Part shown: positions 1 through 64,000 of the stretch, in pieces
Layout: each line of letters opens with the position of its first letter
How positions within the stretch are numbered: the stretch's first letter is position 1
DNA from: Arthrobacter sp. ISL-95
Lineage (GTDB): Bacteria; Actinomycetota; Actinomycetes; Actinomycetales; Micrococcaceae
Assembly (NCBI RefSeq): GCF_018613695.1
Contig: NZ_JAGGPR010000007.1
Coordinates: 62,001 to 126,000, forward strand
Direction: 5' to 3'
Length of the DNA stretch: 64,000 nt
Notes under the pieces: model-generated
Told to the model about the DNA's origin: nothing
The model's database searches: none
Seen by the model: only the letters and a program-made list of their open reading frames with translations
Program-made: the position numbers and the translations under genes

Positions 1-422
1 TGGCCGAAGACGGCGTCACCGTGGACCTGCACAAGGGCAAGGCAACGATTTCCGGGAGGGTCACCGCAGGGCTGGTCTTCGTTGATGGTGACAACGTCGG
101 CGGCACCACCGAAGACACCCTGCGTGAGCGCCGGCAACTGGCCGAGGAAGGATCCGTGACGGTCTTGGCCATCCTCGACGCGGCCTCAAACGAATTGGCC
201 GAGCCGGCGGAGTTCTTCACCCGTGGTTTCGCCTGCACCGAGGCGGACCTGGACAAGGCCGCCGCTGCTGTGGCCAAGGCGATCGGGCAGGCAGCGCAGT
301 CCCGCAGCGGCCGCGGAGCGTCCACGGACCCGGAGGAAGTGATCGAGAAGGCGACCGCTGACTGGATGCGCCGGTACTACAACCGGGCACCGGTAGTGAC
401 GGCGATCGTCGTGGACGCCTGA
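1..422 (+). CDS. rnj: Ribonuclease J, C-terminal part (cut by window edge)
   Basis: The frame is open from the first bases of the window and ends at 422, so this is the 3' end of a longer gene. The roughly 140 residues match the end of the RNase J beta-CASP linker and the C-terminal domain: a GLVFVDG turn, a line of acidic residues around TLRERRQLAEEG, and a closing RRYYNRAPVV segment. RNase J is a metallo-beta-lactamase-fold exo/endoribonuclease that matures and degrades RNA in the cytoplasm of actinobacteria and firmicutes. The catalytic domain lies upstream of the window. It is a chromosomal housekeeping gene. A strong hairpin follows at 448-481. Confidence 0.85.
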   Translation, partial: AEDGVTVDLHKGKATISGRVTAGLVFVDGDNVGGTTEDTLRERRQLAEEGSVTVLAILDAASNELAEPAEFFTRGFACTEADLDKAAAAVAKAIGQAAQSRSGRGASTDPEEVIEKATADWMRRYYNRAPVVTAIVVDA

Positions 423-447
423 ACAGGCCTGGCAGCATGATGCAACG

Positions 448-481
448 GCCCGGATCCGCCCCGTCGGGGCAGGTCCGGGGC
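448..481. terminator. Bidirectional terminator hairpin
   Basis: GCCCGGATCCGCCCC and its near complement GGGGCAGGTCCGGGGC face each other across a 3-base loop, between the convergent RNase J and MFS genes. There is no clear T tract, as is common in high-GC actinobacteria. Confidence 0.6.
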
Positions 482-483
482 GT

Positions 484-1803
484 TCAGTTCGCGCTCACCC
501 GGCCATTGCGCCGAAGAATTCCGCCGGAGCCGCCCGGCGCCGGGCAGAGCAGCGCGAAAACGGCGACTGCCACCGGAATGATGGCGGCGAGAATGCTGGG
601 CACCGTGTAGCCTCCGCTGGTGTCCTTGCCAAGTGAAAACAGGATCGGGCCCAGCGCGGTGGAGCCGACGTTGATCGCTGAGATGACACCGCGTATCCCG
701 CCGATGCTGGCGGTCCCGAAGTAGTGGGCAAGGGCGATTGGCTCCACCGCGCGCACCGCTCCGCCGGCCCCGCCCAGCAACAGGCCATAGATGATCCCGC
801 TGACCGTGCCGCTCACGACCGGCAGGAACAACAGGGCCGCGGCGAGGAGCACCATGGAACCGGCTAGTGCAATGCGCGGGTCCAGGCGGTGTGCGACCGC
901 TCCCAGGATGATGGTTGCGAGGATACCCGTTACGGTTTGGGGGATGAAGTTCGCCGCCGCCTGGGTACTCGATAACCCTTGGGCGGTCAGGATGGAGACC
1001 TGATGGAACGCCAGGGCGGTGGAGAGCATTCCCGTCGCGGCAAGGGCCGCGGCAATGGCCCAAAAGATTGGCGTCCGCGCAGCCTGCTTCCCGCTCCATA
1101 GCTGCTCCACGGGCTGGGAGTGCTTAACCGGCTCATGACCGGGTGCCACAGCAGCCGGGCCAAAGTCCCTACGCGCGAGAGGGACGGGTTGTGTAACGGG
1201 TGGTCGGTGCCGTGGGAGCAGGAGGACCATGGGGAGGATGATGAGCAGAACCGCTGCCGCTTCCAGCCGCCACGCCAACTGCACGCTGCCGGCGCTGATT
1301 ACCCGCTCGATCAGGACCGGGGTGAGGGAGATGCCGGCGGACCCGACGGCTGCGGTGATGCCCACGGCGAGGCCCCTGCGGCGGGTCACCGCCTTGACGA
1401 CCGCTGTTGTCGCGGCCAGGGTGAGCGCTCCCTGGCCCGCCATGCGGAGGAACACGAACCCAGCGCTCAGGCCCACGATTTCGGTTACGAAGCTCATGGC
1501 CAGCAACGTCCCGGAAAAGACCAGGGCAGCGGCTGTGATCACCAGGCGGGCACCCCACCGGTCTAGGGCCCTGCCGATAAAGGGAAGAGCCAGCGCCCCG
1601 GCAAGGGTGCCGATCAGGTAACTGAAGGAGATGTCCGTCCGGCTCACCCCCAGTTGCCGGATCAATGGATCGGTGAAAGGTGAAAGGCCGGCCGTCTGGC
1701 CCGGGGCGCTGGCTGCCGTGATGAGGGCAGCAGCTGTAACGGTCCCGGCCCAGGACGTCCGCCCCATTCCGGTGCCTGCGCCGCGGGGCTGCTTACCCGT
1801 CAC
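484..1803 (-). CDS. MFS transporter
   Basis: This is a 439-residue protein with about 12 hydrophobic segments, typical of the major facilitator superfamily. The N-terminal half has the PFIGRALDRWGAR loop between helices 2 and 3, which is the MFS signature region, and a central hydrophilic linker near residues 200-240. It most resembles the oxalate/formate antiporter-like (OFA) or uncharacterised MFS group; the substrate cannot be read from sequence. The furthest start is a GTG at 1803 inside the terminator of the upstream gene; an ATG at 1767 (MGRTSWAG) is an equally possible start. It is a single gene, convergent with RNase J. Confidence 0.8.
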   Translation of the reverse strand: MTGKQPRGAGTGMGRTSWAGTVTAAALITAASAPGQTAGLSPFTDPLIRQLGVSRTDISFSYLIGTLAGALALPFIGRALDRWGARLVITAAALVFSGTLLAMSFVTEIVGLSAGFVFLRMAGQGALTLAATTAVVKAVTRRRGLAVGITAAVGSAGISLTPVLIERVISAGSVQLAWRLEAAAVLLIILPMVLLLPRHRPPVTQPVPLARRDFGPAAVAPGHEPVKHSQPVEQLWSGKQAARTPIFWAIAAALAATGMLSTALAFHQVSILTAQGLSSTQAAANFIPQTVTGILATIILGAVAHRLDPRIALAGSMVLLAAALLFLPVVSGTVSGIIYGLLLGGAGGAVRAVEPIALAHYFGTASIGGIRGVISAINVGSTALGPILFSLGKDTSGGYTVPSILAAIIPVAVAVFALLCPAPGGSGGILRRNGRVSAN

Positions 1804-1836
1804 TGCCCGCCACCCGTGACGGGGCGGCGGGCAGTG
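1801..1836. terminator. Terminator hairpin after SulP transporter 1
   Basis: CACTGCCCGCC pairs perfectly with GGCGGGCAGTG across a 14-base loop, just downstream of the leftward SulP gene and overlapping the possible GTG start of the MFS gene. Confidence 0.6.
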
Positions 1837-1860
1837 ATGGGTGCGGTGAGGGTTGCGGGG

Positions 1861-3378
1861 TCAGTGGGCGCCGCTGAGCATCCCGCCGAGGCGTTCGCGG
1901 ATGGCGGCGCTGGCGGAGTTGAGCCCTTCAACTTCGACCTCTTTTCCGTAGTGGCGGTACTTGGCGGCGATGGAATCAAGCGCCGCGATGGTGGAAGCAT
2001 CCCACAAGTGGGAATCGTAGAGATCGATGACGATCCGGTCGGGGTCCTCGGCGTATTCGAACTGCATGTACAGGTCGTTGGAGGAGGCGAAGAACAGCTC
2101 GCCGCTGACCTTGTATTTGGCGAAGGTTTCCCCGAAGTGCTCCTCGATGGTGCGCTCTACGCTCATGAAGTGCGCCACCCGGCGGGCGAACGCCACCATG
2201 GCTACGATGACACCGAAGATCACGCCGACGGCGAGGTTGTGGGTGGCGACCGTGAGAATGACGGTCGCGACCATGACGGTGGTTTCACTCTTGGGCATCC
2301 GCTTGAGGGTACTGATGCGGATGCTGTGCCAGTCGAAGGTGGCGATCGAGACGAAGATCATCACCGCGACCAGGGCGGCCATCGGGATCAGGGCCACGAT
2401 GTCGCCCAGGGCTACGACCAGGATCAGGACGAAGACGCCGGCGAGGAACGTTGAGATCCTGGTCCGGGCGCCGGAGGCTTTGACGTTGATCATGGTCTGG
2501 CCCACCATGGTACAGCCGCCCATGCCGCCGAAGAAGCCTGAGATGACGTTCGCGACGCCCTGTCCCCAGGACTCACGGGTCTTGAATGAGTGCGTGTCGG
2601 TCACGTCATCGACCAGTTTGGCGGTCATCAGTGATTCCATCAGTCCCACCACGGCCATGCCGGCCGCGAACGGGGCGATGATCTGGAAGGTCTCAAAGTT
2701 CAGCGGAACATTCGGGAAGAACAGGGACGGGAGGCTGTCAGGCAGCTCACCCTTGCCGCCCACGGTGGGAACGTTGATGGCGAACAGAATGGCGACGGCG
2801 GTCAGGACCACGATGGCGACCAGGGGCGCCGGGACCACTTTGGTGATCCGGGGCAGCAGGAAAATGATGACAAGTCCGACGGCGACCAGCGGGTAGACCA
2901 TCCATGGCACCCCGATCAGCTCCGGGAGCTGGGAGGTGAAGATCAGGATGGCCAGGGCGTTGACGAATCCGACCATGACCGAGCGCGGGATGAAGCGCAT
3001 CAGTTTCGCAACCCCCAGCAGGCCCAGGATGATCTGGAAGATGCCGGCGAGGATGACGGCGGCGATGAAGTAGTCGATGCCGTGGGACTTCACCAGGGGT
3101 GCGATGACAAGCGCCGTGGCGGCGGTGGCCGCGGAAATCATCGCCGGGCGCCCGCCCAGGAACGCGATGGACACCGCCATCGTAAACGAGGCGAACAATC
3201 CCACCCGCGGGTCGACGCCGGCGATCAGGGAGAATGCGATGGCCTCCGGAATCAGGGCCAGGGCGACGACAAGCCCGGCGAGGACCTCGGTGCGGAGCAG
3301 ACGGGGGGACCGAAGCGTTCGCCAGACGGACTGGCGTTGCTCCGGTGTCAGGGTTGGCGCGTGGGCGGCAACAGTCAT
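1861..3378 (-). CDS. SulP family inorganic anion transporter (copy 1)
   Basis: This 505-residue protein is a secondary transporter of the SLC26/SulP family, which moves sulfate, bicarbonate or related anions across the membrane. The sequence shows the SulP core (GLVVALALIPEAIAFS near residue 35, then FASFTMAV and GGRPAMISAAT) and 10-12 membrane segments. A C-terminal cytoplasmic STAS domain follows (about residues 400-490, with IVIDLYDSHLWDASTIAALD). I chose the ATG at 3378 because GGAG lies 6 bases upstream and it aligns with the starts of the two paralogues at 8823 and 44838. It is divergent from a MerR regulator with a shared operator at 3495. It is the most diverged of the three copies. 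The substrate is not shown by sequence. Confidence 0.92.
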   Translation of the reverse strand: MTVAAHAPTLTPEQRQSVWRTLRSPRLLRTEVLAGLVVALALIPEAIAFSLIAGVDPRVGLFASFTMAVSIAFLGGRPAMISAATAATALVIAPLVKSHGIDYFIAAVILAGIFQIILGLLGVAKLMRFIPRSVMVGFVNALAILIFTSQLPELIGVPWMVYPLVAVGLVIIFLLPRITKVVPAPLVAIVVLTAVAILFAINVPTVGGKGELPDSLPSLFFPNVPLNFETFQIIAPFAAGMAVVGLMESLMTAKLVDDVTDTHSFKTRESWGQGVANVISGFFGGMGGCTMVGQTMINVKASGARTRISTFLAGVFVLILVVALGDIVALIPMAALVAVMIFVSIATFDWHSIRISTLKRMPKSETTVMVATVILTVATHNLAVGVIFGVIVAMVAFARRVAHFMSVERTIEEHFGETFAKYKVSGELFFASSNDLYMQFEYAEDPDRIVIDLYDSHLWDASTIAALDSIAAKYRHYGKEVEVEGLNSASAAIRERLGGMLSGAH

Positions 3379-3494
3379 GCGGGCTCCATTCATGGGGTTA
3401 TGGGGCAGGCGAATGCCCCGACGGTGCAAGTGGTGGGTGGGCGCCGCGTCGCGCCCGGTAAGAGTAGGGAGACCCTTAGGCCTGACTCCAACTG

Positions 3495-3515
3495 TACTCT
3501 AACGTAATGGTAGAC
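3495..3515 (+). promoter_or_regulatory. MerR-type operator O1
   Basis: TACTCTAACGTAATGGTAGA is one of four near-identical 21-bp imperfect palindromes in the window, all reading in the direction of a merR gene or of the acyltransferase at 5669. It ends 37 bases before merR1 and about 117 bases from SulP copy 1, so one site could control both divergent genes. The assignment to MerR is inferred from its recurrence next to merR genes. Confidence 0.65.
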
Positions 3516-3552
3516 TTCCAATCAGTAGCCGTAACCAGCCGGGAGGAAGACT

Positions 3553-3913
3553 GTGCACATTGGGGAACTGGCCCACCGTACCGCCCTGTCACTGCGGACC
3601 ATCAGGCACTACGATCGAGTGGGTCTTCTCCATCCAAGCGCCCGGACCGAGGGTGGTTTCCGGGTGTACTCCGAGGAGGATTACGAGCGCTTGCTCCTGA
3701 TCCGGCAGGTCAAGGTCCCTGGGCTTCGGCCTGGATGAAATCGCGGAAATGCTTGGGATCCTGACATCCGGCACCCATTTGGGTGTGGAGGCCGTCAAGG
3801 CTGACCTTGAATCGATGCTGCGTGAGGCCCTGTCCAGAAGGGACGCTCTGGCCTCGGACCTGGGGCGGGCGGATGAGTTCATTGCCGTGATCACCGACAG
3901 GATGGCCAGCTGA
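3553..3913 (+). pseudogene. MerR family regulator 1 (frameshifted)
   Basis: The GTG at 3553 follows GGGAGGAAG and opens a MerR winged helix: MHIGELAHRTALSLRTIRHY, then GGFRVYSEEDYERL. After codon AAG at 3712-3714 one extra base shifts the frame; the correct continuation (LGFGLDEIAEMLGIL to DEFIAVITDRMAS) runs from 3716 to the TGA at 3911-3913. As written, translation stops after 61 residues with the DNA-binding domain but no dimerisation helix. No Cys-rich metal loop is visible, so the signal is unknown. It is divergent from SulP copy 1. The intact homologue is at 8265-8645. The shift may be a real mutation or a sequence error. Confidence 0.85.
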
Positions 3914-3948
3914 CCATACCCTGAGGTTGCCAGCCCGGCCTTTTGGTA

Positions 3949-5550
3949 TCAGGAGCCGATCGTGGTGAGTTCCAGGCCGGGGTTATCCCTGCGGAAGTGC
4001 TCCAGTTTCCAGCGGTCGGTAAAAAGTACCAGGTTCTCACCGTCGGAGCGGTGCATGATTTCGCCTCCGAGGAAGGTTTCGGGTGGGCGGGTGCTTGCGG
4101 CGCCCAGCCTCATGGCCAGGGTATAAGGCAAGGGCTCAAAGGTTGCCGGAGCGTGGAACTCCTTGGCCATGCGCTCTTGGGCCACTTCGAACTGCAAAGC
4201 GCCCACGGCTGCCAGAACGGGTGCCTGGTCCCCGCGCCGGTCCGAGCGCAGAACCTGGACGACCCCTTCGTGTTCGAGCCCGGTAATGCCGCGCCGGAAC
4301 TGTTTGTACCGGCCCGGATCCACGGCCCGGGCCACGGAAAAGAGTTCCGGAGCAAAGTGCGGTATTTCCGGGAATCGGACCTCGCCCTCCGCGGAGAGGC
4401 TGTCGCCAACGCGCAGGCTGGCGGCGTTGACGAGTCCCACGATGTCCCCGGGCCAGGCCAGGTCGAGGACTTCCCGGCTGCGGCCAATGACGCGGTGGGC
4501 GTACTTTGTAGCGAATGGCCTGCCCAGGCGGGCGTTGGTCAAAATCATGCCGCGCTCGAACACCCCTGAACAGACCCGCAGAAAAGCGATGTGATCGCGG
4601 TGCGCAGCGTCCTGTCCGGATTGGACTTTGAAAACGAATCCGGAGAAGCCGGCGTCCACCGGCTGGTGCCCGCCGTCGGTTGTGCGCCGTGCCGAGGGGC
4701 CCGGGCCAAGATCGGCGAGCACATCGAGCAGCTGCCGAACCCCGAAGTTCTTGGCCGCAGCGGTGAACAAAACCGGGGTCTGCTTCGCCCCATGAAAAGC
4801 TGCCCGGTCAAATCCTCCGTTGGTGGCCTGCACAAGGTCAGCCTCCTCCAGTGCCGCCGCCCACTGCAGGCCCGGACCGTCAGGCAGCTCGGAAAGGGCG
4901 GTGGTCCGCTCCCTGCAGGGCAATGCCCCGCCCCGGACCGCTTCGAGACTCACCGCCTCGTGGCGGCGCAGGTCAAGAAGCCCATGGAAGTCACCTGCCT
5001 TCCCGGTGGGCCAGGTCAACGGCACGGCAGCCATTCCGGTCTGTTCCTCTATGCCGTCGATCAGATCCAGGGCTTCAAGCCCGGGCCGGTCCCACTTATT
5101 AATCACCGTAATGATCGGAAGACCACGGCGCCGGCACACGGCCAGGAGCTTGAGAGTTTGGGGCTCAAAACCCTTGGCGGCATCAATCAGCATCACCGCG
5201 AAGTCCACAGCGGCAAGAACCCGATAGCTATCCTCCGAAAAGTCTGCGTGACCCGGAGTATCAACGACATTCAGAACGGCGCCGCGGTGGCTCAGTTGAA
5301 GCGCGGCGGAGCTAACCGAGATACCCCGCTCCTGCTCCATGCCCATCCAGTCCGACACCGTCCCATGCCGACTGGACTTACCATGCGTGACGCCGGCATC
5401 TTTGATCACACTGGAATAGAGCGCCAGGGACTCAGTCAGAGTCGACTTCCCGGCATCGGGATGGGAGATGACCGCGAACGTCCGCCGCCGGTCCGCCTCA
5501 TCAAGGACTGCCGGGCCGTTCACGGTGGCGATGGTTAGCGTCCTGGTCAT
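3949..5550 (-). CDS. prfC: Peptide chain release factor 3 (RF3)
   Basis: This is a 533-residue translational GTPase that recycles RF1/RF2 from terminating ribosomes in the cytoplasm. G-domain motifs are complete: SHPDAGKST (G1, residues 29-37), the switch I region around RGISVSSAAL, DTPGHADFSEDSYR (G3) and NKWDRPG (G4). They are followed by the RF3 domain II (FVFKVQ, AHRDHIAFLRV) and the C-terminal domain ending in the RWKLEHF segment. Length is close to the usual 525-530. It starts at an ATG at 5550 and is divergent from an acyltransferase gene. The 118-base gap carries operator O2, which matches the MerR sites beside the SulP genes. Confidence 0.93.
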   Translation of the reverse strand: MTRTLTIATVNGPAVLDEADRRRTFAVISHPDAGKSTLTESLALYSSVIKDAGVTHGKSSRHGTVSDWMGMEQERGISVSSAALQLSHRGAVLNVVDTPGHADFSEDSYRVLAAVDFAVMLIDAAKGFEPQTLKLLAVCRRRGLPIITVINKWDRPGLEALDLIDGIEEQTGMAAVPLTWPTGKAGDFHGLLDLRRHEAVSLEAVRGGALPCRERTTALSELPDGPGLQWAAALEEADLVQATNGGFDRAAFHGAKQTPVLFTAAAKNFGVRQLLDVLADLGPGPSARRTTDGGHQPVDAGFSGFVFKVQSGQDAAHRDHIAFLRVCSGVFERGMILTNARLGRPFATKYAHRVIGRSREVLDLAWPGDIVGLVNAASLRVGDSLSAEGEVRFPEIPHFAPELFSVARAVDPGRYKQFRRGITGLEHEGVVQVLRSDRRGDQAPVLAAVGALQFEVAQERMAKEFHAPATFEPLPYTLAMRLGAASTRPPETFLGGEIMHRSDGENLVLFTDRWKLEHFRRDNPGLELTTIGS

Positions 5551-5602
5551 TTCGGCCTTTCCTTGCTCTTTGGGGGGCGGTACGTCAACACCGGTTACAC
5601 CC

Positions 5603-5623
5603 TACCCTAACGTTAGGTTAGAG
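5603..5623 (+). promoter_or_regulatory. MerR-type operator O2
   Basis: TACCCTAACGTTAGGTTAGA is the most symmetric of the four sites: CTACCCTAAC against GTTAGGTTAG, 9 of 10 pairs. It lies between prfC (leftward) and the acyltransferase (rightward, start 46 bases away). This implies that one or both belong to the MerR/SulP regulon. Confidence 0.6.
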
Positions 5624-5668
5624 TATAAGGCGGAGCCTTTCACCCGGACCGGCCATGCAGGGAGTATT

Positions 5669-7772
5669 TTGACGATCACCACCCAAGCAGCGCAGGCTGC
5701 TGAGCCGAGGGTCCGAACGCGCTTCCGGCCCGAGGTCGAAGGGCTGCGTGCCGTCGCCCTGCTCATCGTCGTTCTCTATCACGTCTGGCTCGGCCGGGTT
5801 TCCGGTGGTGTCGACGTCTTCCTGCTGGTCTCGGCATTCCTGCTCACGGTGTCCTTCACGGAACGGGTGGGTTCCGGGGAACCGTTCGCGCTGCGGCGGT
5901 ACTGGGTGAGGGTTTTCAGTCGACTGGTTCCGCCAGCGGTGATTGTGCTGCTGGCCACTTTGGCTGCAGGGGCTGCCTTTTTCCCGCAGGTCCGCTGGGG
6001 AGAACTGATTGACCATGCATGGGCGTCGTTGTTCTACGTGCAGAATTGGGCGATGGCGTTTGGTGCCGTGGATTACCACGCCGCCCAAGCAGCCACTGCA
6101 AGCCCCTTCCAGCACTTTTGGTCACTATCGATTCAGGGTCAGGTTTTCATCCTCTGGCCCCTCCTGCTGCTGGGGACACAGGCTGCTGCTCGCCTGACAG
6201 GGGCATCATTCCGGACCCTCGCCACCATCTTGTTCGGGACGGTCTTCGCTCTCTCACTGACGTTTTCAATCCAGGAAACAGCGGCCAACCAGTCCTTTGC
6301 CTACTTCGACACCCGAGCCCGGCTGTGGGAATTCGCTCTGGGATCGTTGCTGGCCCTAGCGCTTCCCTGGCTTCGACCAGGAAAAGTCCTGCGGGTTGTC
6401 CTGGGATGGGTGGGCCTGGCGGCGATCCTCCTCTGCGGCGCAGCAATCCAGGTGGACAACCAGTTTCCCGGCTGGGTAGCCCTCATCCCGACTCTGGGCG
6501 CGGCCATGGTCATCACCGCAGCCCGGACCGGCCATCGCATGGGAGCAGACAGGTTTCTGACCGCCACGCCGGTGCGCCGACTCGGTGGGATCTCCTACGC
6601 CTTGTACCTGTGGCACTGGCCAATACTGATCGGCTACCTGGTCCTTGCCGAGACGGGCGAAGTCACGGCGGTGGCGGGTTGCTTGATTATTGGGGTCTCA
6701 GCCCTCCTCGCCTGGCTGACCACCTGGCTGGTGGAACGGCCCCTACGTTCATGGGGCTGGATGAACCGGCGTAAACGCCGCAGCGCCGGGATCACGATCG
6801 CCCTGACGATCGCCGTTGCCATCCCCTTGGGCGGCTGGGAAACCCGTATAGGACTTACTGAACGAGAACTCCAAACACAGGCAACGCGCCTTAACCCCGG
6901 CGCCGCTGCGCTGGAACCGGACTTCGCCCTGCAGGACCTGCCCGAGGCGCCGCTTATCCCGGCTGAAACGGCACTGGATGAGGAATGGGGAACGGCTGGG
7001 CCGGCCTGCATCCCCGGCTATGCTCCCATAAGTTCAGCGCTGGAGTCCTGCCAGCAGATCGAGCCCGACGCCGGCGTCGCCAAAACCATCGTCGTGATCG
7101 GCGACTCGCATGCACAACAGCTCATGCCAGCCTTGGTTCCCATAGCCCGTGAGAACAATTGGAGACTCATCTCCCTGCTGAAGAACGCGTGCCGGTACGG
7201 CGCCGATTCGTCCGCGCGCAATCAAGAGTGCAACGACCGGAATGATGCCGCCAAAGAGTACGTCCTTGCCCTCGGTCCGGACGCTGTGCTGACCCATGGA
7301 ACCCTGAGCTACCCAGGAAAAACCCCGGGAAGGGCTTGTCCCCGGATACGAGGAAGGCATTCGGCCCTTCCTTGAGGCCGGCATCGAAGTCGTGGCGGTG
7401 CGCGACAACCCGCGGTTTCCGTTCCACATGTTCGCCTGCGTCGGGCTTTATGGCCAGAATTCCGCTGAATGCAATCCCGCCCGATCCGAGGTCCTGCTCA
7501 CAGGGAATCCCCTGGATGAACTGTCAGCGCGCGAACCTCTGCTGCATTCCGTGGACCTCACTGACAGCATCTGCACCGCCACCGCCTGCCCGGCCGTGGT
7601 GGGAAATGTCTACGTCTACCGCGACCACGACCACCTCAACAAAAGCTACGTCGAAACCATGAGGCCTGCCATGGAGCGTGGTGTGCTGGCCGCCACCGGG
7701 TGGGGCAGCGGAGGCCCGGCCCAAAAACACCCGGCGTCACCTCCATTAACCGAAGTCAAGGAGCCAGAGTGA
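5669..7772 (+). pseudogene. OafA-type acyltransferase with SGNH domain (copy 1, frameshifted)
   Basis: An acyltransferase-3 membrane domain (RFRPEVEGLRAVALLIVVLYHVW, about 10 membrane segments) is followed by an SGNH hydrolase-like domain with VVIGDSHAQQL. Such proteins O-acylate cell-surface glycans or peptidoglycan. I chose a TTG start at 5669 because GGGAG precedes it and it aligns with the intact paralogue at 33493. Near 7316-7334 (an AAAAACCCCGGG run) the frame moves by +1. Without the shift translation stops at 7375; the correct frame continues through VRDNPRFPF and the DHDHLN active-site region to the TGA at 7770-7772. That TGA overlaps the GTG start of the next gene, which supports the downstream frame as the original one. 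Confidence 0.85.
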
Positions 7773-8185
7773 AATCCCCTGAGACCGTTTCCCACAATAA
7801 CCTGCTCGACCTCGGCGGCGCCGCGGAAGCCGCTAGTATTCCTGCCGATTCCATCCGGCATTTGGTCGCTCTAAGGATCATCAAACCCATCGAACACGAT
7901 CCTGTGGATGGTCCCCTTTTCAGCATGGAGCAAACCCCGTTGTTGGAAATTCTCAACGCCATGAGCGTGCTGAACTTCCGTCTCGAGGAGATGCGCGACA
8001 TGGTCCGTGTCGTGGAAACACTTGGCCGTTTCCCGGCGTCCGAAAGCGCCGGGCGATACCGGATCCGGCTCGGCCTGTTCGCTGAGGCCCTTCAACGACG
8101 GCCGGTGGTCACGACCGAGCAACAGAGATCCAAAAACACCCTGGTCCACGCGCTCGTCTCCCGATACACCTGGCTCAACGCCTAA
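7769..8185 (+). CDS. MerR-like regulator, divergent
   Basis: The 138-residue product starts at a GTG at 7769, behind AAGGAG, and overlaps the acyltransferase stop (GTGA), so the two are translationally coupled. The N-terminal 75 residues resemble a degenerate MerR winged helix (LDLGGAAEAASIPADSIRHL, then FSMEQTPLLEILNAM and FRLEEMRDMVRVVETLG); the recognition helix is poorly conserved. The C-terminus is Arg/Gln-rich and helical. It may be an accessory regulator of the acyltransferase or of the MerR regulon. Function is inferred only from this weak similarity and the operon position. Confidence 0.55.
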   Translation: MKSPETVSHNNLLDLGGAAEAASIPADSIRHLVALRIIKPIEHDPVDGPLFSMEQTPLLEILNAMSVLNFRLEEMRDMVRVVETLGRFPASESAGRYRIRLGLFAEALQRRPVVTTEQQRSKNTLVHALVSRYTWLNA

Positions 8186-8211
8186 CGGAGCCGGACAAAG
8201 CCCTGGAACCC

Positions 8212-8259
8212 TGAGTGCGCGCCGGGCAGAGGAGTCAACTTTCTCCCGGCACGCACTCA
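8212..8259. terminator. Bidirectional terminator between convergent regulators
   Basis: TGAGTGCGCGCCGGG pairs with CCCGGCACGCACTCA (14 of 15). The same hairpin, with the same GAGTGAC-like spacer bases, recurs at 45399-45440 after MerR regulator 3, showing that the cassettes were copied with their terminator. Confidence 0.75.
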
Positions 8260-8264
8260 CAGCC

Positions 8265-8645
8265 TCAGACGCTCTTGCCCATCAACTCAATAAACTCATC
8301 AGCCTGCGCAAGGTTCCGGGCCATCTTGGCCCTCTGCGCGGTGGCCTGGTCCATGAACTCAGAAAGCCGGGCCGCCCCCACTCGGCCGTTCGCCGAGTCC
8401 TGGTCCGCCAGAATGCCCAGAATTTCAGCCATCTCCTCAAGGGTGAAACCCAAAGGTTTCATCTGCTTGATCAACGTCAGGCGTTCTACATCGTTCACCG
8501 CGTAGACACGGAAGCCACCCTCCGTGCGGCTCGTGGCCGGAAGCAACCCCACCTCGTCATAGTGACGGATGGTCCGCAGAGACAGCCCGGTCCTTTCAGC
8601 AAGTTCTCCAATATGCATCGTGCGGCTGCTGGTCCGTTCCGTCAT
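8265..8645 (-). CDS. MerR family regulator 2 (intact)
   Basis: This 126-residue regulator is the only intact one of the three MerR copies. It has the MerR winged helix (MHIGELAERTGLSLRTIRHY, GGFRVYAVNDVERL), the wing-2 helix KPLGFTLEEMAEILGIL, and a C-terminal helix ending QRAKMARNLAQADEFIELM, which would form the antiparallel dimer coil. There are no Cys residues of the metal-sensing kind. The ATG at 8645 is preceded by GGAGG at 6 bases; upstream in-frame ATGs lie inside that ribosome-binding region. It is divergent from SulP copy 2 with operator O3 between them, which predicts autoregulation and control of the transporter. Confidence 0.88.
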   Translation of the reverse strand: MTERTSSRTMHIGELAERTGLSLRTIRHYDEVGLLPATSRTEGGFRVYAVNDVERLTLIKQMKPLGFTLEEMAEILGILADQDSANGRVGAARLSEFMDQATAQRAKMARNLAQADEFIELMGKSV

Positions 8646-8674
8646 GAAGACCTCCATCATGGGCTGGGCACAAA

Positions 8675-8695
8675 CTCTACCACGACGTTAGGGTA
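8675..8695 (-). promoter_or_regulatory. MerR-type operator O3
   Basis: On the minus strand it reads TACCCTAACGTCGTGGTAGA, 29 bases upstream of merR2 and 127 bases from SulP copy 2. It is a member of the four-site family (O1-O4). Confidence 0.65.
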
Positions 8696-8822
8696 GAATT
8701 CAGTGCGGGTTCGAACTTAAAGCCTAGTTCCTGCAGCCCGCACAGGGCGCCTCAACGCCCCCGACCTTCTTCGAAAAACCGAAGGCACCGCCGTGTCTTC
8801 ACGACCATGAATGGAACCAGCA

Positions 8823-10346
8823 ATGGCCGTCAAAACCGCCACGGACGCCCCGGCGTATACCCCGGAGCAGCTGCAGTCTGTTCGGGAAACCCTGAAGTCC
8901 CCACGCCGTCTCAAGACTGAGGTCCTCGCCGGGCTTGTCGTTGCCCTGGCGCTGATCCCGGAGGCGATCGCTTTCTCGATCATCGCCGGCGTGGATCCCC
9001 GGATCGGGCTGTTTGCGTCCTTCACGATGGCCGTTACGATCGCCTTTGTCGGTGGCCGGCCCGCCATGATCTCAGCGGCGACCGGCGCGATCGCCCTGGT
9101 GATTGCCCCGCTGGTGAAGTCCCACGGTGTGGACTATTTCATCGCCGCCGTGATCCTGGCTGGTATCTTCCAGATCATCCTGGGCTTGTCCGGGGTTGCG
9201 AAACTCATGCGGTTCATTCCCCGCTCTGTCATGGTCGGATTCGTCAACGCCCTTGCCATCCTGATCTTCATGTCTCAGGTCCCGGAACTCCTCGGCGTAC
9301 CGTGGCTCGTCTACCCCCTCGTGGTGCTCGGTCTGGTCATTGTCTTCGGCCTTCCCAAGCTCACCAAAGCCGTCCCGGCACCACTGGTAGCGATCGTCGT
9401 GCTGACCCTCATCACCGTCCTGGCATCCGTGGCCGTCCCCACCGTCGGCGATAAAGGGGAACTGCCCAGCTCGCTGCCGACGCTGTTCATCCCCAATGTT
9501 CCGTTCAGCCTCGAGACCCTGCAGGTCATCTTCCCGTTTGCCCTCGCCATGGCTTTCGTAGGTCTCCTCGAATCCCTGATGACAGCCAAGCTCGTCGATG
9601 ACGTCACCGACACCCGATCCCACAAGACCCGCGAAGCCTGGGGACAAGGTGTGGCGAACATCGTTACAGGCTTTACCGGCGGCATGGGCGGCTGCGCCAT
9701 GATCGGTCAGACCATGATCAACGTCAAAGCCTCCGGCGCCCGCACCCGCATCTCCACCTTCCTCGCCGGCGTTTTCCTGCTCATCCTCGTCGTCGCACTC
9801 GGCGACATCGTCTCGCTGATCCCCATGGCCGCCCTGGTCGCGGTAATGATCTTCGTTTCCTGGGCCACCTTCGACTGGCACAGCATCAACCCCCGCACCC
9901 TGAAAATGATGCCCAAAAGCGAAACCACCGTCATGGTCGCCACAGTCGCCGTCGTTGTCGCCACCCACAATCTCGCCATCGGCGTGGGCGTTGGCGTGAT
10001 CGTGGCCATGGTGATGTTCGCCCGCCGGGTAGCGCACTTCGTCACCGTCGAACGCACCATCAAGACCATCAACGGCGTCGAGACAGCGACCTATGTGGTG
10101 GACGGAGAACTGTTCTTCGCCTCCTCTAACGACCTCTACACCCAGTTCGAATACGCCCACGACCCTGAGAAAGTCGTCATCGACATGCACGCCTCCCATC
10201 TCTGGGACGCCTCCACGATCGCGGCCCTGGATTCCATAACGGAAAAGTACCATCGGCACGGCAAAGACGTGACTATCGTTGGACTCAACGACGCCAGCGT
10301 TCTCATGCGTCAGCGCCTCGGCGGGAAACTCGGCGCAGGCCACTAA
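8823..10346 (+). CDS. SulP family inorganic anion transporter (copy 2)
   Basis: This 507-residue SulP transporter is almost identical along its length to copy 3 (43315-44838) and clearly related to copy 1. It has SulP core motifs (EVLAGLVVALALIPEAIAF, GGRPAMISAATGAIAL, GGMGGCAMIGQTMINVKASG), 10-12 membrane helices and a C-terminal STAS domain with VVIDMHASHLWDASTIAALD. The ATG at 8823 (MAVKTATDAP) is preceded by GGAACC, and the peptide aligns with the other copies, so I prefer it to the ATG at 8811. The STAS domain keeps the DxSHLWD loop. A clean terminator follows. The anion is not determined by sequence; bicarbonate and sulfate are both plausible. Confidence 0.92.
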   Translation: MAVKTATDAPAYTPEQLQSVRETLKSPRRLKTEVLAGLVVALALIPEAIAFSIIAGVDPRIGLFASFTMAVTIAFVGGRPAMISAATGAIALVIAPLVKSHGVDYFIAAVILAGIFQIILGLSGVAKLMRFIPRSVMVGFVNALAILIFMSQVPELLGVPWLVYPLVVLGLVIVFGLPKLTKAVPAPLVAIVVLTLITVLASVAVPTVGDKGELPSSLPTLFIPNVPFSLETLQVIFPFALAMAFVGLLESLMTAKLVDDVTDTRSHKTREAWGQGVANIVTGFTGGMGGCAMIGQTMINVKASGARTRISTFLAGVFLLILVVALGDIVSLIPMAALVAVMIFVSWATFDWHSINPRTLKMMPKSETTVMVATVAVVVATHNLAIGVGVGVIVAMVMFARRVAHFVTVERTIKTINGVETATYVVDGELFFASSNDLYTQFEYAHDPEKVVIDMHASHLWDASTIAALDSITEKYHRHGKDVTIVGLNDASVLMRQRLGGKLGAGH

Positions 10347-10363
10347 CCCTCTGCTCCCAATAA

Positions 10364-10394
10364 GCGGGTCCCTTTCCGATGGGAAGGGGCCCGC
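10364..10394. terminator. Bidirectional terminator
   Basis: GCGGGTCCCTT pairs with AAGGGGCCCGC, followed by TTCGTTCT on the plus strand. It separates SulP copy 2 from the convergent nhaA gene. Confidence 0.75.
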
Positions 10395-10418
10395 TTCGTT
10401 CTAAAACAGGGAAGGAGT

Positions 10419-11762
10419 TCAGGGGCGGTGCTCTTGCTGGTAGACGTCCGGGATGCCGTCTTCGTCGGAATCGACTGCTTCTTCGGCTTCGGCGATGCGG
10501 TACTGCCGGTTCCGGGTACTTAACACGATGGATGCCAGAATTGCTGCGATCAGGGAAGCGGCCAGAATTCCGACCTTCGCGTGATCATCGTGGATGCTGC
10601 CCTGCCCGAAGCTCAGTTCGGCCACCAACAGGGAAACAGTAAAGCCGATACCGGCCAGAAGGGAAACACCCGCAACATCGATCCACTTAAAGGACTTGTC
10701 CAAGGACGCCCTGGTGACTTTGGTGAGGACCCACATCGTCCCAAGAATGCCCACCGGCTTACCCAAAACAAGCGCAAGAATGATACCTATGGCCACGGAA
10801 TCCGTCAGCGCCGAACCCAGACCGTCCCATCCTCCGATGGCGACGCCCGCGGAGAAGAACGCGAAGACCGGCACCGCGATACCGGCGGAAATGGGCCGGA
10901 ACCGATGCTCGAAGATCTCCGAAAGTCCGGGGCCCGCTTCGGGTCCACCGCTTGCTTTGGAACGGATAACAGGGATCGCGAACCCGAGAAGCACGCCTGC
11001 AACCGTAGCGTGAATACCCGAGGCATGGACCAGGGCCCACACAATAATGCCGAGGGGCAGCAAGATCAGCCACGCAGCGATCGGTTTGGTTCCGAAGAAA
11101 CGGCGGTACCTTTGGGCCAGGAACGTATAAGCTGCCAGCGGGATCAGGGCGAACAGCAGTGGAGTTATCTGGATGTCGGTGGTGTAGAAGACAGCGATGA
11201 TGGTGATGGCGATCAAGTCATCCACCACGGCCAAAGTCAGCAGGAAGATCCGCAGGGCGCTCGGCAGATGGGAACCAATTATCGCAAGCACGGCCACAGC
11301 GAAAGCGATGTCGGTGGCTGTGGGAATCGCCCAGCCGCGCAAGGCTTCCGGGCTGGAAGCGTTGATGACGGCATAGATGACCGCCGGAATGACCACGCCG
11401 CCCGCTGCCGCGGCAATGGGGACCACTGACTTGCTGAACTGGCGTAGGTCCCCGGCCACGAATTCGCGTTTGAGCTCCAGGCCCACCAGGAAGAAGAAGA
11501 TGGCCAGAAGGCCATCGGCCGCCCACGCGCCCAGGCTCAGTTCCAGATGCCACGGCTCGTAACCGATCTTGAAGTCCCCTAAAGCGAAGTAGCTCTCCGC
11601 AGCAGGGGAGTTGGCCCAGATGAGCGCAATGAGCGCGCCGGCAACCAGCAACGCGCCGCCCACAGTTTCCTTCCGGAGGATCGCGCCAATGCGAAGCGAC
11701 TCGGAGTAGCTTCCGCGTCCAAGAATGGAGAAAAGGGGCTGGCCGGAGGGGTTCTTACTCAT
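10419..11762 (-). CDS. nhaA: Na+/H+ antiporter NhaA
   Basis: This 447-residue membrane protein exchanges sodium for protons and helps in pH and salt homeostasis. Family motifs are present: [26 protein letters not shown] and the paired aspartates in [12 protein letters not shown] that bind the ion. About 11 membrane helices are visible. A charged tail ([14 protein letters not shown]) extends beyond the usual end, as in several actinobacterial NhaA proteins. I chose the ATG at 11762 (MSKNPSGQ), because the longer frame upstream lacks hydrophobic or family sequence. It is convergent with SulP copy 2. Confidence 0.92.
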
Positions 11763-12140
11763 AAAAAGGTGTCCTATGCGTTGGGTCGACAAAACTATGC
11801 CGACCAGACTTCCCGGCGCACCTTCACTCAGTCTACCGAGCACATCATCTCAGCAGGCGCAGTACTTCTCGTCGGCATATACGCACCCTCCTCACCGCAC
11901 CGTAATCCCCGCGAGTTAGCCACCCGAGCTTGACAAGGCCCAGTGAAGGTAGCCTCACTGAAGCACGTGAACACCAGTGGCTCGGCGAAGTCAGCGCAAA
12001 TGAAGAAAGCCTCGTTCATCTGCGCTGACGGCGAGAAGAGACGTCCCGAAACCCTGTAAATGATTGATCCGCGGCCAGCAAGTGCCATCCTCGTTGGTAG
12101 AGGCTACCCAAAATGTGGCTTGGTGCGATGCGAGTCCCGG
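11763..12140. other. Intergenic stretch with one strong hairpin
   Basis: I see no gene in these 378 bases. GTCAGCGCAAATGAA (11990-12004) pairs with TTCATCTGCGCTGAC (12015-12029) across a 10-base loop, 14 of 15 pairs. It could end transcription of the leftward aldehyde dehydrogenase or be part of a leader of nhaA. It has no T tract. Confidence 0.4.
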
Positions 12141-13641
12141 CTATCCTTCACCTGCAGAGAAGATGGTGCGGTGCCAAGGCTTGGCGGCAACGCCGGTGAG
12201 ATCGAACATGACGTGCTTGACCACGGTGTATTCGTCGAAGGAGTAGGTGGACATGTCCTTGCCGAAACCGGATTCCTTGAATCCGCCGTGGGGCATTTCA
12301 CTGATGATCGGGATGTGGTCGTTGACCCAGACTGCTCCTGCGCGGATTTCGCGGGTGGCGCGGAGGGCGCGGTAGACGTCCTTGGTCCAGGCCGACGCGG
12401 CAAGGCCGTACGGGGTGTCATTGGCGAGTTTGATCGCTTCATCATCAGTGTCGAAAGGGGTAACCGCGAGGACCGGGCCAAAGACTTCATCACGGAAGAT
12501 CTCGCTGTCTGACGTGGCGTCCGCCACCAAGGTGGGTCGGTAGTAGGAGCCGGAGGCGAGGTCGCCGTCGGGTATCCCGCCGCCGAAGACCCGGGCGTAG
12601 CCGCGGGCGCGCTCCACCATCTCCGCTACCTTGTCCCGGTGAGTTTCGGAGACGAGCGGGCCAAGATCGGTATTTGGGTCCTGGGTGGGGCCAAGTTTGA
12701 CGTTGGCGTAGAGATCAGCGATCCCGGAGATGAATTGTTCGTAGAGCGAGCGGTGCACGATCGCGCGGGTTGCCGCCGTGCAGTCCTGTCCGGTGTTGAT
12801 CAGGGATCCGGCCACGGCGCCGTGGATGGCGGCTTTCAGGTCGGCGTCGTCGAACACCACGAAGGGTGCCTTGCCGCCGAGTTCCAAGTGGACGCGCTTG
12901 GCGGTAGTTGCGGCGGCGTCAAGGACCGTGCGGCCCACGCCGGTGGAACCGGTGAAGGAAAGCATGTCAACGTCAGGGTGGCGGAGCAGTTCGGCGCCGA
13001 CCGTGGAGCCGCGGCCGGTCAGGATATTTACGACGCCGGCCGGCAGTCCCGCTTGGGTCGCCACTTCGGCGAACAGCAGGGAGGTCAACGGGGTGATCTC
13101 GGCAGGTTTAAGGAGGATGGTGTTGCCGGCGGCGATGGCGGGCAGGATCTTCCAGGCGGCCATCTGCAGCGGGTAGTTCCACGGTGAGATGGAGGCGATG
13201 ACGCCGATCGCCTCGCGGCGGATGGAGGAGGTGTGGTCCGCGGAGTATTCGGCAGTGGCTTTGCCTTCGAGGTTTCGGGCGGCGCCTGCGAAGAACGCGA
13301 TGTTGTCGATGGTTCCGGGGACGTCGAATTCGGGTTCCGGGGACGTCGAATTCGCGGGTCAGGCGGATGGGCTTGCCGGCCTGTCGGGATTCGAGTTGTG
13401 CGAATTCCTCGGCGCGCTCTTCCATGAGCGCAACGAACTTGGTCAGCACGGCGGAGCGTTCGGCCGGAGTGGCGCGGGACCAAGCCAGGAAAGCGTCGCG
13501 GGCGGCCTGGACGGCCAGCTTGACGTCGTCGCTGCCCGCCATGGTGAGGGTGTCCACCACGGTCCCGTTGGATGGATCGATGACGTCAACTCTTTCACCG
13601 GTGGTGCCTTCGACGAGCTTGCCGTTAATGTACTGGCTCAC
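12141..13641 (-). pseudogene. Gamma-aminobutyraldehyde/betaine aldehyde dehydrogenase, broken by a 22-bp duplication
   Basis: The reading frame starts at 13641 (MSQYINGKLVEGTTGERVDV) and follows the aldehyde dehydrogenase family to REFDVPG. There a perfect 22-bp tandem repeat (13311-13332 and 13333-13354) shifts the frame. Removing one copy restores a full enzyme of about 490 residues, with LELGGKAPFVVF and the catalytic Cys in GQDCTAATR, ending at 12141. Family resemblance is to NAD-dependent gamma-aminobutyraldehyde or betaine aldehyde dehydrogenases, which fits the neighbouring amine-oxidase remnant. As it stands only the N-terminal third is made. A reversible (slippage-prone) duplication or an assembly error is possible. 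Confidence 0.9.
13311..13354. repeat. 22-bp perfect tandem duplication inside the dehydrogenase gene
   Basis: The unit GGTTCCGGGGACGTCGAATT plus CG occurs twice head to tail. Twenty-two is not a multiple of three, and this single event fully explains the broken frame. Confidence 0.95.
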
Positions 13642-13792
13642 TACTCCTGCTTTCTGTTGGGGGGCGGTCGCGACAGTATTCTGCTGCTGCGCGCGTTGGG
13701 GTTGCGGCCGTTGTGGTGTGCTGCTGCTGAAGACTTAGGTAGCTGCCTGGGATGAGACAGTCATGGAGAGATTGTCGACGGCCTGTCGTGAA

Positions 13793-14059
13793 CTATTTCT
13801 GTGCCCAGGCTTCGAATGCGTCGGCCTTCTCGAATAGCCGGCGTGTGCCAGCGTCGGGGACAATCCACAGGATTGATCCGTCAGGCATGACAGCGTCCAC
13901 TACCCCGGCGCAGACGAGTAAGTTCCCGTAGCGGATCTCGGCTTGCCGGCCCGGGAGGGAAGCCCAGTCATCGACAGTAACCAGCCCCGCGTCGTAGGCC
14001 CCTGAGAGCGCTTCGATCGAGATGGCGTCGAGATATGCAAGTTCAGTCACTGTCGTCAC
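13793..14059 (-). CDS. Hypothetical protein, 88 residues
   Basis: This small acidic soluble protein (MTTVTELAYLDAISIEAL, then GNLLVCAGVVDAVMPDGSILWIVPDAGT) has no motif I recognise. Its start overlaps the end of the cupin gene by 17 bases, so the two were probably one operon with the amine-oxidase remnant and the dehydrogenase. The conserved-looking central beta segment and the operon position support a real gene. No function is assigned. Confidence 0.6.
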   Translation of the reverse strand: MTTVTELAYLDAISIEALSGAYDAGLVTVDDWASLPGRQAEIRYGNLLVCAGVVDAVMPDGSILWIVPDAGTRRLFEKADAFEAWAQK

Positions 14060-14423
14060 CGTCTTCTTTTGCAGACAGAATGTATAGCTTTCGAAGCGGT
14101 GAATCTCTCATTGTCCAGCGGGTACGCATGCCCTCGGTGAGCCTGACTACGGAGCCCGTTTGGAGTTCGATGGATGGCAACGAGGGGGAGACGAACTCTA
14201 GCGTTCCGGATCCGCTGAGCACGACGAATACCTCGTCAGCTTCTATATCCTTCATGCGTCCTGCTGACATTTCCCAGAGGCCTAGTTCGGCTCCGAAGCA
14301 AACATCCAGTACTCGGCTGCCTGTTGTCGCAGCCGGATCAATTTGCTGCCAAGGTTCAACGGGCTGATGGTCGAGGGCATGGGTGTTTGCATTGACATGC
14401 ATCCCGGCAGATAACCTACTCAT
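14043..14423 (-). CDS. Cupin-domain protein (cupin_3 / EutQ-like)
   Basis: This is a 126-residue single-domain cupin. The core is visible as LGLWEMSAGRMKDIEADEVFVVLSG followed by GSVVRLTEG, the layout of the cupin_3 group that includes ureidoglycine aminohydrolase-like and EutQ-like proteins. These often sit in amine and amino-acid catabolic operons. The start ATG at 14421-14423 overlaps the restored stop of the upstream oxidase (ATGA), indicating translational coupling. The exact reaction is unknown; a role in handling an amine or ureide intermediate is inference. Confidence 0.75.
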   Translation of the reverse strand: MSRLSAGMHVNANTHALDHQPVEPWQQIDPAATTGSRVLDVCFGAELGLWEMSAGRMKDIEADEVFVVLSGSGTLEFVSPSLPSIELQTGSVVRLTEGMRTRWTMRDSPLRKLYILSAKEDGDDSD

Positions 14424-15024
14424 GAGTCGAACCCGATGCCGACGGCTTCCGCTGCTTTGATGAGGAGCCCGTCCTTCACGTTGTTGGCGTCCGATCTTTC
14501 GATGGCGCGTCTCATAATCTGGATGAGGGGATAGGCGAGAGGCTCCGGGGGCACGGTATTGGCTTTGACCGTACGAGTTTCAGGCCGGTCAGTTCAGTTT
14601 CCTCGCCGCTGAGAAGATCGAGCATCACTTTGGCTCCGAAGCGTGTGGACGCGACGCCCAGACCGGTGAATCCGGCGCTGTAGGCGACCTTTCCACCGAA
14701 AGCACGTCCCTGGAAGGCCGTGAGTCGGGTGCACATATCTATCGCCCCGCCCCAGGCGTGGGTGAACTTGACGTCAAGTTGGGGAAAGGTCGTGAAGAAG
14801 TGGTCTGCGAGCAGCTCGAAAGTTTGTTCCCTTTGGTCGTACTCGCTGAGAACGTGACCGCCCCGGTGGTAAACGGCGTCGTATCCTCCGAAGAGCACGC
14901 GGTTGTCTTTGGTTTTTCGGTAGTAATGGAACTGTCGTGCGGAGTCCGTGATCCCAAAGCGTCCGGCCCAGAGTGGTGCCTGACCGCCTGAACGGTCGGC
15001 GCGTGAGTCCCGGGGGTATGGCAC
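14420..15024 (-). pseudogene. FAD-dependent amine oxidase (DAO family), truncated and frameshifted
   Basis: The visible part corresponds to the C-terminal half of a gamma-glutamylputrescine oxidase-like DAO protein: DSARQFHYYRKTKDNRVLFGG, then THAWGGAIDMCTRL and YSAGFTGLGVASTRFGAKVMLDLL. The N-terminal FAD-binding Rossmann half is missing; the next gene begins only about 30 bases upstream. Near a run of five G (14547-14551) the frame shifts; the natural tail (PPEPLAYPLIQIMRRAIERS) continues to the TGA at 14420-14422, overlapping the cupin start. The gene therefore has a deletion and a frameshift and is not functional. Confidence 0.8.
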
Positions 15025-15052
15025 CGGGAGCGTGCGGGGTGGTCGGTGTTCG

Positions 15053-16447
15053 TTACAGATCGGATGGTTGTGGGTTCGCTGTCACCGGTTCTACGGCGTC
15101 CGAACGAAGCTGGAGTTCCTGGGCCATCTGGGCATGCGACCTCGCATTGATGTTCCAGAACAGCAGGGCAGCGCCCGAGAGGAGCATGATTCCCGCCGGC
15201 ACCCAGGTTTGCAGAGCCACGATGGCGTCGATAACCAGCGGGGTTGGTTCAGCGGTTGGATCGAATCCGACAGTCTGGAGAACCGCGCCGATGGTCATCG
15301 CAGCGAAGGCCCCCGAGGCGCCGATGACAAGGCTGAACCATCCCAGAATCACAGCAGTTTTGTCCTCGCCGAGCCGCAATTGAGTCACTTCCCGGAGATC
15401 GTAGATCATCGCGTAGCTGCAGCTGAGAACCAAGGAGTTGCAGACACCGAAAGCGGCTGTAATGACGGCACCGGCGAGGTAGCCTTCCAAGCCCACGACC
15501 AGCATGGTGAGGCTGGCGGCCACGAACACGCCCATGCCGATAAAGACCGCCGTGCGCTTGCCGACTTTCTTGGCCAGCATATTCCCGGGAATGACTGCGA
15601 TTAGCGTAGTGACGGTGGAGACGACGAAGAGAGTCGAGGCCACACCCTCTGACAGCCCGAGGACAAAAACACCCAGATAGATCAGGGAGCCAGCCAGAAC
15701 CGCGTTGGCGAAGAAGTAGACCAAACCCCATATGAGAACCGCCCAAACGGGCTGGATCGTAAAGACGCTCAAGGCGGAGCGAATGGACTGTGGTGTGGAT
15801 TCGACAGAAGCTGCGTGCGTCACAGTCGCGGTCTCCCTGCTGCGGGTCACCCGCCAAGCGATCACTCCGAACAAGGCGCCGGGGACTGCGCAGCAGAGAA
15901 TGACAGCGACGGACCACGCTGTTGTCTGTGACATGAGACCGTTTAGGGCCGCTTGAACCTGTACCACCATGGTTCCGCCTACTAGAACTGAGACATACAG
16001 GATGGCGGTACAAATGCTGCGGATGGTTGTGCGCTGGTTGTAGTCCGTCGTCAACGATGCCCCCAGGGCATCGTAGGGAACGAGGAATGCGTAGTAGGTG
16101 AGGGCGAACAGCAGCGCGATAACGAGGTAGTAGATTCCGGTGGCTTCACCGAGATCGACGCTGGTGAAGAGCAGAGTCAGAAGGACCATCGCTGGGACCA
16201 CGGTGCTGATCATGAATGGCCGGCGCCTGCCAAAGCGTGATCGGCTCCTGTCGGAGAAGTAGCCGATGACGGGGCTGGCGATGGCTCCGACCAAGAGTGC
16301 CGATCCGCCGATCGCCCCTGCCACTGCCGGGCTGATACCAGCGACCGTGGATAAGTAATAAATGAGATAGAAGCCGAAGAGGTTCTCTCCTACCCGCATC
16401 ATCGAACCTAGGCCGTAGCCCCAGCCCATCTTCTTACTTGTTTCCAT
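15053..16447 (-). CDS. GPH-family (MelB-like) MFS transporter
   Basis: This 464-residue protein has about 12 membrane segments. The N-terminal motif GYGLGSMMRVGENLFGFYLIYYLSTVAG and the GYFSDRSRSRFGRRRPFM loop identify the glycoside-pentoside-hexuronide:cation symporter group. These take up solutes with Na+ or H+. In this setting, beside amine-oxidase, cupin and aldehyde-dehydrogenase genes, the substrate may be an amine-type compound rather than a sugar; that is inference. It starts at an ATG at 16447 with GGACC/AAGG-type bases upstream. It is the only transport gene of this decayed cluster and appears intact. Confidence 0.85.
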   Translation of the reverse strand: METSKKMGWGYGLGSMMRVGENLFGFYLIYYLSTVAGISPAVAGAIGGSALLVGAIASPVIGYFSDRSRSRFGRRRPFMISTVVPAMVLLTLLFTSVDLGEATGIYYLVIALLFALTYYAFLVPYDALGASLTTDYNQRTTIRSICTAILYVSVLVGGTMVVQVQAALNGLMSQTTAWSVAVILCCAVPGALFGVIAWRVTRSRETATVTHAASVESTPQSIRSALSVFTIQPVWAVLIWGLVYFFANAVLAGSLIYLGVFVLGLSEGVASTLFVVSTVTTLIAVIPGNMLAKKVGKRTAVFIGMGVFVAASLTMLVVGLEGYLAGAVITAAFGVCNSLVLSCSYAMIYDLREVTQLRLGEDKTAVILGWFSLVIGASGAFAAMTIGAVLQTVGFDPTAEPTPLVIDAIVALQTWVPAGIMLLSGAALLFWNINARSHAQMAQELQLRSDAVEPVTANPQPSDL

Positions 16448-16543
16448 GAGGGACCTTGCTTTCTGTTTTGGTAGGACCCTTGCCGGCTGAGGCTTGCACC
16501 AGAATCACGTCGTCAGCGTTTCCGCCGCACCTGGCCAACAGTT

Positions 16544-17071
16544 TTGGGGATCCTGATCTACGTGCTGATTTGTGTGCCGGGTCTATACGTCGCCCTGGTG
16601 ACGATGCAAATTGACGGGTGGGGATCGGTCTTGTGGCACTTGTCCCTTTTGGTCGGCGTAGTCGCCCTCCATTGGGTATTGCTGTCCACGGTGAATGGGT
16701 ACAGGCCGGTCAATAAGGGAGAAGCACTCAGCGAAACCGGCAGCCTGTGGCATTTGACCCGGAGCGCGGCACTCCTGGAACAGGTGAGGCGCCACGGGCG
16801 CGTCACCATCTCGCCATCACGTTGCCGGCCGATGGCCCGCATGTTCAACCGGGCTCGCCCGCTGGCAATCCCGCGGCGCGCGGTGTATGTCTTCTCGGCG
16901 ATGCCAGAGCAGCAGCACGTTCGTCAAAATGTTTCCCAAAGCCAGATGGTTGGGCTATTGGTGCTGGATGCCAGGGCCGTTAAGGGCGATGTGTACGGGC
17001 GGTCCCGCGATGGTGCGCTGGCCTTGCTTGAGGGATATGACGGGCCGGCCGAAGTCCTGCTTCGTCGTTGA
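16544..17071 (+). CDS. Hypothetical membrane-anchored protein
   Basis: The 175-residue product has two N-terminal hydrophobic segments (ILIYVLICVPGLYVALV and VLWHLSLLVGVVALHWVLL), then a basic soluble domain with a beta-rich C-terminus (VGLLVLDARAVKGDVYG, LLEGYDGPAEVLL). The start is uncertain: a TTG at 16544 is the first start codon in an open frame that extends a little further back. I do not recognise the family. It lies between the GPH transporter and the IS110 element; about 170 bases to the IS hold no gene. Confidence 0.5.
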   Translation: MGILIYVLICVPGLYVALVTMQIDGWGSVLWHLSLLVGVVALHWVLLSTVNGYRPVNKGEALSETGSLWHLTRSAALLEQVRRHGRVTISPSRCRPMARMFNRARPLAIPRRAVYVFSAMPEQQHVRQNVSQSQMVGLLVLDARAVKGDVYGRSRDGALALLEGYDGPAEVLLRR

Positions 17072-17245
17072 GATCCTCGCGTATCCGATCTCCATGGGGT
17101 GAACCGTACCGAAAGTTATCTCAGCAACAGCGGCTTGCCGCAGGACTTTTGGGACTACCTGCGGGACATTCAATGTTGCGCTGGATCCCGGCGGATTCTT
17201 GTCATCTTCAAAAGCTGACTGTACTGAATGATGCTCCTATAGTTG

Positions 17246-18466
17246 TCAAGCGCTGGTCTGGGATTGTTCGTCCAGCCATACGCGGTAGCGGCTGGCAAGG
17301 TCGTGTTCCCGGGAGGTGCCGCGTTCTATGCGCGAGATGGCGGTGGGCCAAACGCTGAAGTGCTGGGCGGCTGCGGCCTGGGTGATGTGAAGCGCCAGCC
17401 GCCGTGGTCGCAGGTCGTTGGTGGCGGGAGCAGGCCTGGGGTTTTGCAGCACCCGATAGATTTCTCGGGCGACGTAGCGCTTGAGGCAGCGCATGATCTC
17501 GCGTTTGCTCTTGCCGTCCTTTGTGCGTTTGGCGACGTAGTCCTTGGTGCGCTGGTCGGTGCACATGCGTGCCAGCACGATGTGGTGGATCGCGGCGTTC
17601 GCGGCTCTATCGCCGCCACGGGAGAGGCGATGGCGGGTTGTTTTCCCTGAGGAAGCGGGGATCGGGGCAACACCGGCAAGGGCTGCGAATTGGGCTTCGC
17701 TGCCGAGGCGTTCGGGGTTGTCGCCGATGGTGACCAGTAGCTGGCTCACGGCGGTGCCGACGCCGGTGACGTGGGTAAGAGCCGGCGCGTTCTCGCTGAT
17801 GATCCGGGCCAGATCGGTGTCGCAGTCTTCGGTTTCGGTGGTGAGGTGCTGGTGGCGACGGGCCAGTCTCTTGAGCGTGATCGCTGTTGCCACGGCAGGG
17901 TCAGCTGTGTCGCTGTCCGGGCGCAAGGCAGCCATCGCTTTCAGCCGTGCGGGTGTTGTTTGGGCCCGGTATTTGGCACGTATGGCCTCCGGCGCGGCCA
18001 CCAGGATGCCGCTGATCTGCGTCAGCACAGCAGTCCTGTCCTTGATCGCGCTTGTCCTTGCCGTCCGCAGGACACGCAAGGCCTCGACATATCCGTCCCG
18101 CGCTTTTGGTGTTGATGTGCCTCGTCCGGCCAATACCGATTCGGCGGCCTGGTATGCGTCGAGCGGGTCGGACTTTCCGCGCAACCGGCGGGACTGCCGG
18201 TTGGTCCGGTTGACCTCTACGACCTCAAAGCCTTCTATGGCCAGAACGCGGGCCAGCCCGGCTCCGTAACTGCCGGTGCCTTCGATTCCGACGGCGATGA
18301 CTGGCCCGAACTGGGTGATGTACCCAATGATGGCCCGGTAGCCGGATCCGGTGGCCACGAATTTCTCGTCGGCCAGATGTGTCCCATGCTGACTAATTAG
18401 GGCTACATGGTGGGTATCGGCATGAGTATCGACACCGGCGATGACTCTGATGAGGTCATTTGTCAT
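17246..18466 (-). CDS. IS110 family transposase
   Basis: This is a 406-residue DEDD transposase/recombinase. The RuvC-like N-terminal domain shows VIAGVDTHADTHHVAL (first Asp), GIEGTGSYG (Glu) and GKSDPLDAYQAA (two Asp). The C-terminal transposase_20 domain shows GVGTAVSQLLVTIGDNPERLGSEAQFAALAGVAPIPASSG with the catalytic Ser region, then HHIVLARM. The start ATG at 18466 aligns with the second copy. A tail beyond residue 360 (AAAAQHFSVWPTAISRIERGTSREHDLA) looks like a small helix-turn-helix, seen in some actinobacterial IS110 members. IS110 enzymes use a structured RNA from the element end to choose target and donor. Confidence 0.92.
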   Translation of the reverse strand: MTNDLIRVIAGVDTHADTHHVALISQHGTHLADEKFVATGSGYRAIIGYITQFGPVIAVGIEGTGSYGAGLARVLAIEGFEVVEVNRTNRQSRRLRGKSDPLDAYQAAESVLAGRGTSTPKARDGYVEALRVLRTARTSAIKDRTAVLTQISGILVAAPEAIRAKYRAQTTPARLKAMAALRPDSDTADPAVATAITLKRLARRHQHLTTETEDCDTDLARIISENAPALTHVTGVGTAVSQLLVTIGDNPERLGSEAQFAALAGVAPIPASSGKTTRHRLSRGGDRAANAAIHHIVLARMCTDQRTKDYVAKRTKDGKSKREIMRCLKRYVAREIYRVLQNPRPAPATNDLRPRRLALHITQAAAAQHFSVWPTAISRIERGTSREHDLASRYRVWLDEQSQTSA

Positions 18467-18523
18467 GATGGAACTGGCTCCTCGACTTCCGCGCAGCAGC
18501 GTTGTGATGGGGCTCGCGTCGAC

Positions 18524-18677
18524 CAGGTGGGCAGACAAGACGGTGATGGGACTTCTCGTCAAGCTCCTATGAAGTCATGTCCGCCTGGCCGACACGTCTG
18601 TTACAGACCGTGGCGCGGCGGACGGATCATTCAAAAGACAGTTTCAGGAAACGTCAGTCAGAAGTAGAGTCACGCCG
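18524..18677 (-). ncRNA. Candidate IS110 bridge RNA region (copy 1)
   Basis: This stretch upstream of the transposase does not code, yet is shared in blocks with the equivalent stretch of the second IS110 copy (57199-57358), although the two transposases are clearly diverged. Shared blocks include CAGGTGGGCAGACA, GCTCCTATGAAGTCATGTCC, ACGTCAGT and GAGTCACGCCG, with variable sequence between. That conservation pattern, with fixed stems and changing loops, is what is expected of the guide RNA known for IS110 elements. The RNA itself is inferred. Confidence 0.5.
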
Positions 18678-18819
18678 CCCCACGACCTAATAACACCATC
18701 ACCATCAGAAGCCGACTGCACTGCGATTGTGTGTTCGTAAACGGACCGGCTGACGGGCGGCCAAGGGGTCACCCGTTGGTTTCAGAAGTCGTTGCACTGC
18801 TGGATTTTGGGTTGGGCCG

Positions 18820-19433
18820 CTATTTGGCGGCTTCGCTGAGCTTCTGCCGGAATTCCTGCTCGCTGTTTAGGATGAGTTTCTCGCCGTTGAGAAAGAAGGT
18901 GGGGGTGCCGGTCACGCCCAGGGCGGTGCCGTCTGTGACGTCTTTGCGGATCCGGTCTTTGGTCTTGTCATCGGCCACGGCTGCGTCGTAGGCGCTCATG
19001 TCCAATCCCAGGTCCTGGGCGAAAGTTCTGAGCACGGCTGCCTTGGAGTCTTGTCTTTCGCCCCACTGCGGCTGGGTTTTGAACATTTTGGCGTACATCT
19101 CGGTTGACGAAGGTGATCCGGTCCCCGTATTCCTTTTTCAGCTCCTGCACGAGGGGTTCGGCGGCACGGCAAGACTCGCATTCGAAGTCCAGGAATTCCA
19201 CCAGCTGCGCTTTCTCGGTTGTCGGGGACGTCACCCGGTGGCTGTCTTCACGGACCAGCTGCGCATCCGCTGCGGGCTGTGCCGCCGGAGGTGTCGGCTT
19301 GGTCGAGGTGAAGACCGCGTACCAGATCAGGCCTGCCGCGACGATGGCAGCCAGTAGGATCCAGATGGCCGCGCGGATTTTTCTTGCAGTGTCGGCTGGT
19401 TTCGGGGCGGGCGCTGTTGTTGTGCTGTGTCAT
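18820..19433 (-). pseudogene. DsbA-family thiol protein, deleted and frameshifted
   Basis: The start ATG at 19433 overlaps the stop of the upstream CDF remnant (CTGATG). A membrane anchor (AAIWILLAAIVAAGLIWYAV) and the start of the thioredoxin fold (LVEFLDFECESCRAAEP, with the CxxC motif) are readable in one frame. The end (YAKMFKTQPQWGERQ to GVTGTPTFFLNGEKL) is in another. Two changes are needed: a frameshift near 19385-19435 and a deletion of about 30 residues at about 19100, where ITFVNR jumps to EMYAKMF. The gene would have encoded an extracytoplasmic disulfide oxidoreductase. It sits in the metal-response region. Confidence 0.8.
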
Positions 19434-19590
19434 CAGTGCGGCAAGCTTTCCTGGTCGCGGTGGGCGGCTGGTTCGATCTGGAAAGTGGAGTGTTCGACGC
19501 TGACGTCGAAGTGTTCGGCCACGCAGCGCTGCTGGTCCGTCAGCATGGTGGCGTGCCCGTCGGTCATACCTGGAGACGCGCGGGCTGTCC
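19433..19590 (-). pseudogene. Remnant of a cation diffusion facilitator C-terminus
   Basis: The last 45-50 residues of a CDF-type exporter remain: MTDGHATMLTDQQRCVAEHF, then SVEHSTFQIEPAAH, ending at a TGA that overlaps the start of the DsbA remnant. The VEHSTFQIEP strand is typical of the CDF cytoplasmic domain. The rest of the gene is missing. Confidence 0.5.
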
Positions 19591-19608
19591 GGCCCGGACT
19601 GCTGGTCC

Positions 19609-19923
19609 TCATGCCTCTGCGGCACTCCCACGCACGGCGGCGCGGAGCAACCCGGTCGAGGGAAGCCGGGCCATGGTGTCCTCCGAGGCGTATACGCGGC
19701 AGCTCAGGGCCGGGGCTGACAGGGCGGGGAACAAGTCCTGCCCGTTCACTATGAACGATGGTGAACCGTGGAAATTCAGTGCCTCGGCCTCGGCCTCGGA
19801 GGTAACCTCGCGCACGAGGAGGTCCCCAGCGTCTCGTCCTTCGGCTGCCAGGGCCTGACGGAACAGTTCCAGGGCCGGCCCGCTGTTCGGGCAGCCAGGG
19901 ATGGTGCGCAGTTCGTAGTCCAT
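19609..19923 (-). CDS. Thioredoxin-like small protein
   Basis: The 104-residue product begins MDYELRTIPGCPNSGPALELF, a thioredoxin-fold start with a CxxS motif, and continues with a cis-Pro-like turn, FHGSPSFIVNGQDLFP. This layout matches small glutaredoxin/thioredoxin-like proteins found in actinobacterial mercury and heavy-metal loci. It lies just downstream (4 bases) of the CDF-like transporter and CmtR-type regulator and is likely in the same operon. A role in thiol or metal handling is inferred from fold and neighbours. Confidence 0.65.
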   Translation of the reverse strand: MDYELRTIPGCPNSGPALELFRQALAAEGRDAGDLLVREVTSEAEAEALNFHGSPSFIVNGQDLFPALSAPALSCRVYASEDTMARLPSTGLLRAAVRGSAAEA

Positions 19924-19926
19924 GGC

Positions 19927-20781
19927 TCAGCCGTCCCTGGGCCCCAGCGAGAGGTTGCGCGTCTTTGGCTCCGGACTTGAATCCGAACCACAGCCTTCGC
20001 AGCAGCCGCGCGCCTCGGCCGACTCAGCGTCCAGCTTCGGGGTTGTGCGCGGGTCAGGGCCTGTTTGGCTTTCGTCCTGGCTCACGTCTGCGTGCGTTTC
20101 AGCGATAGCGCAGCAATCGTCCGTTACGGCGGCGGGCAGGTCGTGGCTGTGCGGGACGGTGCAGCAGACATCGCCGCGCCAGGCGTTGATGCCTTCGCGG
20201 ACGGCGATCACCGCGATGATCAGGGCTGCGCCGGCGTCTGCCCACCACCAGCCCAACGTGCTGTTCAGCACCAGTCCTACCAGCAAAACCGCGGAGAGGT
20301 AGGTGCACAGCAGGGTCTGCTTGGAGTCCGCTACCGCGGTCTTGGATCCGAGTTCCCGTCCGGCCCGGCGCTGAAGCCAGGAAAGTACCGGCATGATGGC
20401 CAGGCTCAGGGTCGCGATTACGATGCCCGGTGTCGAGTGCTGCGCTTCGCCGCCGCCGGTCAGGGACCGAACGGAATCCACCGTGACGAACGCCGCGAGG
20501 GCGAAGAAGGAGAAGGCAATGATCCGCAGGGTCAGGTGTTCGCGCCGTTCGGGGTCCTTGGCGGAGAACTGCCACGACAGGGCGAGTGCGGACGCGACCT
20601 CGATCACCGAGTCGAGTCCAAAACCGATCAGCGCCGAGGAGTCCGCGACATTCCCGGCCCAAAGGGCCACGACGGCCTCGACGATGTTATAGGTGATGGT
20701 CGCGGCCGCGAACAGCCGGATCCGCCGACTCAGGACGGCGCGCCGGGAGGCGGTGAGGGTACTCTGCAGTGCCGTGGTCAT
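19927..20781 (-). CDS. CDF-like cation transporter
   Basis: This protein of about 284 residues has six hydrophobic segments and the cation-efflux layout: YNIVEAVVALWAGNVADSSA, GFGLDSVIEVASALAL and WWADAGAALIIAVIAVREG. The last has the second-helix-pair aspartate expected of a CDF metal site. The C-terminal tail is rich in Cys and His (CCTVPHSHDL, DDCCAIAETHAD, GCCEGCGS), plausible metal ligands. The start at 20781 overlaps the stop of the upstream regulator gene (ATGA). Together they form a metal-sensing efflux operon; cadmium or lead are likely signals by analogy with CmtR. Confidence 0.8.
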   Translation of the reverse strand: MTTALQSTLTASRRAVLSRRIRLFAAATITYNIVEAVVALWAGNVADSSALIGFGLDSVIEVASALALSWQFSAKDPERREHLTLRIIAFSFFALAAFVTVDSVRSLTGGGEAQHSTPGIVIATLSLAIMPVLSWLQRRAGRELGSKTAVADSKQTLLCTYLSAVLLVGLVLNSTLGWWWADAGAALIIAVIAVREGINAWRGDVCCTVPHSHDLPAAVTDDCCAIAETHADVSQDESQTGPDPRTTPKLDAESAEARGCCEGCGSDSSPEPKTRNLSLGPRDG

Positions 20782-21104
20782 ACCAGGCATGACCCGTCCG
20801 GAGCGCAGCAGGCGGGGTCAACGGCCAGCACCACGCTGAGCAAGTCGGTGATGGCGTGGCCAAGTCGGGCGTCGGCGAGTTCGTACCGGCTCCGCCGGCC
20901 ATCCGGGACAGCCACCACCAGACCGCAGCCGCGAAGACAGGTCAGGTGGTTGGACATACTCTGCCGTGAGACCCCGAGGGAAACGGCCAGATCCGAGGGG
21001 TAGGCGGAATCGGTGGCCAGCGCCAGGAGGATCCGTGCCCGGGTCGGATCCGAGACAGCGTAGCCGAAGCGGGCCAGCACCGGGGCGTGGGTGAGGGTTT
21101 CCAT
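20778..21104 (-). CDS. cmtR: CmtR-type ArsR family metal sensor
   Basis: This is a 108-residue ArsR winged-helix repressor. The helix-turn-helix is LAVSLGVSRQSMSNHLTCLRGCGL. Cysteines at 56 and 60 in the recognition helix (TCLRGC) and a Cys-rich C-terminus (C99, C100, C106 in DPACCAPDGSC) match the layout of mycobacterial CmtR, where C57, C61 and C102 bind Cd(II)/Pb(II). It is the first gene of a leftward operon with the CDF-like transporter. Metal specificity is by analogy. The short region upstream (21105-21159) should hold its operator. Confidence 0.85.
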   Translation of the reverse strand: METLTHAPVLARFGYAVSDPTRARILLALATDSAYPSDLAVSLGVSRQSMSNHLTCLRGCGLVVAVPDGRRSRYELADARLGHAITDLLSVVLAVDPACCAPDGSCLV

Positions 21105-21159
21105 AAAACTAAAGTACAGCTCTAGGTGTATTCACGCAATTGTGTATTGAAAGCGGGGA

Positions 21160-21498
21160 TCAGCCGGCGTTCCGCGGCGCGAACATGATCACGGCCACTC
21201 CGAGCAGGCAGATCACCGAGCCGGTGATGTCCCACCGGTCGGGCAGGAAGCCGTCGAAGACTACGCCCCAGGCCAGGGAGCCGGCAACGAAAACGCCTCC
21301 GTAAGCGGCAAGGATCCGGCCGAAGTTGGCGTCGGGCTGCAGGGTCGCGGCGAAGCCGTAGATGCCCAGTGCTAGCACTCCGAGTCCGGCCCACCACCAG
21401 TCCTTACCCTCGCGGACTGCCTGCCACACGAGCCACGCCCCGCCGATCTCGGCCGCTGCGGCCAGGACGAACAGCATGATGGTTTTAGCGATAGTCAC
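21160..21498 (-). CDS. YnfA/UPF0060 family membrane protein
   Basis: The 112-residue protein has four membrane helices and the family signatures [38 protein letters not shown] and [14 protein letters not shown]. It is the usual length for the family. The function is not firmly known; it resembles small multidrug-resistance-type transporters and is often found in metal-resistance regions of actinobacteria. The ATG at 21498 starts just after the ArsR gene to its right, in the same direction, so the two may be cotranscribed. Confidence 0.88.
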
Positions 21499-21525
21499 GG
21501 ATTCATCATTGCAGGGCCCGGCTGC

Positions 21526-21879
21526 TTATCCGTGCCGGGCCTCTCCGGTGACAACGTGGTCTGCGTGGTTGATGGCTTCGTGAATGAGCCTGATGAGGTG
21601 CCCGTCCCGAAGGGTATAAATGATGTGCCGGCCATTCTTGCGGGTATCAACCAGACCGCTCAGGCGGAGCTTCGCCAAGTGCTGGCTGACCACGGTGCGG
21701 GGCACCCCGGAAGCGTCCGTCAGCTCCGTGACGGTTCGCGGGCCCGCACTCAGTTGCCACAGCAGGTGAAGGCGGGTGGGTTCAGCGAGCATCCGCAGCG
21801 TTTCGCTGGCCGCCGCCAGATGCTCCGGTCCGGGTGTGACCGGATGGACCAGGGACGGTTGTTCATCGGCTGTGCTCAA
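21526..21879 (-). CDS. ArsR family repressor with CzrA-type metal site
   Basis: This is a 117-residue winged-helix repressor (AEPTRLHLLWQLSAGPRTV, DASGVPRTVVSQHLAKLRLSG). The last helix carries Asp92, His94, His105 and His108. Their spacing (0, +2, +13, +16) is identical to the alpha-5 Zn(II)/Co(II) site of CzrA/SmtB-type sensors, so this is probably a zinc, cobalt or nickel sensor. I chose a TTG start at 21879 with AAGGA upstream; it overlaps the stop of the MFS gene by 17 bases, meaning that transporter and sensor share an mRNA. A palindromic operator lies upstream of the MFS gene. Confidence 0.8.
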   Translation of the reverse strand: MSTADEQPSLVHPVTPGPEHLAAASETLRMLAEPTRLHLLWQLSAGPRTVTELTDASGVPRTVVSQHLAKLRLSGLVDTRKNGRHIIYTLRDGHLIRLIHEAINHADHVVTGEARHG

Positions 21880-23125
21880 CGGGTTCCTTCGGTGAGGCGG
21901 ATGCAATGCCCGGCGCGGGTGAGCGCCGTGGCCAGGACAGGAATGCTCCTGCACTGCCGATTATCGCAATGATTGCCAAGACCAGTGCGGCCCAGCCCAG
22001 TCCGGCCTGCGCGCCGACCCAGCCCGCGAGGGGGTAGGTGAGGATGTAGCAGGCGTGGGAGAGGGAGAACTGGGCCGTGAAAACGTATGGTCTGGTGTGC
22101 TCATCGGAGGCATCACGCAGCAGCCGGGCGGAGGGCGTGAGGATGGTCGAATTCGCGGCACCGAGAATGGCCCACAGTGTCAGCAGCAGCCACCACCCGG
22201 TGTCCGGGGACGCCAGGAACGTCACCGCCGCGGCACCTGCGAGGGCCAGCGGGATTACGGCTGCGCCGGTAAGCATCACCGCCCGGTCCCCGAACCGGTC
22301 CAGGATCCGCGGCGCGGACAAAGCGACGAGCATTGACCCGACGCCGAAACATGCCAGGGCCAGGGCCAGATCCGTGTCCGGACGGTGCAACACGTCGCGG
22401 ACGTAGATTACGGTGTTGACCAGTATCAGGGCGGTGGGTGCGGCGACGACCAGGTTCAGGGCCAGCAGCGACCGCAGCCGCCGGTCGCGCCAGAAGATCC
22501 GCGCCCCTAGGGTGGCCCTGTGCCACAACGACGCCTGTGGTCCGGCCGGTGCAGGAGTCCTGGGCAGTGCCGTGACGGCGACCATGAACGCCGAGAAGAG
22601 GAACCCGGCAACGGTACCCAGGAACAGCTTGTTGTAGCTCAGAACGGTCAAAAGCAGCGCCGCGGCCGCCGGGCTAACCAGCGCCTCCATGTCATAGGCC
22701 AGCCGGGACAGCGACAGCGCGTGGGTGTAGTCCCGCCCGTCTTTCAGGATCGTGGGGATCAGTGACTGGAATGCCGGGGTGAAGGTGGCCGAGGCGGACT
22801 GCAGCACGAAGGTCACGACGTAGATCTGCCAGGTCTCCGTGATAAAAGGCAGGCACAGCGCCATGGCAGCCCGAATCAGGTCCGCCCCGATCAGCACCGG
22901 CTTCTTCGGCAGCCGTGCAACCAGCGCCGTGATCAGCGGCGCCAGACCCACGTAAGCCAGCATCTTGACCGTCAGCGCCGTACCCAGGACCGCCCCGGCG
23001 TTGCTGCCCGCCAGATCATAGGCCAGCAGACCAAGGGCCACCGTCAAAAGACCCGTTCCTGCCAGCGCCACCACCTGCGCGGCGAACAGGCGCCGGTACG
23101 TCCCGTTCCGCAAAACCGACAGCAT
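21863..23125 (-). CDS. MFS exporter cotranscribed with the ArsR sensor
   Basis: This is a protein of about 420 residues with 12 membrane segments: GTYRRLFAAQVVALAGTGLLT and ALVARLPKKPVLIGADLIRA, the MFS helix 2-3 loop region. It resembles the NreB/enterobactin-exporter-like efflux group. The ATG at 23125 is preceded by GAGGAG at 6 bases; the longer upstream frame crosses the operator palindrome and is not coding. Its coupling to a CzrA-type sensor predicts export of a divalent metal or metal chelate. The substrate is inference. Confidence 0.82.
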   Translation of the reverse strand: MLSVLRNGTYRRLFAAQVVALAGTGLLTVALGLLAYDLAGSNAGAVLGTALTVKMLAYVGLAPLITALVARLPKKPVLIGADLIRAAMALCLPFITETWQIYVVTFVLQSASATFTPAFQSLIPTILKDGRDYTHALSLSRLAYDMEALVSPAAAALLLTVLSYNKLFLGTVAGFLFSAFMVAVTALPRTPAPAGPQASLWHRATLGARIFWRDRRLRSLLALNLVVAAPTALILVNTVIYVRDVLHRPDTDLALALACFGVGSMLVALSAPRILDRFGDRAVMLTGAAVIPLALAGAAAVTFLASPDTGWWLLLTLWAILGAANSTILTPSARLLRDASDEHTRPYVFTAQFSLSHACYILTYPLAGWVGAQAGLGWAALVLAIIAIIGSAGAFLSWPRRSPAPGIASASPKEPVEHSR

Positions 23126-23141
23126 CAGCAACTCCTCATCA

Positions 23142-23165
23142 GTGCATATGTGCGTATACGTGCAC
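23142..23165. promoter_or_regulatory. Palindromic ArsR-type operator
   Basis: GTGCATATGTGCGTATACGT followed by GCAC is an imperfect inverted repeat (GTGCA..TGCAC ends with an ATAT/GTATA core) placed 17 bases before the MFS start. It suits autoregulation of the MFS-arsR operon by the CzrA-type sensor. Confidence 0.55.
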
Positions 23166-23433
23166 TTAAAGAGTAACCCGAGAGGATGACATTCGGGCCG
23201 ATACCGCCGGGCATCGCCGTCCTTCTCACTAACGAAGGATTTCAAGAACAGGTTGATTTGAATCGTGGTGTTCGTGGTGTTCGTGGCGAGCGGCTGTGAA
23301 GTGGCGCCTTTATGCGGAAAACCGACGTTCTGACGAAAAGCGGGGTTCAGGGCCCGTCGTTCTCACAAATAGTTCTCGAAACGGTACGGTGGAAGCAACG
23401 CCCCGAACTGAGTTTTGAGAAGAGAAACACTCC
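23166..23433. other. Candidate res site upstream of the serine recombinase
   Basis: I see no gene in these 268 bases. CGTTCTGACGAAAAG (23326-23340) and CGTTCTCACAAATAG (23358-23372) are direct repeats matching at 12 of 15 bases, 32 bases apart in phase, followed by a third partial TTCTCGAAA. A short TGGTGTTCG tandem lies at about 23264-23287. This arrangement suits binding subsites for the adjacent resolvase. Confidence 0.4.
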
Positions 23434-24021
23434 ATGACCACACACCGCATCGGCTACGCCCGGGTCTCCACCCGGGACCAGAACTTGGACCTGCAGATCA
23501 GCGCCCTGAAGAAGGCCGGATGCGACAAAATCTACGAAGACACGATCAGCGGCACCACGTCCCAACGCCCCGGACTCGACCAGGCGCTGGACACCCTGCG
23601 TGACGGTGACACCCTGGTGGTGTGGAAGCTAGACCGTCTGGGTCGGAGCGTGAAAGACATCCTGGAATTCGCCGGCGACCTGAATAACCGCGGCGTAGGC
23701 TTCGTCAGCCTCACCGATGCAATCGATACCACTACGGTCTCCGGGCGCTTCTTCTTCAACGTCATGGCATCCCTGGCCCAAATGGAACGGGAACTCATGG
23801 TCGAACGTACCCAAGCCGGACTCCGGGCCGCGCGGGAACAAGGACGGGTAGGCGGCCGCAAACGCATAATGACGGAAGCCAAGATCCGCTCCGCCCGCAA
23901 ACTCCTCACCCAGGGAACATCGCCCCGGGAAGTTGCCAACAGCCTCGGCGTCTCCGTCCCTACCCTCTACCGGTGGGTCCCGGCCGCCGGCACTACTGAG
24001 GCTTCAAAGCAGAGTTCCTGA
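23434..24021 (+). CDS. Serine recombinase (resolvase/invertase family)
   Basis: This is a 195-residue small serine recombinase. The catalytic Ser is in IGYARVSTRDQNLDLQ (Ser12); conserved arginines lie in WKLDRLGRS and MERELMVERTQAGL; the C-terminal Hin-type helix-turn-helix is TSPREVANSLGVSVPTLYRW. Such enzymes resolve or invert DNA at short sites. No transposase lies next to it, so it may be the remains of a Tn3-like element or act on dispersed sites. Candidate binding repeats lie directly upstream. A GAGAAGAG ribosome-binding sequence precedes the ATG. Confidence 0.92.
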   Translation: MTTHRIGYARVSTRDQNLDLQISALKKAGCDKIYEDTISGTTSQRPGLDQALDTLRDGDTLVVWKLDRLGRSVKDILEFAGDLNNRGVGFVSLTDAIDTTTVSGRFFFNVMASLAQMERELMVERTQAGLRAAREQGRVGGRKRIMTEAKIRSARKLLTQGTSPREVANSLGVSVPTLYRWVPAAGTTEASKQSS

Positions 24022-24383
24022 GGTTTGGTGCTGGCGACTGCTGAATTGTTGGCGCAGAGGACTATAAAGCAGAAAGCAGTTCCGTGCACGGCACTTTTGA
24101 CATTTCCGTGTCCATACTCGTCTGCACCACCCCCGGGATCGCGCGAAATAGAGTGCAGTCGACTTTTGAAAACGACAGATTCCGGACGGTGGGGGAGTGT
24201 CCCACCGGGGTGTTCCAGTTCAAGGAACTGGGACACGCGCACGTAACGTCACGTGAGCCCTAGTTGATGTGGGGAAGTCCTTAAATAGTAAGGCTGCTTA
24301 TGGTATTTTCTGATCACGGAACTTTCAGCGGGTCTGTACCGCTCTGGGTCCGGAAACGTCTTGGCTGACCGAGGAGAAGAAAA
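24022..24383. other. Intergenic stretch with dispersed repeat copy A
   Basis: I see no gene in these 362 bases. The notable element is the palindrome at 24210-24236, described separately. The segment 24335-24380 probably holds the promoter of the DUF4383 gene. Confidence 0.4.
24210..24236. repeat. Dispersed 27/28-bp inverted repeat, copy A
   Basis: GTGTTCCAGTTC, spacer AAG, GAACTGGGACAC. It is closely related to elements at 48644-48671 and 51233-51260. Function is unknown; a recombination site, a mobile palindrome or a terminator are possible. Confidence 0.6.
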
Positions 24384-24848
24384 ATGACATCTGCCCAAAC
24401 CCCCGCCCGGAGCCGCGCCACCATCCAACGAGCCGCGCAAGTGGTTGGTGCGGTATTCCTTCTCGTCGGTGTCCTCGGGTTTATCCCGGGGGTTACCACC
24501 GGCTATGACTCCCTGGCTTTTGCCGGCCATGATTCGGAAGCACTCCTTTTGGGCATCTTCCAAGTCTCAATCCTGCATAACATCGTGCATCTGCTGTTCG
24601 GTGTGGCTGGCCTGTTGATGGCGCGAACCCCCTCCCAATCCCGGAACTACCTGATCGGTGGAGGAGCCGTGTATCTAGTGTTGTGGATCTATGGGTTGGT
24701 TATCGATCAGGAGTCTGCGGCCAACTTCGTCCCGGTCAACAGCGCTGATAACTGGCTTCACCTGATTCTGGGTGTGGGCATGATCGCCCTGGGCGTGGTG
24801 CTTAGCCGCCGGACCGCGGACAGGACCGGCGCCGCCCCTCAGCGGTAA
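24384..24848 (+). CDS. DUF4383 domain membrane protein
   Basis: This 154-residue protein has four membrane helices and the typical layout of the family: QVVGAVFLLVGVLGFIPGVTT, a loop with GIFQVSILHNIVHLLFGVAGL, then YLIGGGAVYLVLWIYGL and NWLHLILGVGMIALG. The HNIVHLLFG and NWLHLILG histidine motifs are the family hallmark. The function is unknown; members are common in stress-associated regions of actinobacteria. The ATG at 24384 follows GAGGAGAAGAAAA. It is monocistronic as far as can be seen. Confidence 0.85.
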   Translation: MTSAQTPARSRATIQRAAQVVGAVFLLVGVLGFIPGVTTGYDSLAFAGHDSEALLLGIFQVSILHNIVHLLFGVAGLLMARTPSQSRNYLIGGGAVYLVLWIYGLVIDQESAANFVPVNSADNWLHLILGVGMIALGVVLSRRTADRTGAAPQR

Positions 24849-24916
24849 AGGCTGACACGCTGATTTCGCTACGGCGTTCCCGCCGCCTTCGAATGCCGCT
24901 TTGCCGGAGGAAATTG

Positions 24917-25150
24917 ATGATGGCTAAACCAAGCGTTGAGACATACTACGAAGAGGGCCAGTGGAGGAGCCGCCGCCAGGGCACTGATACGCCTTTCGCT
25001 GTTGGAGGGAGCAGGGCGGAACAACAGCAAAGAGGCCGACAAGCAGCCCAGCGCGACGGTGTGGAGCACATCATCAAAAACCCCGATGGTGTCATAGTTC
25101 AGCGGAACTCCTACCAACACGAACCCCTCCCACCTCAGAACACCAGATAA
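24917..25150 (+). CDS. DUF2188-like small protein
   Basis: This protein of about 77 residues reads KPSVETYYEEGQWRSRRQGT, then an AEQQQRGRQAAQRDGVEHII helix and the hairpin KNPDGVIVQRNSYQHEP. This matches the small DUF2188 family (a reversed-beta fold with ARxxxVEHxIHxxDGxI). GGAGG lies just upstream of the double ATG at 24917/24920. The function is unknown. It stands alone between DUF4383 and MarR genes. Confidence 0.7.
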   Translation: MMAKPSVETYYEEGQWRSRRQGTDTPFAVGGSRAEQQQRGRQAAQRDGVEHIIKNPDGVIVQRNSYQHEPLPPQNTR

Positions 25151-25340
25151 GCCGTCGGAGACCGTGTGTACGTTGTCGCCAGCCATGACGTATCACCGCC
25201 TGGCCACTCAATCGCCGTGATCAGATGATGATTTCACCAGTGCCACCGAACCCGAGGACAACGGCTATCGGACGCAGGGACGGCACGCCGATGCCGGGGG
25301 TCCCGGACCGCGACCGGCAAACCGGCCGATAATGATGGGT

Positions 25341-25742
25341 ATGCCGGACATTGAGAATATGCCCATGCTTCATTTGTTGTCCGTGGCGGCCCGGGCGACG
25401 GAGCGGGTCTGGGATGAGGTACTGCACCCGATCGGTCTGAGCTCCGCCGGTGCCACGGCCTTGAAAATGCTCGCGGTCACCGGTCCGGGCACACAATCAG
25501 CACTCGCTGAGGCCAGTGGGCTCCGGGCTCAAAGTCTGGGAGAGACTCTGGTAAAGCTTGAGGCTCTGGGCTGTATCAAACAACTGCGCCAGGGCCGGGT
25601 AAAGATCGTTTCCCTCTCAGACCGGGGTGCCCAAATGCTCGAACGCATCGACGAAGCTGAACGACAAGTCCTCGCCCGACTCGGGGTCGATGACCGGTTC
25701 CGGACCGAACTCCGAGGACTCGTGTGCACCGCCCTGATCTGA
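25341..25742 (+). CDS. MarR-like regulator (family E, copy 1)
   Basis: This winged-helix protein of about 133 residues begins MPDIENMPMLHLLSVAARATERVW. The recognition region SALAEASGLRAQSLGETLVKLEALG is followed by a wing (QGRVKIVSLSDRGAQML) and a C-terminal dimerisation helix. It is a paralogue of 54803-55216, and both begin with the same MPDIE peptide, which fixes the start here rather than at the upstream ATGs. The signal and targets are unknown. Confidence 0.75.
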   Translation: MPDIENMPMLHLLSVAARATERVWDEVLHPIGLSSAGATALKMLAVTGPGTQSALAEASGLRAQSLGETLVKLEALGCIKQLRQGRVKIVSLSDRGAQMLERIDEAERQVLARLGVDDRFRTELRGLVCTALI

Positions 25743-25842
25743 ATCCGCCGTGTTGGACTGGCAATCCGGCACCCCGGCTCGTCGAGGGCTCAAGTGAGCT
25801 ACTCGGCGCTGCCTTCCTCCCGCCGCGAGCGGAGGGCGCGGG

Positions 25843-26247
25843 GTGAGAGATCCGTTTCCCGAGGGCGACCTTCGCCACGTTCTGTTGCCGCCGACGTTCG
25901 GGCACCACCAGACCCCGGAGATAGTGTTCACGGTTCTGTCCGTTGAGATTTGGGGGACAGGAATTGTCGTCAACATTCATATGAGCCCGAAAGCGGAGGT
26001 CAAGCCTTCGCCTCCGATTATTAGCGTCGAAGATCATCTCGGTACCGTGTATTCCATGCAGACCTCAACATCTCTTGGCTCCCGAAATGTTCAGATCTTC
26101 ACTCCTTCCACACCAACGGCTGCTCGAAGCCTGACGATCAGGTCACCGCAGCCGGGCACCGAGGCTCTCGTTGTGGCCCTTGCCGTGCCGCGGAGCCCCG
26201 GTTCTTTGGAACAGACGCAGCCGGAAAACATCAGACACGAAAACTGA
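25843..26247 (+). CDS. Hypothetical protein
   Basis: A GTG at 25843 behind GGAGGG opens a 134-residue frame: RDPFPEGDLRHVLLPPTFGH, a beta-rich middle (IVFTVLSVEIWGTGIVVNIH) and a Pro/Ser-rich end. There is no known motif. The middle segment looks like genuine protein with alternating hydrophobic residues, and the ribosome-binding site is good, but I cannot name a family. Confidence 0.4.
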   Translation: MRDPFPEGDLRHVLLPPTFGHHQTPEIVFTVLSVEIWGTGIVVNIHMSPKAEVKPSPPIISVEDHLGTVYSMQTSTSLGSRNVQIFTPSTPTAARSLTIRSPQPGTEALVVALAVPRSPGSLEQTQPENIRHEN

Positions 26248-26417
26248 TGCGCGCGACAGGCCACAACAGCCGAGCCCAACCGTCGAATTGGGAGCACCGG
26301 GTTGCTGGCGCCCAGCACCGGAGGACTTCCCGGAGACCGGGGCTATTCCTGCTTCACGCCTGGCGTGGGCTTTCCGAGGATCGCTACCAGCCAGAGCCAG
26401 CGGAGAGTGGCCGAGGG

Positions 26418-26915
26418 CTAGTGACTGCTGGCCCCTTTGCGGGTCTCAGTTCGTGGTTGGATCCACTGGTCGGCAGTGATACCTGTGGCCAGGGAATAGA
26501 TGGTTTTGTGGAACACGTCGATAAGCTGCTCCTGTGTGTTCCAGGTCGCGGGAGGTGCACCCATGCCCGTTGCGTTTTCGAGCGTCTGGTCGAAGGCGAT
26601 CCGCACGGCTGTATGTTTGGCATTCGCCACCGTTCCGCGTATACCGGTAGCCGCCCAGATTCCGCGTAGAGATCCCAGAAGCGCTCCGGTGCCCCAGTGC
26701 ATGAGGTGGTTCCAAAGCAGAGGCTTTTCCTCTTGCTGCGGAGCTCTCCCTAAGAGGGCAAGTAGCGTCCGTGCAGGTATGTAAGAGTTTGCGCGCCTCG
26801 TGAAGGCCTGTTCGACTTTCTCACCGGCAGTCATTGCCGCCACCCCGACCAAACCACATAAGGCGCCTTTCGCGGCCGCCAACAGAAGGGTTTTCCCACG
26901 GGTTTCGCTATCCAT
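26418..26915 (-). CDS. Hypothetical membrane protein (DUF1440-like)
   Basis: This 165-residue protein has a Gly/Ala-rich first membrane segment (AAAKGALCGLVGVAAMTAGEKVEQA) and later segments around HWGTGALLGSLRGIWAATG and FDQTLENATGMGAPPATWN. The GxxAG/MTxxEK layout resembles YagU/DUF1440 inner membrane proteins. The ATG at 26915 (MDSETRGK) has GGGAGC upstream; the longer frame above it lacks family character. The function is unknown. It lies in the same direction as the next small membrane protein gene, 155 bases away. Confidence 0.6.
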   Translation of the reverse strand: MDSETRGKTLLLAAAKGALCGLVGVAAMTAGEKVEQAFTRRANSYIPARTLLALLGRAPQQEEKPLLWNHLMHWGTGALLGSLRGIWAATGIRGTVANAKHTAVRIAFDQTLENATGMGAPPATWNTQEQLIDVFHKTIYSLATGITADQWIQPRTETRKGASSH

Positions 26916-27070
26916 TATCGTGCTCCCATTCCGTTCCCGATTGGCCCCGGACGGGACCTCCATCTCAGTCCTACCCAAGATTGAGGCGGTAATAACCATC
27001 AGAAGCCGACCGGGGCATCGTCAGATGCTCCAAGGTCTTTGCCAAGTGAACGCTTGTCCCAAGGTTCTGA

Positions 27071-27430
27071 CTATGAGCCTTTGGACCTGGGAGCCTTCGA
27101 CCACTTCCAAATGAAGAGTATTTCAACGACGGCGTCCAGTAGGTAGTTTTTGCTGATGCGCCCCTTGGTTACGTAAATCAGATCGATGGCTGCAAGTGTG
27201 GCCGCAGTCCCAATGCCGAGACGTTTCGACGCAGGGTCAGCCTCTGCACGGGAGGCAGCGCGTAATTGCTCGACACCAATGGTGATGAGCAGCCCTGAAA
27301 CGGTTCGGACCAACCATTTATCGGTTTTGGGTCCGGTGACCGCCTCAAAGCTGCCCATGTGCACTAACGGCCAGAGCCCGCTGATGACATTGAAGCTACC
27401 CTGCACCTTGGCTAAGTTTGAGGAAGTCAT
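27071..27430 (-). CDS. Small membrane protein
   Basis: This 119-residue protein has two to three hydrophobic segments (LVRTVSGLLITIGVEQL, GIGTAATLAAIDLIYV and LLDAVVEILFIWKW). The start MTSSNLAKVQGSFNVISGLWPLVHMGSFEAV is typical of a small actinobacterial membrane family without an assigned role. It ends in a basic tail. No known motif is present. Confidence 0.65.
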   Translation of the reverse strand: MTSSNLAKVQGSFNVISGLWPLVHMGSFEAVTGPKTDKWLVRTVSGLLITIGVEQLRAASRAEADPASKRLGIGTAATLAAIDLIYVTKGRISKNYLLDAVVEILFIWKWSKAPRSKGS

Positions 27431-27817
27431 CTTGTCTCCATCTTGCGCTGCGGAAAGCGCAGTCGTGAACTGATGCTTGAGGAGGGCTGACTGTGCAAAA
27501 GCTCTGCCAGCGAATTATGAACTCAACGCTAATTATCGCCTAGGCTAACGCTTCCGGTGCTGGGGTTTGAGCCCGGCCAGGTCCGGGTACCCCTCTGCCT
27601 GCAACCGATTGCTCGTGGTCCAGCAAGCAGCTACATTCACCTACAGTGCCCTGGCCTGCACGAGGTGAACTTGAGGGAAACGGGCCGCATGGATCAGGCC
27701 TGAGGGGCGAGCACAGCTCCGGGGCCTCCGTTAGGCCATCAGCAGTGCGGATATAGACAATGACGAGCTGTGGCCGCGCTACTTCGGTATCGGGGGGATA
27801 CGTGGGAGGCGGATGGA
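27431..27817. other. Intergenic stretch, nothing recognised
   Basis: These 387 bases have no coding signature on either strand, no clear terminator and no match to the repeated elements listed here. Confidence 0.4.
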
Positions 27818-28030
27818 TCAGTGCCGGGAGTCTGCTTCCCGCAGGTCTTCGACGGCCCAGGCAAGAATTCTCAGGTCCACCGGAGGCGGGTCCTGTATCT
27901 CATAGAGGTAAGCGTCGAGGTCAAAGAGCGTGACGTTTCCGCCGTTGGCCCAGTACCTGATCCAGAGACGGTCAAGGGTAATGAAGTGTTCTCCTATGAG
28001 GTTCCGTGCTGTTTGCCGTGGGTCGTTCAT
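27818..28030 (-). CDS. Small protein family B, copy 1
   Basis: This 70-residue protein reads MNDPRQTARNLIGEHFITLD, then RLWIRYWANGGNVTLFDLDA and YLYEI. Three more members of this family occur here (29639, 51402 and a diverged one at 37431). The shared core is an N-terminal amphipathic helix, an RLWxRYW aromatic block and a FDLDxYLY segment. I do not recognise it as a named domain. Its size and charge suggest a regulatory or adaptor protein. The ATG at 28030 is placed by alignment with the other copies. Confidence 0.65.
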   Translation of the reverse strand: MNDPRQTARNLIGEHFITLDRLWIRYWANGGNVTLFDLDAYLYEIQDPPPVDLRILAWAVEDLREADSRH

Positions 28031-28188
28031 GGCTGGTGTCCCGGTGCTGTTGGGGCCTCCTGCGAGCCTGATGATCAGGGTGCTTACCACTTCAATCTAC
28101 ATGGTGCTCCTTTTCCTGGGCAACGACGAAGCGACTGCTCTGGTCAGGAGGAACACCCTGTTTCGGGTGCCCGCCGAATGATCCTCGC

Positions 28189-28980
28189 TTGACGGGACCG
28201 TTCTCGGGTGACGTATGGGGGGTGGCTGCTTACGATGGGGCTTATGGAACCTTGGAACAAGCCGAACATATTCTCAGTCTTCATGAGCTGGTGACCGGCA
28301 GCACGGACATCCAGGGGATCCTGACGGGTGTGACCGGTTTCGCCTCGGCTGCGATGAGCCAGGTGGCCGGGGCGCGGATTGATTGTGCTCTGACGTTGCG
28401 TCGGCGCAAACGCACCGCCACCATCGCCGGGAGCAGCAACGAGGCGGTACTTCTGGACCGCATCGAACAAAAGCTTGGCCAGGGTCCTTGCGTGGATGCG
28501 CTCAACGCCGGGCACCCGGTTCTTCTGGCCGACGTGGCGACAGAGAACTCTTGGCCTGAATACAGCCGGGCTTTGGCAGCGGCCGCGGTCCGTAGCGCTT
28601 TGGGTGTTCCGGTGGATTTGGGTGAAACGTCCGAGGCGGTGCTTAACTTCTTCGCCCCGGAGACGGGGCTGTTCACCGAAGAGGCAATCAGTGCAGCTGA
28701 GGCGTTCGCGGATGTGGCCGGCAGCACCCTGCGCCTGGACATCCGGATCGAAACCGTAGAGCAACTCAACCGCGACCTCAAAATGGCGATGGCCAACAGG
28801 ACCGTCATCGATCTCGCTCGGGGCGTGATCATGGCCCAAAGCCGCTGCTCCCAAGACGACGCATTCACAATCCTGGAAAAAGCCTCCAGCCACAGGAACG
28901 AAAAACTGCACCAGGTGGCGGCTGAGATCATCTCCCGCCTGGGCGGGGGCCCCGACCTTAGTCTGCGTTTCGAGGACTAA
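28189..28980 (+). CDS. GAF-ANTAR regulator (family D, copy 1)
   Basis: This protein has up to 263 residues. A GAF domain (about 45-180: IDCALTLRRRKRTATIAGSS, LGQGPCVDAL, VRSALGVPVDL) is followed by a C-terminal ANTAR RNA-binding domain (about 200-255: IDLARGVIMAQSRCSQDDAF, then the ASSHRNEKL loop). ANTAR proteins bind paired hairpins in mRNA leaders and stop premature termination; the GAF domain would sense a ligand. The start is a TTG at 28189 or a GTG at 28222. A related intact gene is at 53366 and a truncated one at 30863. Confidence 0.88.
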   Translation: MTGPFSGDVWGVAAYDGAYGTLEQAEHILSLHELVTGSTDIQGILTGVTGFASAAMSQVAGARIDCALTLRRRKRTATIAGSSNEAVLLDRIEQKLGQGPCVDALNAGHPVLLADVATENSWPEYSRALAAAAVRSALGVPVDLGETSEAVLNFFAPETGLFTEEAISAAEAFADVAGSTLRLDIRIETVEQLNRDLKMAMANRTVIDLARGVIMAQSRCSQDDAFTILEKASSHRNEKLHQVAAEIISRLGGGPDLSLRFED

Positions 28981-29232
28981 CACGCGGCCCCGCCACGGGT
29001 TGTCATGAGCGTGCAACGCCCGGCAGCCTGAAATTGACGCCAGGAAGCGTACACGTGCCGCACCACCCCCTGCCCTCCTAACCGACTCCATCCTGTAGCC
29101 GATGCCAGTCATGAACGGGAAGGTGGCTGAACCGTTGCACTCCTGGTGCGGGCAACGTACGTTTGGGCCTACCTCGCGGAGCCGGGACAAGCGCAAGGGT
29201 GCGCAGCTCCGCGGGGTCGAAGGGGATGCGGC

Positions 29233-29436
29233 ATGGCAACAGGGAGGGTCAAATGTTTCAACGCGGCGAAGGGTTTCGGCTTCATTGCCCCCGATGACGG
29301 GTCCGTCGAAGTGTTTGTCCACTACACGGCCATCCTCAGCGGAAGCTACTGGACCCTAACGCAAGACCAGAGAGTACAGTTCACCCCCGTCAGGGGCGAA
29401 AAAGGGCCGCAGGCAGAGAGCGTCCAACCCCTGTAA
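29233..29436 (+). CDS. Cold-shock protein (CspA family)
   Basis: This is a 67-residue single cold-shock domain: GRVKCFNAAKGFGFIAPDDG carries RNP1 (KGFGFI) and VFVHYTAI carries RNP2. It acts as a cytoplasmic RNA chaperone. The ATG at 29233 is fixed by the family start MATGRVKCFNAAKG. The long leader before it (from about 28981, 250 bases without a gene) is typical of csp genes and may fold. Confidence 0.9.
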   Translation: MATGRVKCFNAAKGFGFIAPDDGSVEVFVHYTAILSGSYWTLTQDQRVQFTPVRGEKGPQAESVQPL

Positions 29437-29638
29437 CGACCGCACGGTTGCGGCACTTCGACCGCGTGCCCCTTTGGTGTCGTTTCGCGGGGCGGGCGTC
29501 TGGGCAGCATCCTGTGCTCCGGGCCCCGGGAATACCGTCCCGGACAAGCCCTAACAGGTCCTGACGCGGATGGAGCTCGAGCCGGCTATCGACACGGGAT
29601 TCCAGGGGGGATAAAGCTGCCTGGCTTCTCAGGGACAT

Positions 29639-29842
29639 TCACTCGGTGTCTTCCAGGTCTTCCAAGGCCAGGCTAAGGCTTTGGAGCTGCAGTGGGGTTG
29701 GTTCCTGCAGGTCATAAAGGTAAGTGTCAAGGTCGAAGACCGTGCCGGTGCCGCCATGGGTCCAGTATCTGACCCATAGCCGGTTAAGGGTGATGGTGTC
29801 CTGTTCGATGAGGTGTCGCGCTCGTTGTCGTGGGTCGTTCAT
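29639..29842 (-). CDS. Small protein family B, copy 2
   Basis: This 67-residue protein (MNDPRQRARHLIEQDTITLN, RLWVRYWTHGGTGTVFDLDT) is almost identical to the copy at 51402-51602 and related to 27818-28030. The ATG at 29842 is placed by alignment. There is no known domain. The near identity of two copies 22 kb apart points to recent duplication. Confidence 0.7.
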   Translation of the reverse strand: MNDPRQRARHLIEQDTITLNRLWVRYWTHGGTGTVFDLDTYLYDLQEPTPLQLQSLSLALEDLEDTE

Positions 29843-29910
29843 GGCCACTGTCCGTTGCCGTGTGAAGTCTTCCTGGCGCCTAATGTTCAGACCCCTATCG
29901 GGATAGCGCG

Positions 29911-30177
29911 ATGACAGGTTCACGGACAACGGAAAACAGTGCGCATGTACGGGGAGGCCCGGTGGTGGGATCATGGAACATGGTCCAGAAACCATCCGAG
30001 GGCACTGAGCCGGCGGATCACCAGATAGCTGCCAAGCGGGAAACGCTGACCATTCCACGGCACAATCCGGCGACCCAGCAGATGCTTGTCGTGGGCAAAC
30101 GCCGGGAAGCAGCCGAAGCCAAACTTCAACAGCGCCTCCTCAAGCCCAAACAGGCCCCGGAGACCACTGCTGATTGA
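29911..30177 (+). CDS. Hypothetical protein, doubtful
   Basis: The 88-residue frame is basic and hydrophilic, with a helical end (GKRREAAEAKLQQRLLKPKQ). There is no motif and no convincing ribosome-binding site. The true start may be a later ATG (MVQKPSEG). It could be a real small protein or chance. Confidence 0.35.
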   Translation: MTGSRTTENSAHVRGGPVVGSWNMVQKPSEGTEPADHQIAAKRETLTIPRHNPATQQMLVVGKRREAAEAKLQQRLLKPKQAPETTAD

Positions 30178-30178
30178 G

Positions 30179-30682
30179 TCAGCCCGCTTTCGGCTGCCTA
30201 GGCATGACTGAAGGGGCACTGTGGGGCAAGCAAGTAGTCGGACTCCTGACGGGGCTCAAAAAGTGAGTACCGACTACTCGTGTGCAGGGCCGGCCGGAGG
30301 CCTTTACTGAATCCAGCGGATCCTCGCAACGTGGCGAGCCGTATATCCGGGAGAAACGACGTGAGAGGTGGTACTCATCATCGAAGCCGCACCCTGCGGC
30401 GATCTCACCCAGTGTTGATGATGTGCGCTGTAAGGCGATTGCCGCTTGAGTTAACCGCACAATTTCGAGGCCACCAGCAGGCCCGAGACCGAAGCAATCG
30501 CGGAAAGACCGGGAAACGTGACCGGAGGAGATATTCAGGGCCTCGGCGATTTCTTTGATGGGTACTACACGTAGGCCGCCAGATGACCAGACCGCTCTGA
30601 CGTACGCAACTGTACGTTTTGCGGTGCACGGGATCGTATCATCGAGCCGTGGCACAGTGCCGGGAAGAGCTACTTCGAGCAT
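30179..30682 (-). pseudogene. AraC-family helix-turn-helix protein, truncated
   Basis: The AraC double helix-turn-helix is clear: IKEIAEALNISSGHVSRSFRDCFGLGPAGGL, then ALQRTSSTLGEIAAGCGFDDEYHLSRRFSRIYG. After RIYG the expected end is replaced by sequence matching a non-coding repeat (30258-30323, also at 31798-31865). At the N-terminus only about 40 residues precede the DNA-binding domain, far less than the usual 100-200. The gene is therefore probably a remnant that lost its sensor domain and natural tail. Confidence 0.65.
30258..30323. repeat. Dispersed repeat R2, copy 1
   Basis: AAAGTGAGTACCGACTACTC heads a 66-base block ending CTTTACTGAATCCAGCGGAT. A second copy lies at 31798-31865 at about three-quarters identity by eye. 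The motif GAGTACCGAYTACTC is itself palindromic. Confidence 0.6.
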
Positions 30683-30862
30683 GAATTCGATGATAATTGC
30701 CCAGCCTCTTCCACGGGTCCGTCCCGCGAGACGGCCGCAATGGCGTGATGGCAGGCAGCGGCCGCAGTACTTTCACGAACGAGGGCTCGTCCCGTCAACG
30801 CTGCTGTGGCTCGGTGAAGGGTAGGGGCCGGGTGGCTCCACCGTAGGATGTGTGCCATGAGA

Positions 30863-31137
30863 AGCGCCGGACGAGCGTCCTGGATCCAGTATCTGTCCCG
30901 GCTGGGTCATGCAGCGGCGAGCGAACAGGATTTTATTGACGGCTGTGTTGCCGCGATATCCCAAACGGTCTCAGAAAGAACCGGCACCACAGTGGAGTGT
31001 GTTGTTTCTCTGCGTTACCCAAAGCGGCCGCTCCTTAATGGGTCCAGCACCTCACTTGCCGGAATGCTCGTCCTTATGGACCAGAAACTGGGGTTGGGGC
31101 CCCTGCAGGGTCTACTTGAGTCGCCGCGGCTGTAGCA
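30863..31137 (+). pseudogene. GAF domain fragment (family D, truncated)
   Basis: SWIQYLSRLGHAAASEQDFI, then VECVVSLRYPKRPLLNGSST and LVLMDQKLGLGPLQGLL parallel the first half of the GAF domain in the GAF-ANTAR proteins at 28189 and 53366. It ends abruptly near 31115, where unrelated sequence begins. The rest of the GAF domain and all of ANTAR are missing. A possible start is the ATG at 30858 or nearby. Confidence 0.6.
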
Positions 31138-31268
31138 GGCGCTGCGACGCCGATGCCGATAGCAAGAGGAAGCAGCAGCAGTACTGCGGCGGCAAACGCA
31201 GCTAGTGCTGATTTCCATATACGTGCGGTTGAATTCCTTGTCGGCTTATCTTCCGAATTACGGTCCAT
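31074..31268 (-). CDS. Secreted-type N-terminal fragment
   Basis: MDRNSEDKPTRNSTARIWKS is followed by a strong hydrophobic stretch with an AAPATAAA cleavage-like site, the look of a signal peptide. After that the frame runs antisense into the GAF fragment, so the mature part is missing. It is probably the broken start of an exported protein. Confidence 0.3.
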   Translation of the reverse strand: MDRNSEDKPTRNSTARIWKSALAAFAAAVLLLLPLAIGIGVAAPATAAATQVDPAGAPTPVSGP

Positions 31269-31631
31269 AACAACGATGCCTTCCCAGAAATGAACGGTGA
31301 TGCCAGCTGTCGACGCCAAAACCTACTCCAGCCGGGGTTCGGACCGGGAGGTTCACTCAGCGCGCGTAGGCGGTCTTCACCGCAGAGGCACCAAGCCAAA
31401 GAGACCGGTCCGGGAGCGCCCGCAGCAGCGCGGGGGGCCTGCCATCACCCCCCTCGTAGCGCGTAGACGACCGCTGACCTGCGTGGATCCTTCGTGGGTT
31501 CCTTCCGCAGTCAACGGTTGGGGACAGACAGACTACAAACCAATGTGGCGTGTCACCAGAGACCGCGTTGCCTTATTAAAAAAGGTCCGGGAGACGTGGT
31601 TCGCGGGCCTCCTTGAGGGATGGGTCTGGCG

Positions 31632-31778
31632 ATGAGCCAACGCAAGGCTGTCACGGTGATCAAGACAAGGGGCTATGTCTGGGGGATGCGTGCGGAGAAG
31701 GTGCGGATTCTGAATGCACCTAGCGGGTATGGGCGGGGCGTGGGGGAGTACTCGGAGGGGAAGAAGCCGGGCAAGTAG
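31632..31778 (+). pseudogene. Possible transposase N-terminal remnant
   Basis: MSQRKAVTVIKTRGYVWGMR, then AEKVRILNAPSGYGRGVGEY. The first 28 residues resemble the start of integrase-core transposases that begin with a KARAYRRADRAEKGRIL-like helix. It ends after 48 codons. The similarity is recalled and weak. Confidence 0.3.
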
Positions 31779-31797
31779 TGGGCTTTGGGTGGGAGGC

Positions 31798-31865
31798 TAA
31801 AAGGTGAGTACCGATTACTCGTGTGGAGGGCTTGGCTATTGGCTTTTACTGAATACAGCGGATCC
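31798..31865. repeat. Dispersed repeat R2, copy 2
   Basis: AAAAGGTGAGTACCGATTAC to TTTTACTGAATACAGCGGAT, the partner of 30258-30323. It lies 130 bases upstream of a family C gene. Confidence 0.6.
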
Positions 31866-31997
31866 GGACAAACGGCCATCGTCCCCCCCACTTTGGCCGG
31901 GGCTGCCATAGGTTCCGCGGGCAGGGACCGGGCCACGCCACCCAGAAGTGTTGTCCGGCCCTGCGCCTAACAATCGCAAGGCATCGGAGGTGCAGTG

Positions 31998-32400
31998 ATG
32001 GATCAACTTGACCTGGAGGACTGCATGATTCATCTTGACGGGGGTCATCTCCTGCATCTGGCGTGGAATCGGGGTACGCGCATCGAAGCCGGTAACGCCC
32101 GGGCTGCCATGGACGCCATCAACAAAAGTCGCGAACGGCCGAACTTATCCGTTGCTGGTTGAGATGGCTGCCACGGAATTCCTTAGCCACGGTGCCCGCG
32201 AAGTCTTCGCTGAACCCTGTGCCGCTTCCAGGGTCGCGTTGCTGGGCGCCGGCCCGGTGGACCACACATTGGTCGAGTACCAACTCAGCACCGGTCAGGT
32301 TCCGTGCCCGACGCGGTTCTTCACCTCGAAGGCGGAGGCGCTTGTGTGGCTTGGGGAACCTGATCAAGCAACCGGCATGGCACTTCCTGTCGCTTCCTGA
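31998..32400 (+). pseudogene. STAS/SEC14-like protein (family C, copy 1, frameshifted)
   Basis: The ATG at 31998, with GGAGG 7 bases before it, starts MDQLDLEDCMIHLDGGHLLH, then LAWNRGTRIEAGNARAAMDA. Near 32130-32150 the frame shifts by +1 and continues as YPLLVEMAATEFLSHGAREV and PCPTRFFTSKAEALVWL to 32400. The intact member at 51685-52062 has the same order. The fold resembles the STAS/SEC14-like proteins of actinobacteria (one beta strand, WxxG, then a LLVxMA strand and a helix ending EAxxWL). The function is unknown. Confidence 0.75.
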
Positions 32401-32409
32401 GCGCACACA

Positions 32410-32441
32410 GAAGCCCACCAGTGGGGGCACCGGTGGGCTTC
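32410..32441. terminator. Bidirectional terminator
   Basis: GAAGCCCACC pairs with GGTGGGCTTC across a 12-base loop, between convergent genes. Confidence 0.7.
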
Positions 32442-32679
32442 AGACCTGACGGTATAGCCGCGTTTTTCCACCATCAAGTGCACGATCCTCCGCGGCCCGG
32501 GCAGGTTGCCTTGGGGCAGGATCTTTTCCGGGTTGTTCAGCGTTCGAACGTGCCGGCCGCCGGTCCAAGTGCTTGGCGTGGTCTCGCCCCCGACCGAACC
32601 TGGCCAGCGTCGTCATGATGACTCCCACCCACAACACCGCCGCCACAAAAACGACACCCATCAGGACAAGGGCATGCAT
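32440..32679 (-). CDS. Small single-pass membrane protein
   Basis: This 79-residue protein has one hydrophobic helix at the N-terminus (LVLMGVVFVAAVLWVGVIMT) and a basic, proline-containing cytoplasmic tail. There is no family match. It is convergent with the family C remnant and ends at the terminator. The ribosome-binding site is weak, so this is a probable rather than certain gene. Confidence 0.45.
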   Translation of the reverse strand: MHALVLMGVVFVAAVLWVGVIMTTLARFGRGRDHAKHLDRRPARSNAEQPGKDPAPRQPARAAEDRALDGGKTRLYRQV

Positions 32680-32920
32680 GTGGGAAGTGTAGCCCTAAGG
32701 CGGCTTCCCGACCAGACAAGGGACAACAGCAGTTAAGGCCTCAACTCCGATATTGGGGACTCGAGGCCTCTGCCAGCCACGGGTTTAGAGACCGGTAGAT
32801 CGCCCAGCACTGAGGGTTCACCCGGGACGGCAGCGCTCCATCCTGGTCTCTTCCTTCGAACTGAAGTAGTCAGCATACTTATCAGTGAACACGCATCAAC
32901 GCCGAGGAAGGGGTATCGAC

Positions 32921-33211
32921 ATGAGCATCACCGAAGCTACTCTCATCGCCCTCCTGAACCTGCATGATGTACCGCAAGAGTTCCATCCAGATCCGGAGCT
33001 GCGAGCCGTCGCCTACGCCCTGGCTGCCCTTGAGGAACCAACCAGCGAAGTAGAACGACGCTTCTACGACGCCGAAACCACCCTCCCGGCAGACGCGCCG
33101 GACGAAATACCCCGGCAGGTCACCAACCGCGAGCTGCTCACGGAAATCCACCAGACCCGGTTATCCAACCGGCTTCACCAGCTGCACACCCCGGAACGGA
33201 AGGCAGGGTAG
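32921..33211 (+). CDS. Small protein family A, copy 1
   Basis: This 96-residue acidic protein reads MSITEATLIALLNLHDVPQE, then AALEEPTSEVERRFYDAETT and TNRELLTEIHQTRLSNRLHQ. Two paralogues occur at 47809 and 54341. The central LAALEEPT and the C-terminal TNRELLxEIHxxRL are invariant. All three have GAGGAAGGGG-like ribosome-binding bases and the same MSITEAT start. I know no domain; the predicted structure is helical. It is cytoplasmic, with no membrane segment. Confidence 0.75.
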   Translation: MSITEATLIALLNLHDVPQEFHPDPELRAVAYALAALEEPTSEVERRFYDAETTLPADAPDEIPRQVTNRELLTEIHQTRLSNRLHQLHTPERKAG

Positions 33212-33492
33212 GGCACGGACCGGCGCTCCTCTTCCCAGGGCTGAGTCCTTTCGGGCACCTATGGGAGGTCAGGTCGATCGGACCCTCACCTGATTGTGTC
33301 AACTCGATTGGAGTCCATCAGGACGGCCTGAGTGGTACCCACTTCTCGGGATTGCCTCACGGGCAGGGACATCTTCAAAGACTTGATCTGATCTTGAGCG
33401 ATTCTAAGTAGATTTAGGAAGAAGCCGTCCCGCGCCGGCTGGCTGGTTCGGCTCCTTTATGGGCGCTGATTTGAAGGCAAGGGAGATTACCG
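33212..33492. other. Intergenic stretch before acyltransferase 2
   Basis: I see no gene and no MerR operator like O2 here, although the downstream gene is a paralogue of the O2-controlled acyltransferase. The AT-richer part at 33365-33420 probably holds the promoter. Confidence 0.4.
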
Positions 33493-35550
33493 ATGACGGT
33501 CACCAAAGAACTTGTCTCACCTGAGAGCCCCAAGCGTCTACCGGGTGATGGGGGGCGTCCGGGCTTTCGTCCGGAGATCCAGGGGCTGCGTTCCCTGGCA
33601 GTGCTGATGGTCGTTTCGTACCATGTCTGGTTTGGCAGGGTCTCAGGTGGGGTGGACGTCTTCTTACTGATCTCGGCGTTCCTGATGACCCTGCAGTTCG
33701 TGGGCCGTTACGAGCACGGCCGTTCGGTGCCGCTGGTGCGGCACTGGCTGCATCTGTTCTGGCGGCTGCTGCCCGCCGTCGTCGTAGTCTTGACGGGCAC
33801 CTTGGCGCTGACCTTCATGATCGTTCCGCGGACGCGTTGGCTTGAGGTCGTCAGCCAGGGATGGGCGTCCCTGTTCTATTACGAGAACTGGCTGCTCCAG
33901 CGGCAGGTGGTCAACTACTACGCCGCGGACCATAGCTTGGCGAGTCCGTTCCAGCACTTCTGGTCACTGTCCATCCAGGGTCAGGTCTTCATCCTCTGGC
34001 CGGCGATCTTTATCGCTACCGCCGCAGTGTGTCGGCGCTTCGGGCTGCGCTACCGGGTCGTGCTGCTGGGGGTTTTCGGTGTCATTTTCTTTGCCTCGTT
34101 GGCGTACTCGGTCTATTTCACCGCAGCTCATCAGGAACTCGCGTACTTTGATACCTTCGCCCGTCTGTGGGAATTTGCGCTGGGCACCCTGGTGGCACTG
34201 TCACTGCCGTATCTGAGGCCCGGCAAAGGTCTGAGCGCTGTTCTTGGGTGGGTGGGAGTTGCGGCCATGTTGAGCTGCGGCATGGTCCTGCAGGTCAAGA
34301 CAGCTTTTCCTGGTTTCGTGGCTCTGTGGCCAACCCTTGCCGCCGTCGCGGTCATCACCGCCGGGCAGTCGGGGAGCCGTTTCGGGGTTGACCGGGTCCT
34401 GGCATCGAAGCTGTTGGTGGGGTTGGGCGCACATTCCTATGCCCTCTACCTGTGGCACTGGCCTCTGCTGGTGCTTACACTCGTATGGCTCGGCGAGGAC
34501 CACGCGGACGGGGTAACCGGTGCACTGGTCATTGGCCTGGCGCTGCTTCTGGCGTATCTGACCACCCGCTTCATCGAACAGCCGCTGCGCTCCTGGCGTT
34601 GGCCGGAAGTCAACCAACGCCGGCTAGCCGCCGTCGTAGCTATCTGCCTCGCCGCAGGATCGGCACCGATGGCGTTGTTCGCCTACCAGCAACAGATGGA
34701 AAAGAACGCCGCCGAATCCCAGGGCTCGGAGGACAACCCTGGAGCGGCGGCGTTGCTTCCGGGGTACGAGAACCATGTGGGAGAGAACGCGAGGACGTTG
34801 CCGAGACCGGAACAGCTGCCAGAGGACTGGGCATCCCTTGGTGGCCCCTGCGCCGGGGACCTGCGACCCGCAGACCGGCTGCTCCGTGAGAACTGCCAAC
34901 AGAACGATATAGGGAACACCGGGGAAAAGACTGTACTGGTGGTCGGACATTCTCATGCCCAGCAGTGGCTTGGAGCGATCGGGCCTCTGGCACAGCAAAA
35001 CAACTGGCGTGTCCAGGCCCTCACGTTCGGGGCATGTCCCTTCATGACGGAGAACCCGGAGTACGGGGACGAATGCAATACCTTCAACAAAGAACTCCGC
35101 GCGCACATCCGCGTTCACAAACCCGATACCGTCTTTCTGGTAGGCACCGCAGCCGTCCCGGACTCCCCCGATGAGGACCTCACCTGGGGTCTTGACGAGC
35201 TGGTCGGGGAAATGACCGACCAAGGCGTGGAAGTGATCGCCATGAGGGATAACCCCCGGTTCTCCTTCAGCCCCAGTGAATGCGCGATGGTCTCAACCGT
35301 CGAGAACCCCGACTGCCGCCCAGCCCAGTCTTCGGTGCTGGCCGAAAGCAACCCGCTCGAACAACTCGAAGGGATCTTCACTGGGTTGACGATCCTGGAC
35401 ATGACAGACCTGATCTGCGACGGGCAAACCTGCCCGGGAATCGTCGGCAACGTCTACGTCTACCTCGACGACAACCACCTCACCAAAACATACGCCCGGA
35501 CCATGACAGAGACCCTGGCCCAAAGATGGGACACCACCCCGCGCCCATAA
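33493..35550 (+). CDS. OafA-type acyltransferase with SGNH domain (copy 2, intact)
   Basis: This is a 685-residue membrane enzyme. The acyltransferase-3 domain (about 20-380) starts FRPEIQGLRSLAVLMVVSYH with the conserved Arg and His, and has 10-11 membrane helices. A linker leads to an extracellular SGNH domain with VVGHSHAQQW (about residues 481-490) and a C-terminal DxxH region at LDDNHLTKTY (about 657-666). Members O-acylate sugars of the cell envelope. The gene is full length and shows how copy 1 at 5669 should read. A GGGAGA ribosome-binding site precedes the ATG. Confidence 0.92.
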   Translation: MTVTKELVSPESPKRLPGDGGRPGFRPEIQGLRSLAVLMVVSYHVWFGRVSGGVDVFLLISAFLMTLQFVGRYEHGRSVPLVRHWLHLFWRLLPAVVVVLTGTLALTFMIVPRTRWLEVVSQGWASLFYYENWLLQRQVVNYYAADHSLASPFQHFWSLSIQGQVFILWPAIFIATAAVCRRFGLRYRVVLLGVFGVIFFASLAYSVYFTAAHQELAYFDTFARLWEFALGTLVALSLPYLRPGKGLSAVLGWVGVAAMLSCGMVLQVKTAFPGFVALWPTLAAVAVITAGQSGSRFGVDRVLASKLLVGLGAHSYALYLWHWPLLVLTLVWLGEDHADGVTGALVIGLALLLAYLTTRFIEQPLRSWRWPEVNQRRLAAVVAICLAAGSAPMALFAYQQQMEKNAAESQGSEDNPGAAALLPGYENHVGENARTLPRPEQLPEDWASLGGPCAGDLRPADRLLRENCQQNDIGNTGEKTVLVVGHSHAQQWLGAIGPLAQQNNWRVQALTFGACPFMTENPEYGDECNTFNKELRAHIRVHKPDTVFLVGTAAVPDSPDEDLTWGLDELVGEMTDQGVEVIAMRDNPRFSFSPSECAMVSTVENPDCRPAQSSVLAESNPLEQLEGIFTGLTILDMTDLICDGQTCPGIVGNVYVYLDDNHLTKTYARTMTETLAQRWDTTPRP

Positions 35551-35582
35551 CCACGGACAGACATGCCGACCCGCGCTTCCAG

Positions 35583-35828
35583 TTATACAGTTTGTTTGGC
35601 GATGGTGTGTGCGAGGCGGTAGGAGTCGGTTCCGGTTTCGATGATGGTGCCGTTGAAGGTAAGCCGGTCCACGATGGCCGCGCAAAGCCTCGGGTCCGTG
35701 AAGGTTTTCGTCCAGCCGGAGAAGGATTCGTTGGAGGCGACCGCGACAGATGCTCTCTCTTCGCGTTCGATCAGGATCTGGAAGAGGAGATCGGCACCAC
35801 GTCTATCCAGTTCCATGTAACCGAGCTC
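35583..35828 (-). pseudogene. IstB fragment (IS21 remnant)
   Basis: The last 82 residues of an IS21 helper ATPase: ELGYMELDRRGADLLFQILI, SNESFSGWTKTFTDPRLCAA and IIETGTDSYRLAHTIAKQ. They closely match the IstB at 45559. The Walker motifs and everything upstream are missing. Confidence 0.8.
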
Positions 35829-36204
35829 GTTTGCCGGCCGGCTTGAAGGGTCCTCCGCGATGGAAACCGCCGGCTGCTTGACGGCTCCATCGGAGCACCA
35901 GACCGGCATGCAGATGGCCAGGAGACTTGGGTACTTCACGAGAACGGTCAAAAGTCGGAGACACCAAGGAATCCGTTTCGGCACTGTTGTCATGGTCATC
36001 ATGCGCCTTAAGCAGCGCAATAGCCAATGTCGCCCCAACGCCTCGTGCCGCCTTCGCTGAGATCAAAGGCTTAGCCGGGCTTGGATCAGGGGCTCAGTGC
36101 TGGTTAGATGGGAGCCACCAAAAGGACATGGCAGAGACCACCGGAAACCAACCGGCGCTAGCTGCGAAAATCTGACCGCGCGAACGACGCTCCGCCAGCC
36201 GCCG

Positions 36205-36450
36205 CGGAATGACGAGGGCGGCCCCGGCCTCCTGCCACCCAGCGAAGTTCTATTCCTTCCTACTTCGGGAACAAGCAACATGCCACGGCTGGCGAGAGCA
36301 CTGGAGCAGCTCAAAGTCCCGGTCTTACCGCGTCCGGACCTGGACGTGCTCGACAACGAATCCGTAATAGAAACACCGTGGAGGCTTTGGGAGGCAACTG
36401 GCGGGACTTAGCCGCTGATTGGAGAACTGTAACCGGGTGGACGGGACGGC
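36205..36450 (+). pseudogene. TOPRIM-type ATP-dependent nuclease fragment
   Basis: The segment EVLFLPTSGTSNMPRLARAL, then EQLKVPVLPRPDLDVLDNES, followed after a frameshift by EALGGNWRDLAADWRTV, looks like the TOPRIM part of OLD/AAA-type nucleases, where a DxDVL(D/N)DES motif is typical. No ATPase domain is left. It is probably a relic of a phage-defence or repair nuclease. Confidence 0.45.
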
Positions 36451-36850
36451 GCGGATATCCGCCCGGGCCTGCGCGAACAGTGCGTTCCCGCGCTCCGGCT
36501 CCGGGATGCTGTCGCGGCGGGCGCGCAGCTGCTACCGGAGCCGGACTGTGGACACCGGTCCCCGCTTCACGAAATTCGTGCCAGAACCCCACGAAGTTAA
36601 CATTGGGAAGCCGGCGAACGTGCACATCCTCTGTCCCGCTGTGGTCAGGTTGCCTCGGTCAGCGCGCCTGACACTACCCTCGCGCACCGCCATCCTGGTT
36701 CGCCTTAAGCGGGGAACCTGACAACCCGGTTCCTTCGACAGGGAGTTCCGGTCGCGAGCCTGGTGAAGTCCGTTATCCAAGACCGTGGGTATCCTCCTCG
36801 CCGACAGAGCCGGCGCAGGATCTCGACTAGGGGCGCCTTCCCACCCGGGG
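36451..36850. other. Degraded stretch, nothing recognised
   Basis: These 400 bases between two gene remnants show no intact frame with family character. They may be further decayed sequence of the TOPRIM nuclease gene. Confidence 0.35.
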
Positions 36851-37260
36851 CTAGGTTTGCTGGACCGTCGTGGGTGCCATGGTGGTGAGACCGGCGGTCC
36901 GGAAGCCCTTCACGACCAGCCATACACCCAGTGAGAACTCTCACAGGAAGACGGGTAGCCCCGCTAGGGCCGACCACGCGGACACCTGCTCGTTGAGACC
37001 GAAGAAGGTGGCGCCCGAGGATGCGAGCAAAAACGCCGCCCCGATGAAACCCATCACCGGGATCGGCCGCGGCACCAAGCCGGAGCGGTATAGCAGGGAG
37101 CCAAGTAGCAGGGCGTTGATGACCGTGACGACGCCGGAGCCAAGCAGGAAGGTCCAGTCGTGTACCGCGACGAGGCCAGCGCCGACGGCGGTCAGGGCTC
37201 CGGACTCCATGCCTGCAGGATCCTGCCGCAGCGCCACGACCGAGAGGACGGCTACGACCC
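36851..37260 (-). pseudogene. DUF4386 membrane protein fragment with internal stop
   Basis: ALRQDPAGMESGALTAVGAG, then VAVHDWTFLLGSGVVTVINA and GLVPRPIPVMGFIGAAFLLA match the C-terminal half of DUF4386 membrane proteins. After LAGLPVFL an in-frame TGA replaces what is probably a Trp codon; the natural tail (EFSLGVWLVVKGF) continues to the TAG at 36851-36853. The N-terminal half is absent. Confidence 0.65.
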
Positions 37261-37430
37261 GACGAAAATGACCGCGGCGTGAAATCTAGAATCGCGCTAG
37301 GAACGAGCTTCGCCTAATTGTCTCCGGGTCAAGTCGAACGAATCGGTGTCTGGTGAGCCAACTTCACCGGCCACCGTCGGCTGCATTCACCCTACGAGCA
37401 GGTCAAACAGCCGTCAGCCACGCAAGGGAA

Positions 37431-37604
37431 CTACAAAGCCGTGCCCTCTGTCGTCCTTTTGGCCTGCATGATGGTCGTCAGGACCGGGGTGAGGAGTTGC
37501 TTATCGGTGCCGCTGACCGGGATCAATCCGTAAAGATAGGCCTCAAGCTCGATCTCTCCGGCTCTCCCGCCTACACGGTAGAACGCGGCCCATAAATCAT
37601 CCAT
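37431..37604 (-). CDS. Small protein, distant family B member
   Basis: A 57-residue frame: MDDLWAAFYRVGGRAGEIEL, then EAYLYGLIPVSGTDKQLLTP. The LWxxFY block, the GG turn and the LEAYLY segment parallel RLWxRYWxxGG and FDLDxYLY of family B (27818, 29639, 51402), although overall identity is low. The ribosome-binding site is weak. It may be a functional cousin or a remnant. Confidence 0.45.
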   Translation of the reverse strand: MDDLWAAFYRVGGRAGEIELEAYLYGLIPVSGTDKQLLTPVLTTIMQAKRTTEGTAL

Positions 37605-37762
37605 GGTTACAGGACAGTTGAATTGGCAGCGAACTGACCCGCCCGCGGAGGATCAGTTAAAGGCCGGAGTCCTGAAAGGGTCGGAGAACAGCCCCGCGAC
37701 CTCGCAACGACGCGGTTTGCTCATTTCAGGGATATCCCCGAAAAATCGCGGCTGCCGACGGG

Positions 37763-37985
37763 CTAATAGGAGTCCCGCTGCCCGGCTTCGGGTTCTGCCC
37801 ATTCGAGCGCGGCAACGAGGTGCCCCTCGTTGGGAGGGGCCTGTTGCTCTGCGGCCGGAAGCTTGTCGTAGGTGTAGGCGGCAATGGCCATGGGCGAGGT
37901 CGAGCGGCCGAGGCTGTACCTGACGCTGCGGTCGTTCTTGGTGCCGCAGATCAGGATGCCGAGGGGTAGCGCTCGGGAGTCCGGG
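37763..37985 (-). pseudogene. DUF1016/PDDEXK nuclease C-terminal fragment
   Basis: LPLGILICGTKNDRSVRYSL, then GRSTSPMAIAAYTYDKLPAA matches the C-terminal end of YhcG/DUF1016 PDDEXK nucleases (PTVGILLC..KD, ..PLAVAxY..LP). The gene is cut at about 37985. These nucleases are linked to restriction or defence loci. It ends in a TAG at 37763-37765. Confidence 0.6.
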
Positions 37986-38061
37986 TGCGGTGCCGTGGTT
38001 CGGAATCGTCGGGCCGATCCGTAACGATGACGGTGGGGTGGCCGTCATGCTGGTGTCCGGG

Positions 38062-38475
38062 TCAGAGGGGCGTGGGGGGACGGGCCGTTGCGGCGGTGGG
38101 CGGGTGCTCTATAGCGAGGACCGAGATGTCGATGCGCCCGGGAGTGAGCCCGGTGTGGCTGACGGTCCGGGTGATCTGCTCCCGCACGGCCTGGGCGACG
38201 TTCAGGGCTGCGAACGCGATATCGGTGGCGATGTCGAGCTGGACGTCGGCGATGCCGTGGTGGACGGTCACGAAGACGCCGTCGTGCCGGGCGGGAGTCG
38301 TGCGGGTCTCTGCCCTGCGGAGATTTTGGAGTGTTCCTTTTCCCAAGTGGATGAGAAGGTTTTTCAGGGTCGGTTCGAGCCGGAGGACACCTGGTGTATC
38401 GAGGGCGGTGCGGGCAGCAAGGTCGGCGATAAGATCGCTGCTGATCAGTCGGGCTTCGAGGGGATGCTCAGACAT
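38062..38475 (-). CDS. Asp23/Gls24 family protein (sigma-operon member)
   Basis: This 137-residue protein has the Asp23 pattern: IADLAARTALDTPGVLRLEP, DGVFVTVHHGIADVQLDIAT and a C-terminal GRIDISVLAIE strand. Asp23-type proteins associate with the membrane through AmaP/DUF2273 partners and respond to envelope stress. It overlaps the gene above it by 8 bases and closes a three-gene operon led by an ECF sigma factor. The start MSEHPLEARL is fixed by that overlap. Confidence 0.75.
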   Translation of the reverse strand: MSEHPLEARLISSDLIADLAARTALDTPGVLRLEPTLKNLLIHLGKGTLQNLRRAETRTTPARHDGVFVTVHHGIADVQLDIATDIAFAALNVAQAVREQITRTVSHTGLTPGRIDISVLAIEHPPTAATARPPTPL

Positions 38476-39052
38476 CGTAGAAATCCTCCACGGTGATGTT
38501 GACGGTCCCGGCGTTGAGTCCGACGTGTCCTGTGATCATGGTGATGATCCGCTGACGCAGCAGCTCGGCGGTTCCGGGGATGTCGGTGTCGGAGGCCACG
38601 GCGATTCGAAGGTCCACCGAGATGCCGGCGGTTCCGGCCGGGCGGAGGGCGTCCGCGGTAGCCGGGTCAGCGTGGACGCGGCAGCGGCGGCCGCGTACTC
38701 CCGGAAGGGCATCGGTGCCGAACCAGATGACTGAAGTGATGGCTTGTTCGCTGATCGTGATGCCCCCCTGGCCAGACTGGAAGACGGGGAGCCGGTTGCC
38801 CCTGCGGACTTCGGCGCGGGCCAGGTTCATGATGGCGTCCTTGACGGCGTGATGGGGCTGCAGGGAGGGGTCTTCTGCATCGTTGTCCCGAAGCGTGCGG
38901 GCGGCCTCCGCGAGCTTTGCCAGGCTGCCCCGTGCCGTCCGGCACGGGGCGCAGCCGTTTTCATGGGCGGTGGGGGGCTGGTTGATGGTTGCCCAGACCT
39001 CGTCGATGCTCCGGCCACAGCCCAGGCGGGGATTGGTTTCGTCTATTGCCAT
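38468..39052 (-). CDS. Asp23-like protein with N-terminal zinc anti-sigma motif
   Basis: This 194-residue protein has two parts. The N-terminus contains His30-x3-Cys34-x2-Cys37 (AHENGCAPCRTA), the HxxxCxxC signature of zinc-containing anti-sigma factors, followed by a helix. The C-terminal part (about 70-190) is Asp23-like: HHAVKDAIMNLARAEVRRGN, then SVDLRIAVASDTDIPGTAEL and GTVNITVEDFYDV. It overlaps the ECF sigma gene by 10 bases, the usual place of an anti-sigma gene. I infer that it is the anti-sigma factor, with an Asp23 domain as the envelope-stress sensor. This joining is unusual. Confidence 0.65.
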   Translation of the reverse strand: MAIDETNPRLGCGRSIDEVWATINQPPTAHENGCAPCRTARGSLAKLAEAARTLRDNDAEDPSLQPHHAVKDAIMNLARAEVRRGNRLPVFQSGQGGITISEQAITSVIWFGTDALPGVRGRRCRVHADPATADALRPAGTAGISVDLRIAVASDTDIPGTAELLRQRIITMITGHVGLNAGTVNITVEDFYDV

Positions 39053-39651
39053 TGACTCATCCTTTCCGCGAGTTGTGCGCGTGCTCTGGCGAGGCGGCCT
39101 CTGACCGTCGGTTCACTGATCTCCAACGTTGCGGCTATTTCAGCGTAGCTGCGTTCGTGGATTTCCCGCAGGAGCCAGCAGGCGCGCTGCCCGGGCGGGA
39201 GGGTCAACAGCGCTGTGGTCAGGCCGTCGATCTCGCAGGAGATTTCCGCTTCGCGGGCGGGATCGCCTCCGGCTCCCGGTTCGGTGAAGGAACCCGGAAT
39301 TGATTGCAAAGTTACCGGTTCCTGGACGACCTCCGCCTGCCTGGATCGCCGGCGCAGACTGTCCAGGCAGCGGTTGGTGGCCATCTGGTAAAGCCATCCG
39401 CTGAAAGCCTGCACGTTTATTAGCAGCGGCAACTGTCTCCAGCAGGCCACCAGGGTCTCCTGCACGACGTCTTCGGCTTCGCCCCGGTCGTGGAGCATCC
39501 GGAAAGCGAGACGGAAAAGTCTGCCCTGATACGCCTCGACGAGGTATTCGAAGGCGTCCAGGTTGCCGTCCTGGGCCCGGGCGACGACGGTCGCCTCGTC
39601 CAGATCCTCGGGCCGGGTCAGGGCAACGGGTTCATGTTCATCCATCGTCAC
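39043..39651 (-). CDS. ECF sigma factor
   Basis: This is a 202-residue sigma-70 family extracytoplasmic-function factor. Region 2 is DAFEYLVEAYQGRLFRLAFR with GEAEDVVQETLVACWRQL; region 4 is LPPGQRACWLLREIHERSYA with ISEPTVRGRLARARAQL. It directs RNA polymerase to a small stress regulon. It sits divergent from a five-gene Asp23 operon (39854-42240), which is the obvious target. The next gene in its own operon carries an anti-sigma-like zinc motif. It starts at an ATG at 39651 (MTMDEHEP) or 39645. Confidence 0.9.
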   Translation of the reverse strand: MTMDEHEPVALTRPEDLDEATVVARAQDGNLDAFEYLVEAYQGRLFRLAFRMLHDRGEAEDVVQETLVACWRQLPLLINVQAFSGWLYQMATNRCLDSLRRRSRQAEVVQEPVTLQSIPGSFTEPGAGGDPAREAEISCEIDGLTTALLTLPPGQRACWLLREIHERSYAEIAATLEISEPTVRGRLARARAQLAERMSQWQ

Positions 39652-39853
39652 CGCCGTCCCCTGTGCCCCCGAACCGCGCCACCCGGGTTTCGGGGATTAG
39701 GACCAATACTTTCAGACGGGGCCGGTCATGGGAATGCCCGGTGCGAGGGAAGCAGGGAGAAAACAGTTTTGCCTTTCCGCGTGACGTTTGGTGGTGCCGT
39801 GCGTCTTTAACTATGTAAGCAAACATCGCATCGCTTGATTGGAGATGGTTCCC

Positions 39854-40354
39854 GTGACAGAAGCCCCACAGTTCCCGGCACAGTCCGGTGGCATGGTGGC
39901 AACCCAGGAGGGGCAGAAGCGGGACGCCCCCGTTGAGACCCGCCGCAGCACTGACCTGTTGCACACAGACCGGGGAGATACCACCATTGAGGAAACCGTG
40001 GTCCAGAAGCTGGCAGGCATGGCAACGCGTGAGGTTCCCGGCGTGTATGCGATGGGTAGCGCTGTCCGGCGCGCGTTCGGCGCGATGACCGAGCGTATCG
40101 CCGGTTCCCAGACCAATGTCAGCGGCGGGGTGAGCGTGGAAAAGGGTGAACGCCAGACCGCCATCGACTTGAGCATCGTCGTCGAGTACGGAACATCCAT
40201 CGTCGAGGTCAGCCAAGGTATCCGGCGCAATGTCATCCAGTCGGTGGAGCGCGCCACCGGTCTGGAGGTGCTGGAAGTGAACGTCCACGTCACCGATGTT
40301 CATCTGCCCGAGGATGAGCGGCCCGAAGAGGACGCCAAACAGCCTCTGCAGTAA
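39854..40354 (+). CDS. Asp23/Gls24 family envelope stress protein 1
   Basis: This protein of about 166 residues has an acidic N-terminal tail and the complete Asp23 domain (IEETVVQKLAGMATREVPGV, FGAMTERIAG, ERQTAIDLSIVVEYGTSIVE and LEVLEVNVHVTDVHLP). It is the first gene of the rightward operon. I favour the GTG at 39854, with GGAG 9 bases upstream, over the TTG at 39839. It probably forms a membrane-proximal scaffold with the DUF2273 and AmaP-like products downstream. Confidence 0.88.
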   Translation: MTEAPQFPAQSGGMVATQEGQKRDAPVETRRSTDLLHTDRGDTTIEETVVQKLAGMATREVPGVYAMGSAVRRAFGAMTERIAGSQTNVSGGVSVEKGERQTAIDLSIVVEYGTSIVEVSQGIRRNVIQSVERATGLEVLEVNVHVTDVHLPEDERPEEDAKQPLQ

Positions 40355-40411
40355 CCACCTCACCTGCGCTGCCTCGTTTCGGGCGGTAACCGACTATGGA
40401 AGGAGCGCCGC

Positions 40412-40591
40412 ATGTCCACTACACGATGGTGTCTGGCAGTCGGCTTGGTACTAGGAATTGTTTTGGCCTTCGGAGGCTTTACAGCCCTGGTGATAGCGGT
40501 CCTCTTTGGCCTGATCGGGCTGATAGTGGGCCGTATCGCTGAAGGCAAACTGGATCTGCAGGCCCTGTTCGGCAAAGCATCCAGCCGATGA
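40412..40591 (+). CDS. DUF2273 small membrane protein
   Basis: A 59-residue protein with two hydrophobic helices: LAVGLVLGIVLAFGGFTALV and IAVLFGLIGLIVGRIAEGKL, the DUF2273 layout found beside Asp23 genes. AAGGAG lies 7 bases upstream of the ATG. The stop overlaps the next start (ATGA), so translation is coupled. It likely anchors the Asp23 proteins to the membrane. Confidence 0.85.
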   Translation: MSTTRWCLAVGLVLGIVLAFGGFTALVIAVLFGLIGLIVGRIAEGKLDLQALFGKASSR

Positions 40592-40998
40592 ATACCGCCG
40601 CAGCACCTGCCGGCTCCCAGGACTTGGAGTACCGGGACCTGGATTCGCGGGGGCGCACCGTCCTGGACCGGAAGGTGGTGGAGAAGATCGCCGGTCAGGT
40701 CGCCGGCGAGGAGTCCTTTGCCGGTGGGTCTTCAGGAGGGTTTCTGGGCATCGGAGCACATTCTGACTTTTCCGTCCGGCCCAAAGTCACGGTGGAACTG
40801 GCAGGCAATATGGCCGTGCTCAGCGTGGAAATAGGGCTGCTCTACCCGGTGCCGCTGCGCCAGGCAACCGAACAGTTGCGCCGCCGGATCAGCGAACGCG
40901 TCACCGCCTTGACCGGGGTGGAGGTTCGGCAGGTCGACATCACAGTGTCCTGGCTGAAACCTGCCGATGAAATCACCGGCCGCCGGAGGCTGTTATGA
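40588..40998 (+). CDS. Asp23/Gls24 family envelope stress protein 2
   Basis: A 136-residue Asp23-domain protein: TVLDRKVVEKIAGQVAGEES, VRPKVTVELAGNMAVLSVEI, LRRRISERVTALTGVEVRQV and DITVSWL. A Gly/Ser-rich insert (AGGSSGGFLGIGAHSDF) lies after the first helix. It is coupled by ATGA overlaps to the genes on both sides. It is a second, diverged member of the same complex. Confidence 0.85.
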   Translation: MNTAAAPAGSQDLEYRDLDSRGRTVLDRKVVEKIAGQVAGEESFAGGSSGGFLGIGAHSDFSVRPKVTVELAGNMAVLSVEIGLLYPVPLRQATEQLRRRISERVTALTGVEVRQVDITVSWLKPADEITGRRRLL

Positions 40999-41576
40999 GC
41001 AGGCACGATGGGAAAGTCACCCCCCTGCGGCACCGTCCCAGCCGGGCTATTCCTGCCCTGATCCTGGGAACACTGCTTCTGGCCGCCGGCGTGGCACTGG
41101 TATGGGCGGCAGTGGCCCGGCTGGTCACGGGTTCGTGGCCGGTGTATCTGGCCGGGCCCCGGGACTGGCTGACCGGTGTGACCTGGAACGATCCGGGAGT
41201 CTGGGCTGCCGGGGCCGCGGCGACGGTCCTGGGATTCGTCCTGCTCGCGGCAGCACTGGTTCCGGGCCGCTTCAACGCCGTACAACTGCAGGCACCCGCG
41301 GACGGGGGCCATGCCCCGGCGGCGGGCGCGCAGGAGATTGTCATGACAAGGCGGGCCATTGCGCGGTATGCGGCGGCCCACTGTGAACACGTCGACGGCG
41401 TCAGGTCAGCCACGGCCACGGCTTCGGCACGCGCAGTCCACCTGAACGTGACCACGGCCCTGCACGAAACAGGGGAGCTGCGCGCGCGAGTGATTGCCGT
41501 GGTCACCGAACGCCTGACCGGTACCGGGCTCAACCCGGTCCCGAAGGCCGCCGCCTCCGTCCGGTCCAGGGAATAA
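40995..41576 (+). CDS. DUF6286-like Asp23-associated membrane protein
   Basis: A 193-residue protein with two membrane helices (ALILGTLLLAAGVALVWAAV and AAGAAATVLGFVLLAAALVP) and a C-terminal soluble domain of Asp23-like alpha/beta pattern (AIARYAAAHCEHVDGVRSAT, ASARAVHLNVTTALHETGEL). This is the DUF6286 organisation known from actinobacterial Asp23 loci. The start overlaps the upstream stop (ATGA). It probably tethers the complex. Confidence 0.8.
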   Translation: MSRHDGKVTPLRHRPSRAIPALILGTLLLAAGVALVWAAVARLVTGSWPVYLAGPRDWLTGVTWNDPGVWAAGAAATVLGFVLLAAALVPGRFNAVQLQAPADGGHAPAAGAQEIVMTRRAIARYAAAHCEHVDGVRSATATASARAVHLNVTTALHETGELRARVIAVVTERLTGTGLNPVPKAAASVRSRE

Positions 41577-41619
41577 CATCGGCAACCCATCCTCCCGCAT
41601 TCCGGAAAGAAGGCACCCC

Positions 41620-42240
41620 ATGCGACAACACGCCGGAGTATTGAACCGCACCTGGCTCCTCATCCTCGGCATTCTCGCCCTCGCCGGCGGCGTCCTGACA
41701 CTGCTGGCCGCCAACGGAACGCTGCACGCCATGAGCCCTGCAATGCCCGCCGCGGAAAGTCCCGTCGTGACAGGTGACCTGCACACGGTCTTCGAACCTG
41801 CCTATGTTACGGCCATTGTCCTGGTGGCCGGGGTTCTCATCGGCGCCCTGGGATTGTCATGGATCCTGGCACAGATTCCCCGAAGGAATCCCGCCGACAC
41901 GTACCGGTTGCATCAGGATCCCGCCTCCGGAACCACGCTATGCGATGCTGCGGCGCTGGCCTCCGCCGTGGAAAACCAAATCAATACCCTGCCCGGAGTC
42001 GTGGGTTCCTCGGCGCTGCTGCGAGGCACCGCCATGGAACCGGATCTCACCATGAAGATCACGGTTAACAATCGCGCCGACATCCAGGACGTCCTCCACA
42101 GGATCAACACCACCGTCATTCCGGACCTTTCCACGGCCTTGGAGACACCGCTGCGGCGGACAGGAATCCAGATTGAGATCAGCGGCCGCAACGCTCTTGC
42201 CGGCACCACCGTCGCGACCACCGGCACCGTGATCTACTAG
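41620..42240 (+). CDS. AmaP-like alkaline shock membrane anchor protein
   Basis: A 206-residue protein with two N-terminal membrane segments (WLLILGILALAGGVLTLLAA and VTAIVLVAGVLIGALGLSWI) and a C-terminal Asp23-like domain (ALASAVENQINTLPGVVGSS, LTMKITVNNRADIQDVLHRI, GIQIEISGRNAL). It follows the DUF6286 gene by 43 bases and has a GAAAGAAGG ribosome-binding site. It is the last gene of the operon. The AmaP role, holding Asp23 at the membrane, is by family analogy. Confidence 0.78.
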   Translation: MRQHAGVLNRTWLLILGILALAGGVLTLLAANGTLHAMSPAMPAAESPVVTGDLHTVFEPAYVTAIVLVAGVLIGALGLSWILAQIPRRNPADTYRLHQDPASGTTLCDAAALASAVENQINTLPGVVGSSALLRGTAMEPDLTMKITVNNRADIQDVLHRINTTVIPDLSTALETPLRRTGIQIEISGRNALAGTTVATTGTVIY

Positions 42241-42244
42241 GCCC

Positions 42245-42677
42245 GTCACGAGCAATGGATCAGGTTCCGGATGATCTACAGTCGCATCTCAGACCCGGAG
42301 GTCGGCGGGAATACGAAGCTGCCCTTACTGCCTGGCAACCGCATGGCAGGTCCTGCGATCGAGGCACTGATGAACGGCAAACTCGGTAACCAGGCCCTTC
42401 ATTAGCTGCATACTAACTTCCTCAAAACCGAACTGGAGCTGGGCCACTGCCCCCGATTGCCCGCTGAAGGTCCAGACGTTCCTGCCTAGAGTTCCTTACC
42501 ACCAGCGAATACGTTCCCAGGCTCCGGGCACGACTGGACCGAGAGGAAGACCTCATCGCCGATGCCCAGGTCCGGGGATGGCCCCCTGAAGTCGAACGTC
42601 ACCACGCTACTCAACGGCGCATCAACGAGCTTCTCGAGGAGCATCAGGTTTCCACAAGAGACTATGCAATGTCCTGA
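42245..42677 (+). mobile_element. Tyrosine integrase C-terminal remnant
   Basis: In one frame: IYSRISDPEVGGNTKLPLLP, AGPAIEALMNGKLGNQALH, an in-frame TAG, then NFLKTELELGHCPRLPAEG. After a shift: CLEFLTTSEYVPRLRARLDR, EEDLIADAQVRGWPPEVERH. This order matches the tail of large site-specific integrases carried by actinobacterial elements. The catalytic domain is gone and the Cys-rich motif between the two pieces is deleted. Confidence 0.6.
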
Positions 42678-42714
42678 CTTAGTACAGCTGGACGCTCCAG
42701 TAGGATTCCCTCTA

Positions 42715-43120
42715 TGAGGGAGCGTGAAATCCAGGAGCCGGTTGAGGTTGATGGCGGTAAGGGCACCGTGCGACTGCGTTCCGATGGCATCATCCACCTG
42801 ATCTGGAATCCAAAGGTCCGCATTGAAGCCCATGACGCGCGGGCAGCCATGGCAGCGGTAACGAGGTAGCCGGTGAACTGGAATACCCCATGCTGGTTGA
42901 TATGGCCAGCACGGAGAGAGTATCGCGGGAGGCCCGTTCGATATTCTCTATTCCCTGCGCCGCCAACCGGATAGCCCTCCTCGGGTCAAGCCCTGTCGAT
43001 CGGATCCTGGCCAACTTTTTCCTTGGCGTACACAGCCCTCCGTGCCCCACCCAATTTTTCACTTCACGAGCTGAATCCATGGAGTGGCTGCTAGGGGATT
43101 CCGACGGCCTACCAAGATAG
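42715..43120 (+). pseudogene. STAS/SEC14-like protein (family C, copy 2, frameshifted)
   Basis: The ATG at 42715 starts MREREIQEPVEVDGGKGTVR, then LRSDGIIHLIWNPKVRIEAH and DARAAMAAV. One missing base near 42858-42870 creates a TAG; the other frame continues EVAGELEYPMLVDMASTERV and SPVDRILANFFLGVHSPPCP to FFTSRAESMEWLLGDS. The layout is as in the intact copy at 51685. Confidence 0.75.
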
Positions 43121-43314
43121 CTGCTGGCTTGCCTTCTGCAGCTGCATCGACGTCGAACTCGTTCGTCGGCCAAAAGAATCTCAACAAAGCTAAAGGGCCT
43201 GAGCCCGGTCGAATACCGTGCCTACACCCTCGCGGTCTAACACCTATTTAGCTAGTCCAACTTTCGGGGACCAGTTCAACATGTGTAACGGGCCTCCTTC
43301 TGGACTGAGCGGGC

Positions 43315-44838
43315 TCAGTGGCCGGCGCCGAGTTTGCCGCCGAGGCGTTCGCGCATGAGGATGCTGGCGTCGTTGAGGCCGACGATCTTTACGTCTTTGC
43401 CGTGGTGGTGGTATTTCTCGGTGATGGCGTCCAGCGCAGCGATGGTGGATGCGTCCCAGAGGTGGGAGGCGTGCATGTCGATGACGACGTGCTCGGGGTC
43501 CAGTGCGTATTCGAACTGGGTGTAGAGGTCGTTGGAAGAGGCGAAGAACAGTTCTCCGTCCACGACGTAGGTGGCCGTTTCGTGGCTGTCGATGGTCTTG
43601 ACGGTGCGTTCGACGGTGACGAAGTGCGCTACCCGGCGGGCGAACATGACCATGGCCACGATCACGCCAACGCCCACGCCGATGGCCAGGTTGTGGGTGG
43701 CTACGGTGACGATGACTGTGGCGACCATGACGGTGGTTTCGCTTTTGGGCATCATTTTCAGGGTGCGGGGGTTGATGCTGTGCCAGTCGAAGGTGGCCAC
43801 GGAAACGAAGATCATCACTGCCACGAGGGCGGCCATGGGGATCAGCGAGACGATGTCGCCGAGTGCGACGACGAGGATGAGCAGGAAAACGCCGGCGAGG
43901 AAGGTGGAGATGCGGGTGCGGGCGCCGGAGGCTTTGACGTTGATCATGGTCTGACCGATCATGGCGCAGCCGCCCATGCCGCCGGTAAAGCCTGTAGCGA
44001 TGTTCGCCACACCTTGGCCCCAGGCTTCGCGGGTCTTGTGGGATCGGGTGTCAGTGACGTCGTCCACGAGCTTGGCCGTCATCAACGATTCGAGTAGCCC
44101 CACGAAAGCCATGGCGAGGGCGAACGGGAAGATGACCTGCAGGGTTTCGAGGCTGAACGGAACATTGGGGATGAACAGTTGCGGGAGCGAGTCGGGCAGG
44201 TCGCCCTTGTCGCCCACGGTGGGGACCGCGACGGACGCGAGAACGGTGATCAACGTGAGCACCACGATGGCTACCAGCGGGGCCGGGACAGCTTTGGTGA
44301 GCTTCGGCAGGCCGAAGACAATAACAAGGCCAAGAATAGCGAGTGGGTAGACCAGCCATGGGACACCGAGGAGTTCGGGGACCTGAGACATGAAGATCAG
44401 GATGGCCAGGGCGTTGACGAATCCGACCATGACCGAGCGGGGAATGAAGCGCATGAGCTTCGCGACCCCGGAAAGGCCCAGGATGATCTGGAAGATGCCT
44501 GCGAGGATCACGGCGGCGATGAAATAGTCCACGCCGTGGGATTTCACCAGCGGGGCAATCACCAGGGCGATCGCGCCGGTCGCCGCTGAGATCATGGCAG
44601 GGCGGCCGCCGACGAAGGCGATGGTGACCGCCATGGTGAAGGAGGCGAAGAGCCCAATCCGCGGATCAACCCCGGCAATGATGGAGAACGCGATGGCCTC
44701 AGGGATCAGCGCCAACGCGACGACCAGGCCGGCAAGGACCTCGGTCTTGAGCCGTTGCGGTGACATCAGGGTTCCCCGGACCGATTGAAGTTGTTCAGGG
44801 GTGAACGCCGGCGGGTGTTCGGCTTTTGTGGCGGCCAT
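43315..44838 (-). CDS. SulP family inorganic anion transporter (copy 3)
   Basis: This 507-residue protein is almost identical to copy 2 (8823-10346). The SulP core, about 10-12 membrane helices and the STAS domain (VVIDMHASHLWDASTIAALD) are all present. Most differences lie in the first 20 residues and in the loop around residues 205-215. The ATG at 44838 aligns with the copy 2 start. It is divergent from MerR regulator 3 with operator O4 between. The gene, its regulator and the terminator beyond form a duplicate of the 8.2-10.3 kb cassette. Confidence 0.92.
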   Translation of the reverse strand: MAATKAEHPPAFTPEQLQSVRGTLMSPQRLKTEVLAGLVVALALIPEAIAFSIIAGVDPRIGLFASFTMAVTIAFVGGRPAMISAATGAIALVIAPLVKSHGVDYFIAAVILAGIFQIILGLSGVAKLMRFIPRSVMVGFVNALAILIFMSQVPELLGVPWLVYPLAILGLVIVFGLPKLTKAVPAPLVAIVVLTLITVLASVAVPTVGDKGDLPDSLPQLFIPNVPFSLETLQVIFPFALAMAFVGLLESLMTAKLVDDVTDTRSHKTREAWGQGVANIATGFTGGMGGCAMIGQTMINVKASGARTRISTFLAGVFLLILVVALGDIVSLIPMAALVAVMIFVSVATFDWHSINPRTLKMMPKSETTVMVATVIVTVATHNLAIGVGVGVIVAMVMFARRVAHFVTVERTVKTIDSHETATYVVDGELFFASSNDLYTQFEYALDPEHVVIDMHASHLWDASTIAALDAITEKYHHHGKDVKIVGLNDASILMRERLGGKLGAGH

Positions 44839-44965
44839 TGCTGGCTCCGTTCATGGTCGAGAAGACACGGCTGTGGCTTCGGTGTTGCTAAGGAATGAGG
44901 GGCGCAGCGCCGCGCCGGGAAGAGGGGGGAATACTCTTGAGAGTCTCACCCCACCAATCAGACCC

Positions 44966-44986
44966 TACTCTAACGTGATGGTAGGG
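44966..44986 (+). promoter_or_regulatory. MerR-type operator O4
   Basis: TACTCTAACGTGATGGTAGG; with its flanks (ACCCTACTCTAAC against GTGATGGTAGGGT) it forms a 26-base palindrome with 10 of 13 pairs. It lies 28 bases before merR3 and 128 bases from SulP copy 3. Confidence 0.65.
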
Positions 44987-45014
44987 TTTAAATCAGAACA
45001 GGACGGAGGCGCTG

Positions 45015-45396
45015 ATGACGGCTAAGACCAGCAGCACCAACACCATGCACATCGGTGAATTGGCGGACCGGACGGGCCTGTCCCTGCGGACCATCCGTCA
45101 CTACGACGACGTGGGGCTTCTGCCTGCGACAGCGCGGACCGATGGCGGCTTCAGGGTGTTCTCGGAGGATGATTTCGAACGGCTCATGGTCATCAAGCAG
45201 ATGAAGCCCCTGGGTTTCTCACTGGAGGAGATGGCTGAAATCCTTGCTCTCCTCGCAGCCCCGGACGTCACCGCTCCTGAACGGTCGGCGACGCTGGCCG
45301 GATTCCTGGAGGGCTGTGCACCAGCGGGCAAAGATGGCGCGGAACCTGGCTCAGGCCGACGAGTTCATTCAAAGGCTTAGCGGCCGGGCCTCATAA
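45015..45396 (+). pseudogene. MerR family regulator 3 (frameshifted near the end)
   Basis: The ATG at 45015 follows GGAGG. The MerR helix-turn-helix is complete (MHIGELADRTGLSLRTIRHY, GGFRVFSEDDFERL, KPLGFSLEEMAEIL). After TLAGFLEG one extra base near 45308-45312 changes the frame; the natural tail (VHQRAKMARNLAQADEFIQR) runs to the TAA at 45394-45396, while the written frame stops at 45380 with a foreign end. DNA binding may survive but the dimerisation helix is lost. The intact homologue is MerR 2. Confidence 0.85.
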
Positions 45397-45398
45397 TC

Positions 45399-45440
45399 GT
45401 GCGTGCCGGGCCGTGAGTGACTCCTCTACCCGGCACGCAC
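45399..45440. terminator. Terminator hairpin, duplicate of that at 8212-8259
   Basis: GTGCGTGCCGGG pairs with CCCGGCACGCAC perfectly. The stem and flanking bases repeat the terminator of the other cassette. Confidence 0.75.
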
Positions 45441-45558
45441 TCAGATGGTGGCTGGTTATCGAGGCCGGTTGAGGAGACGCGCCCGGGAACGGCTAAAGAG
45501 GGTCAGCGTCCTTTCCCGGTGTAGACAATTGCGCCGCAACACTGGCTCCTTGCGCGGC

Positions 45559-46345
45559 CTACTGGGTCTGTTGGGCTTTGGTGTGAGCGAGATGGTAGGA
45601 GTCGGTGCCGGTTTCGATTATGGCGCCGTTGAAGGTCAACCTGTCCACGATCGCAGCGCAAAGCCGCGGATCGGTGAAGGTCTTGGTCCAGTCTGAGAAA
45701 GACTCGTTGGAGGCGATGCCGATGGAATTCTTCTCCTCACGTTCGGTCAGGACCTGGAAGAGAAGTTCCGCGCCACGACGGTCCAATTCCATGTAGCCAA
45801 GTTCATCGATGCACAGCAGGTCCACGCGGCCGTAGCGGGCGATGGTTTTGGCCAGGACTTTTTCGTCGGCGGCTTCGACGAGGTCGTTCACTAGCCGGGT
45901 GGCGAGAGTGTATTTGACCCGGTACCCCTTCTCCGCGGCCGCGGTACCCAATGCAATGAGCAGGTGGGATTTGCCGGTACCGGAGTCCCCGATCAGGTAC
46001 AGGGGGGGAGCCTTTGCGGATCCAGTCACCGCTTGCCAGGGTGTGGATGGTGGCAGGGTTGATGTTCGGATTCGCGTCGAAATCGAAGTCCCCGAGCCAT
46101 TTATCTCGCGGAAACCCGGCCGCTTTGACCCTGCGGATCGAGGAGCGCCTGTCCCGGTCATCGCATTCGGCCAGCAGAAGTTCCGCCAGGAAGCCCTGAT
46201 AAGTCAGTTGTTCCTTCCCTGCCACGGTCAGCGCTTCGTCCAGGACCGCCCGGACGGTGGGCAGGCGAAGCCGTCGGCAGGCCTGGTCCACGGCCGCGAC
46301 GGCGGCTTGTTCGGTCAGCCCCCGCCTTTGTTTTGAGGACCTCAA
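45559..46345 (-). pseudogene. istB: IS21 helper ATPase IstB, frameshifted
   Basis: The N-terminal DNA-binding part is in one frame (LTEQAAVAAVDQACRRLRLP, AGFPRDKWLGDFDFDANPNI). The AAA+ part is in the next: APPLYLIGDSGTGKSHLLIA with Walker A, DLLCIDELGYMELD with Walker B, SNESFSDWTKTF. The frames join at a run of seven G (46002-46008) that seems one base too long. The start codon is lost in the fusion with istA. Confidence 0.85.
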
Positions 46346-47517
46346 GGTAATGGTCCAGCTGGACCGACTGTCCGTGCTTGGCGGCGATCCGCTGATGTCT
46401 GGCCGCCACGGCACGACCGTCAAACACCACGACCTCCGAGGCCCGGAGTGAGACCCGGACCTTTCTGCCGATGAAGCGCGCCGGGACGGAATACTTCACC
46501 ATCCGCACCGTGACCATCGATGACCTGTCAACCCTGGGGTTCAGCACCAGACCGGGTTCAAATGTCTCCGCCGGCAACGGCGCCAGGAACGGCTGCTCGG
46601 CATCGAAGTCCTGCCCTACGGTGCGGATCCTGTCGTTGATCCTCCGATCATCGTCCTGGGCTTCCCACCTGCGGATGCGGTCGTTGAGCTCATCCAGGGA
46701 TTCAGCCACCGGCATCGGGGAGAGTCGGTTGCGTCGGAACCAGCCGACCTCGCCCTCAACACCGCCCTTCTCGTGAGCCCCCGCGATGCCTGGCTGGCAA
46801 TAGAAAGCATCTACGCCGAAGTGGGATTTGAACAGCGCCCACCGGTCATTCTCAATCCTTTGCCGGCCTTGGCCGAAGACCACAGCAGTCACAGCACTAG
46901 TGAGGTTGTCGTAGCGGATGTGTTTAACCGGGACGCCGCCGATCTCGTTGAACGCCTCGATATGTTCCTCCAGGAAAGCCTCCTGCGCCTGGGTTGGGTA
47001 AATCCGGTGAATTGCCTTGCCAGATCTGGACAGCCGGAAGACGAACATGTGGCACTTCGTCTTCACCCCCTTCAACACGACCCAGACTTCACCGAAATCC
47101 ACCTCAGCCTCAGCACCTGGAGCATGCTCCTGCGGGACGAACACCTCAACCCGGCGGCCGGCCTCCACATCGATCTGCGCCCGGCGGACCCGCACGTAAT
47201 CACGCACCGTCGAGTACGACAGCTCCTGCGCTCCGTGCTCCTCGATCAGCCGGGCCAAGATCCTGCGGGCAGTGTGGCGCTGTTTCCGCGGCGCGGTCGT
47301 GTCCTCGACCAGCATGGCGTCGATGGCCGGTTTGAAAGGCTCAAGCCGCCATGCCACCCCCCGCCGTGGTTTGCGTTCCGGAGGGGCTGCCGACTCCAGG
47401 GCCTGCCTCACCGTTCTCTGGTGAACCCCCGTGCCGGGTCGCCAGCGCACGAATCGAGAGGCCCTCAACCCGGGCGTCCCTTCGGATCTGCGCGAACAAC
47501 TCCACTCTCGACTCCAT
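46330..47517 (-). pseudogene. istA: IS21 transposase IstA, frameshifted and truncated
   Basis: The start ATG at 47517 (MESRVELFAQIRRDARVEGL) opens the helix-turn-helix. A run of five C at 47426-47430 shifts the frame, after which VHQRTVRQALESAAPPERKP and the DDE domain follow: EVDFGEVWVVL (Asp), IRYDNLTSAV (Asp) and GGVEGEVGWFRRNRL (Glu). After LEVLKTKAGA the C-terminal domain is missing and istB sequence follows directly, so a deletion joined the two genes. Confidence 0.85.
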
Positions 47518-47808
47518 CCAGACCACCTTCCGTTGCATGCATCCACTGATGAATCCAACGTTGAAGGTGGGACCACGAATAACCGTCACAATTGCCCGGC
47601 GAGTCACGAAGTGGGGCCAAAGATAACCGTCCTACCGGGGCCATCCAAACCTGTCACAGCCAAAAGCGGGCTGAATACGGAAATGGCATGAGGTCGCTTC
47701 TGGTTTCCCCGGGAGTAAGGGAGGGCTATCAGGACTCTTCCTCCTACCTGAATCCATCAGCATACTTATCAACAAAGAGAGCGGTAGTACACAGGGAAGG
47801 ATCCAGCT

Positions 47809-48108
47809 ATGAGCATCACCGAAGCTACTCTCACCGCCATCCTTAACCTGCACGATGTGCCAACAGAGTTCCACAGCGATCCGGAGCTGCGGGCCATCGC
47901 TTATGTCCTGGCAGCCCTCGAGGAACCAACCAGCGATGTGGAACGACGCTTCTACGACTCCGCCACCACCCTCAACCCTGACGGCCCGTCGGGGGAAATG
48001 CCCCGGCCCGTCACCAACCGTGAGCTGCTCGAAGAAATCCACAAGACCCGCCTATCCTACCGGCTGCACCAACTGCGCGGCGAGAATCATCACGCGGAAG
48101 CAGGATAG
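47809..48108 (+). CDS. Small protein family A, copy 2
   Basis: A 99-residue acidic protein: MSITEATLTAILNLHDVPTE, then AALEEPTSDVERRFYDSATT and TNRELLEEIHKTRLSYRLHQ. It is closest to copy 1 at 32921. The sequence before the ATG (GAAGGATCCAGCT) gives a ribosome-binding site. The 190 bases before it, up to the IS21 element, hold no gene. The function is unknown. Confidence 0.75.
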   Translation: MSITEATLTAILNLHDVPTEFHSDPELRAIAYVLAALEEPTSDVERRFYDSATTLNPDGPSGEMPRPVTNRELLEEIHKTRLSYRLHQLRGENHHAEAG

Positions 48109-48352
48109 AACGCAGCCCAAAAATATCCACGCTCTTCGCGTCACGAATCCTAGGGCACCCGCACTGTATCCGTAAGGGGGCTCTGACTCGCTCGTAGGCA
48201 CCGTCCTCCAACAAAGCGAGTCCAGTTCCGATGAAGCGGACCAAAACTGCAATCCAATCCATCTCGGAGATCTTGGAGCGTGAGTGAGCCGCTCAGAGAG
48301 TGAGCATGGAAGGCCAGTCTAAAGAGAGTAACCACTAAAGGAAGGTTCGGGC

Positions 48353-48631
48353 ATGGCACGCTTTCGCATCACGGTTACCCATGTGATTGAGATGGAGCAG
48401 GAAGTCTTACAGGAAGCGGCGCTTGAACTCCCGAGCGTTATGGCAGGTATCCGACTGGACGGAGAAATGTCCTTGGCCCTTGCATCGGTACCTGGATATG
48501 CAGGTCAAGCGCTGGGCGTGGAGATGCACAACCAGATGCTCATGCTGCTTCGAAACCGAGAGTTTGTTGTCCCTGGGGGCATGCCAGAGATCAAGGTGGA
48601 GCCGGTGTGCGAACTAGACGGGGCGGCCTAA
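48353..48631 (+). CDS. Hypothetical protein, 92 residues
   Basis: AAGGAAGG precedes the ATG at a good distance. The protein (MARFRITVTHVIEMEQEVLQ, then MAGIRLDGEMSLALASVPGY and MPEIKVEPVCELDG) is acidic, with an initial beta strand, a helix and a final strand. I do not recognise the family. A copy of the dispersed palindrome lies 12 bases after its stop and may end transcription. Confidence 0.55.
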   Translation: MARFRITVTHVIEMEQEVLQEAALELPSVMAGIRLDGEMSLALASVPGYAGQALGVEMHNQMLMLLRNREFVVPGGMPEIKVEPVCELDGAA

Positions 48632-48643
48632 CGCGCCACCAGG

Positions 48644-48671
48644 GTGTTCCAGTACCAAGGAAGTGGAGCAC
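48644..48671. repeat. Dispersed 28-bp inverted repeat, copy B
   Basis: GTGTTCCAGTACCAAGGAAG followed by TGGAGCAC; 24 of 28 bases agree with copy C at 51233. Copies B and C stand on either side of the AAA/HEPN-like operon. Confidence 0.65.
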
Positions 48672-48797
48672 CGCCGGCGACTGGAAGGCCGACTGATTCT
48701 TACCCGCAGACGGCTGGTTTCAGCTCGCAGTCCACCGGCCCGCGGCTGCCGGAAGGGATTGGTTTTGACTGCCCGGCGGCTCGCCACCCGATAAAGA

Positions 48798-48839
48798 AAT
48801 ATGAGTCGATATAAAAGATGCTTTATATCGACTCATATT
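48798..48839. promoter_or_regulatory. Perfect 18-bp inverted repeat, probable operator
   Basis: AATATGAGTCGATATAAA and TTTATATCGACTCATATT are perfect complements across a 6-base loop. The element is AT-rich in a GC-rich region and ends 18 bases before the GTG start of the AAA ATPase gene, where an operator or a leader hairpin would sit. Confidence 0.7.
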
Positions 48840-48857
48840 CTTGTATAGACTGCTCAT

Positions 48858-50030
48858 GTGGACTCTGACATGAACCCCTTTGCCCCTGGCTCAGGCCTTA
48901 AGCCACCTGCCTTGGAAGGCCGGGAAGCTGAGATAGAGGCTTTCGACCGCCTCATAGTCAGGACCAAGCGACAGGCAGCAGAGCGCGGGATGCTTCTCTC
49001 CGGACTTCGGGGAGTGGGCAAGACCGTGCTGTTGAACAATTTCGCCGCCCAGGCTGAGCGGCATGACTGGTTTGTCGTTCAGATTGAAGCGCAGCCCTCA
49101 CCGGAAGGGCGCAAGGCGACTCGACAGAAGCTCGCCCGGGCCATCGAAGCAGGTGCTCGAAGATTGCGGGCCAAATCCGCGTGGGGCTACGTGAAGGACG
49201 TCCTGGGGAGCATTGGCTCGTTCAACGTTACGTTGGGCTTTACAGGCGTCTCGGCCACTCTGGGTACGACCGCGGGCCGGGCGGATTCCGGGAACCTCGA
49301 CATCGACCTCGAGGAACTCGTCGAGGACCTCGCCACAGCTATGGCGAGAAGCAAGGCAGGTTTTGGAGTCTTCATCGACGAAATGCAGGATCTCGACGAC
49401 GAGTTGCTCGGCGCTCTGATCTCGGTCCAGCATCTGGCTGGACAAAAGGGATGGCCGTTCTTCATCATCGGCGCCGGACTGCCCAACCTCCCCGGCAAGC
49501 TGAGTGCCGCGAGGTCCTACTCGGAGAGGCTCTTTGACTACCGCACCATCGGTGCGCTAGACCATTCCTCGGCGGCCGATGCCATTAGCCTGCCGATGAA
49601 CAAACTCGGTGCCCGGTTGGATGCGGACGCACTCCGCGCCCTGGTTACCGCCGCTGACGGCTATCCGTTCTTCCTCCAGGCGTACGGTAAAGCAGCATGG
49701 GATGTTTCCTCCAGTAAGACGGTCAACATTGAGGACGCCACGTTGGCCGTCGAAATTGGCACGGAGCAACTCGATGCAGGATTTTTCCGTTCACGCTGGC
49801 AACGGGCAACCCCGGCCGAACGCCAGTATCTGCGCGCGATGGCCGAGGATAACGACGAAGCATCATCAACTGCATTGGTGGCGTCACGGCTGAACCGGGC
49901 CGCCAGCCAACTGACGGTTGCCCGGTCAAACCTCATCGCCAAGGGTCTCATCTATGCTCCCGACCATGGAGCGGTGCGTTTCACGGTACCTGGCATGTCC
50001 GGCTTCATCGGCCGCCAGTACGAGGAGTAG
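48858..50030 (+). CDS. AAA ATPase (Orc1/Cdc6-like ATP-binding protein)
   Basis: A 390-residue ATPase. Walker A is SGLRGVGKT (residues 48-56), Walker B is GVFIDE (170-175, in FGVFIDEMQDL) and the sensor region is FFIIGAGLPNLP. The C-terminal part (about 300-385) looks like a winged helix (TPAERQYLRAMAEDNDEAS, then VARSNLIAKGLIYAPDHGAV). It is of the archaeal-ATPase/AAA_16 type, often used as a regulatory or sensing partner in accessory operons. The GTG start lies close behind a perfect AT-rich palindrome. The next gene starts 3 bases after its stop, so both form one operon. Confidence 0.8.
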   Translation: MDSDMNPFAPGSGLKPPALEGREAEIEAFDRLIVRTKRQAAERGMLLSGLRGVGKTVLLNNFAAQAERHDWFVVQIEAQPSPEGRKATRQKLARAIEAGARRLRAKSAWGYVKDVLGSIGSFNVTLGFTGVSATLGTTAGRADSGNLDIDLEELVEDLATAMARSKAGFGVFIDEMQDLDDELLGALISVQHLAGQKGWPFFIIGAGLPNLPGKLSAARSYSERLFDYRTIGALDHSSAADAISLPMNKLGARLDADALRALVTAADGYPFFLQAYGKAAWDVSSSKTVNIEDATLAVEIGTEQLDAGFFRSRWQRATPAERQYLRAMAEDNDEASSTALVASRLNRAASQLTVARSNLIAKGLIYAPDHGAVRFTVPGMSGFIGRQYEE

Positions 50031-50032
50031 CC

Positions 50033-51205
50033 GTGCCCGTCAGGCCTACCGTGAAGGATGGGTTGCCGCCGCATCAGCAGCATTTGCTGTACACCCTGGC
50101 ACATGCCGACACTCTCATCGAGACCGTCGGCAGCACCCTCCTAGAGTATGTAGCCGCCAGCCCGTTGGGCTTGGATAACCAAGTTCAGGATGCCCGGGAA
50201 GACGTCGTCGTTAATTCCATGGCGCCTATCCCGCAGTCCGTTCCACGGCAGGCGGCCGACGTAATCAACCAATTACGGTCGGCACTCGAGCACGCCTTAT
50301 CGGCTGAAGTCGAATACCTCATGGGTAGGCCGCTGGAGGCAGCGGAAGAGCAGGCAATCGAGATGCCAGTACCGAAGAGTCATCCCGGGCTATCCGAATG
50401 GTTTCGCCACAAACGAAGACGCTCCCTGCCGGTTCTCCATGCTGACGGGGTCCTGGGACAGCGCATCGCCAGTCTTCAGCCGCCATTTGGAACCGAAGAA
50501 GACCAGATCCATCCCCTGCGCGTCCTGGCAGAGCATTCCAATCTCTCCAAGCACCGCAAGCCGGCGGAGTACGCATTGCGGTTGGGCAGGGTAATTCCTG
50601 GCTACATTGTTCCGGGACTGCGGATAGCAGGGGAGTACCCGGCAGACAGGCCGCTCAGAACGGGGGACGTGTTGGCGTCGGTGCCCGCCGGAACCTGTGT
50701 CCCCTTGGACATCTGGCCCACCGTGGCAATTCGGCGACCCCATACCCGTGAATGGATCGTGCTCACCCACGAGCTGCGTGCCTTGGAATCGTGGGTAAGG
50801 ACCGTTGCCATTCCAACGCTCATCGCTGGCATGAGCGATGTCGAGCCTATCCCGCCACATCTGGACATTTCCAAGGGCTACGCAGACTACTCCCACGCCC
50901 TCGCCGAGGCCCAGATTATGCCCGCAGCCGAGAGGCTCGGCCTCCGGCTGGCAGGCACTGGGCTCCGGTATCAGCTGCCCGCCATTTTTAGGCAAGCGTT
51001 ACCTGAGGCCTCACAACAGGCCGTCGAGGATTACGTCGCAAAGCTGTCCGATGCTGCGGCCGTCGAAGTGCTTGAGCGCTATATGCGGGTAAGGCACGGC
51101 AGAGGTGAAAGCCACGCCATCGGATTTCTGCGACGGTTACTAAAAAAGGTTCGTAGCTCAGGTGCCGCCACTATCGCCCCTACAGAAAAAGACAGATGGG
51201 GCTAG
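50033..51205 (+). CDS. HEPN-like hypothetical protein paired with the AAA ATPase
   Basis: A 390-residue protein with no assigned function. Residues about 80-100 read QAADVINQLRSALEHALSAE, which contains RSALEH, an Rx4H motif as in HEPN ribonucleases, in the helix where related proteins carry NLRSALDHL. Further on come a LQPPFG segment and LRVLAEHSNLSKHRKP, matching the LQPY and NxxKHR blocks of that group. The second half (about 190-380) is a mixed beta/helical domain unknown to me. It is separated from the ATPase by 2 bases and translated with it. An RNase effector role is inference. Confidence 0.6.
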   Translation: MPVRPTVKDGLPPHQQHLLYTLAHADTLIETVGSTLLEYVAASPLGLDNQVQDAREDVVVNSMAPIPQSVPRQAADVINQLRSALEHALSAEVEYLMGRPLEAAEEQAIEMPVPKSHPGLSEWFRHKRRRSLPVLHADGVLGQRIASLQPPFGTEEDQIHPLRVLAEHSNLSKHRKPAEYALRLGRVIPGYIVPGLRIAGEYPADRPLRTGDVLASVPAGTCVPLDIWPTVAIRRPHTREWIVLTHELRALESWVRTVAIPTLIAGMSDVEPIPPHLDISKGYADYSHALAEAQIMPAAERLGLRLAGTGLRYQLPAIFRQALPEASQQAVEDYVAKLSDAAAVEVLERYMRVRHGRGESHAIGFLRRLLKKVRSSGAATIAPTEKDRWG

Positions 51206-51232
51206 GACCTCGCTGAGCGTCTCGAAACGAGT

Positions 51233-51260
51233 GTGTTCCGGTTCCAAGGAAGTGGACCAG
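51233..51260. repeat. Dispersed 28-bp inverted repeat, copy C
   Basis: GTGTTCCGGTTCCAAGGAAG followed by TGGACCAG, 28 bases after the stop of the HEPN-like gene. It is the partner of copy B at 48644. Confidence 0.65.
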
Positions 51261-51304
51261 CCGGCCAGTCACTGACGGGCGTCTGCGATCTTGAAACAAC
51301 CTTG

Positions 51305-51340
51305 AGGTTCTCCTGAGCATGGCTTAGCTCAGGAGAACCT
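51305..51340. terminator. Strong bidirectional terminator
   Basis: AGGTTCTCCTGAGC and GCTCAGGAGAACCT are perfect 14-bp complements across an 8-base loop, between the convergent ATPase operon and the family B gene. Confidence 0.8.
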
Positions 51341-51401
51341 GAGTAAGCAACCGGCATGGCCCTGGGGTTCCGGGATCGTATGGCTTTGGGCGGGAAATTC
51401 A

Positions 51402-51602
51402 CTAGGAGTTTTCCAGGTCTTCCAGGGCCGGGCTAAGGCTTTGGAGCTGCAGCGGTGTTGGTTTTTGCAGGTCATAAAGGTAGACGTCCAGGTCGAAGAC
51501 CGTGCCGGTGCCGTCGTGGGTCCAGTACCTGACCCATAACCGGTTCAGGCTGATGGTGTCCTGTTCGATGAGGTGCCGCGCTCGTTGTCGTAGGTCATTC
51601 AT
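51402..51602 (-). CDS. Small protein family B, copy 3
   Basis: A 66-residue protein, MNDLRQRARHLIEQDTISLN and RLWVRYWTHDGTGTVFDLDV, nearly identical to the copy at 29639-29842. It lies 80 bases downstream of the intact family C gene in the same direction. No domain is known. Confidence 0.7.
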   Translation of the reverse strand: MNDLRQRARHLIEQDTISLNRLWVRYWTHDGTGTVFDLDVYLYDLQKPTPLQLQSLSPALEDLENS

Positions 51603-51684
51603 GACTGCTGTTCCACGACTTCCCCTGCCTGCGGCACTTGATGAGCGGCCTCCTTGGGAGAGGGATGCAGGACGCGGGCTGTCA

Positions 51685-52062
51685 GGTCTGGTGTGGGTCC
51701 TGGAGCAGCCATTTCATGGCCTCGGATTTGTCGGTGAAGAATTGGGTGGGGCAGGGCTGGGGGTAGGTGTGGCGGCCGCGGAAGGTGGCCGTCATCCAAT
51801 CCACCGGGGTGGAGCCCAGGAGGGCAATTCGGAAGGCTGCGGATGGTTCCGCGAAGGCAACGCGGTCGTGGCTGAGAGTGACGCCGGCCATTGCTACCAG
51901 GAGCGGGCGGGGCACTCCGTCGCTGATCTCGTTCACTTTGGCTATGGCCGCCTCGACGTCGGAGCCGTCGAGGCGTATCCCGCGCTGCCAGGCCAGCTGG
52001 AGCACCCCGTCGGCACCCAGGACCAGTGTCGCCTTGCCTAAATCGCTGAACGTAGCAGCCAT
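51685..52062 (-). CDS. STAS/SEC14-like protein (family C, intact copy)
   Basis: A protein of about 125 residues: TLVLGADGVLQLAWQRGIRL, then GSDVEAAIAKVNEISDG, PRPLLVAMAGVTLSHDRVAF and STPVDWMTATFRGRH, ending FFTDKSEAMKWLLQDPHQT. The alternation of strands and helices resembles STAS/SEC14-like small proteins in actinobacteria. It is the only undamaged one of four family members in the window. I chose the ATG at 52062 because AAGGA lies 8 bases upstream. The function is unknown; anti-sigma-antagonist-like signalling is one possibility. Confidence 0.7.
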
Positions 52063-52202
52063 GCACATGTTCCTTTCAGCAGCTCCCTGGATATGTTGTT
52101 GTTCCCGGCTTTCCGCAGCTCTAAACCGGCGAACGGGGCGCGGACAGGGGCTGCGCCTTGGGATGGGTTCAGCCATAGACAGCCGGTCCCATACACATCA
52201 GG

Positions 52203-52922
52203 TCATGGCTGGGCTGGTGTGGGTGTTGCGGGTCCTGTGAGGCGTGCCGAGAGGCCGGCGAGGAGGATGGTGATGCCTTCCTCGAGTTCGGCTTCACCGT
52301 CGTAGTCGGCCAGGAGCGGGGCGAGGGCGCGGAGGCGGGGAAATTCCTTGGCGGGCAGACGGTGCAGGCCAAGGCGGAGGAGAGCTTCGTCTTCGTCGGG
52401 GTCGACGATGAATTCCTGCAGCTCGTTCAGGATGTGGCCGTAGAGAAAACCGTAGAAGGCCCGGTAGACGTGCAGCGCGTCCGATGGGGCGAAGCCGGCC
52501 TCGATCAGTAGGTCCAGGATCTGTTCGAGTGGGCGCAGGGTTCCGACGGGGCGGAGCCCCATGGGGGTGGAGAGGGGGCGGGTGACCAGGAGGGGGACGA
52601 CGTTGGGGTGTCGGAGCGCGATCAGCCGAATGTCGTGGGCGATGCGGCGCAGTTGGCCCTGCCAGTCCGGGTCCTCTGGGAAGATGGTCCGTTCGTTCAA
52701 GACCAGTTCGGTGACTCCGTCCAGCAGCGCTGTCCGGCTTTTGGCGTAGCGGTACAGGCTCATGGGGTCCCGGCCGAGTTCCTGCCCGAGCCGGCGCATG
52801 GTCAGTGCCTCGAGCCCTTCAGCATCCAACAAGGCAAGTGCGGTGGATAAAACGAGCTCCCGGCTGAGCGTTTGTTTCCTGTCCGGTGTCGCCTCGACTG
52901 AGGGTTTTGTTGCCTGAGCCAT
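52203..52922 (-). CDS. TetR/AcrR family regulator
   Basis: A 239-residue repressor. The helix-turn-helix is LSTALALLDAEGLEALTMRRL with RDPMSLYRYAKSRTALLDGV. The C-terminal domain (RRIAHDIRLIALRHPNVVPL, APSDALHVYRAFYGFLYGHI) belongs to the TetR_C_1 group, which binds hydrophobic drugs. Two GTCTACATTGTA half-sites lie upstream (53005 and 53055), suggesting autoregulation and control of a divergent gene that is now broken (53125). The start ATG at 52922 has AGGAGG upstream. Confidence 0.9.
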   Translation of the reverse strand: MAQATKPSVEATPDRKQTLSRELVLSTALALLDAEGLEALTMRRLGQELGRDPMSLYRYAKSRTALLDGVTELVLNERTIFPEDPDWQGQLRRIAHDIRLIALRHPNVVPLLVTRPLSTPMGLRPVGTLRPLEQILDLLIEAGFAPSDALHVYRAFYGFLYGHILNELQEFIVDPDEDEALLRLGLHRLPAKEFPRLRALAPLLADYDGEAELEEGITILLAGLSARLTGPATPTPAQP

Positions 52923-53004
52923 GGTTTTCCTCCTGATCGGGGCGCATTCACACTGCGGCCTCCCTTAGGGCAGAACGTTCCTGCAATCCGCCCGCCTAGG
53001 GCCA

Positions 53005-53066
53005 GTCTACATTGTATCGAACGCCTATTGCCTAGTTTGTAGTCTACGCGTATCGTCTACATTGTA
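53005..53066. promoter_or_regulatory. TetR-type operator pair
   Basis: GTCTACATTGTA occurs at 53005-53016 and again at 53055-53066, exactly 50 bases apart, with a related GTCTACGCG at 53042. CTACATTGTAG is nearly palindromic. It lies between the TetR gene and a divergent remnant. Confidence 0.6.
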
Positions 53067-53124
53067 GGCAAGTGATCGTGAAGACATTCCGGTATTCACG
53101 GCACGCAAGTGGAAGGAGCCGCGC

Positions 53125-53190
53125 ATGGCAGATCCCCAGTAAACCCAGGTCCGCGACGAATACCCGCTTAGGAAAACGGTCGAATAGCGC
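53125..53190 (+). pseudogene. Possible oxidoreductase start, degraded
   Basis: A good ribosome-binding site (GGAAGGAG) precedes an ATG reading MADPQ, stop, TQVRDEYPL. This resembles the first residues of stress-type short-chain dehydrogenases (MADPxxTxxRDEYP). Nothing further is recognisable, and 53190-53365 is without a gene. The call rests on a very short match. Confidence 0.3.
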
Positions 53191-53365
53191 TCTGCTAGCG
53201 GCCATGTTTCACAACTCGGCAGCGGGCGTTATCGGACAAGCGGGCACAACCTCACTTTGATGGCGGTCTGCGGCGGTCGCTGCCTCCCGCAGTTGCCTGG
53301 CCGGTTCAGTCCCACCCTTTTTACACCCTTTGACACCACCCCAGTACCCAGGAATGAGGCCAATC

Positions 53366-54106
53366 GTGGCGCAACAAAATCTACTGCCCGCGAGTTTCGT
53401 CGTGGACCGCATGCAGGATCTTGTTCTGGAATCCCAGGATGTGAAGGAGATGCTGGACGAGCTTGCTGATTTCTCGTCGGCCACCTTGACTGATCCTGCC
53501 CTCGCTTTCTGCAGCATCACGCTCATGCGGCGGAAGAAGCCCGTGACGGTGGCCAGTAGCGAAGAGCGGGCCCTGCGCCTGGATCAAGCGCAATACAGCA
53601 GCGGTCTGGGCCCATGCCTTGGTGCGATCCGCGCGCAGGTGGTGGTGCATGCCCCTGACTTGGCCAACGATGACCGCTGGCCTTCCTTCGCATCGGCTGC
53701 AGTCCACGAGGGCGTGAGGTCAAGTCTGTCCGTACCGCTGGCCCTCGCGGGGGAGGGCGAGGCAAGCCTGAATCTATACTCCACCAGGGTTCGCGGGTTC
53801 ACCGAGGTGGACATTGATTCGGTTCAGGCGTACACCTATCACGCGGCCAAGGCAGTCCGCCTACGGGTACGTCTCAGCCAGCTGGCCGAGACGAAGAAGA
53901 ACCTTCTCGCCACCCTGGAATCCCGGACCACCATCGACCTCGCGGCTGGTGCCATCATGGCCCAGAACCGCTGCAGCCAGGAAACGGCAATGAAGATCCT
54001 GCAGGTCGCTTCGAGCACCCGCAACGTCAAACTCCGGGACGTCGCCGCAACGGTGGTCGCGGCCCTGACGAAGAACCCGGAGGTCCGGACCTACTTCGAC
54101 GAGTAG
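53366..54106 (+). CDS. GAF-ANTAR regulator (family D, copy 2)
   Basis: A protein of about 246 residues. The GAF domain (about 20-170: LAFCSITLMRRKKPVTVASS, YSSGLGPCLGAIRAQ, GVRSSLSVPLALAGEGEASL) is followed by a short coiled segment (LRVRLSQLAETKKNLLATLE). An ANTAR domain closes the protein (about 190-240: IDLAAGAIMAQNRCSQETAM, with the ASSTRNVKL loop). Its presumed role is ligand-controlled antitermination on RNA. I chose the GTG at 53366 with GAGG upstream; an ATG lies at 53354. It is a paralogue of 28189-28980. Confidence 0.88.
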   Translation: MAQQNLLPASFVVDRMQDLVLESQDVKEMLDELADFSSATLTDPALAFCSITLMRRKKPVTVASSEERALRLDQAQYSSGLGPCLGAIRAQVVVHAPDLANDDRWPSFASAAVHEGVRSSLSVPLALAGEGEASLNLYSTRVRGFTEVDIDSVQAYTYHAAKAVRLRVRLSQLAETKKNLLATLESRTTIDLAAGAIMAQNRCSQETAMKILQVASSTRNVKLRDVAATVVAALTKNPEVRTYFDE

Positions 54107-54340
54107 GGAACTGAAGATGTCTCTTCATTTCGCGGGATTCCCCGGGGACGGTGCCGTAGGGGCTTCTGCTCTTCGGGGGACCAGGCCTCTGCCAGCCAGT
54201 CGGGTTTAGCGACCGGTCGATGGCTCTGCCCACCTGTGGTTTTGATTCGGAGGGTAGGGCTGCATCCCGGGTCTCCTCCGAACCGAAGTACACAGCATGC
54301 CGGTCATGAAACGCATCAGTCCCGAGGAAGGGGTCCCGTT

Positions 54341-54637
54341 ATGAGCATCACCGAAGCTACTCTTACCGCCGTCCTGAAGGTGCGCGGTGTGCCGGCTCAG
54401 TTCCTCCATGATCCGGTGCTGCGCGCCGTCGCGTACGTCCTGGCGGCCCTCGAGGAACCAACCAACGAGGTAGAGCGGTGTTTTTATGACACCGAAACAC
54501 CCCTTGACCCCGCTGCGCCGGGGGAAACACCCCGCCCGTTCACCAACCGCGAGCTGCTCGCGGAGATCCACACGGCCCGGCTGTTCCACCGGGTTAACCA
54601 ACTAAGCACCGCATACCATCAAGCCGAAGCCGGATAA
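54341..54637 (+). CDS. Small protein family A, copy 3
   Basis: A 98-residue protein: MSITEATLTAVLKVRGVPAQ, then AALEEPTNEVERCFYDTETP and TNRELLAEIHTARLFHRVNQ. It is the most diverged of the three copies. GAGGAAGGGG precedes the ATG, as in copy 1. A terminator follows at 54659. The function is unknown. Confidence 0.75.
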   Translation: MSITEATLTAVLKVRGVPAQFLHDPVLRAVAYVLAALEEPTNEVERCFYDTETPLDPAAPGETPRPFTNRELLAEIHTARLFHRVNQLSTAYHQAEAG

Positions 54638-54658
54638 GACGCGGGCCGGCACACGTAA

Positions 54659-54687
54659 GGAACTCCCACCAGGAGTGGGCCAGTTCC
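54659..54687. terminator. Terminator hairpin after family A copy 3
   Basis: GGAACTCCCAC pairs with GTGGGCCAGTTCC (one bulged base) across CAGGA. Confidence 0.55.
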
Positions 54688-54802
54688 TGGGAAGCGGGAC
54701 ATTTGGGTGCTGCCTTTAATCACGGGGAAAGTTCAAGGAGAGGTTTTGGGTGAGACAGGGCGGCCCTTGCCGGTTGTTCGCGTCGGCTACCTAGGATGGA
54801 GG

Positions 54803-55216
54803 ATGCCTGACATTGAGCGTTGGCCTGCCTGGCACTTGCTGTCCACCTCCGCCCGGTTGGTTGAACGGAGGTGGAATGAGTGCCTTCAACCCCTTGGACT
54901 CACGTCCGCGGGGGTCATTGCTTTGCAGATGCTGGGCAGCGCCGTGCCTTGCGCCCAGTTCGAACGCGCCGAGGCCATCGGTGTCAGAGCCCAGTCCCTG
55001 GGAGAAACTCTGACCAGGCTCCAAACCCAAGGATGGGTAAACCTCGAGCGAATGGGCCGGGTGCAGAACGTGTCCCTGACCAAGGACGGGGAGAAAATAC
55101 TGGAACGAATAAGTGAAGCCGAACAAGAGATATCAACCCAGCTCAGCCTCGATGGCCGTCTCCGGGGTGAACTTGAAGCCCTCGTTGAGAACCTGACACC
55201 TCCTTTCCTCCCCTGA
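54803..55216 (+). CDS. MarR-like regulator (family E, copy 2)
   Basis: A protein of about 137 residues beginning MPDIERWPAWHLLSTSARLV, a paralogue of 25341-25742. The recognition region is ERAEAIGVRAQSLGETLTRL, the wing is RMGRVQNVSLTKDGEKILER, and a C-terminal helix follows. Some 32 residues of open frame upstream lack family character, so I use the shared MPDIE start. The two copies share the unusual RAQSLGETL block. The signal is unknown. Confidence 0.75.
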   Translation: MPDIERWPAWHLLSTSARLVERRWNECLQPLGLTSAGVIALQMLGSAVPCAQFERAEAIGVRAQSLGETLTRLQTQGWVNLERMGRVQNVSLTKDGEKILERISEAEQEISTQLSLDGRLRGELEALVENLTPPFLP

Positions 55217-55240
55217 CATGCCGGTGCTCCGAGGAATTCA

Positions 55241-55499
55241 GGGGTCGTTCTGGACGTCGATGATTCCCAGGCGGCTACGGCTAAGGTCACTGAAGGTGCA
55301 GACGGCGGCGATTACCCGGCGCTGGTCGACATCGCCAAGCCGTGTGCCGCTTCGCGAATTGCCTTGCTGGTTCAAGTCCGCTTGACCGGGTCGTTGCAAA
55401 CTTCACCATGGGACTGCATGCACTGCCGTGGCCTACACGCCCTTTTTACCTCCCGTAACGAGGCCACGGCCTGGCTTCTCCATACTCGGCGTCTCTGAC
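55241..55499 (+). pseudogene. STAS/SEC14-like remnant (family C, copy 4)
   Basis: VVLDVDDSQAATAKVTEGAD, then YPALVDIAKPCAASRIALL match the middle of family C, after which the frame changes and ANFTMGLHALPWPT can be read in another frame. NEATAWLLHTRRL closes it. The N-terminal strand with the WxxG motif is missing. Confidence 0.6.
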
Positions 55500-55672
55500 C
55501 TGGGCCCGTTGCTTTCAGGCGGCGAGAGTCGCTGCTGTTCTAAATGGAGCCCAGGACGGCGACAGCCAATCAGAGCATCCATGCATCGCATTCCAACCGG
55601 GGTGTCCCTTTCGGAGCTCGATACCCGCCCTGATGTTCCCGGGGCAGGGCTGAGGGCAGGTACTGTTCTAGG

Positions 55673-55981
55673 GTGGCTACGCGAACAATCATCTCTTTGC
55701 ATGACGACCTGGACGGTTCGGATGCCGAGGAAACACTTTTCTTCGCCCTTGACGGCACTGAGTACGAGATTGACCTGAACGGACCCAACGCCGAGGGGCT
55801 GCGGGTGGCACTACGCCCGTTCGTCGCTGCGGCCCGCACGGTGCAAACACCAGCAAAGGCAAATCCCCGACGGGGCCGTAACGCCAAGGTGCGTGCCTGG
55901 GCCAAGGACAACGGCATCCACGTTGCGGATCGCGGAACGATCAGCGCCGAAGTCCTGGAACGCTTTAAAGCCGCGCACTGA
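55673..55981 (+). CDS. lsr2: Lsr2 nucleoid-associated protein
   Basis: A 102-residue H-NS-like protein. The N-terminal dimerisation domain reads MATRTIISLHDDLDGSDAEE and TLFFALDGTEYEIDLNGPNA. The C-terminal DNA-binding domain has the RGRNAKVRAWAKDNGIHVAD block with an AT-hook-like RGR, and ends ISAEVLERFKAAH. Lsr2 silences AT-rich and foreign DNA, which fits this accessory region. It starts at a GTG at 55673. The segment 55500-55672 holds no gene. Confidence 0.93.
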   Translation: MATRTIISLHDDLDGSDAEETLFFALDGTEYEIDLNGPNAEGLRVALRPFVAAARTVQTPAKANPRRGRNAKVRAWAKDNGIHVADRGTISAEVLERFKAAH

Positions 55982-56032
55982 CCCGAACAGAAGACGCTAC
56001 CGGGCCTGCTTCGCGATCTGGTGTAACCCCGG

Positions 56033-56338
56033 TCAGCCGTCCTGAAGCCATCCGCCGGCTACCAGGCGCTGCCTGAGGGCGATTTTGCTAAGTGGCTCGT
56101 CACTGTCCTGAAACTTCCGGCGGACGGAGACAAGATGCTTCTTCACCCCGTCCGCGCTGATCCCCAGGGCTTGGGCGACCTCCGCCATCGTGGGCCCGTC
56201 ACGGCCAAGATAGATCGAAACCACCTGATGCCCCCTGGCGCTCAGTTGCGGAGCAGTGTCCTGGACAGCCAGGACCGCGGCGACGTCGTCCGTAGTCGGG
56301 AGTTGGAGCTTTTCAGCGGCTGAGAGCGGCAAAGGCAT
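56033..56338 (-). CDS. LuxR-type helix-turn-helix protein, possibly truncated
   Basis: A 101-residue product with a LuxR/GerE helix-turn-helix: LSARGHQVVSIYLGRDGPTM and AEVAQALGISADGVKKHLVS. No receiver or other N-terminal domain remains. The truncated IS110 copy ends about 40 bases upstream, so the gene may have lost its N-terminus to the insertion. It could still be made from the ATG at 56338. Confidence 0.65.
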   Translation of the reverse strand: MPLPLSAAEKLQLPTTDDVAAVLAVQDTAPQLSARGHQVVSIYLGRDGPTMAEVAQALGISADGVKKHLVSVRRKFQDSDEPLSKIALRQRLVAGGWLQDG

Positions 56339-56374
56339 GCCCGGCCCAAGAGCGGAAATAGAACTTCATGCTGA

Positions 56375-57148
56375 TCATTTTCCTATCCGGTCGGGGTTGT
56401 CTCCGACGGTGACCAGAAGTTGGCTGGCTACTTCCGTTCCGACACCTGGAAGGTCGCAGAGCATCGGGGCGTAGGTGTCGAGGATCTCCTGGAGCGCCGC
56501 ATCGGCGGTGGCGATTTCTGCCCCGAGTGAATCGCAGCGGCTGGCCAAGGCCTTCAATGTCAGAAGGCACACGTACTCGGGGTCAGCCATGTGGCCCGAA
56601 GGTCTCGTGCGTTGCAGGGCCGTAATCATCGCCGCGGTGCCCAGCCCTCTGTACTTTGCCCGGAGTTTGTCCGGAGCTGAAACGAGAAGACCCTTGATCT
56701 GATTGACGGCCGCTGTTCGGGCCTTCATAGCCGATGCGCGTCCGGCGCGCAGGATTCGCAGGCATTCAACGGGACCGTCTTTGGCTTTCGGAATCGACGT
56801 AGTCCGGCCGTCGAGTACGGATTGGGCGGCCTGGTATGCGTCCAGAGGATCGGACTTGCCTTTCATCCGGCGCGCTGCCCGGTTCGGGCGGTTCACTTCG
56901 AGTACACGCAACCCGTCACTACGCAGGATCCGGGAGAGCTCGGCCCCGTACGAGCCTGTTCCTTCGACCCCTACGGCGGTGACTGTGCCATGGCTGGTGA
57001 TGAAGTCCACGATTTTGCGGTGTCCGGATGCTACTGCCAGGAATTCTTTGTCGGCGAGTGGCTTTCCGTGTTCGCTGATGATGGCCACGTGGTGTGTATC
57101 GGCGTGCGTGTCGATGCCGGCGATAACGTTGGTTGGTTCTGTTGCCAA
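56375..57148 (-). pseudogene. IS110 transposase, 3'-truncated
   Basis: The 257-residue product has the DEDD N-terminal domain (VIAGIDTHADTHHVAI, GVEGTGSYGAEL, GKSDPLDAYQAAQSVL) and the start of the transposase_20 domain (LPGVGTEVASQLLVTVGDNP). It stops at DRIGK, before the serine-containing SGK segment. It cannot be active alone. Confidence 0.88.
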
Positions 57149-57198
57149 GGTGGAAGCGGCCCCCAGTCGAGTTCGATGGCTGATGAGTGGGGGCAGGC

Positions 57199-57358
57199 CA
57201 GGTGGGCAGACAGAACGGTAATGGGATTAGTCGTATCAGGCTCCTATGAAGTCATGTCCGCCTGGCACATTACCCCCTTTGATGGACCTTGAGCCGGCGG
57301 ACAAATCGTCGGTAAGACAGTGCCGCCAGGCACGTCAGTTTTTTGCTGAGTCACGCCG
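57199..57358 (-). ncRNA. Candidate IS110 bridge RNA region (copy 2)
   Basis: A non-coding stretch upstream of the truncated transposase, sharing conserved blocks with 18524-18677 (see that entry). The intervening loops differ, as expected if guide loops changed with target. Confidence 0.45.
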
Positions 57359-57418
57359 GCTCAAGACCTTTTCCAGTATTACCGTTTTTTGGCTGCTGTC
57401 CTTATGTTGTTACCGGGA

Positions 57419-57727
57419 TCAGTTCCGCGGCCGTTGTAGGGTCGTGGCTACCCAGGGGAGACAGGCATGGCTTTGGTTGCTGTGGCCGATCAGGCCGGTG
57501 GAACGGTGATAGGCGTCCGCCATCGTTACGGTTGCCGCCTCGTGCCGGGCGGAGGTGTAGGGGAAACCGGCCCGGGTGAGGTGGCTGATCAGGTGGGCGT
57601 TGCCGTTGCCCATCAGCCCGAAAAGATGGCCGGTGCGCGCTCTCAGCGCCTCGGCTACGGCCATGGAAACGGTCGGAGCTGCGGGGACGAAGTAGGGGGC
57701 GAGAGGGACTGAGACAGTAGTGGTCAC
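57419..57727 (-). pseudogene. Thiamine-diphosphate enzyme, N-terminal fragment
   Basis: VSMAVAEALRARTGHLFGLM, then GNGNAHLISHLTRAGFPYTS and RHEAATVTMADAYHRSTG are the start of an acetolactate synthase-like ThDP enzyme, with the conserved Glu in RHE. After residue 78 the sequence leaves the family and stops. It lies between the IS110 left end and the GlcD-like gene and was probably cut by the insertion. Confidence 0.75.
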
Positions 57728-57766
57728 GGTGTTCTTTCTCTGGAAAGGTAATTGGGAGGGTGACGG

Positions 57767-59146
57767 CTAGCTGTCGGCGAACACTTTTCCCGGGTTAAGG
57801 ATGTTGGCCGGGTCGAAGATCGCCTTGATCTGGCGCTGCAGCTGGTACTGGTCGGGGCCGAGCTCGTCGGCGAGCCAGGCGCGCTTGAGCAGGCCCACGC
57901 CATGTTCGCCGGTAAGCGTGCCGCCGACTTCCAAGGCGTAGGTAAACAGCTCCCCGGCGGCCGCCCAAATGGTTTCCGGGACAGTGCTGCCGTTGAATAC
58001 GAAGGTTGGATGCAGGTTTCCGTCGCCGGCATGGCAGGTGGTGGGGATGATGAGGTCGTACTTGTGCTCCAGCTCGCGGATCTTGGCGAACGCGGCATTC
58101 ATCATGTTCCGGGGCACCGCGATGTCCTCGACGAGCATCGTGCCCATGGACTCCAGCGCGGGGAAGGCCTGGCGGCGCAGCCCGACGAGTCGCTCGGCCT
58201 CGGACGCATCGACGGTGGTCTCGGTTCTGCCGCCGGCAGCATTGATCAGATCGGTGACCTGCTTTGCCGTGTCCGCTGCTGCCGGTCCATCGCATTGAAC
58301 AAGGAAGTATGCCCCTCCGCGGGAGAGTAGGTCGTCGCCTGTGTAGTGGGCCACGCACTCCAGTGTGCGGCGGTCCATGAGTTCCATGATTGCCGGGACG
58401 TGGCCGGCGCCGGTGATGGCAGCGGAGGCGCGGGCACCTTCTTGGACGGTGTCGAAGAACGCTCCGATGGTGACGATGTCACCGCGGACGAGGGGCTGCA
58501 GCTTCAGGGTTGCCTCAACGATGATCCCGAGCGTTCCTTCCGAGCCGATCATCAGCGCGCAGAGGTCGTAACCGGTAACACCCTTGACCGTGCGGTGCCC
58601 GACAGAGAGCAGGCGCCCGTCGGCCAGGACGACCTTGAGGGCCAGCACGGATTCCCGGGTTACCCCGTACTTGGCGCACAAAAGTCCGCCGGCATTCATG
58701 GCAATGTTGCCGCCGACGGTAGAGATGTCCTTGCTGGCAGGATCGGGCGCCCACCACAGGCCGTGCTGCTCGAGGGTACGGTTCAAGGTTCCGTTGAGGA
58801 TGCCGGGCCCGACGACGGCTAGGCGGTTCTCGACTGAGATCTCGAGAATCTGGTCCATCGCCTGGGTGGAGAGCAGGATTTCGCCGGGACCCGCGATGGC
58901 TCCGCCGACAAGGCCGGTGCCGGCACCCCGGGCGACGATGGGGGTCGCGGTTTCGGAAGCGATCCGGCAAACAATCTGCACGTCCTCGACCGTAGAGGCG
59001 TGGATTGCCGCTGCCGGTGCACCTTCGGAGCGGTGACCTGACCGGTCAGAAGTGTAGGCCAGCAGGTGATCCGGATCGGTGTCGACAAGCCCGGGAAGGG
59101 CAGCCCGGAGTCGTTCGATGGCCTGCAGGCGTTCAGCGACGTGCAT
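57767..59146 (-). CDS. FAD-linked oxidase, GlcD-like (2-hydroxy acid dehydrogenase)
   Basis: A 459-residue flavoprotein. The PCMH-type FAD-binding domain shows PIVARGAGTGLVGGAIAGPG, KDISTVGGNIAMNAGGLLCA and ALMIGSEGTLGIIVEATL. The C-terminal cap has TTCHAGDGNLHPTFVF with the metal-binding His, and GTLTGEHGVGLLKRAWL. This is the glycolate/D-lactate oxidase GlcD family, which oxidises 2-hydroxy acids. It is the last gene of a leftward run with the sulfatase genes, so its substrate may be a hydroxy acid released from a sulfate ester. That link is inference. Confidence 0.88.
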   Translation of the reverse strand: MHVAERLQAIERLRAALPGLVDTDPDHLLAYTSDRSGHRSEGAPAAAIHASTVEDVQIVCRIASETATPIVARGAGTGLVGGAIAGPGEILLSTQAMDQILEISVENRLAVVGPGILNGTLNRTLEQHGLWWAPDPASKDISTVGGNIAMNAGGLLCAKYGVTRESVLALKVVLADGRLLSVGHRTVKGVTGYDLCALMIGSEGTLGIIVEATLKLQPLVRGDIVTIGAFFDTVQEGARASAAITGAGHVPAIMELMDRRTLECVAHYTGDDLLSRGGAYFLVQCDGPAAADTAKQVTDLINAAGGRTETTVDASEAERLVGLRRQAFPALESMGTMLVEDIAVPRNMMNAAFAKIRELEHKYDLIIPTTCHAGDGNLHPTFVFNGSTVPETIWAAAGELFTYALEVGGTLTGEHGVGLLKRAWLADELGPDQYQLQRQIKAIFDPANILNPGKVFADS

Positions 59147-59161
59147 TGTTCCTCGGTTTCT

Positions 59162-60151
59162 TCAGGTTAGGGACCGTGCGGTGCGGAATCCGCAGTTTCC
59201 GCTGGCAGAGTCGGCGGGGGAGTAACTGCGGGCAGCAACCCGGTAGCGGTTGCAGTAGGAGTCATGGCACAGGTAGGAGCCGCCGCGCATGACACGTCCG
59301 GCGCCGATGGTCGGCCCTTGGGGGTCGTTGATCGGTGAATTGCGGTAGTACTTGGGCAGGAACCAGTCCTGGCACCACTCCCATACGTTCCCGCTCGTGT
59401 CGTGCAAGCCATAGCCGTTGGGCGGAAAGCTGCCGACTGGGGCTGTGCCCAGATAACCGTCGGCCTCAGTGTTGAGTAGTGGGAACTCTCCCTGCCATAT
59501 ATTGCAGCGATGTTGGCCGTCCTCCGGATGCAGTTCATCGCCCCAGGCGTAGCGCTTGCCGGCCAACCCGCCCCGTGCCGCATACTCCCACTCAGCTTCC
59601 GTTAGCAGCCGCCGTCCGGCCCAGGCGCAGTAGGCCATGGCGTCGTTCCAGGACACATGGGCCACCGGATGTTCGGCGAAGTCCTTCCAGATTGAGCGGG
59701 GGCCGTTGGGGTGTGCCCAGTCGGCCCCGCGGACTGCCAGCCACCAGGTGGCACCGGTTAAGGGGCCCAGGATGTCCTGTTCCTTGGCCTGCACGAGAAG
59801 ATGGAAAACGGCCGAGGAGCCAAGTTGTTCGGATTCTGTCCGATATCCAGAGTCCTCAATGAACTTCGCGAATTGGGCGTTGGTGACGGCGGTGGCGTCC
59901 ACGGCGAAGGAAGATACTGCCACTGGGTGGACGGGGGTCTCCCCGTCGGCAGGATAGCCCTCATCGAATGCATCCCCCATCTCGAAGCTCCCCGCGGGAA
60001 CCACCACGTCCTCACCCGCGTGTCGCGTATCCTTTCCCTCGCTTGGCGTTCCCCCGCTGGACAGAAGTCCTACGGAGGGGTGGAGGAGCGTCGCGTCGCC
60101 CGAGGCGGTGTACGGTGCGCAGCAACTGCGGTGCGGGGAGCTGGCGGTCAT
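59162..60151 (-). CDS. Formylglycine-generating enzyme (sulfatase activator)
   Basis: A 329-residue protein that oxidises a sulfatase Cys to formylglycine. The FGE-sulfatase domain shows GSFEMGDAFDEGYPADGETP, HPVAHVSWNDAMAYCAWAGR, LLTEAEWEYAARGG and NVWEWCQDWF. The two active-site cysteines lie near the end at about C295 and C300 in RGGSYLCHDSYCNRYR, as in bacterial aerobic FGE. The start ATG overlaps the stop of the MHS transporter (ATGA). With the sulfatase two genes upstream it forms a self-contained enzyme and activator pair. Confidence 0.93.
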   Translation of the reverse strand: MTASSPHRSCCAPYTASGDATLLHPSVGLLSSGGTPSEGKDTRHAGEDVVVPAGSFEMGDAFDEGYPADGETPVHPVAVSSFAVDATAVTNAQFAKFIEDSGYRTESEQLGSSAVFHLLVQAKEQDILGPLTGATWWLAVRGADWAHPNGPRSIWKDFAEHPVAHVSWNDAMAYCAWAGRRLLTEAEWEYAARGGLAGKRYAWGDELHPEDGQHRCNIWQGEFPLLNTEADGYLGTAPVGSFPPNGYGLHDTSGNVWEWCQDWFLPKYYRNSPINDPQGPTIGAGRVMRGGSYLCHDSYCNRYRVAARSYSPADSASGNCGFRTARSLT

Positions 60152-61482
60152 GTGAGCTTGGACTCTTGTATGCGGGGCTCCGTTACTGGTCGGCGGCCGG
60201 ACTGGACTGAGCGCAGGAACAGCAGCGAAACCAGAGTGATGGCGCCGCCTGCGGCCAGGTACAGGGACACGGTCCAGGACTGCCCGCTGGAGCTTTCCAT
60301 GAGGAGGCTGGCGATGAACGGTGCCAGGCCGCCGCCGAGGACAGCGCCGAGGGAGTAGCCGACCGAGACTCCGCTGTAAGCGACTTTGGTCGGGAACAGT
60401 TCCACCAGGAATGCGGCCAGGGGTCCGAATACGGCTGAGGCGCCGATGAAGCCGATGACCATCGCGGTCATGACCAGCGGAGGCTGGGCGGTGTTGAGCA
60501 GCCCGAACATCGGGAAGGGGTACAGGACGATGAACAGCGCTCCGGCGAGCATGACCTTCATCCGGCCGATGCGGTCAGAGAGCCAGGCGAAGAGAAGGAT
60601 CGAGATGATCATTGCCACCGATCCAATTTGGGTGTTCTGAAGCATGAAGTCCCGCTCAAGCTTGAGGAACTGGGTGCCGTAGGCCAGAGAGTAGCTGATG
60701 AGTACCCAGACAAAAGCGTTGAAGCCCAGATTCACGCCGATGGAGACGAGGACCAAGCGCCAGGATCGTTTGATGACCTCGACCATTGGGGCCTTGACGC
60801 TGCCCTCGCTTTTCTTCAGCTTCTGAAACTCCGGGCTTTCGGTGACGGTGGCCCGGATGACCATACCCACTCCGAGCAGGATGAAACTGATCACAAAAGG
60901 AATGCGCCAGCCCCAGGTAAGGAAGTTCTCCCCGGTCGCGGAGATGGTGACGCCCATGACTCCAGCGGCCAGCAGGGTGCCACCCGGACTGCCCAGGAAT
61001 GCCCAGCTGCCGTACCAGCCGCGACGGTGGGCCGGTGCGTGTTCAACGGCCATCAGCACAGCTCCGCCCTGCTCGCCGCCGTGGAACAGGCCCTGCAACA
61101 ACCGCAGGGCCACCAGCAGGATCGGTGCCCAAATACCTACCTGGGCATGGGTGGGCAGCAATCCCATCAGGGTGGTGCAGCCGCCGGCTCCCATCAGCGA
61201 AATGACCAGGAGTTTCTTGCGTCCCAGTTTGTCCCCGTAGTGCCCGAAGATCATGGCGCCCAGCGGGCGGGCCAGGAAGCCCACGCTGAGGGTGGCGAAG
61301 GAGAAGACAATACCCAGGGAGGGCGGGACGTCGGAGAAGAAGACGGTGCTGAAGACCAGGGCGGAGGCTACGCCGTAGATCTGGAAGTCGTAGGCTTCGA
61401 TCGTGGTGCCGACGGCGCTGCCGACGGCGGCCTTGCGCACCATGTGCAGCTGGGCAGGAGAGGTTTGGGTTGTTGCGGACAT
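60148..61482 (-). CDS. MHS-family MFS transporter
   Basis: A 444-residue transporter with 12 membrane segments and the metabolite:H+ symporter layout: GSAVGTTIEAYDFQIYGVAS, FLARPLGAMIFGHYGDKLGR and GGEQGGAVLMAVEHAPAHRR. Members take up organic acids, betaines and similar compounds. Its place between the sulfatase and FGE genes suggests uptake of a sulfated or hydroxy-acid substrate. It is coupled by overlap to FGE and lies 61 bases downstream of the sulfatase. Confidence 0.9.
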   Translation of the reverse strand: MSATTQTSPAQLHMVRKAAVGSAVGTTIEAYDFQIYGVASALVFSTVFFSDVPPSLGIVFSFATLSVGFLARPLGAMIFGHYGDKLGRKKLLVISLMGAGGCTTLMGLLPTHAQVGIWAPILLVALRLLQGLFHGGEQGGAVLMAVEHAPAHRRGWYGSWAFLGSPGGTLLAAGVMGVTISATGENFLTWGWRIPFVISFILLGVGMVIRATVTESPEFQKLKKSEGSVKAPMVEVIKRSWRLVLVSIGVNLGFNAFVWVLISYSLAYGTQFLKLERDFMLQNTQIGSVAMIISILLFAWLSDRIGRMKVMLAGALFIVLYPFPMFGLLNTAQPPLVMTAMVIGFIGASAVFGPLAAFLVELFPTKVAYSGVSVGYSLGAVLGGGLAPFIASLLMESSSGQSWTVSLYLAAGGAITLVSLLFLRSVQSGRRPVTEPRIQESKLT

Positions 61483-61543
61483 TTACACACCTTTGTGATC
61501 AGACCGGATGGATGGAATTTGGTTGGGTGGGCAGGTCGTGGGC

Positions 61544-63007
61544 TTAGGAACCGCCGGCTGGTGAATAGGCCATCAGAGGCTTCTTGAGGACGTTGGCGAC
61601 TCCGCCGTATTCTGCGATCCGCTCCCGCTGGCGTTCCCGTACCTGCTGGTCCACCAGATCCGGGTCGCAGATCCCGCGCATAGCCGCCCGGCATTGCTCC
61701 AGCTGATTGGCGTAAGCCGGGTTCGGGGCGAGGTCATGCTCCTCCCACTGGTCGGACTCCAAGTTGTACAGCCGTTCCTCGAAGCCGGTGTAGTTGACGT
61801 ACTTCCAGGGTCCGCGGCGAATCATGAACGAGCCGGTATGGGAGTTGGCCGAGTGGTACTCGCTGAAAACAGTCCGGGTTTCATCATCCGGCTCGTTGGC
61901 CATTTCCAGCAGCGATCGTCCGGGCAGGTCGGCGTCCTCAAGGGTGGGGGACAGGCCCAGGGCGTGGAGGACGGTGGGGAAAACGTCGACCAGGGAGACG
62001 TTGGTGCCGCAGCGACGGCCGACGGGGACTCCTGGCCCAGACAGAATGGTCGGGATCCGTACTGAACCTTCGCCCATGGTTCCCTTGAACCACAATCCGT
62101 CGGTGCCTAGCAGCTCTCCGTGGTCAGAGACATATAGCACGATGGTGTTTTCGGCCTGGCCGGTCTCCTTCAGTGCGTTCAGGACGATGCCGACCTGCGC
62201 ATCCATAAAGCTGACCAGCCCATAGTATGCCTGCACCGCCTTCAGGGTTTCCGTTCGGGTCAGCGGCAGGTCGAGGCCGCAAGCCTGCCGGTAAATATCC
62301 ACCGCAGGATGCCGGTCCCATTCCTGCGGATCGTTCCGCAGAGGCAGAGGCAGCGCCTCGAGCGGATACAGATCCAGGAATTCCTGCGGAACAGTGAACG
62401 GATAATGCGGGGTGACGAACGAGACCTTCCCCAGCCACGGGCCCTGCTGTGAAGACCGTTCCTGCAGCCAGTCGACAGCTTCAGAAGCGACAGACCGGTC
62501 GAAGAGGCTGTAGTCCGACTCGCCGGCCCGGGCGTCGATGACGGCGGCCCGCAACTGCAGGGCGGGAGGCTGGAGGCTGCGCAGGGTATGGAACAGGTCC
62601 CCCGTGCCGTCCCGGACGTGGAGGGGGCGGCGCTGATCAGGGAATCCGGTGTCATCCTCGACAGACCGGTAGTGCAATTTACCGATAGCGGTGGTCGGAA
62701 CGCCTGCCTGCACCGCCCGATGGCCCCAACTAGAAGCCTCGACGCCCAAATAAGGTGAAGCGTTGTCCGGGTTGCCGGTCTGATGAACGTACCTGCCCGT
62801 GGCCATAGCCGCTCGGGACGGAACGCAGATGGGCGAGTTGCAATAGGCGGCATCAAAGACCGTACCGCGCTCAGCCAGCGCGTCCAGATGTGGTGTCCGC
62901 GCAACTGTGCTGCCGTAGGCCCCACTCGCGAACGGAACGTGCTGATCAGACATCACGATGAGGAGGTTCGTCCCCGAGGACTTGATGGAATCGGTCATGT
63001 GATCCAC
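61544..63007 (-). CDS. Type I sulfatase (choline-sulfatase-like)
   Basis: A sulfatase of up to 487 residues in the alkaline phosphatase superfamily. NLLIVMSDQHVPFASGAYGS holds the first metal ligands; CVPSRAA (Cys61) is the CxPSR site turned to formylglycine by the neighbouring enzyme; YVSDHGELLGTDGLWFKGTM holds the second metal site. There is no signal peptide, so it acts in the cytoplasm after uptake. The start is a GTG at 63007 (GGAAG upstream) or an ATG at 62998. It releases sulfate from a small organic sulfate ester; the precise substrate is unknown. It is divergent from a LysR gene. Confidence 0.9.
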   Translation of the reverse strand: MDHMTDSIKSSGTNLLIVMSDQHVPFASGAYGSTVARTPHLDALAERGTVFDAAYCNSPICVPSRAAMATGRYVHQTGNPDNASPYLGVEASSWGHRAVQAGVPTTAIGKLHYRSVEDDTGFPDQRRPLHVRDGTGDLFHTLRSLQPPALQLRAAVIDARAGESDYSLFDRSVASEAVDWLQERSSQQGPWLGKVSFVTPHYPFTVPQEFLDLYPLEALPLPLRNDPQEWDRHPAVDIYRQACGLDLPLTRTETLKAVQAYYGLVSFMDAQVGIVLNALKETGQAENTIVLYVSDHGELLGTDGLWFKGTMGEGSVRIPTILSGPGVPVGRRCGTNVSLVDVFPTVLHALGLSPTLEDADLPGRSLLEMANEPDDETRTVFSEYHSANSHTGSFMIRRGPWKYVNYTGFEERLYNLESDQWEEHDLAPNPAYANQLEQCRAAMRGICDPDLVDQQVRERQRERIAEYGGVANVLKKPLMAYSPAGGS

Positions 63008-63023
63008 GCTACTTCCATGCTGA

Positions 63024-63056
63024 TATAGCGTCCAATGATAAATTACTAGGAACGCA
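63024..63056. promoter_or_regulatory. Possible LysR-type binding region
   Basis: The 73-base gap between the divergent sulfatase and LysR genes contains GCGTCC (63028) and GGAACGC (63049) as a loose, AT-centred inverted repeat. The location fits a LysR operator; the symmetry is weak. Confidence 0.3.
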
Positions 63057-63080
63057 ATAGCTTTTCTCTATGGAGGCCTC

Positions 63081-63977
63081 ATGGAACGGCGCCAGCTTGA
63101 GTATTTTCTAGCCATGGCGGAACACGGAAGCGTGACGGCGGCCGCTGCCCAGCTCTACGTAGCTCAACCGACCATCTCAGTTGCCCTGCGCTCCTTGGAA
63201 AAGGAATTTGGGGGTCAACTGTTCGAGAGGACGTCAACTGGGCTGGCCCTGACGGCGGCAGGGCTGGCTCTTATGGAGCCGGCCAGGCAGGTGCTCCGAG
63301 ACTTCGCTGTCGCCCAGGAGAGTGTCCGTGATGTCCTGGGCCTGGCCGCCGGGCATCTGGATATTGCCGCCGTTCCCGCGGTCGCCGCGGGATGGCTTTT
63401 GGAGGTGGTGGTCGGCTTCCGGCGGGCATATCCGCAGGTCGGAGTCAGGATCTACCCCGAAACCGACGATGATACCATCGCCGCCGAGGTCCGTAGTGGG
63501 CGTTACAACCTCGGTCTGACGGTCTCCTCCCCGTCCGCGGCGCAGTTGACGAGCCGACAGGTGGGAACTCAACGCCTGAACGCTCTCCTTCCCCCTGGTT
63601 CATCAGGTGCAAGCGAACCGATCGGGATCGAGGAGCTCGCGGCCATGAACTTGGTAACCATGCACCCCAGCCTGTCGACATCCAGGCGATGGCTCGAAAC
63701 TCAACTAAACCAGCGCGGGACCAGCCCCAATATCCGGATCGAGCTGGGCAGCACCGAAGGAATCTTGCCTCTGGTTACCGCAGGAGCAGGTTACGCGCTC
63801 TGGTGGACTCCAATGATGGGATCAGATACCGGCGAATGCGTGCTTCGTCCCATCCTTCCCTCTCTGGAACGGCCTATCATCCTGTCCCACCGCACGGGTG
63901 CCCTCTCTCCGGCGACAGAGGCCTTTCTGAAAATCGTGGTTACGGATGCGGCCCATACGACCAGCCAGGTCTCATAA
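63081..63977 (+). CDS. LysR family regulator of the sulfatase locus
   Basis: A 298-residue LysR protein. The N-terminal helix-turn-helix is RQLEYFLAMAEHGSVTAAAA with AQPTISVALRSLEKEFGGQL. The effector-binding domain (about 90-290) begins LGLAAGHLDIAAVPAVAAGW. GGAGG lies 4 bases upstream of the ATG. It is divergent from the sulfatase-MHS-FGE-GlcD run and most likely regulates it in response to the substrate. The last 23 bases of the window hold nothing. Confidence 0.92.
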   Translation: MERRQLEYFLAMAEHGSVTAAAAQLYVAQPTISVALRSLEKEFGGQLFERTSTGLALTAAGLALMEPARQVLRDFAVAQESVRDVLGLAAGHLDIAAVPAVAAGWLLEVVVGFRRAYPQVGVRIYPETDDDTIAAEVRSGRYNLGLTVSSPSAAQLTSRQVGTQRLNALLPPGSSGASEPIGIEELAAMNLVTMHPSLSTSRRWLETQLNQRGTSPNIRIELGSTEGILPLVTAGAGYALWWTPMMGSDTGECVLRPILPSLERPIILSHRTGALSPATEAFLKIVVTDAAHTTSQVS

Positions 63978-64000
63978 AAGGGTGGGCCCTCAGGGGTACG

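Follow-up and report, generated by a model that had tools for sequence, protein, structure and literature searches.

A putative zinc-type anti-sigma domain fused to an Asp23-like domain, encoded beside an ECF sigma factor gene and a divergent Asp23 operon in Arthrobacter

The asp23 operon of Staphylococcus aureus is under the control of SigB. In this organism Asp23 forms filaments and AmaP holds Asp23 at the membrane, and deletion of the asp23 or the amaP gene induces a cell wall stress response, according to the sections consulted of PMC6954212. Asp23-family proteins have also been associated with ECF sigma factors. In the portion used of a 2022 review (PMC8999054), which follows Casas-Pastor et al. 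2021, the groups ECF286 (type from Streptomyces rimosus, WP_003983642.1) and ECF292 (type from Mycolicibacterium cosmeticum, WP_036395736.1) adjoin soluble Asp23-family proteins that are predicted anti-sigma factors of unknown mechanism, and the ZAS-regulated groups ECF270/271 are listed separately from these. Class I anti-sigma domains with and without zinc occur mixed within groups, and a structural role has been suggested for the zinc of those domains (PMC7406223, in the part consulted). Bacillus subtilis RsiW binds zinc via C3, H30, C34 and C37, and its grip on SigW is independent of zinc in the excerpted account of PMC5358783.

The idea of an Asp23-family anti-sigma factor is already in print in the portion used of PMC8999054; the parts and the wiring reported here are more complete. 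Our literature search found no paper joining Asp23, zinc binding and anti-sigma function, and the zinc-domain fusion, third gene, promoter and ligand-loss series described below were not met in the literature searched; Casas-Pastor et al. 2021, supplement included, may already contain the fusion.

Gene layout and the promoter of the Asp23 operon

We analyzed a stretch of 64,000 nucleotides from Arthrobacter sp. ISL-95 (the window). Positions 38062-39651 hold three minus-strand genes with overlapping ends, followed on the other strand by a group of Asp23-related genes:

39043..39651, minus strand: ECF sigma factor gene P0002 (Pfam Sigma70_r2 66.9 bits and Sigma70_r4_2 54.4 bits; TIGR02937 100.7 bits)
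38468..39052, minus strand: P0001, predicted anti-sigma gene (194 aa) with a 10-nt overlap with the sigma gene
38062..38475, minus strand: third gene P0003, small Asp23-like protein of 137 aa, overlapping the P0001 gene by 8 nt (Pfam Asp23 20.5 bits, sub-threshold)
39781..39805, plus strand: predicted ECF-type promoter GTGACG-N15-CGTC before the Asp23 operon, a conserved motif
39854..40354, plus strand: Asp23/Gls24 protein P0004, first gene of the operon (Pfam Asp23 103.1 bits)
40412..40591, plus strand: small membrane protein P0005 (hydrophobicity peak 2.64; weak Pfam matches to DUF2232 and DUF2273 only)
40588..40998, plus strand: second Asp23 protein P0006 (Pfam Asp23 34.1 bits)
40995..41576, plus strand: DUF6286 membrane protein P0007 (85.1 bits; hydrophobicity peak 2.45)
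41620..42240, plus strand: AmaP-like membrane anchor P0008 (NF033218 anchor_AmaP 46.9 bits, under the cut-off of 55; hydrophobicity peak 2.57)

An earlier note on this DNA had described the overlap of the P0001 gene with the sigma gene and a divergent Asp23 operon, and both were found: the sigma ORF, 39043-39651 on the minus strand, shares 10 nt with P0001, and the operon adjoins the three genes with a conserved ECF-type promoter in front. The span taken by that note also covers the third gene, 38062-38475, which was not discussed there. P0002 starts with GTG, an ATG two codons further on being also possible, and the GTG start of P0004 aligns with the ATG of its relatives. P0001 has no membrane helix (top 19-residue Kyte-Doolittle mean 1.04), and in P0001, P0003 and both Asp23 proteins of the operon the hydrophobicity peaks lie between 1.04 and 1.54, none of them strong.

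The sigma gene was directly upstream of the anti-sigma gene in 109 of the 109 fetched loci where that side was visible, a count that, like the others given here, holds for loci chosen as best matches to the anti-sigma protein itself. Sigma was scored as paired upstream in 107 of the 110 loci L005-L114, which include genomes fetched twice (e.g. L020 = L065) and the window itself twice, as L005 and L036. The three unpaired loci were L006, which is cut by a contig end, L090, where sigma and anti-sigma form one ORF, and L057, where a long N-terminal extension moves the domain past the distance limit used for sigma pairing. In all 29 loci of L005-L034 with sigma visible, window included, the P0001 frame has a start codon either 10 or 4 nt upstream of where the sigma gene ends. 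Of the 103 loci that contain the end of the anti-sigma gene, 97 have a third small gene overlapping this end, with a start 1-11 nt before the end of the anti-sigma stop codon; it was not found in L034, L061-L064 and L082. L042 (read in the wrong frame) and L060 (doubtful) are counted within the 97, and both were left out of the third-protein profiles. By this gene order, the sigma factor, the predicted anti-sigma factor and the third gene are a coupled triad.

Seven plasmids from Streptomyces, Microbacterium and Arthrobacter also encode relatives of the anti-sigma protein (NZ_CP109366.1, NZ_CP085174.1, NZ_CP109253.1, NZ_CP108443.1, NZ_CP139046.1, NZ_CP121273.1 and NZ_CP012477.1), and the public annotation was Asp23/Gls24 family protein only in six of these seven records. 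A Streptomyces plasmid carries all three genes in the divergent layout of the window, and an Arthrobacter plasmid carries them downstream of an Asp23 gene. On the plasmid of Streptomyces sp. NBC_01558 the triad has neighbours with the annotations ATP-binding protein, STAS proteins and PP2C phosphatase (L160:7169-10558), which are the makings of a partner-switch system. Two loci deviate from the usual gene structure. In Microbacterium lacus SDZm4 (L090:4428-5546) the frame continues beyond the usual sigma stop, so that sigma and anti-sigma are read as one ORF, either a natural fusion or a sequencing slip. In Arthrobacter sp. OVS8 (L082:5001-5294) the anti-sigma ORF ends after its N-terminal half and Asp23 is in two pieces; these breaks are possibly sequencing errors in the assembly.

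The Asp23/sigma cluster of the window is flanked by 37761-37965 and 42271-42600, stretches that resemble a PDDEXK (YhcG-like) nuclease gene and a tyrosine recombinase gene of Arthrobacter and Rhodococcus plasmids. These similarities hint that the cluster was brought by a mobile element. No relative was found in the viral_contigs scan, and Rfam gave no match within the window at gathering scores.

The intergenic regions of nine window-like loci, window included, were aligned, and all nine had GTGACG(A/T)TT, 12 bases and CGTC(T/C)TTA before the Asp23 gene. A GTGACG...CGTC layout has the general shape of ECF promoters. The same form was present at Asp23 genes of Paenarthrobacter-type loci (GTGAGG...CGTC) and of Microbacterium loci (GTGACGTTT...CGTC), and also where the Asp23 operon and the sigma gene point the same way. 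The pattern GT[G/C]A[C/G]G-N13-16-CGTC, drawn up after the alignments of three groups, occurred before Asp23 in 45 of 67 loci, with 1.1 expected from shuffles over the 69 loci first scored, and on the reverse strand once in those 69. Two loci, L015 and L042, were removed from the 69 because the anti-sigma gene itself had been scored there. The exact pattern was not found in 22 of the 67. Outside the three groups that defined it, 5 of 24 loci carried the pattern against about 0.4 expected, one of the five copying a stretch already used. In a probable streptomycete group GTGACG followed by CGTGTC was seen by eye in three of eight loci (L051, L055 and L056).

In the window's genome the tight pattern occurred once, at the Asp23 operon, and a looser pattern had three sites against one in the reversed control. 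From these results, transcription of the Asp23 operon by sigma is very probable. The same genome has a second-locus Asp23 gene (L002, G000:C20:425649-425969; 83.5 bits), at which the tight pattern was not found. On the NBC_01558 plasmid (L160:4173-4390) GTAACA...CGTGTC was seen by eye before the sigma gene and pointing towards it, so sigma may also serve itself in that locus.

The two halves of P0001

The features of P0001, all on the minus strand, are as follows:

38873..39025, minus strand: residues 10-60, predicted zinc-type anti-sigma domain (CHCC, hhalign, model helices)
39017-39019, minus strand: codon of putative ligand C12
38963-38965, minus strand: codon of putative ligand H30
38951-38953, minus strand: codon of putative ligand C34
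38942-38944, minus strand: codon of putative ligand C37
38807..38854, minus strand: residues 67-82, fourth helix, followed by a conserved RxGRxIPL (model, pLDDT about 52-55; conserved columns)
38477..38794, minus strand: residues 87-192, Asp23-like domain (Pfam, hhalign, strand and helix elements in the model)

The HxxxCxxC motif at His30, Cys34 and Cys37 is as the earlier note gave it, and C12, which it had missed, completes a CHCC set. Shuffling P0001 20000 times gave HxxxCxxC in 29 cases and C-x15-30-HxxxCxxC in 3, and P0001 alone has HxxxCxxC among the 294 window ORFs of 100 codons or more, read from stop to stop; a chance origin was rejected on these counts, and conservation in relatives decides the matter. 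In alignment A1 (20 members, the window protein being one of them) C12, G13, H30, C34 and C37 are invariant. A match was present in 38 of the 149 genomes searched, the window's own included, some to the Asp23 part only, and 30 loci (L005-L034, L005 being the window) were fetched from these genomes. A class-wide search matched 147 of 394 genomes, many over the Asp23 part only, and the best 30 fetched loci were examined. The L005-L034 relatives are 24-89% identical to P0001. The earlier note had held that loss of the ligands in homologues would refute its proposal; all four ligands are kept in 29 of the 30 loci L005-L034, and most or all of them are lost in one clade, described below.

Single-protein searches with P0001 gave no significant anti-sigma match. 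Among the A1 members zf-HC2 was weakly matched by 5 of 20 (best E 0.16) and the RsrA family by 2 of 20 (best E 0.29). As single-sequence searches of the anti-sigma half were not significant, profile-profile comparison with controls was used. The reference set consisted of 34 zf-HC2/RsrA domains taken from related genomes by family models (44 found, 10 identical ones dropped). Residues 1-86 of A1 matched these domains by hhalign at 84.7% (E 6.7e-6), the ligand positions falling opposite each other, both profile sets sharing the motif by selection, as the references were picked for HxxxCxxC. Reversed profiles scored about 5%, none of 30 column-shuffled profiles exceeded 16.9%, and a wider CHCC set raised the match to 94.4%. 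The N-terminal halves of ligand-less relatives reached 4.7% against the same 34 domains; this figure and the selection of the references for HxxxCxxC indicate that a large part of the profile score comes from the motif.

When the A1 profile was compared with PDB sequences none was significant: 3hug_B came first (E 0.07), a human zinc-finger protein second and the anti-sigma factor DdvA third (0.21). 3hug_B is listed as a probable conserved membrane protein, which we take to be RslA of Mycobacterium tuberculosis. The AlphaFold model of P0001 (mean pLDDT 79.9, pTM 0.55) has helices at residues 16-21, 29-33, 35-60 and 67-82, the last of low confidence, followed by an Asp23-type half. By analogy with the role of helix 4 in class I anti-sigma domains, as given in the part consulted of PMC7406223, the fourth helix may be the sigma2-binding helix. 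Structure searches with P0001 gave neither an anti-sigma domain nor a solved Asp23 among the matches listed, the lists being filled by the Asp23 half. Residues 100-192 are structurally close to C-terminal domains of CDF-family metal transporters (with MamM: Z 11.3, 77 aligned, 1.8 A); a metal-transporter function was set aside, the likeness being taken as a shared small fold. The model of the L090 single ORF (pTM 0.48) had no readable interface, and its structure searches returned the metal-transporter fold again, besides ECF sigma domains.

P0001 combines three features of class I (ZAS) anti-sigma factors: the C/H-xn-HxxxCxxC ligand set, profile similarity to known anti-sigma domains and a gene beside a cognate ECF sigma factor. 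The zinc anti-sigma signature claimed by the earlier note is upheld by the CHCC set, the profile match (84.7% and 94.4%) and the coupling to the sigma gene, and the reading of the N-terminal half as a class I (ZAS) domain with putative zinc binding is supported. P0001 could instead be one more Asp23 structural protein with no anti-sigma role, its cysteines binding zinc for fold stability. The Asp23/Gls24 annotation of six of the seven plasmid relatives, single-protein searches that give Asp23 only and the dissimilarity of the ligand-less N-terminal halves from known anti-sigma domains speak for such a protein; we regard it as very improbable, given the profile match of the N-terminal half to anti-sigma domains, in which the ligand positions align, and a gene fixed beside sigma with a translational overlap.

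An Asp23-like domain after the motif, as the earlier note had it, was likewise found. Pfam Asp23 (PF03780) matched residues 141-190 of P0001 at 25.9 bits, under the gathering score of 28, and the match was obtained in 20 of 20 A1 members at E up to 1 (best 6e-9). By hhalign, the P0001-type Asp23 domain matched the Asp23 proteins of neighbouring operons at 96.5%, and in the window-like set the third-protein profile matched the anti-sigma Asp23 domain at 96.6%. Third proteins of four groups (95 proteins) matched each other at 46-99%, the anti-sigma Asp23 domain at 78-97% and full Asp23 proteins at 7 to 97%.

This relatedness, together with the gene overlap in 97 of 103 loci and the self-association of Asp23 in S. 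aureus (PMC6954212, sections consulted), would also suit a switch within the triad, in which P0001 and P0003 jointly inhibit sigma and release it when their two Asp23 domains part, the large scaffold playing no role. We consider it decidedly unlikely: it would leave the choice of Asp23 genes as target unexplained, and since L034, L061-L064 and L082 show no third gene, the third protein may not always be needed. The reading preferred here, that P0001 senses the Asp23 scaffold, is set out below.

Ligand states among relatives and the role of zinc

The four ligand positions were scored in the 107 loci, duplicates included: 66 had CHCC, 25 SANC, 6 DSSC, 4 three cysteines without the histidine, 5 other states and 1 a deletion. 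A sigma tree of 99 distinct rows (58 with CHCC, 36 lacking the site, 4 lacking His and 1 deletion) was made by a quick method, its root not being inferred. One branch (SH-aLRT 93) separates the 36 site-less rows from the others, a second (96) does the same for the four His-less rows, and both deep branches contain CHCC rows. Among the site-less rows, L045 retains His and Cys at two positions. The ligand-loss clade holds all named Microbacterium, Rathayibacter and Curtobacterium loci scored, and CHCC is present also in the Streptomyces and Arthrobacter plasmid copies L160 and L161. The simplest reading of these sequences is that the zinc site is ancestral and was lost once, in the clade that holds the named Microbacterium, Rathayibacter and Curtobacterium loci.

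Ligand-less and CHCC proteins matched each other by profile at 99.4% over the N-terminal half and 99.9% over the Asp23 half, and conserved columns of helix 1 and helix 4 are common to both. The clade retains sigma together with the fusion, and most of its loci also have the third gene and the promoter: the third gene is present in all named ligand-loss loci scored with a complete anti-sigma gene, and the promoter pattern in 16 of 17 Microbacterium-type loci scored. As a clade without the ligands keeps these parts, zinc would not be a general trigger of release, and a zinc site governing sigma release is not supported as a general rule. The loss argues against zinc as trigger and not against the anti-sigma role. 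Zinc is probably structural, and sensing is more likely a task of the Asp23 domain. The ligand-loss clade has kept the system after losing the site, which for the window's own clade is suggestive and short of proof.

A sensor of the RsrA kind, in which loss of zinc to oxidants and formation of a disulfide release sigma while the Asp23 domain only positions the protein near the membrane, is unlikely in our judgement. It would fit the invariance of the four ligands, C12 included, in the 20 A1 rows, and soluble zinc anti-sigma factors are often redox sensors (PMC7406223 and PMC8999054, in the parts consulted). Redox sensing is kept as a rival only, because of the ligand loss in a clade that retains sigma and the fusion, mostly with third gene and promoter, and because of the narrow promoter set, the tight pattern marking the Asp23 operon only in the window's genome. 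Moreover, RsiW, with the same ligand set, is no redox sensor according to the excerpted account of PMC5358783. A structural zinc and a sensing Asp23 domain are the reading carried forward.

L007:1477-1956 (G089), which ranks among the two closest relatives, is the one exception in L005-L034, with an in-frame loss of 102 bases between CCTGG repeats. The deletion takes the whole ligand region and leaves sigma, the third gene and the promoter, which makes L007 a natural test strain for the zinc region if the assembly is right.

Proposed mechanism and comparison with known systems

We propose that P0001 is a soluble anti-sigma factor of the ECF sigma factor encoded just upstream. Its four-helix class I domain, with one zinc at C12/H30/C34/C37, would clamp sigma, and free sigma would transcribe the Asp23-AmaP envelope operon from 39781-39805, as the conservation of the motif suggests. 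The Asp23 domain of P0001 and P0003 would read the state of the Asp23 membrane scaffold through Asp23 self-association contacts. A shortage of scaffold units, or their displacement under envelope stress, would make P0001 switch partner or conformation; sigma would then be freed and more scaffold made. Zinc would hold the fold of the domain and would not be the main switch, as its loss in one clade suggests. We infer that P0001 binds sigma directly and is physically linked to the Asp23 complex. Taken together, an inhibitor that holds sigma, a sigma that transcribes the operon, an Asp23 domain that reads the scaffold with P0003 and a structural zinc make up an account that we favour and consider reasonably likely.

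A bolder form, put forward tentatively and held at somewhat less than even confidence, is that the anti-sigma factor monitors what its own regulon makes: P0003 and the anti-sigma Asp23 domain would join the scaffold or be titrated by it, the assembly state would set scaffold transcription, and the zinc domain would be a replaceable structural pin. Sensing of the scaffold is plausible because deletion of Asp23 or AmaP induces the cell wall stress response in S. aureus, in the sections consulted of PMC6954212. The cell may in this way sense its own scaffold through an inhibitor carrying a copy of the scaffold protein.

A sigma factor with a predicted Asp23-bearing inhibitor and a conserved promoter facing an Asp23 operon is a direct genetic handle on what Asp23 proteins do and sense. 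The locus also offers a testable mechanism for ECF groups listed with 'unknown mechanism' in the portion used of the 2022 review (PMC8999054). The natural series from four ligands through three cysteines and few or none to a deletion of the whole region could be used to probe the role of zinc in anti-sigma factors.

The triad resembles ECF286 and ECF292 in that the sigma gene lies beside one for a soluble Asp23-family protein and that Streptomyces is among the hosts; it differs from these groups, as described in the portion used of PMC8999054, by the zinc domain before Asp23, the third gene and the promoter. P0001 shares the C/H...HxxxCxxC pattern and, as far as the model with its low-confidence fourth helix shows, the helical layout with the ZAS factors RsiW, RsrA, ChrR and RslA, whereas its effector half is an Asp23 domain where these have a transmembrane or cupin part, and, unlike ZAS factors, some of its relatives are without the ligands. 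Like the S. aureus Asp23-AmaP scaffold, the operon of the window combines Asp23 proteins with an AmaP-like anchor; in contrast to that scaffold, as described in the sections consulted of PMC6954212, it is accompanied here by a sigma factor and a predicted anti-sigma factor with an Asp23 domain of its own.
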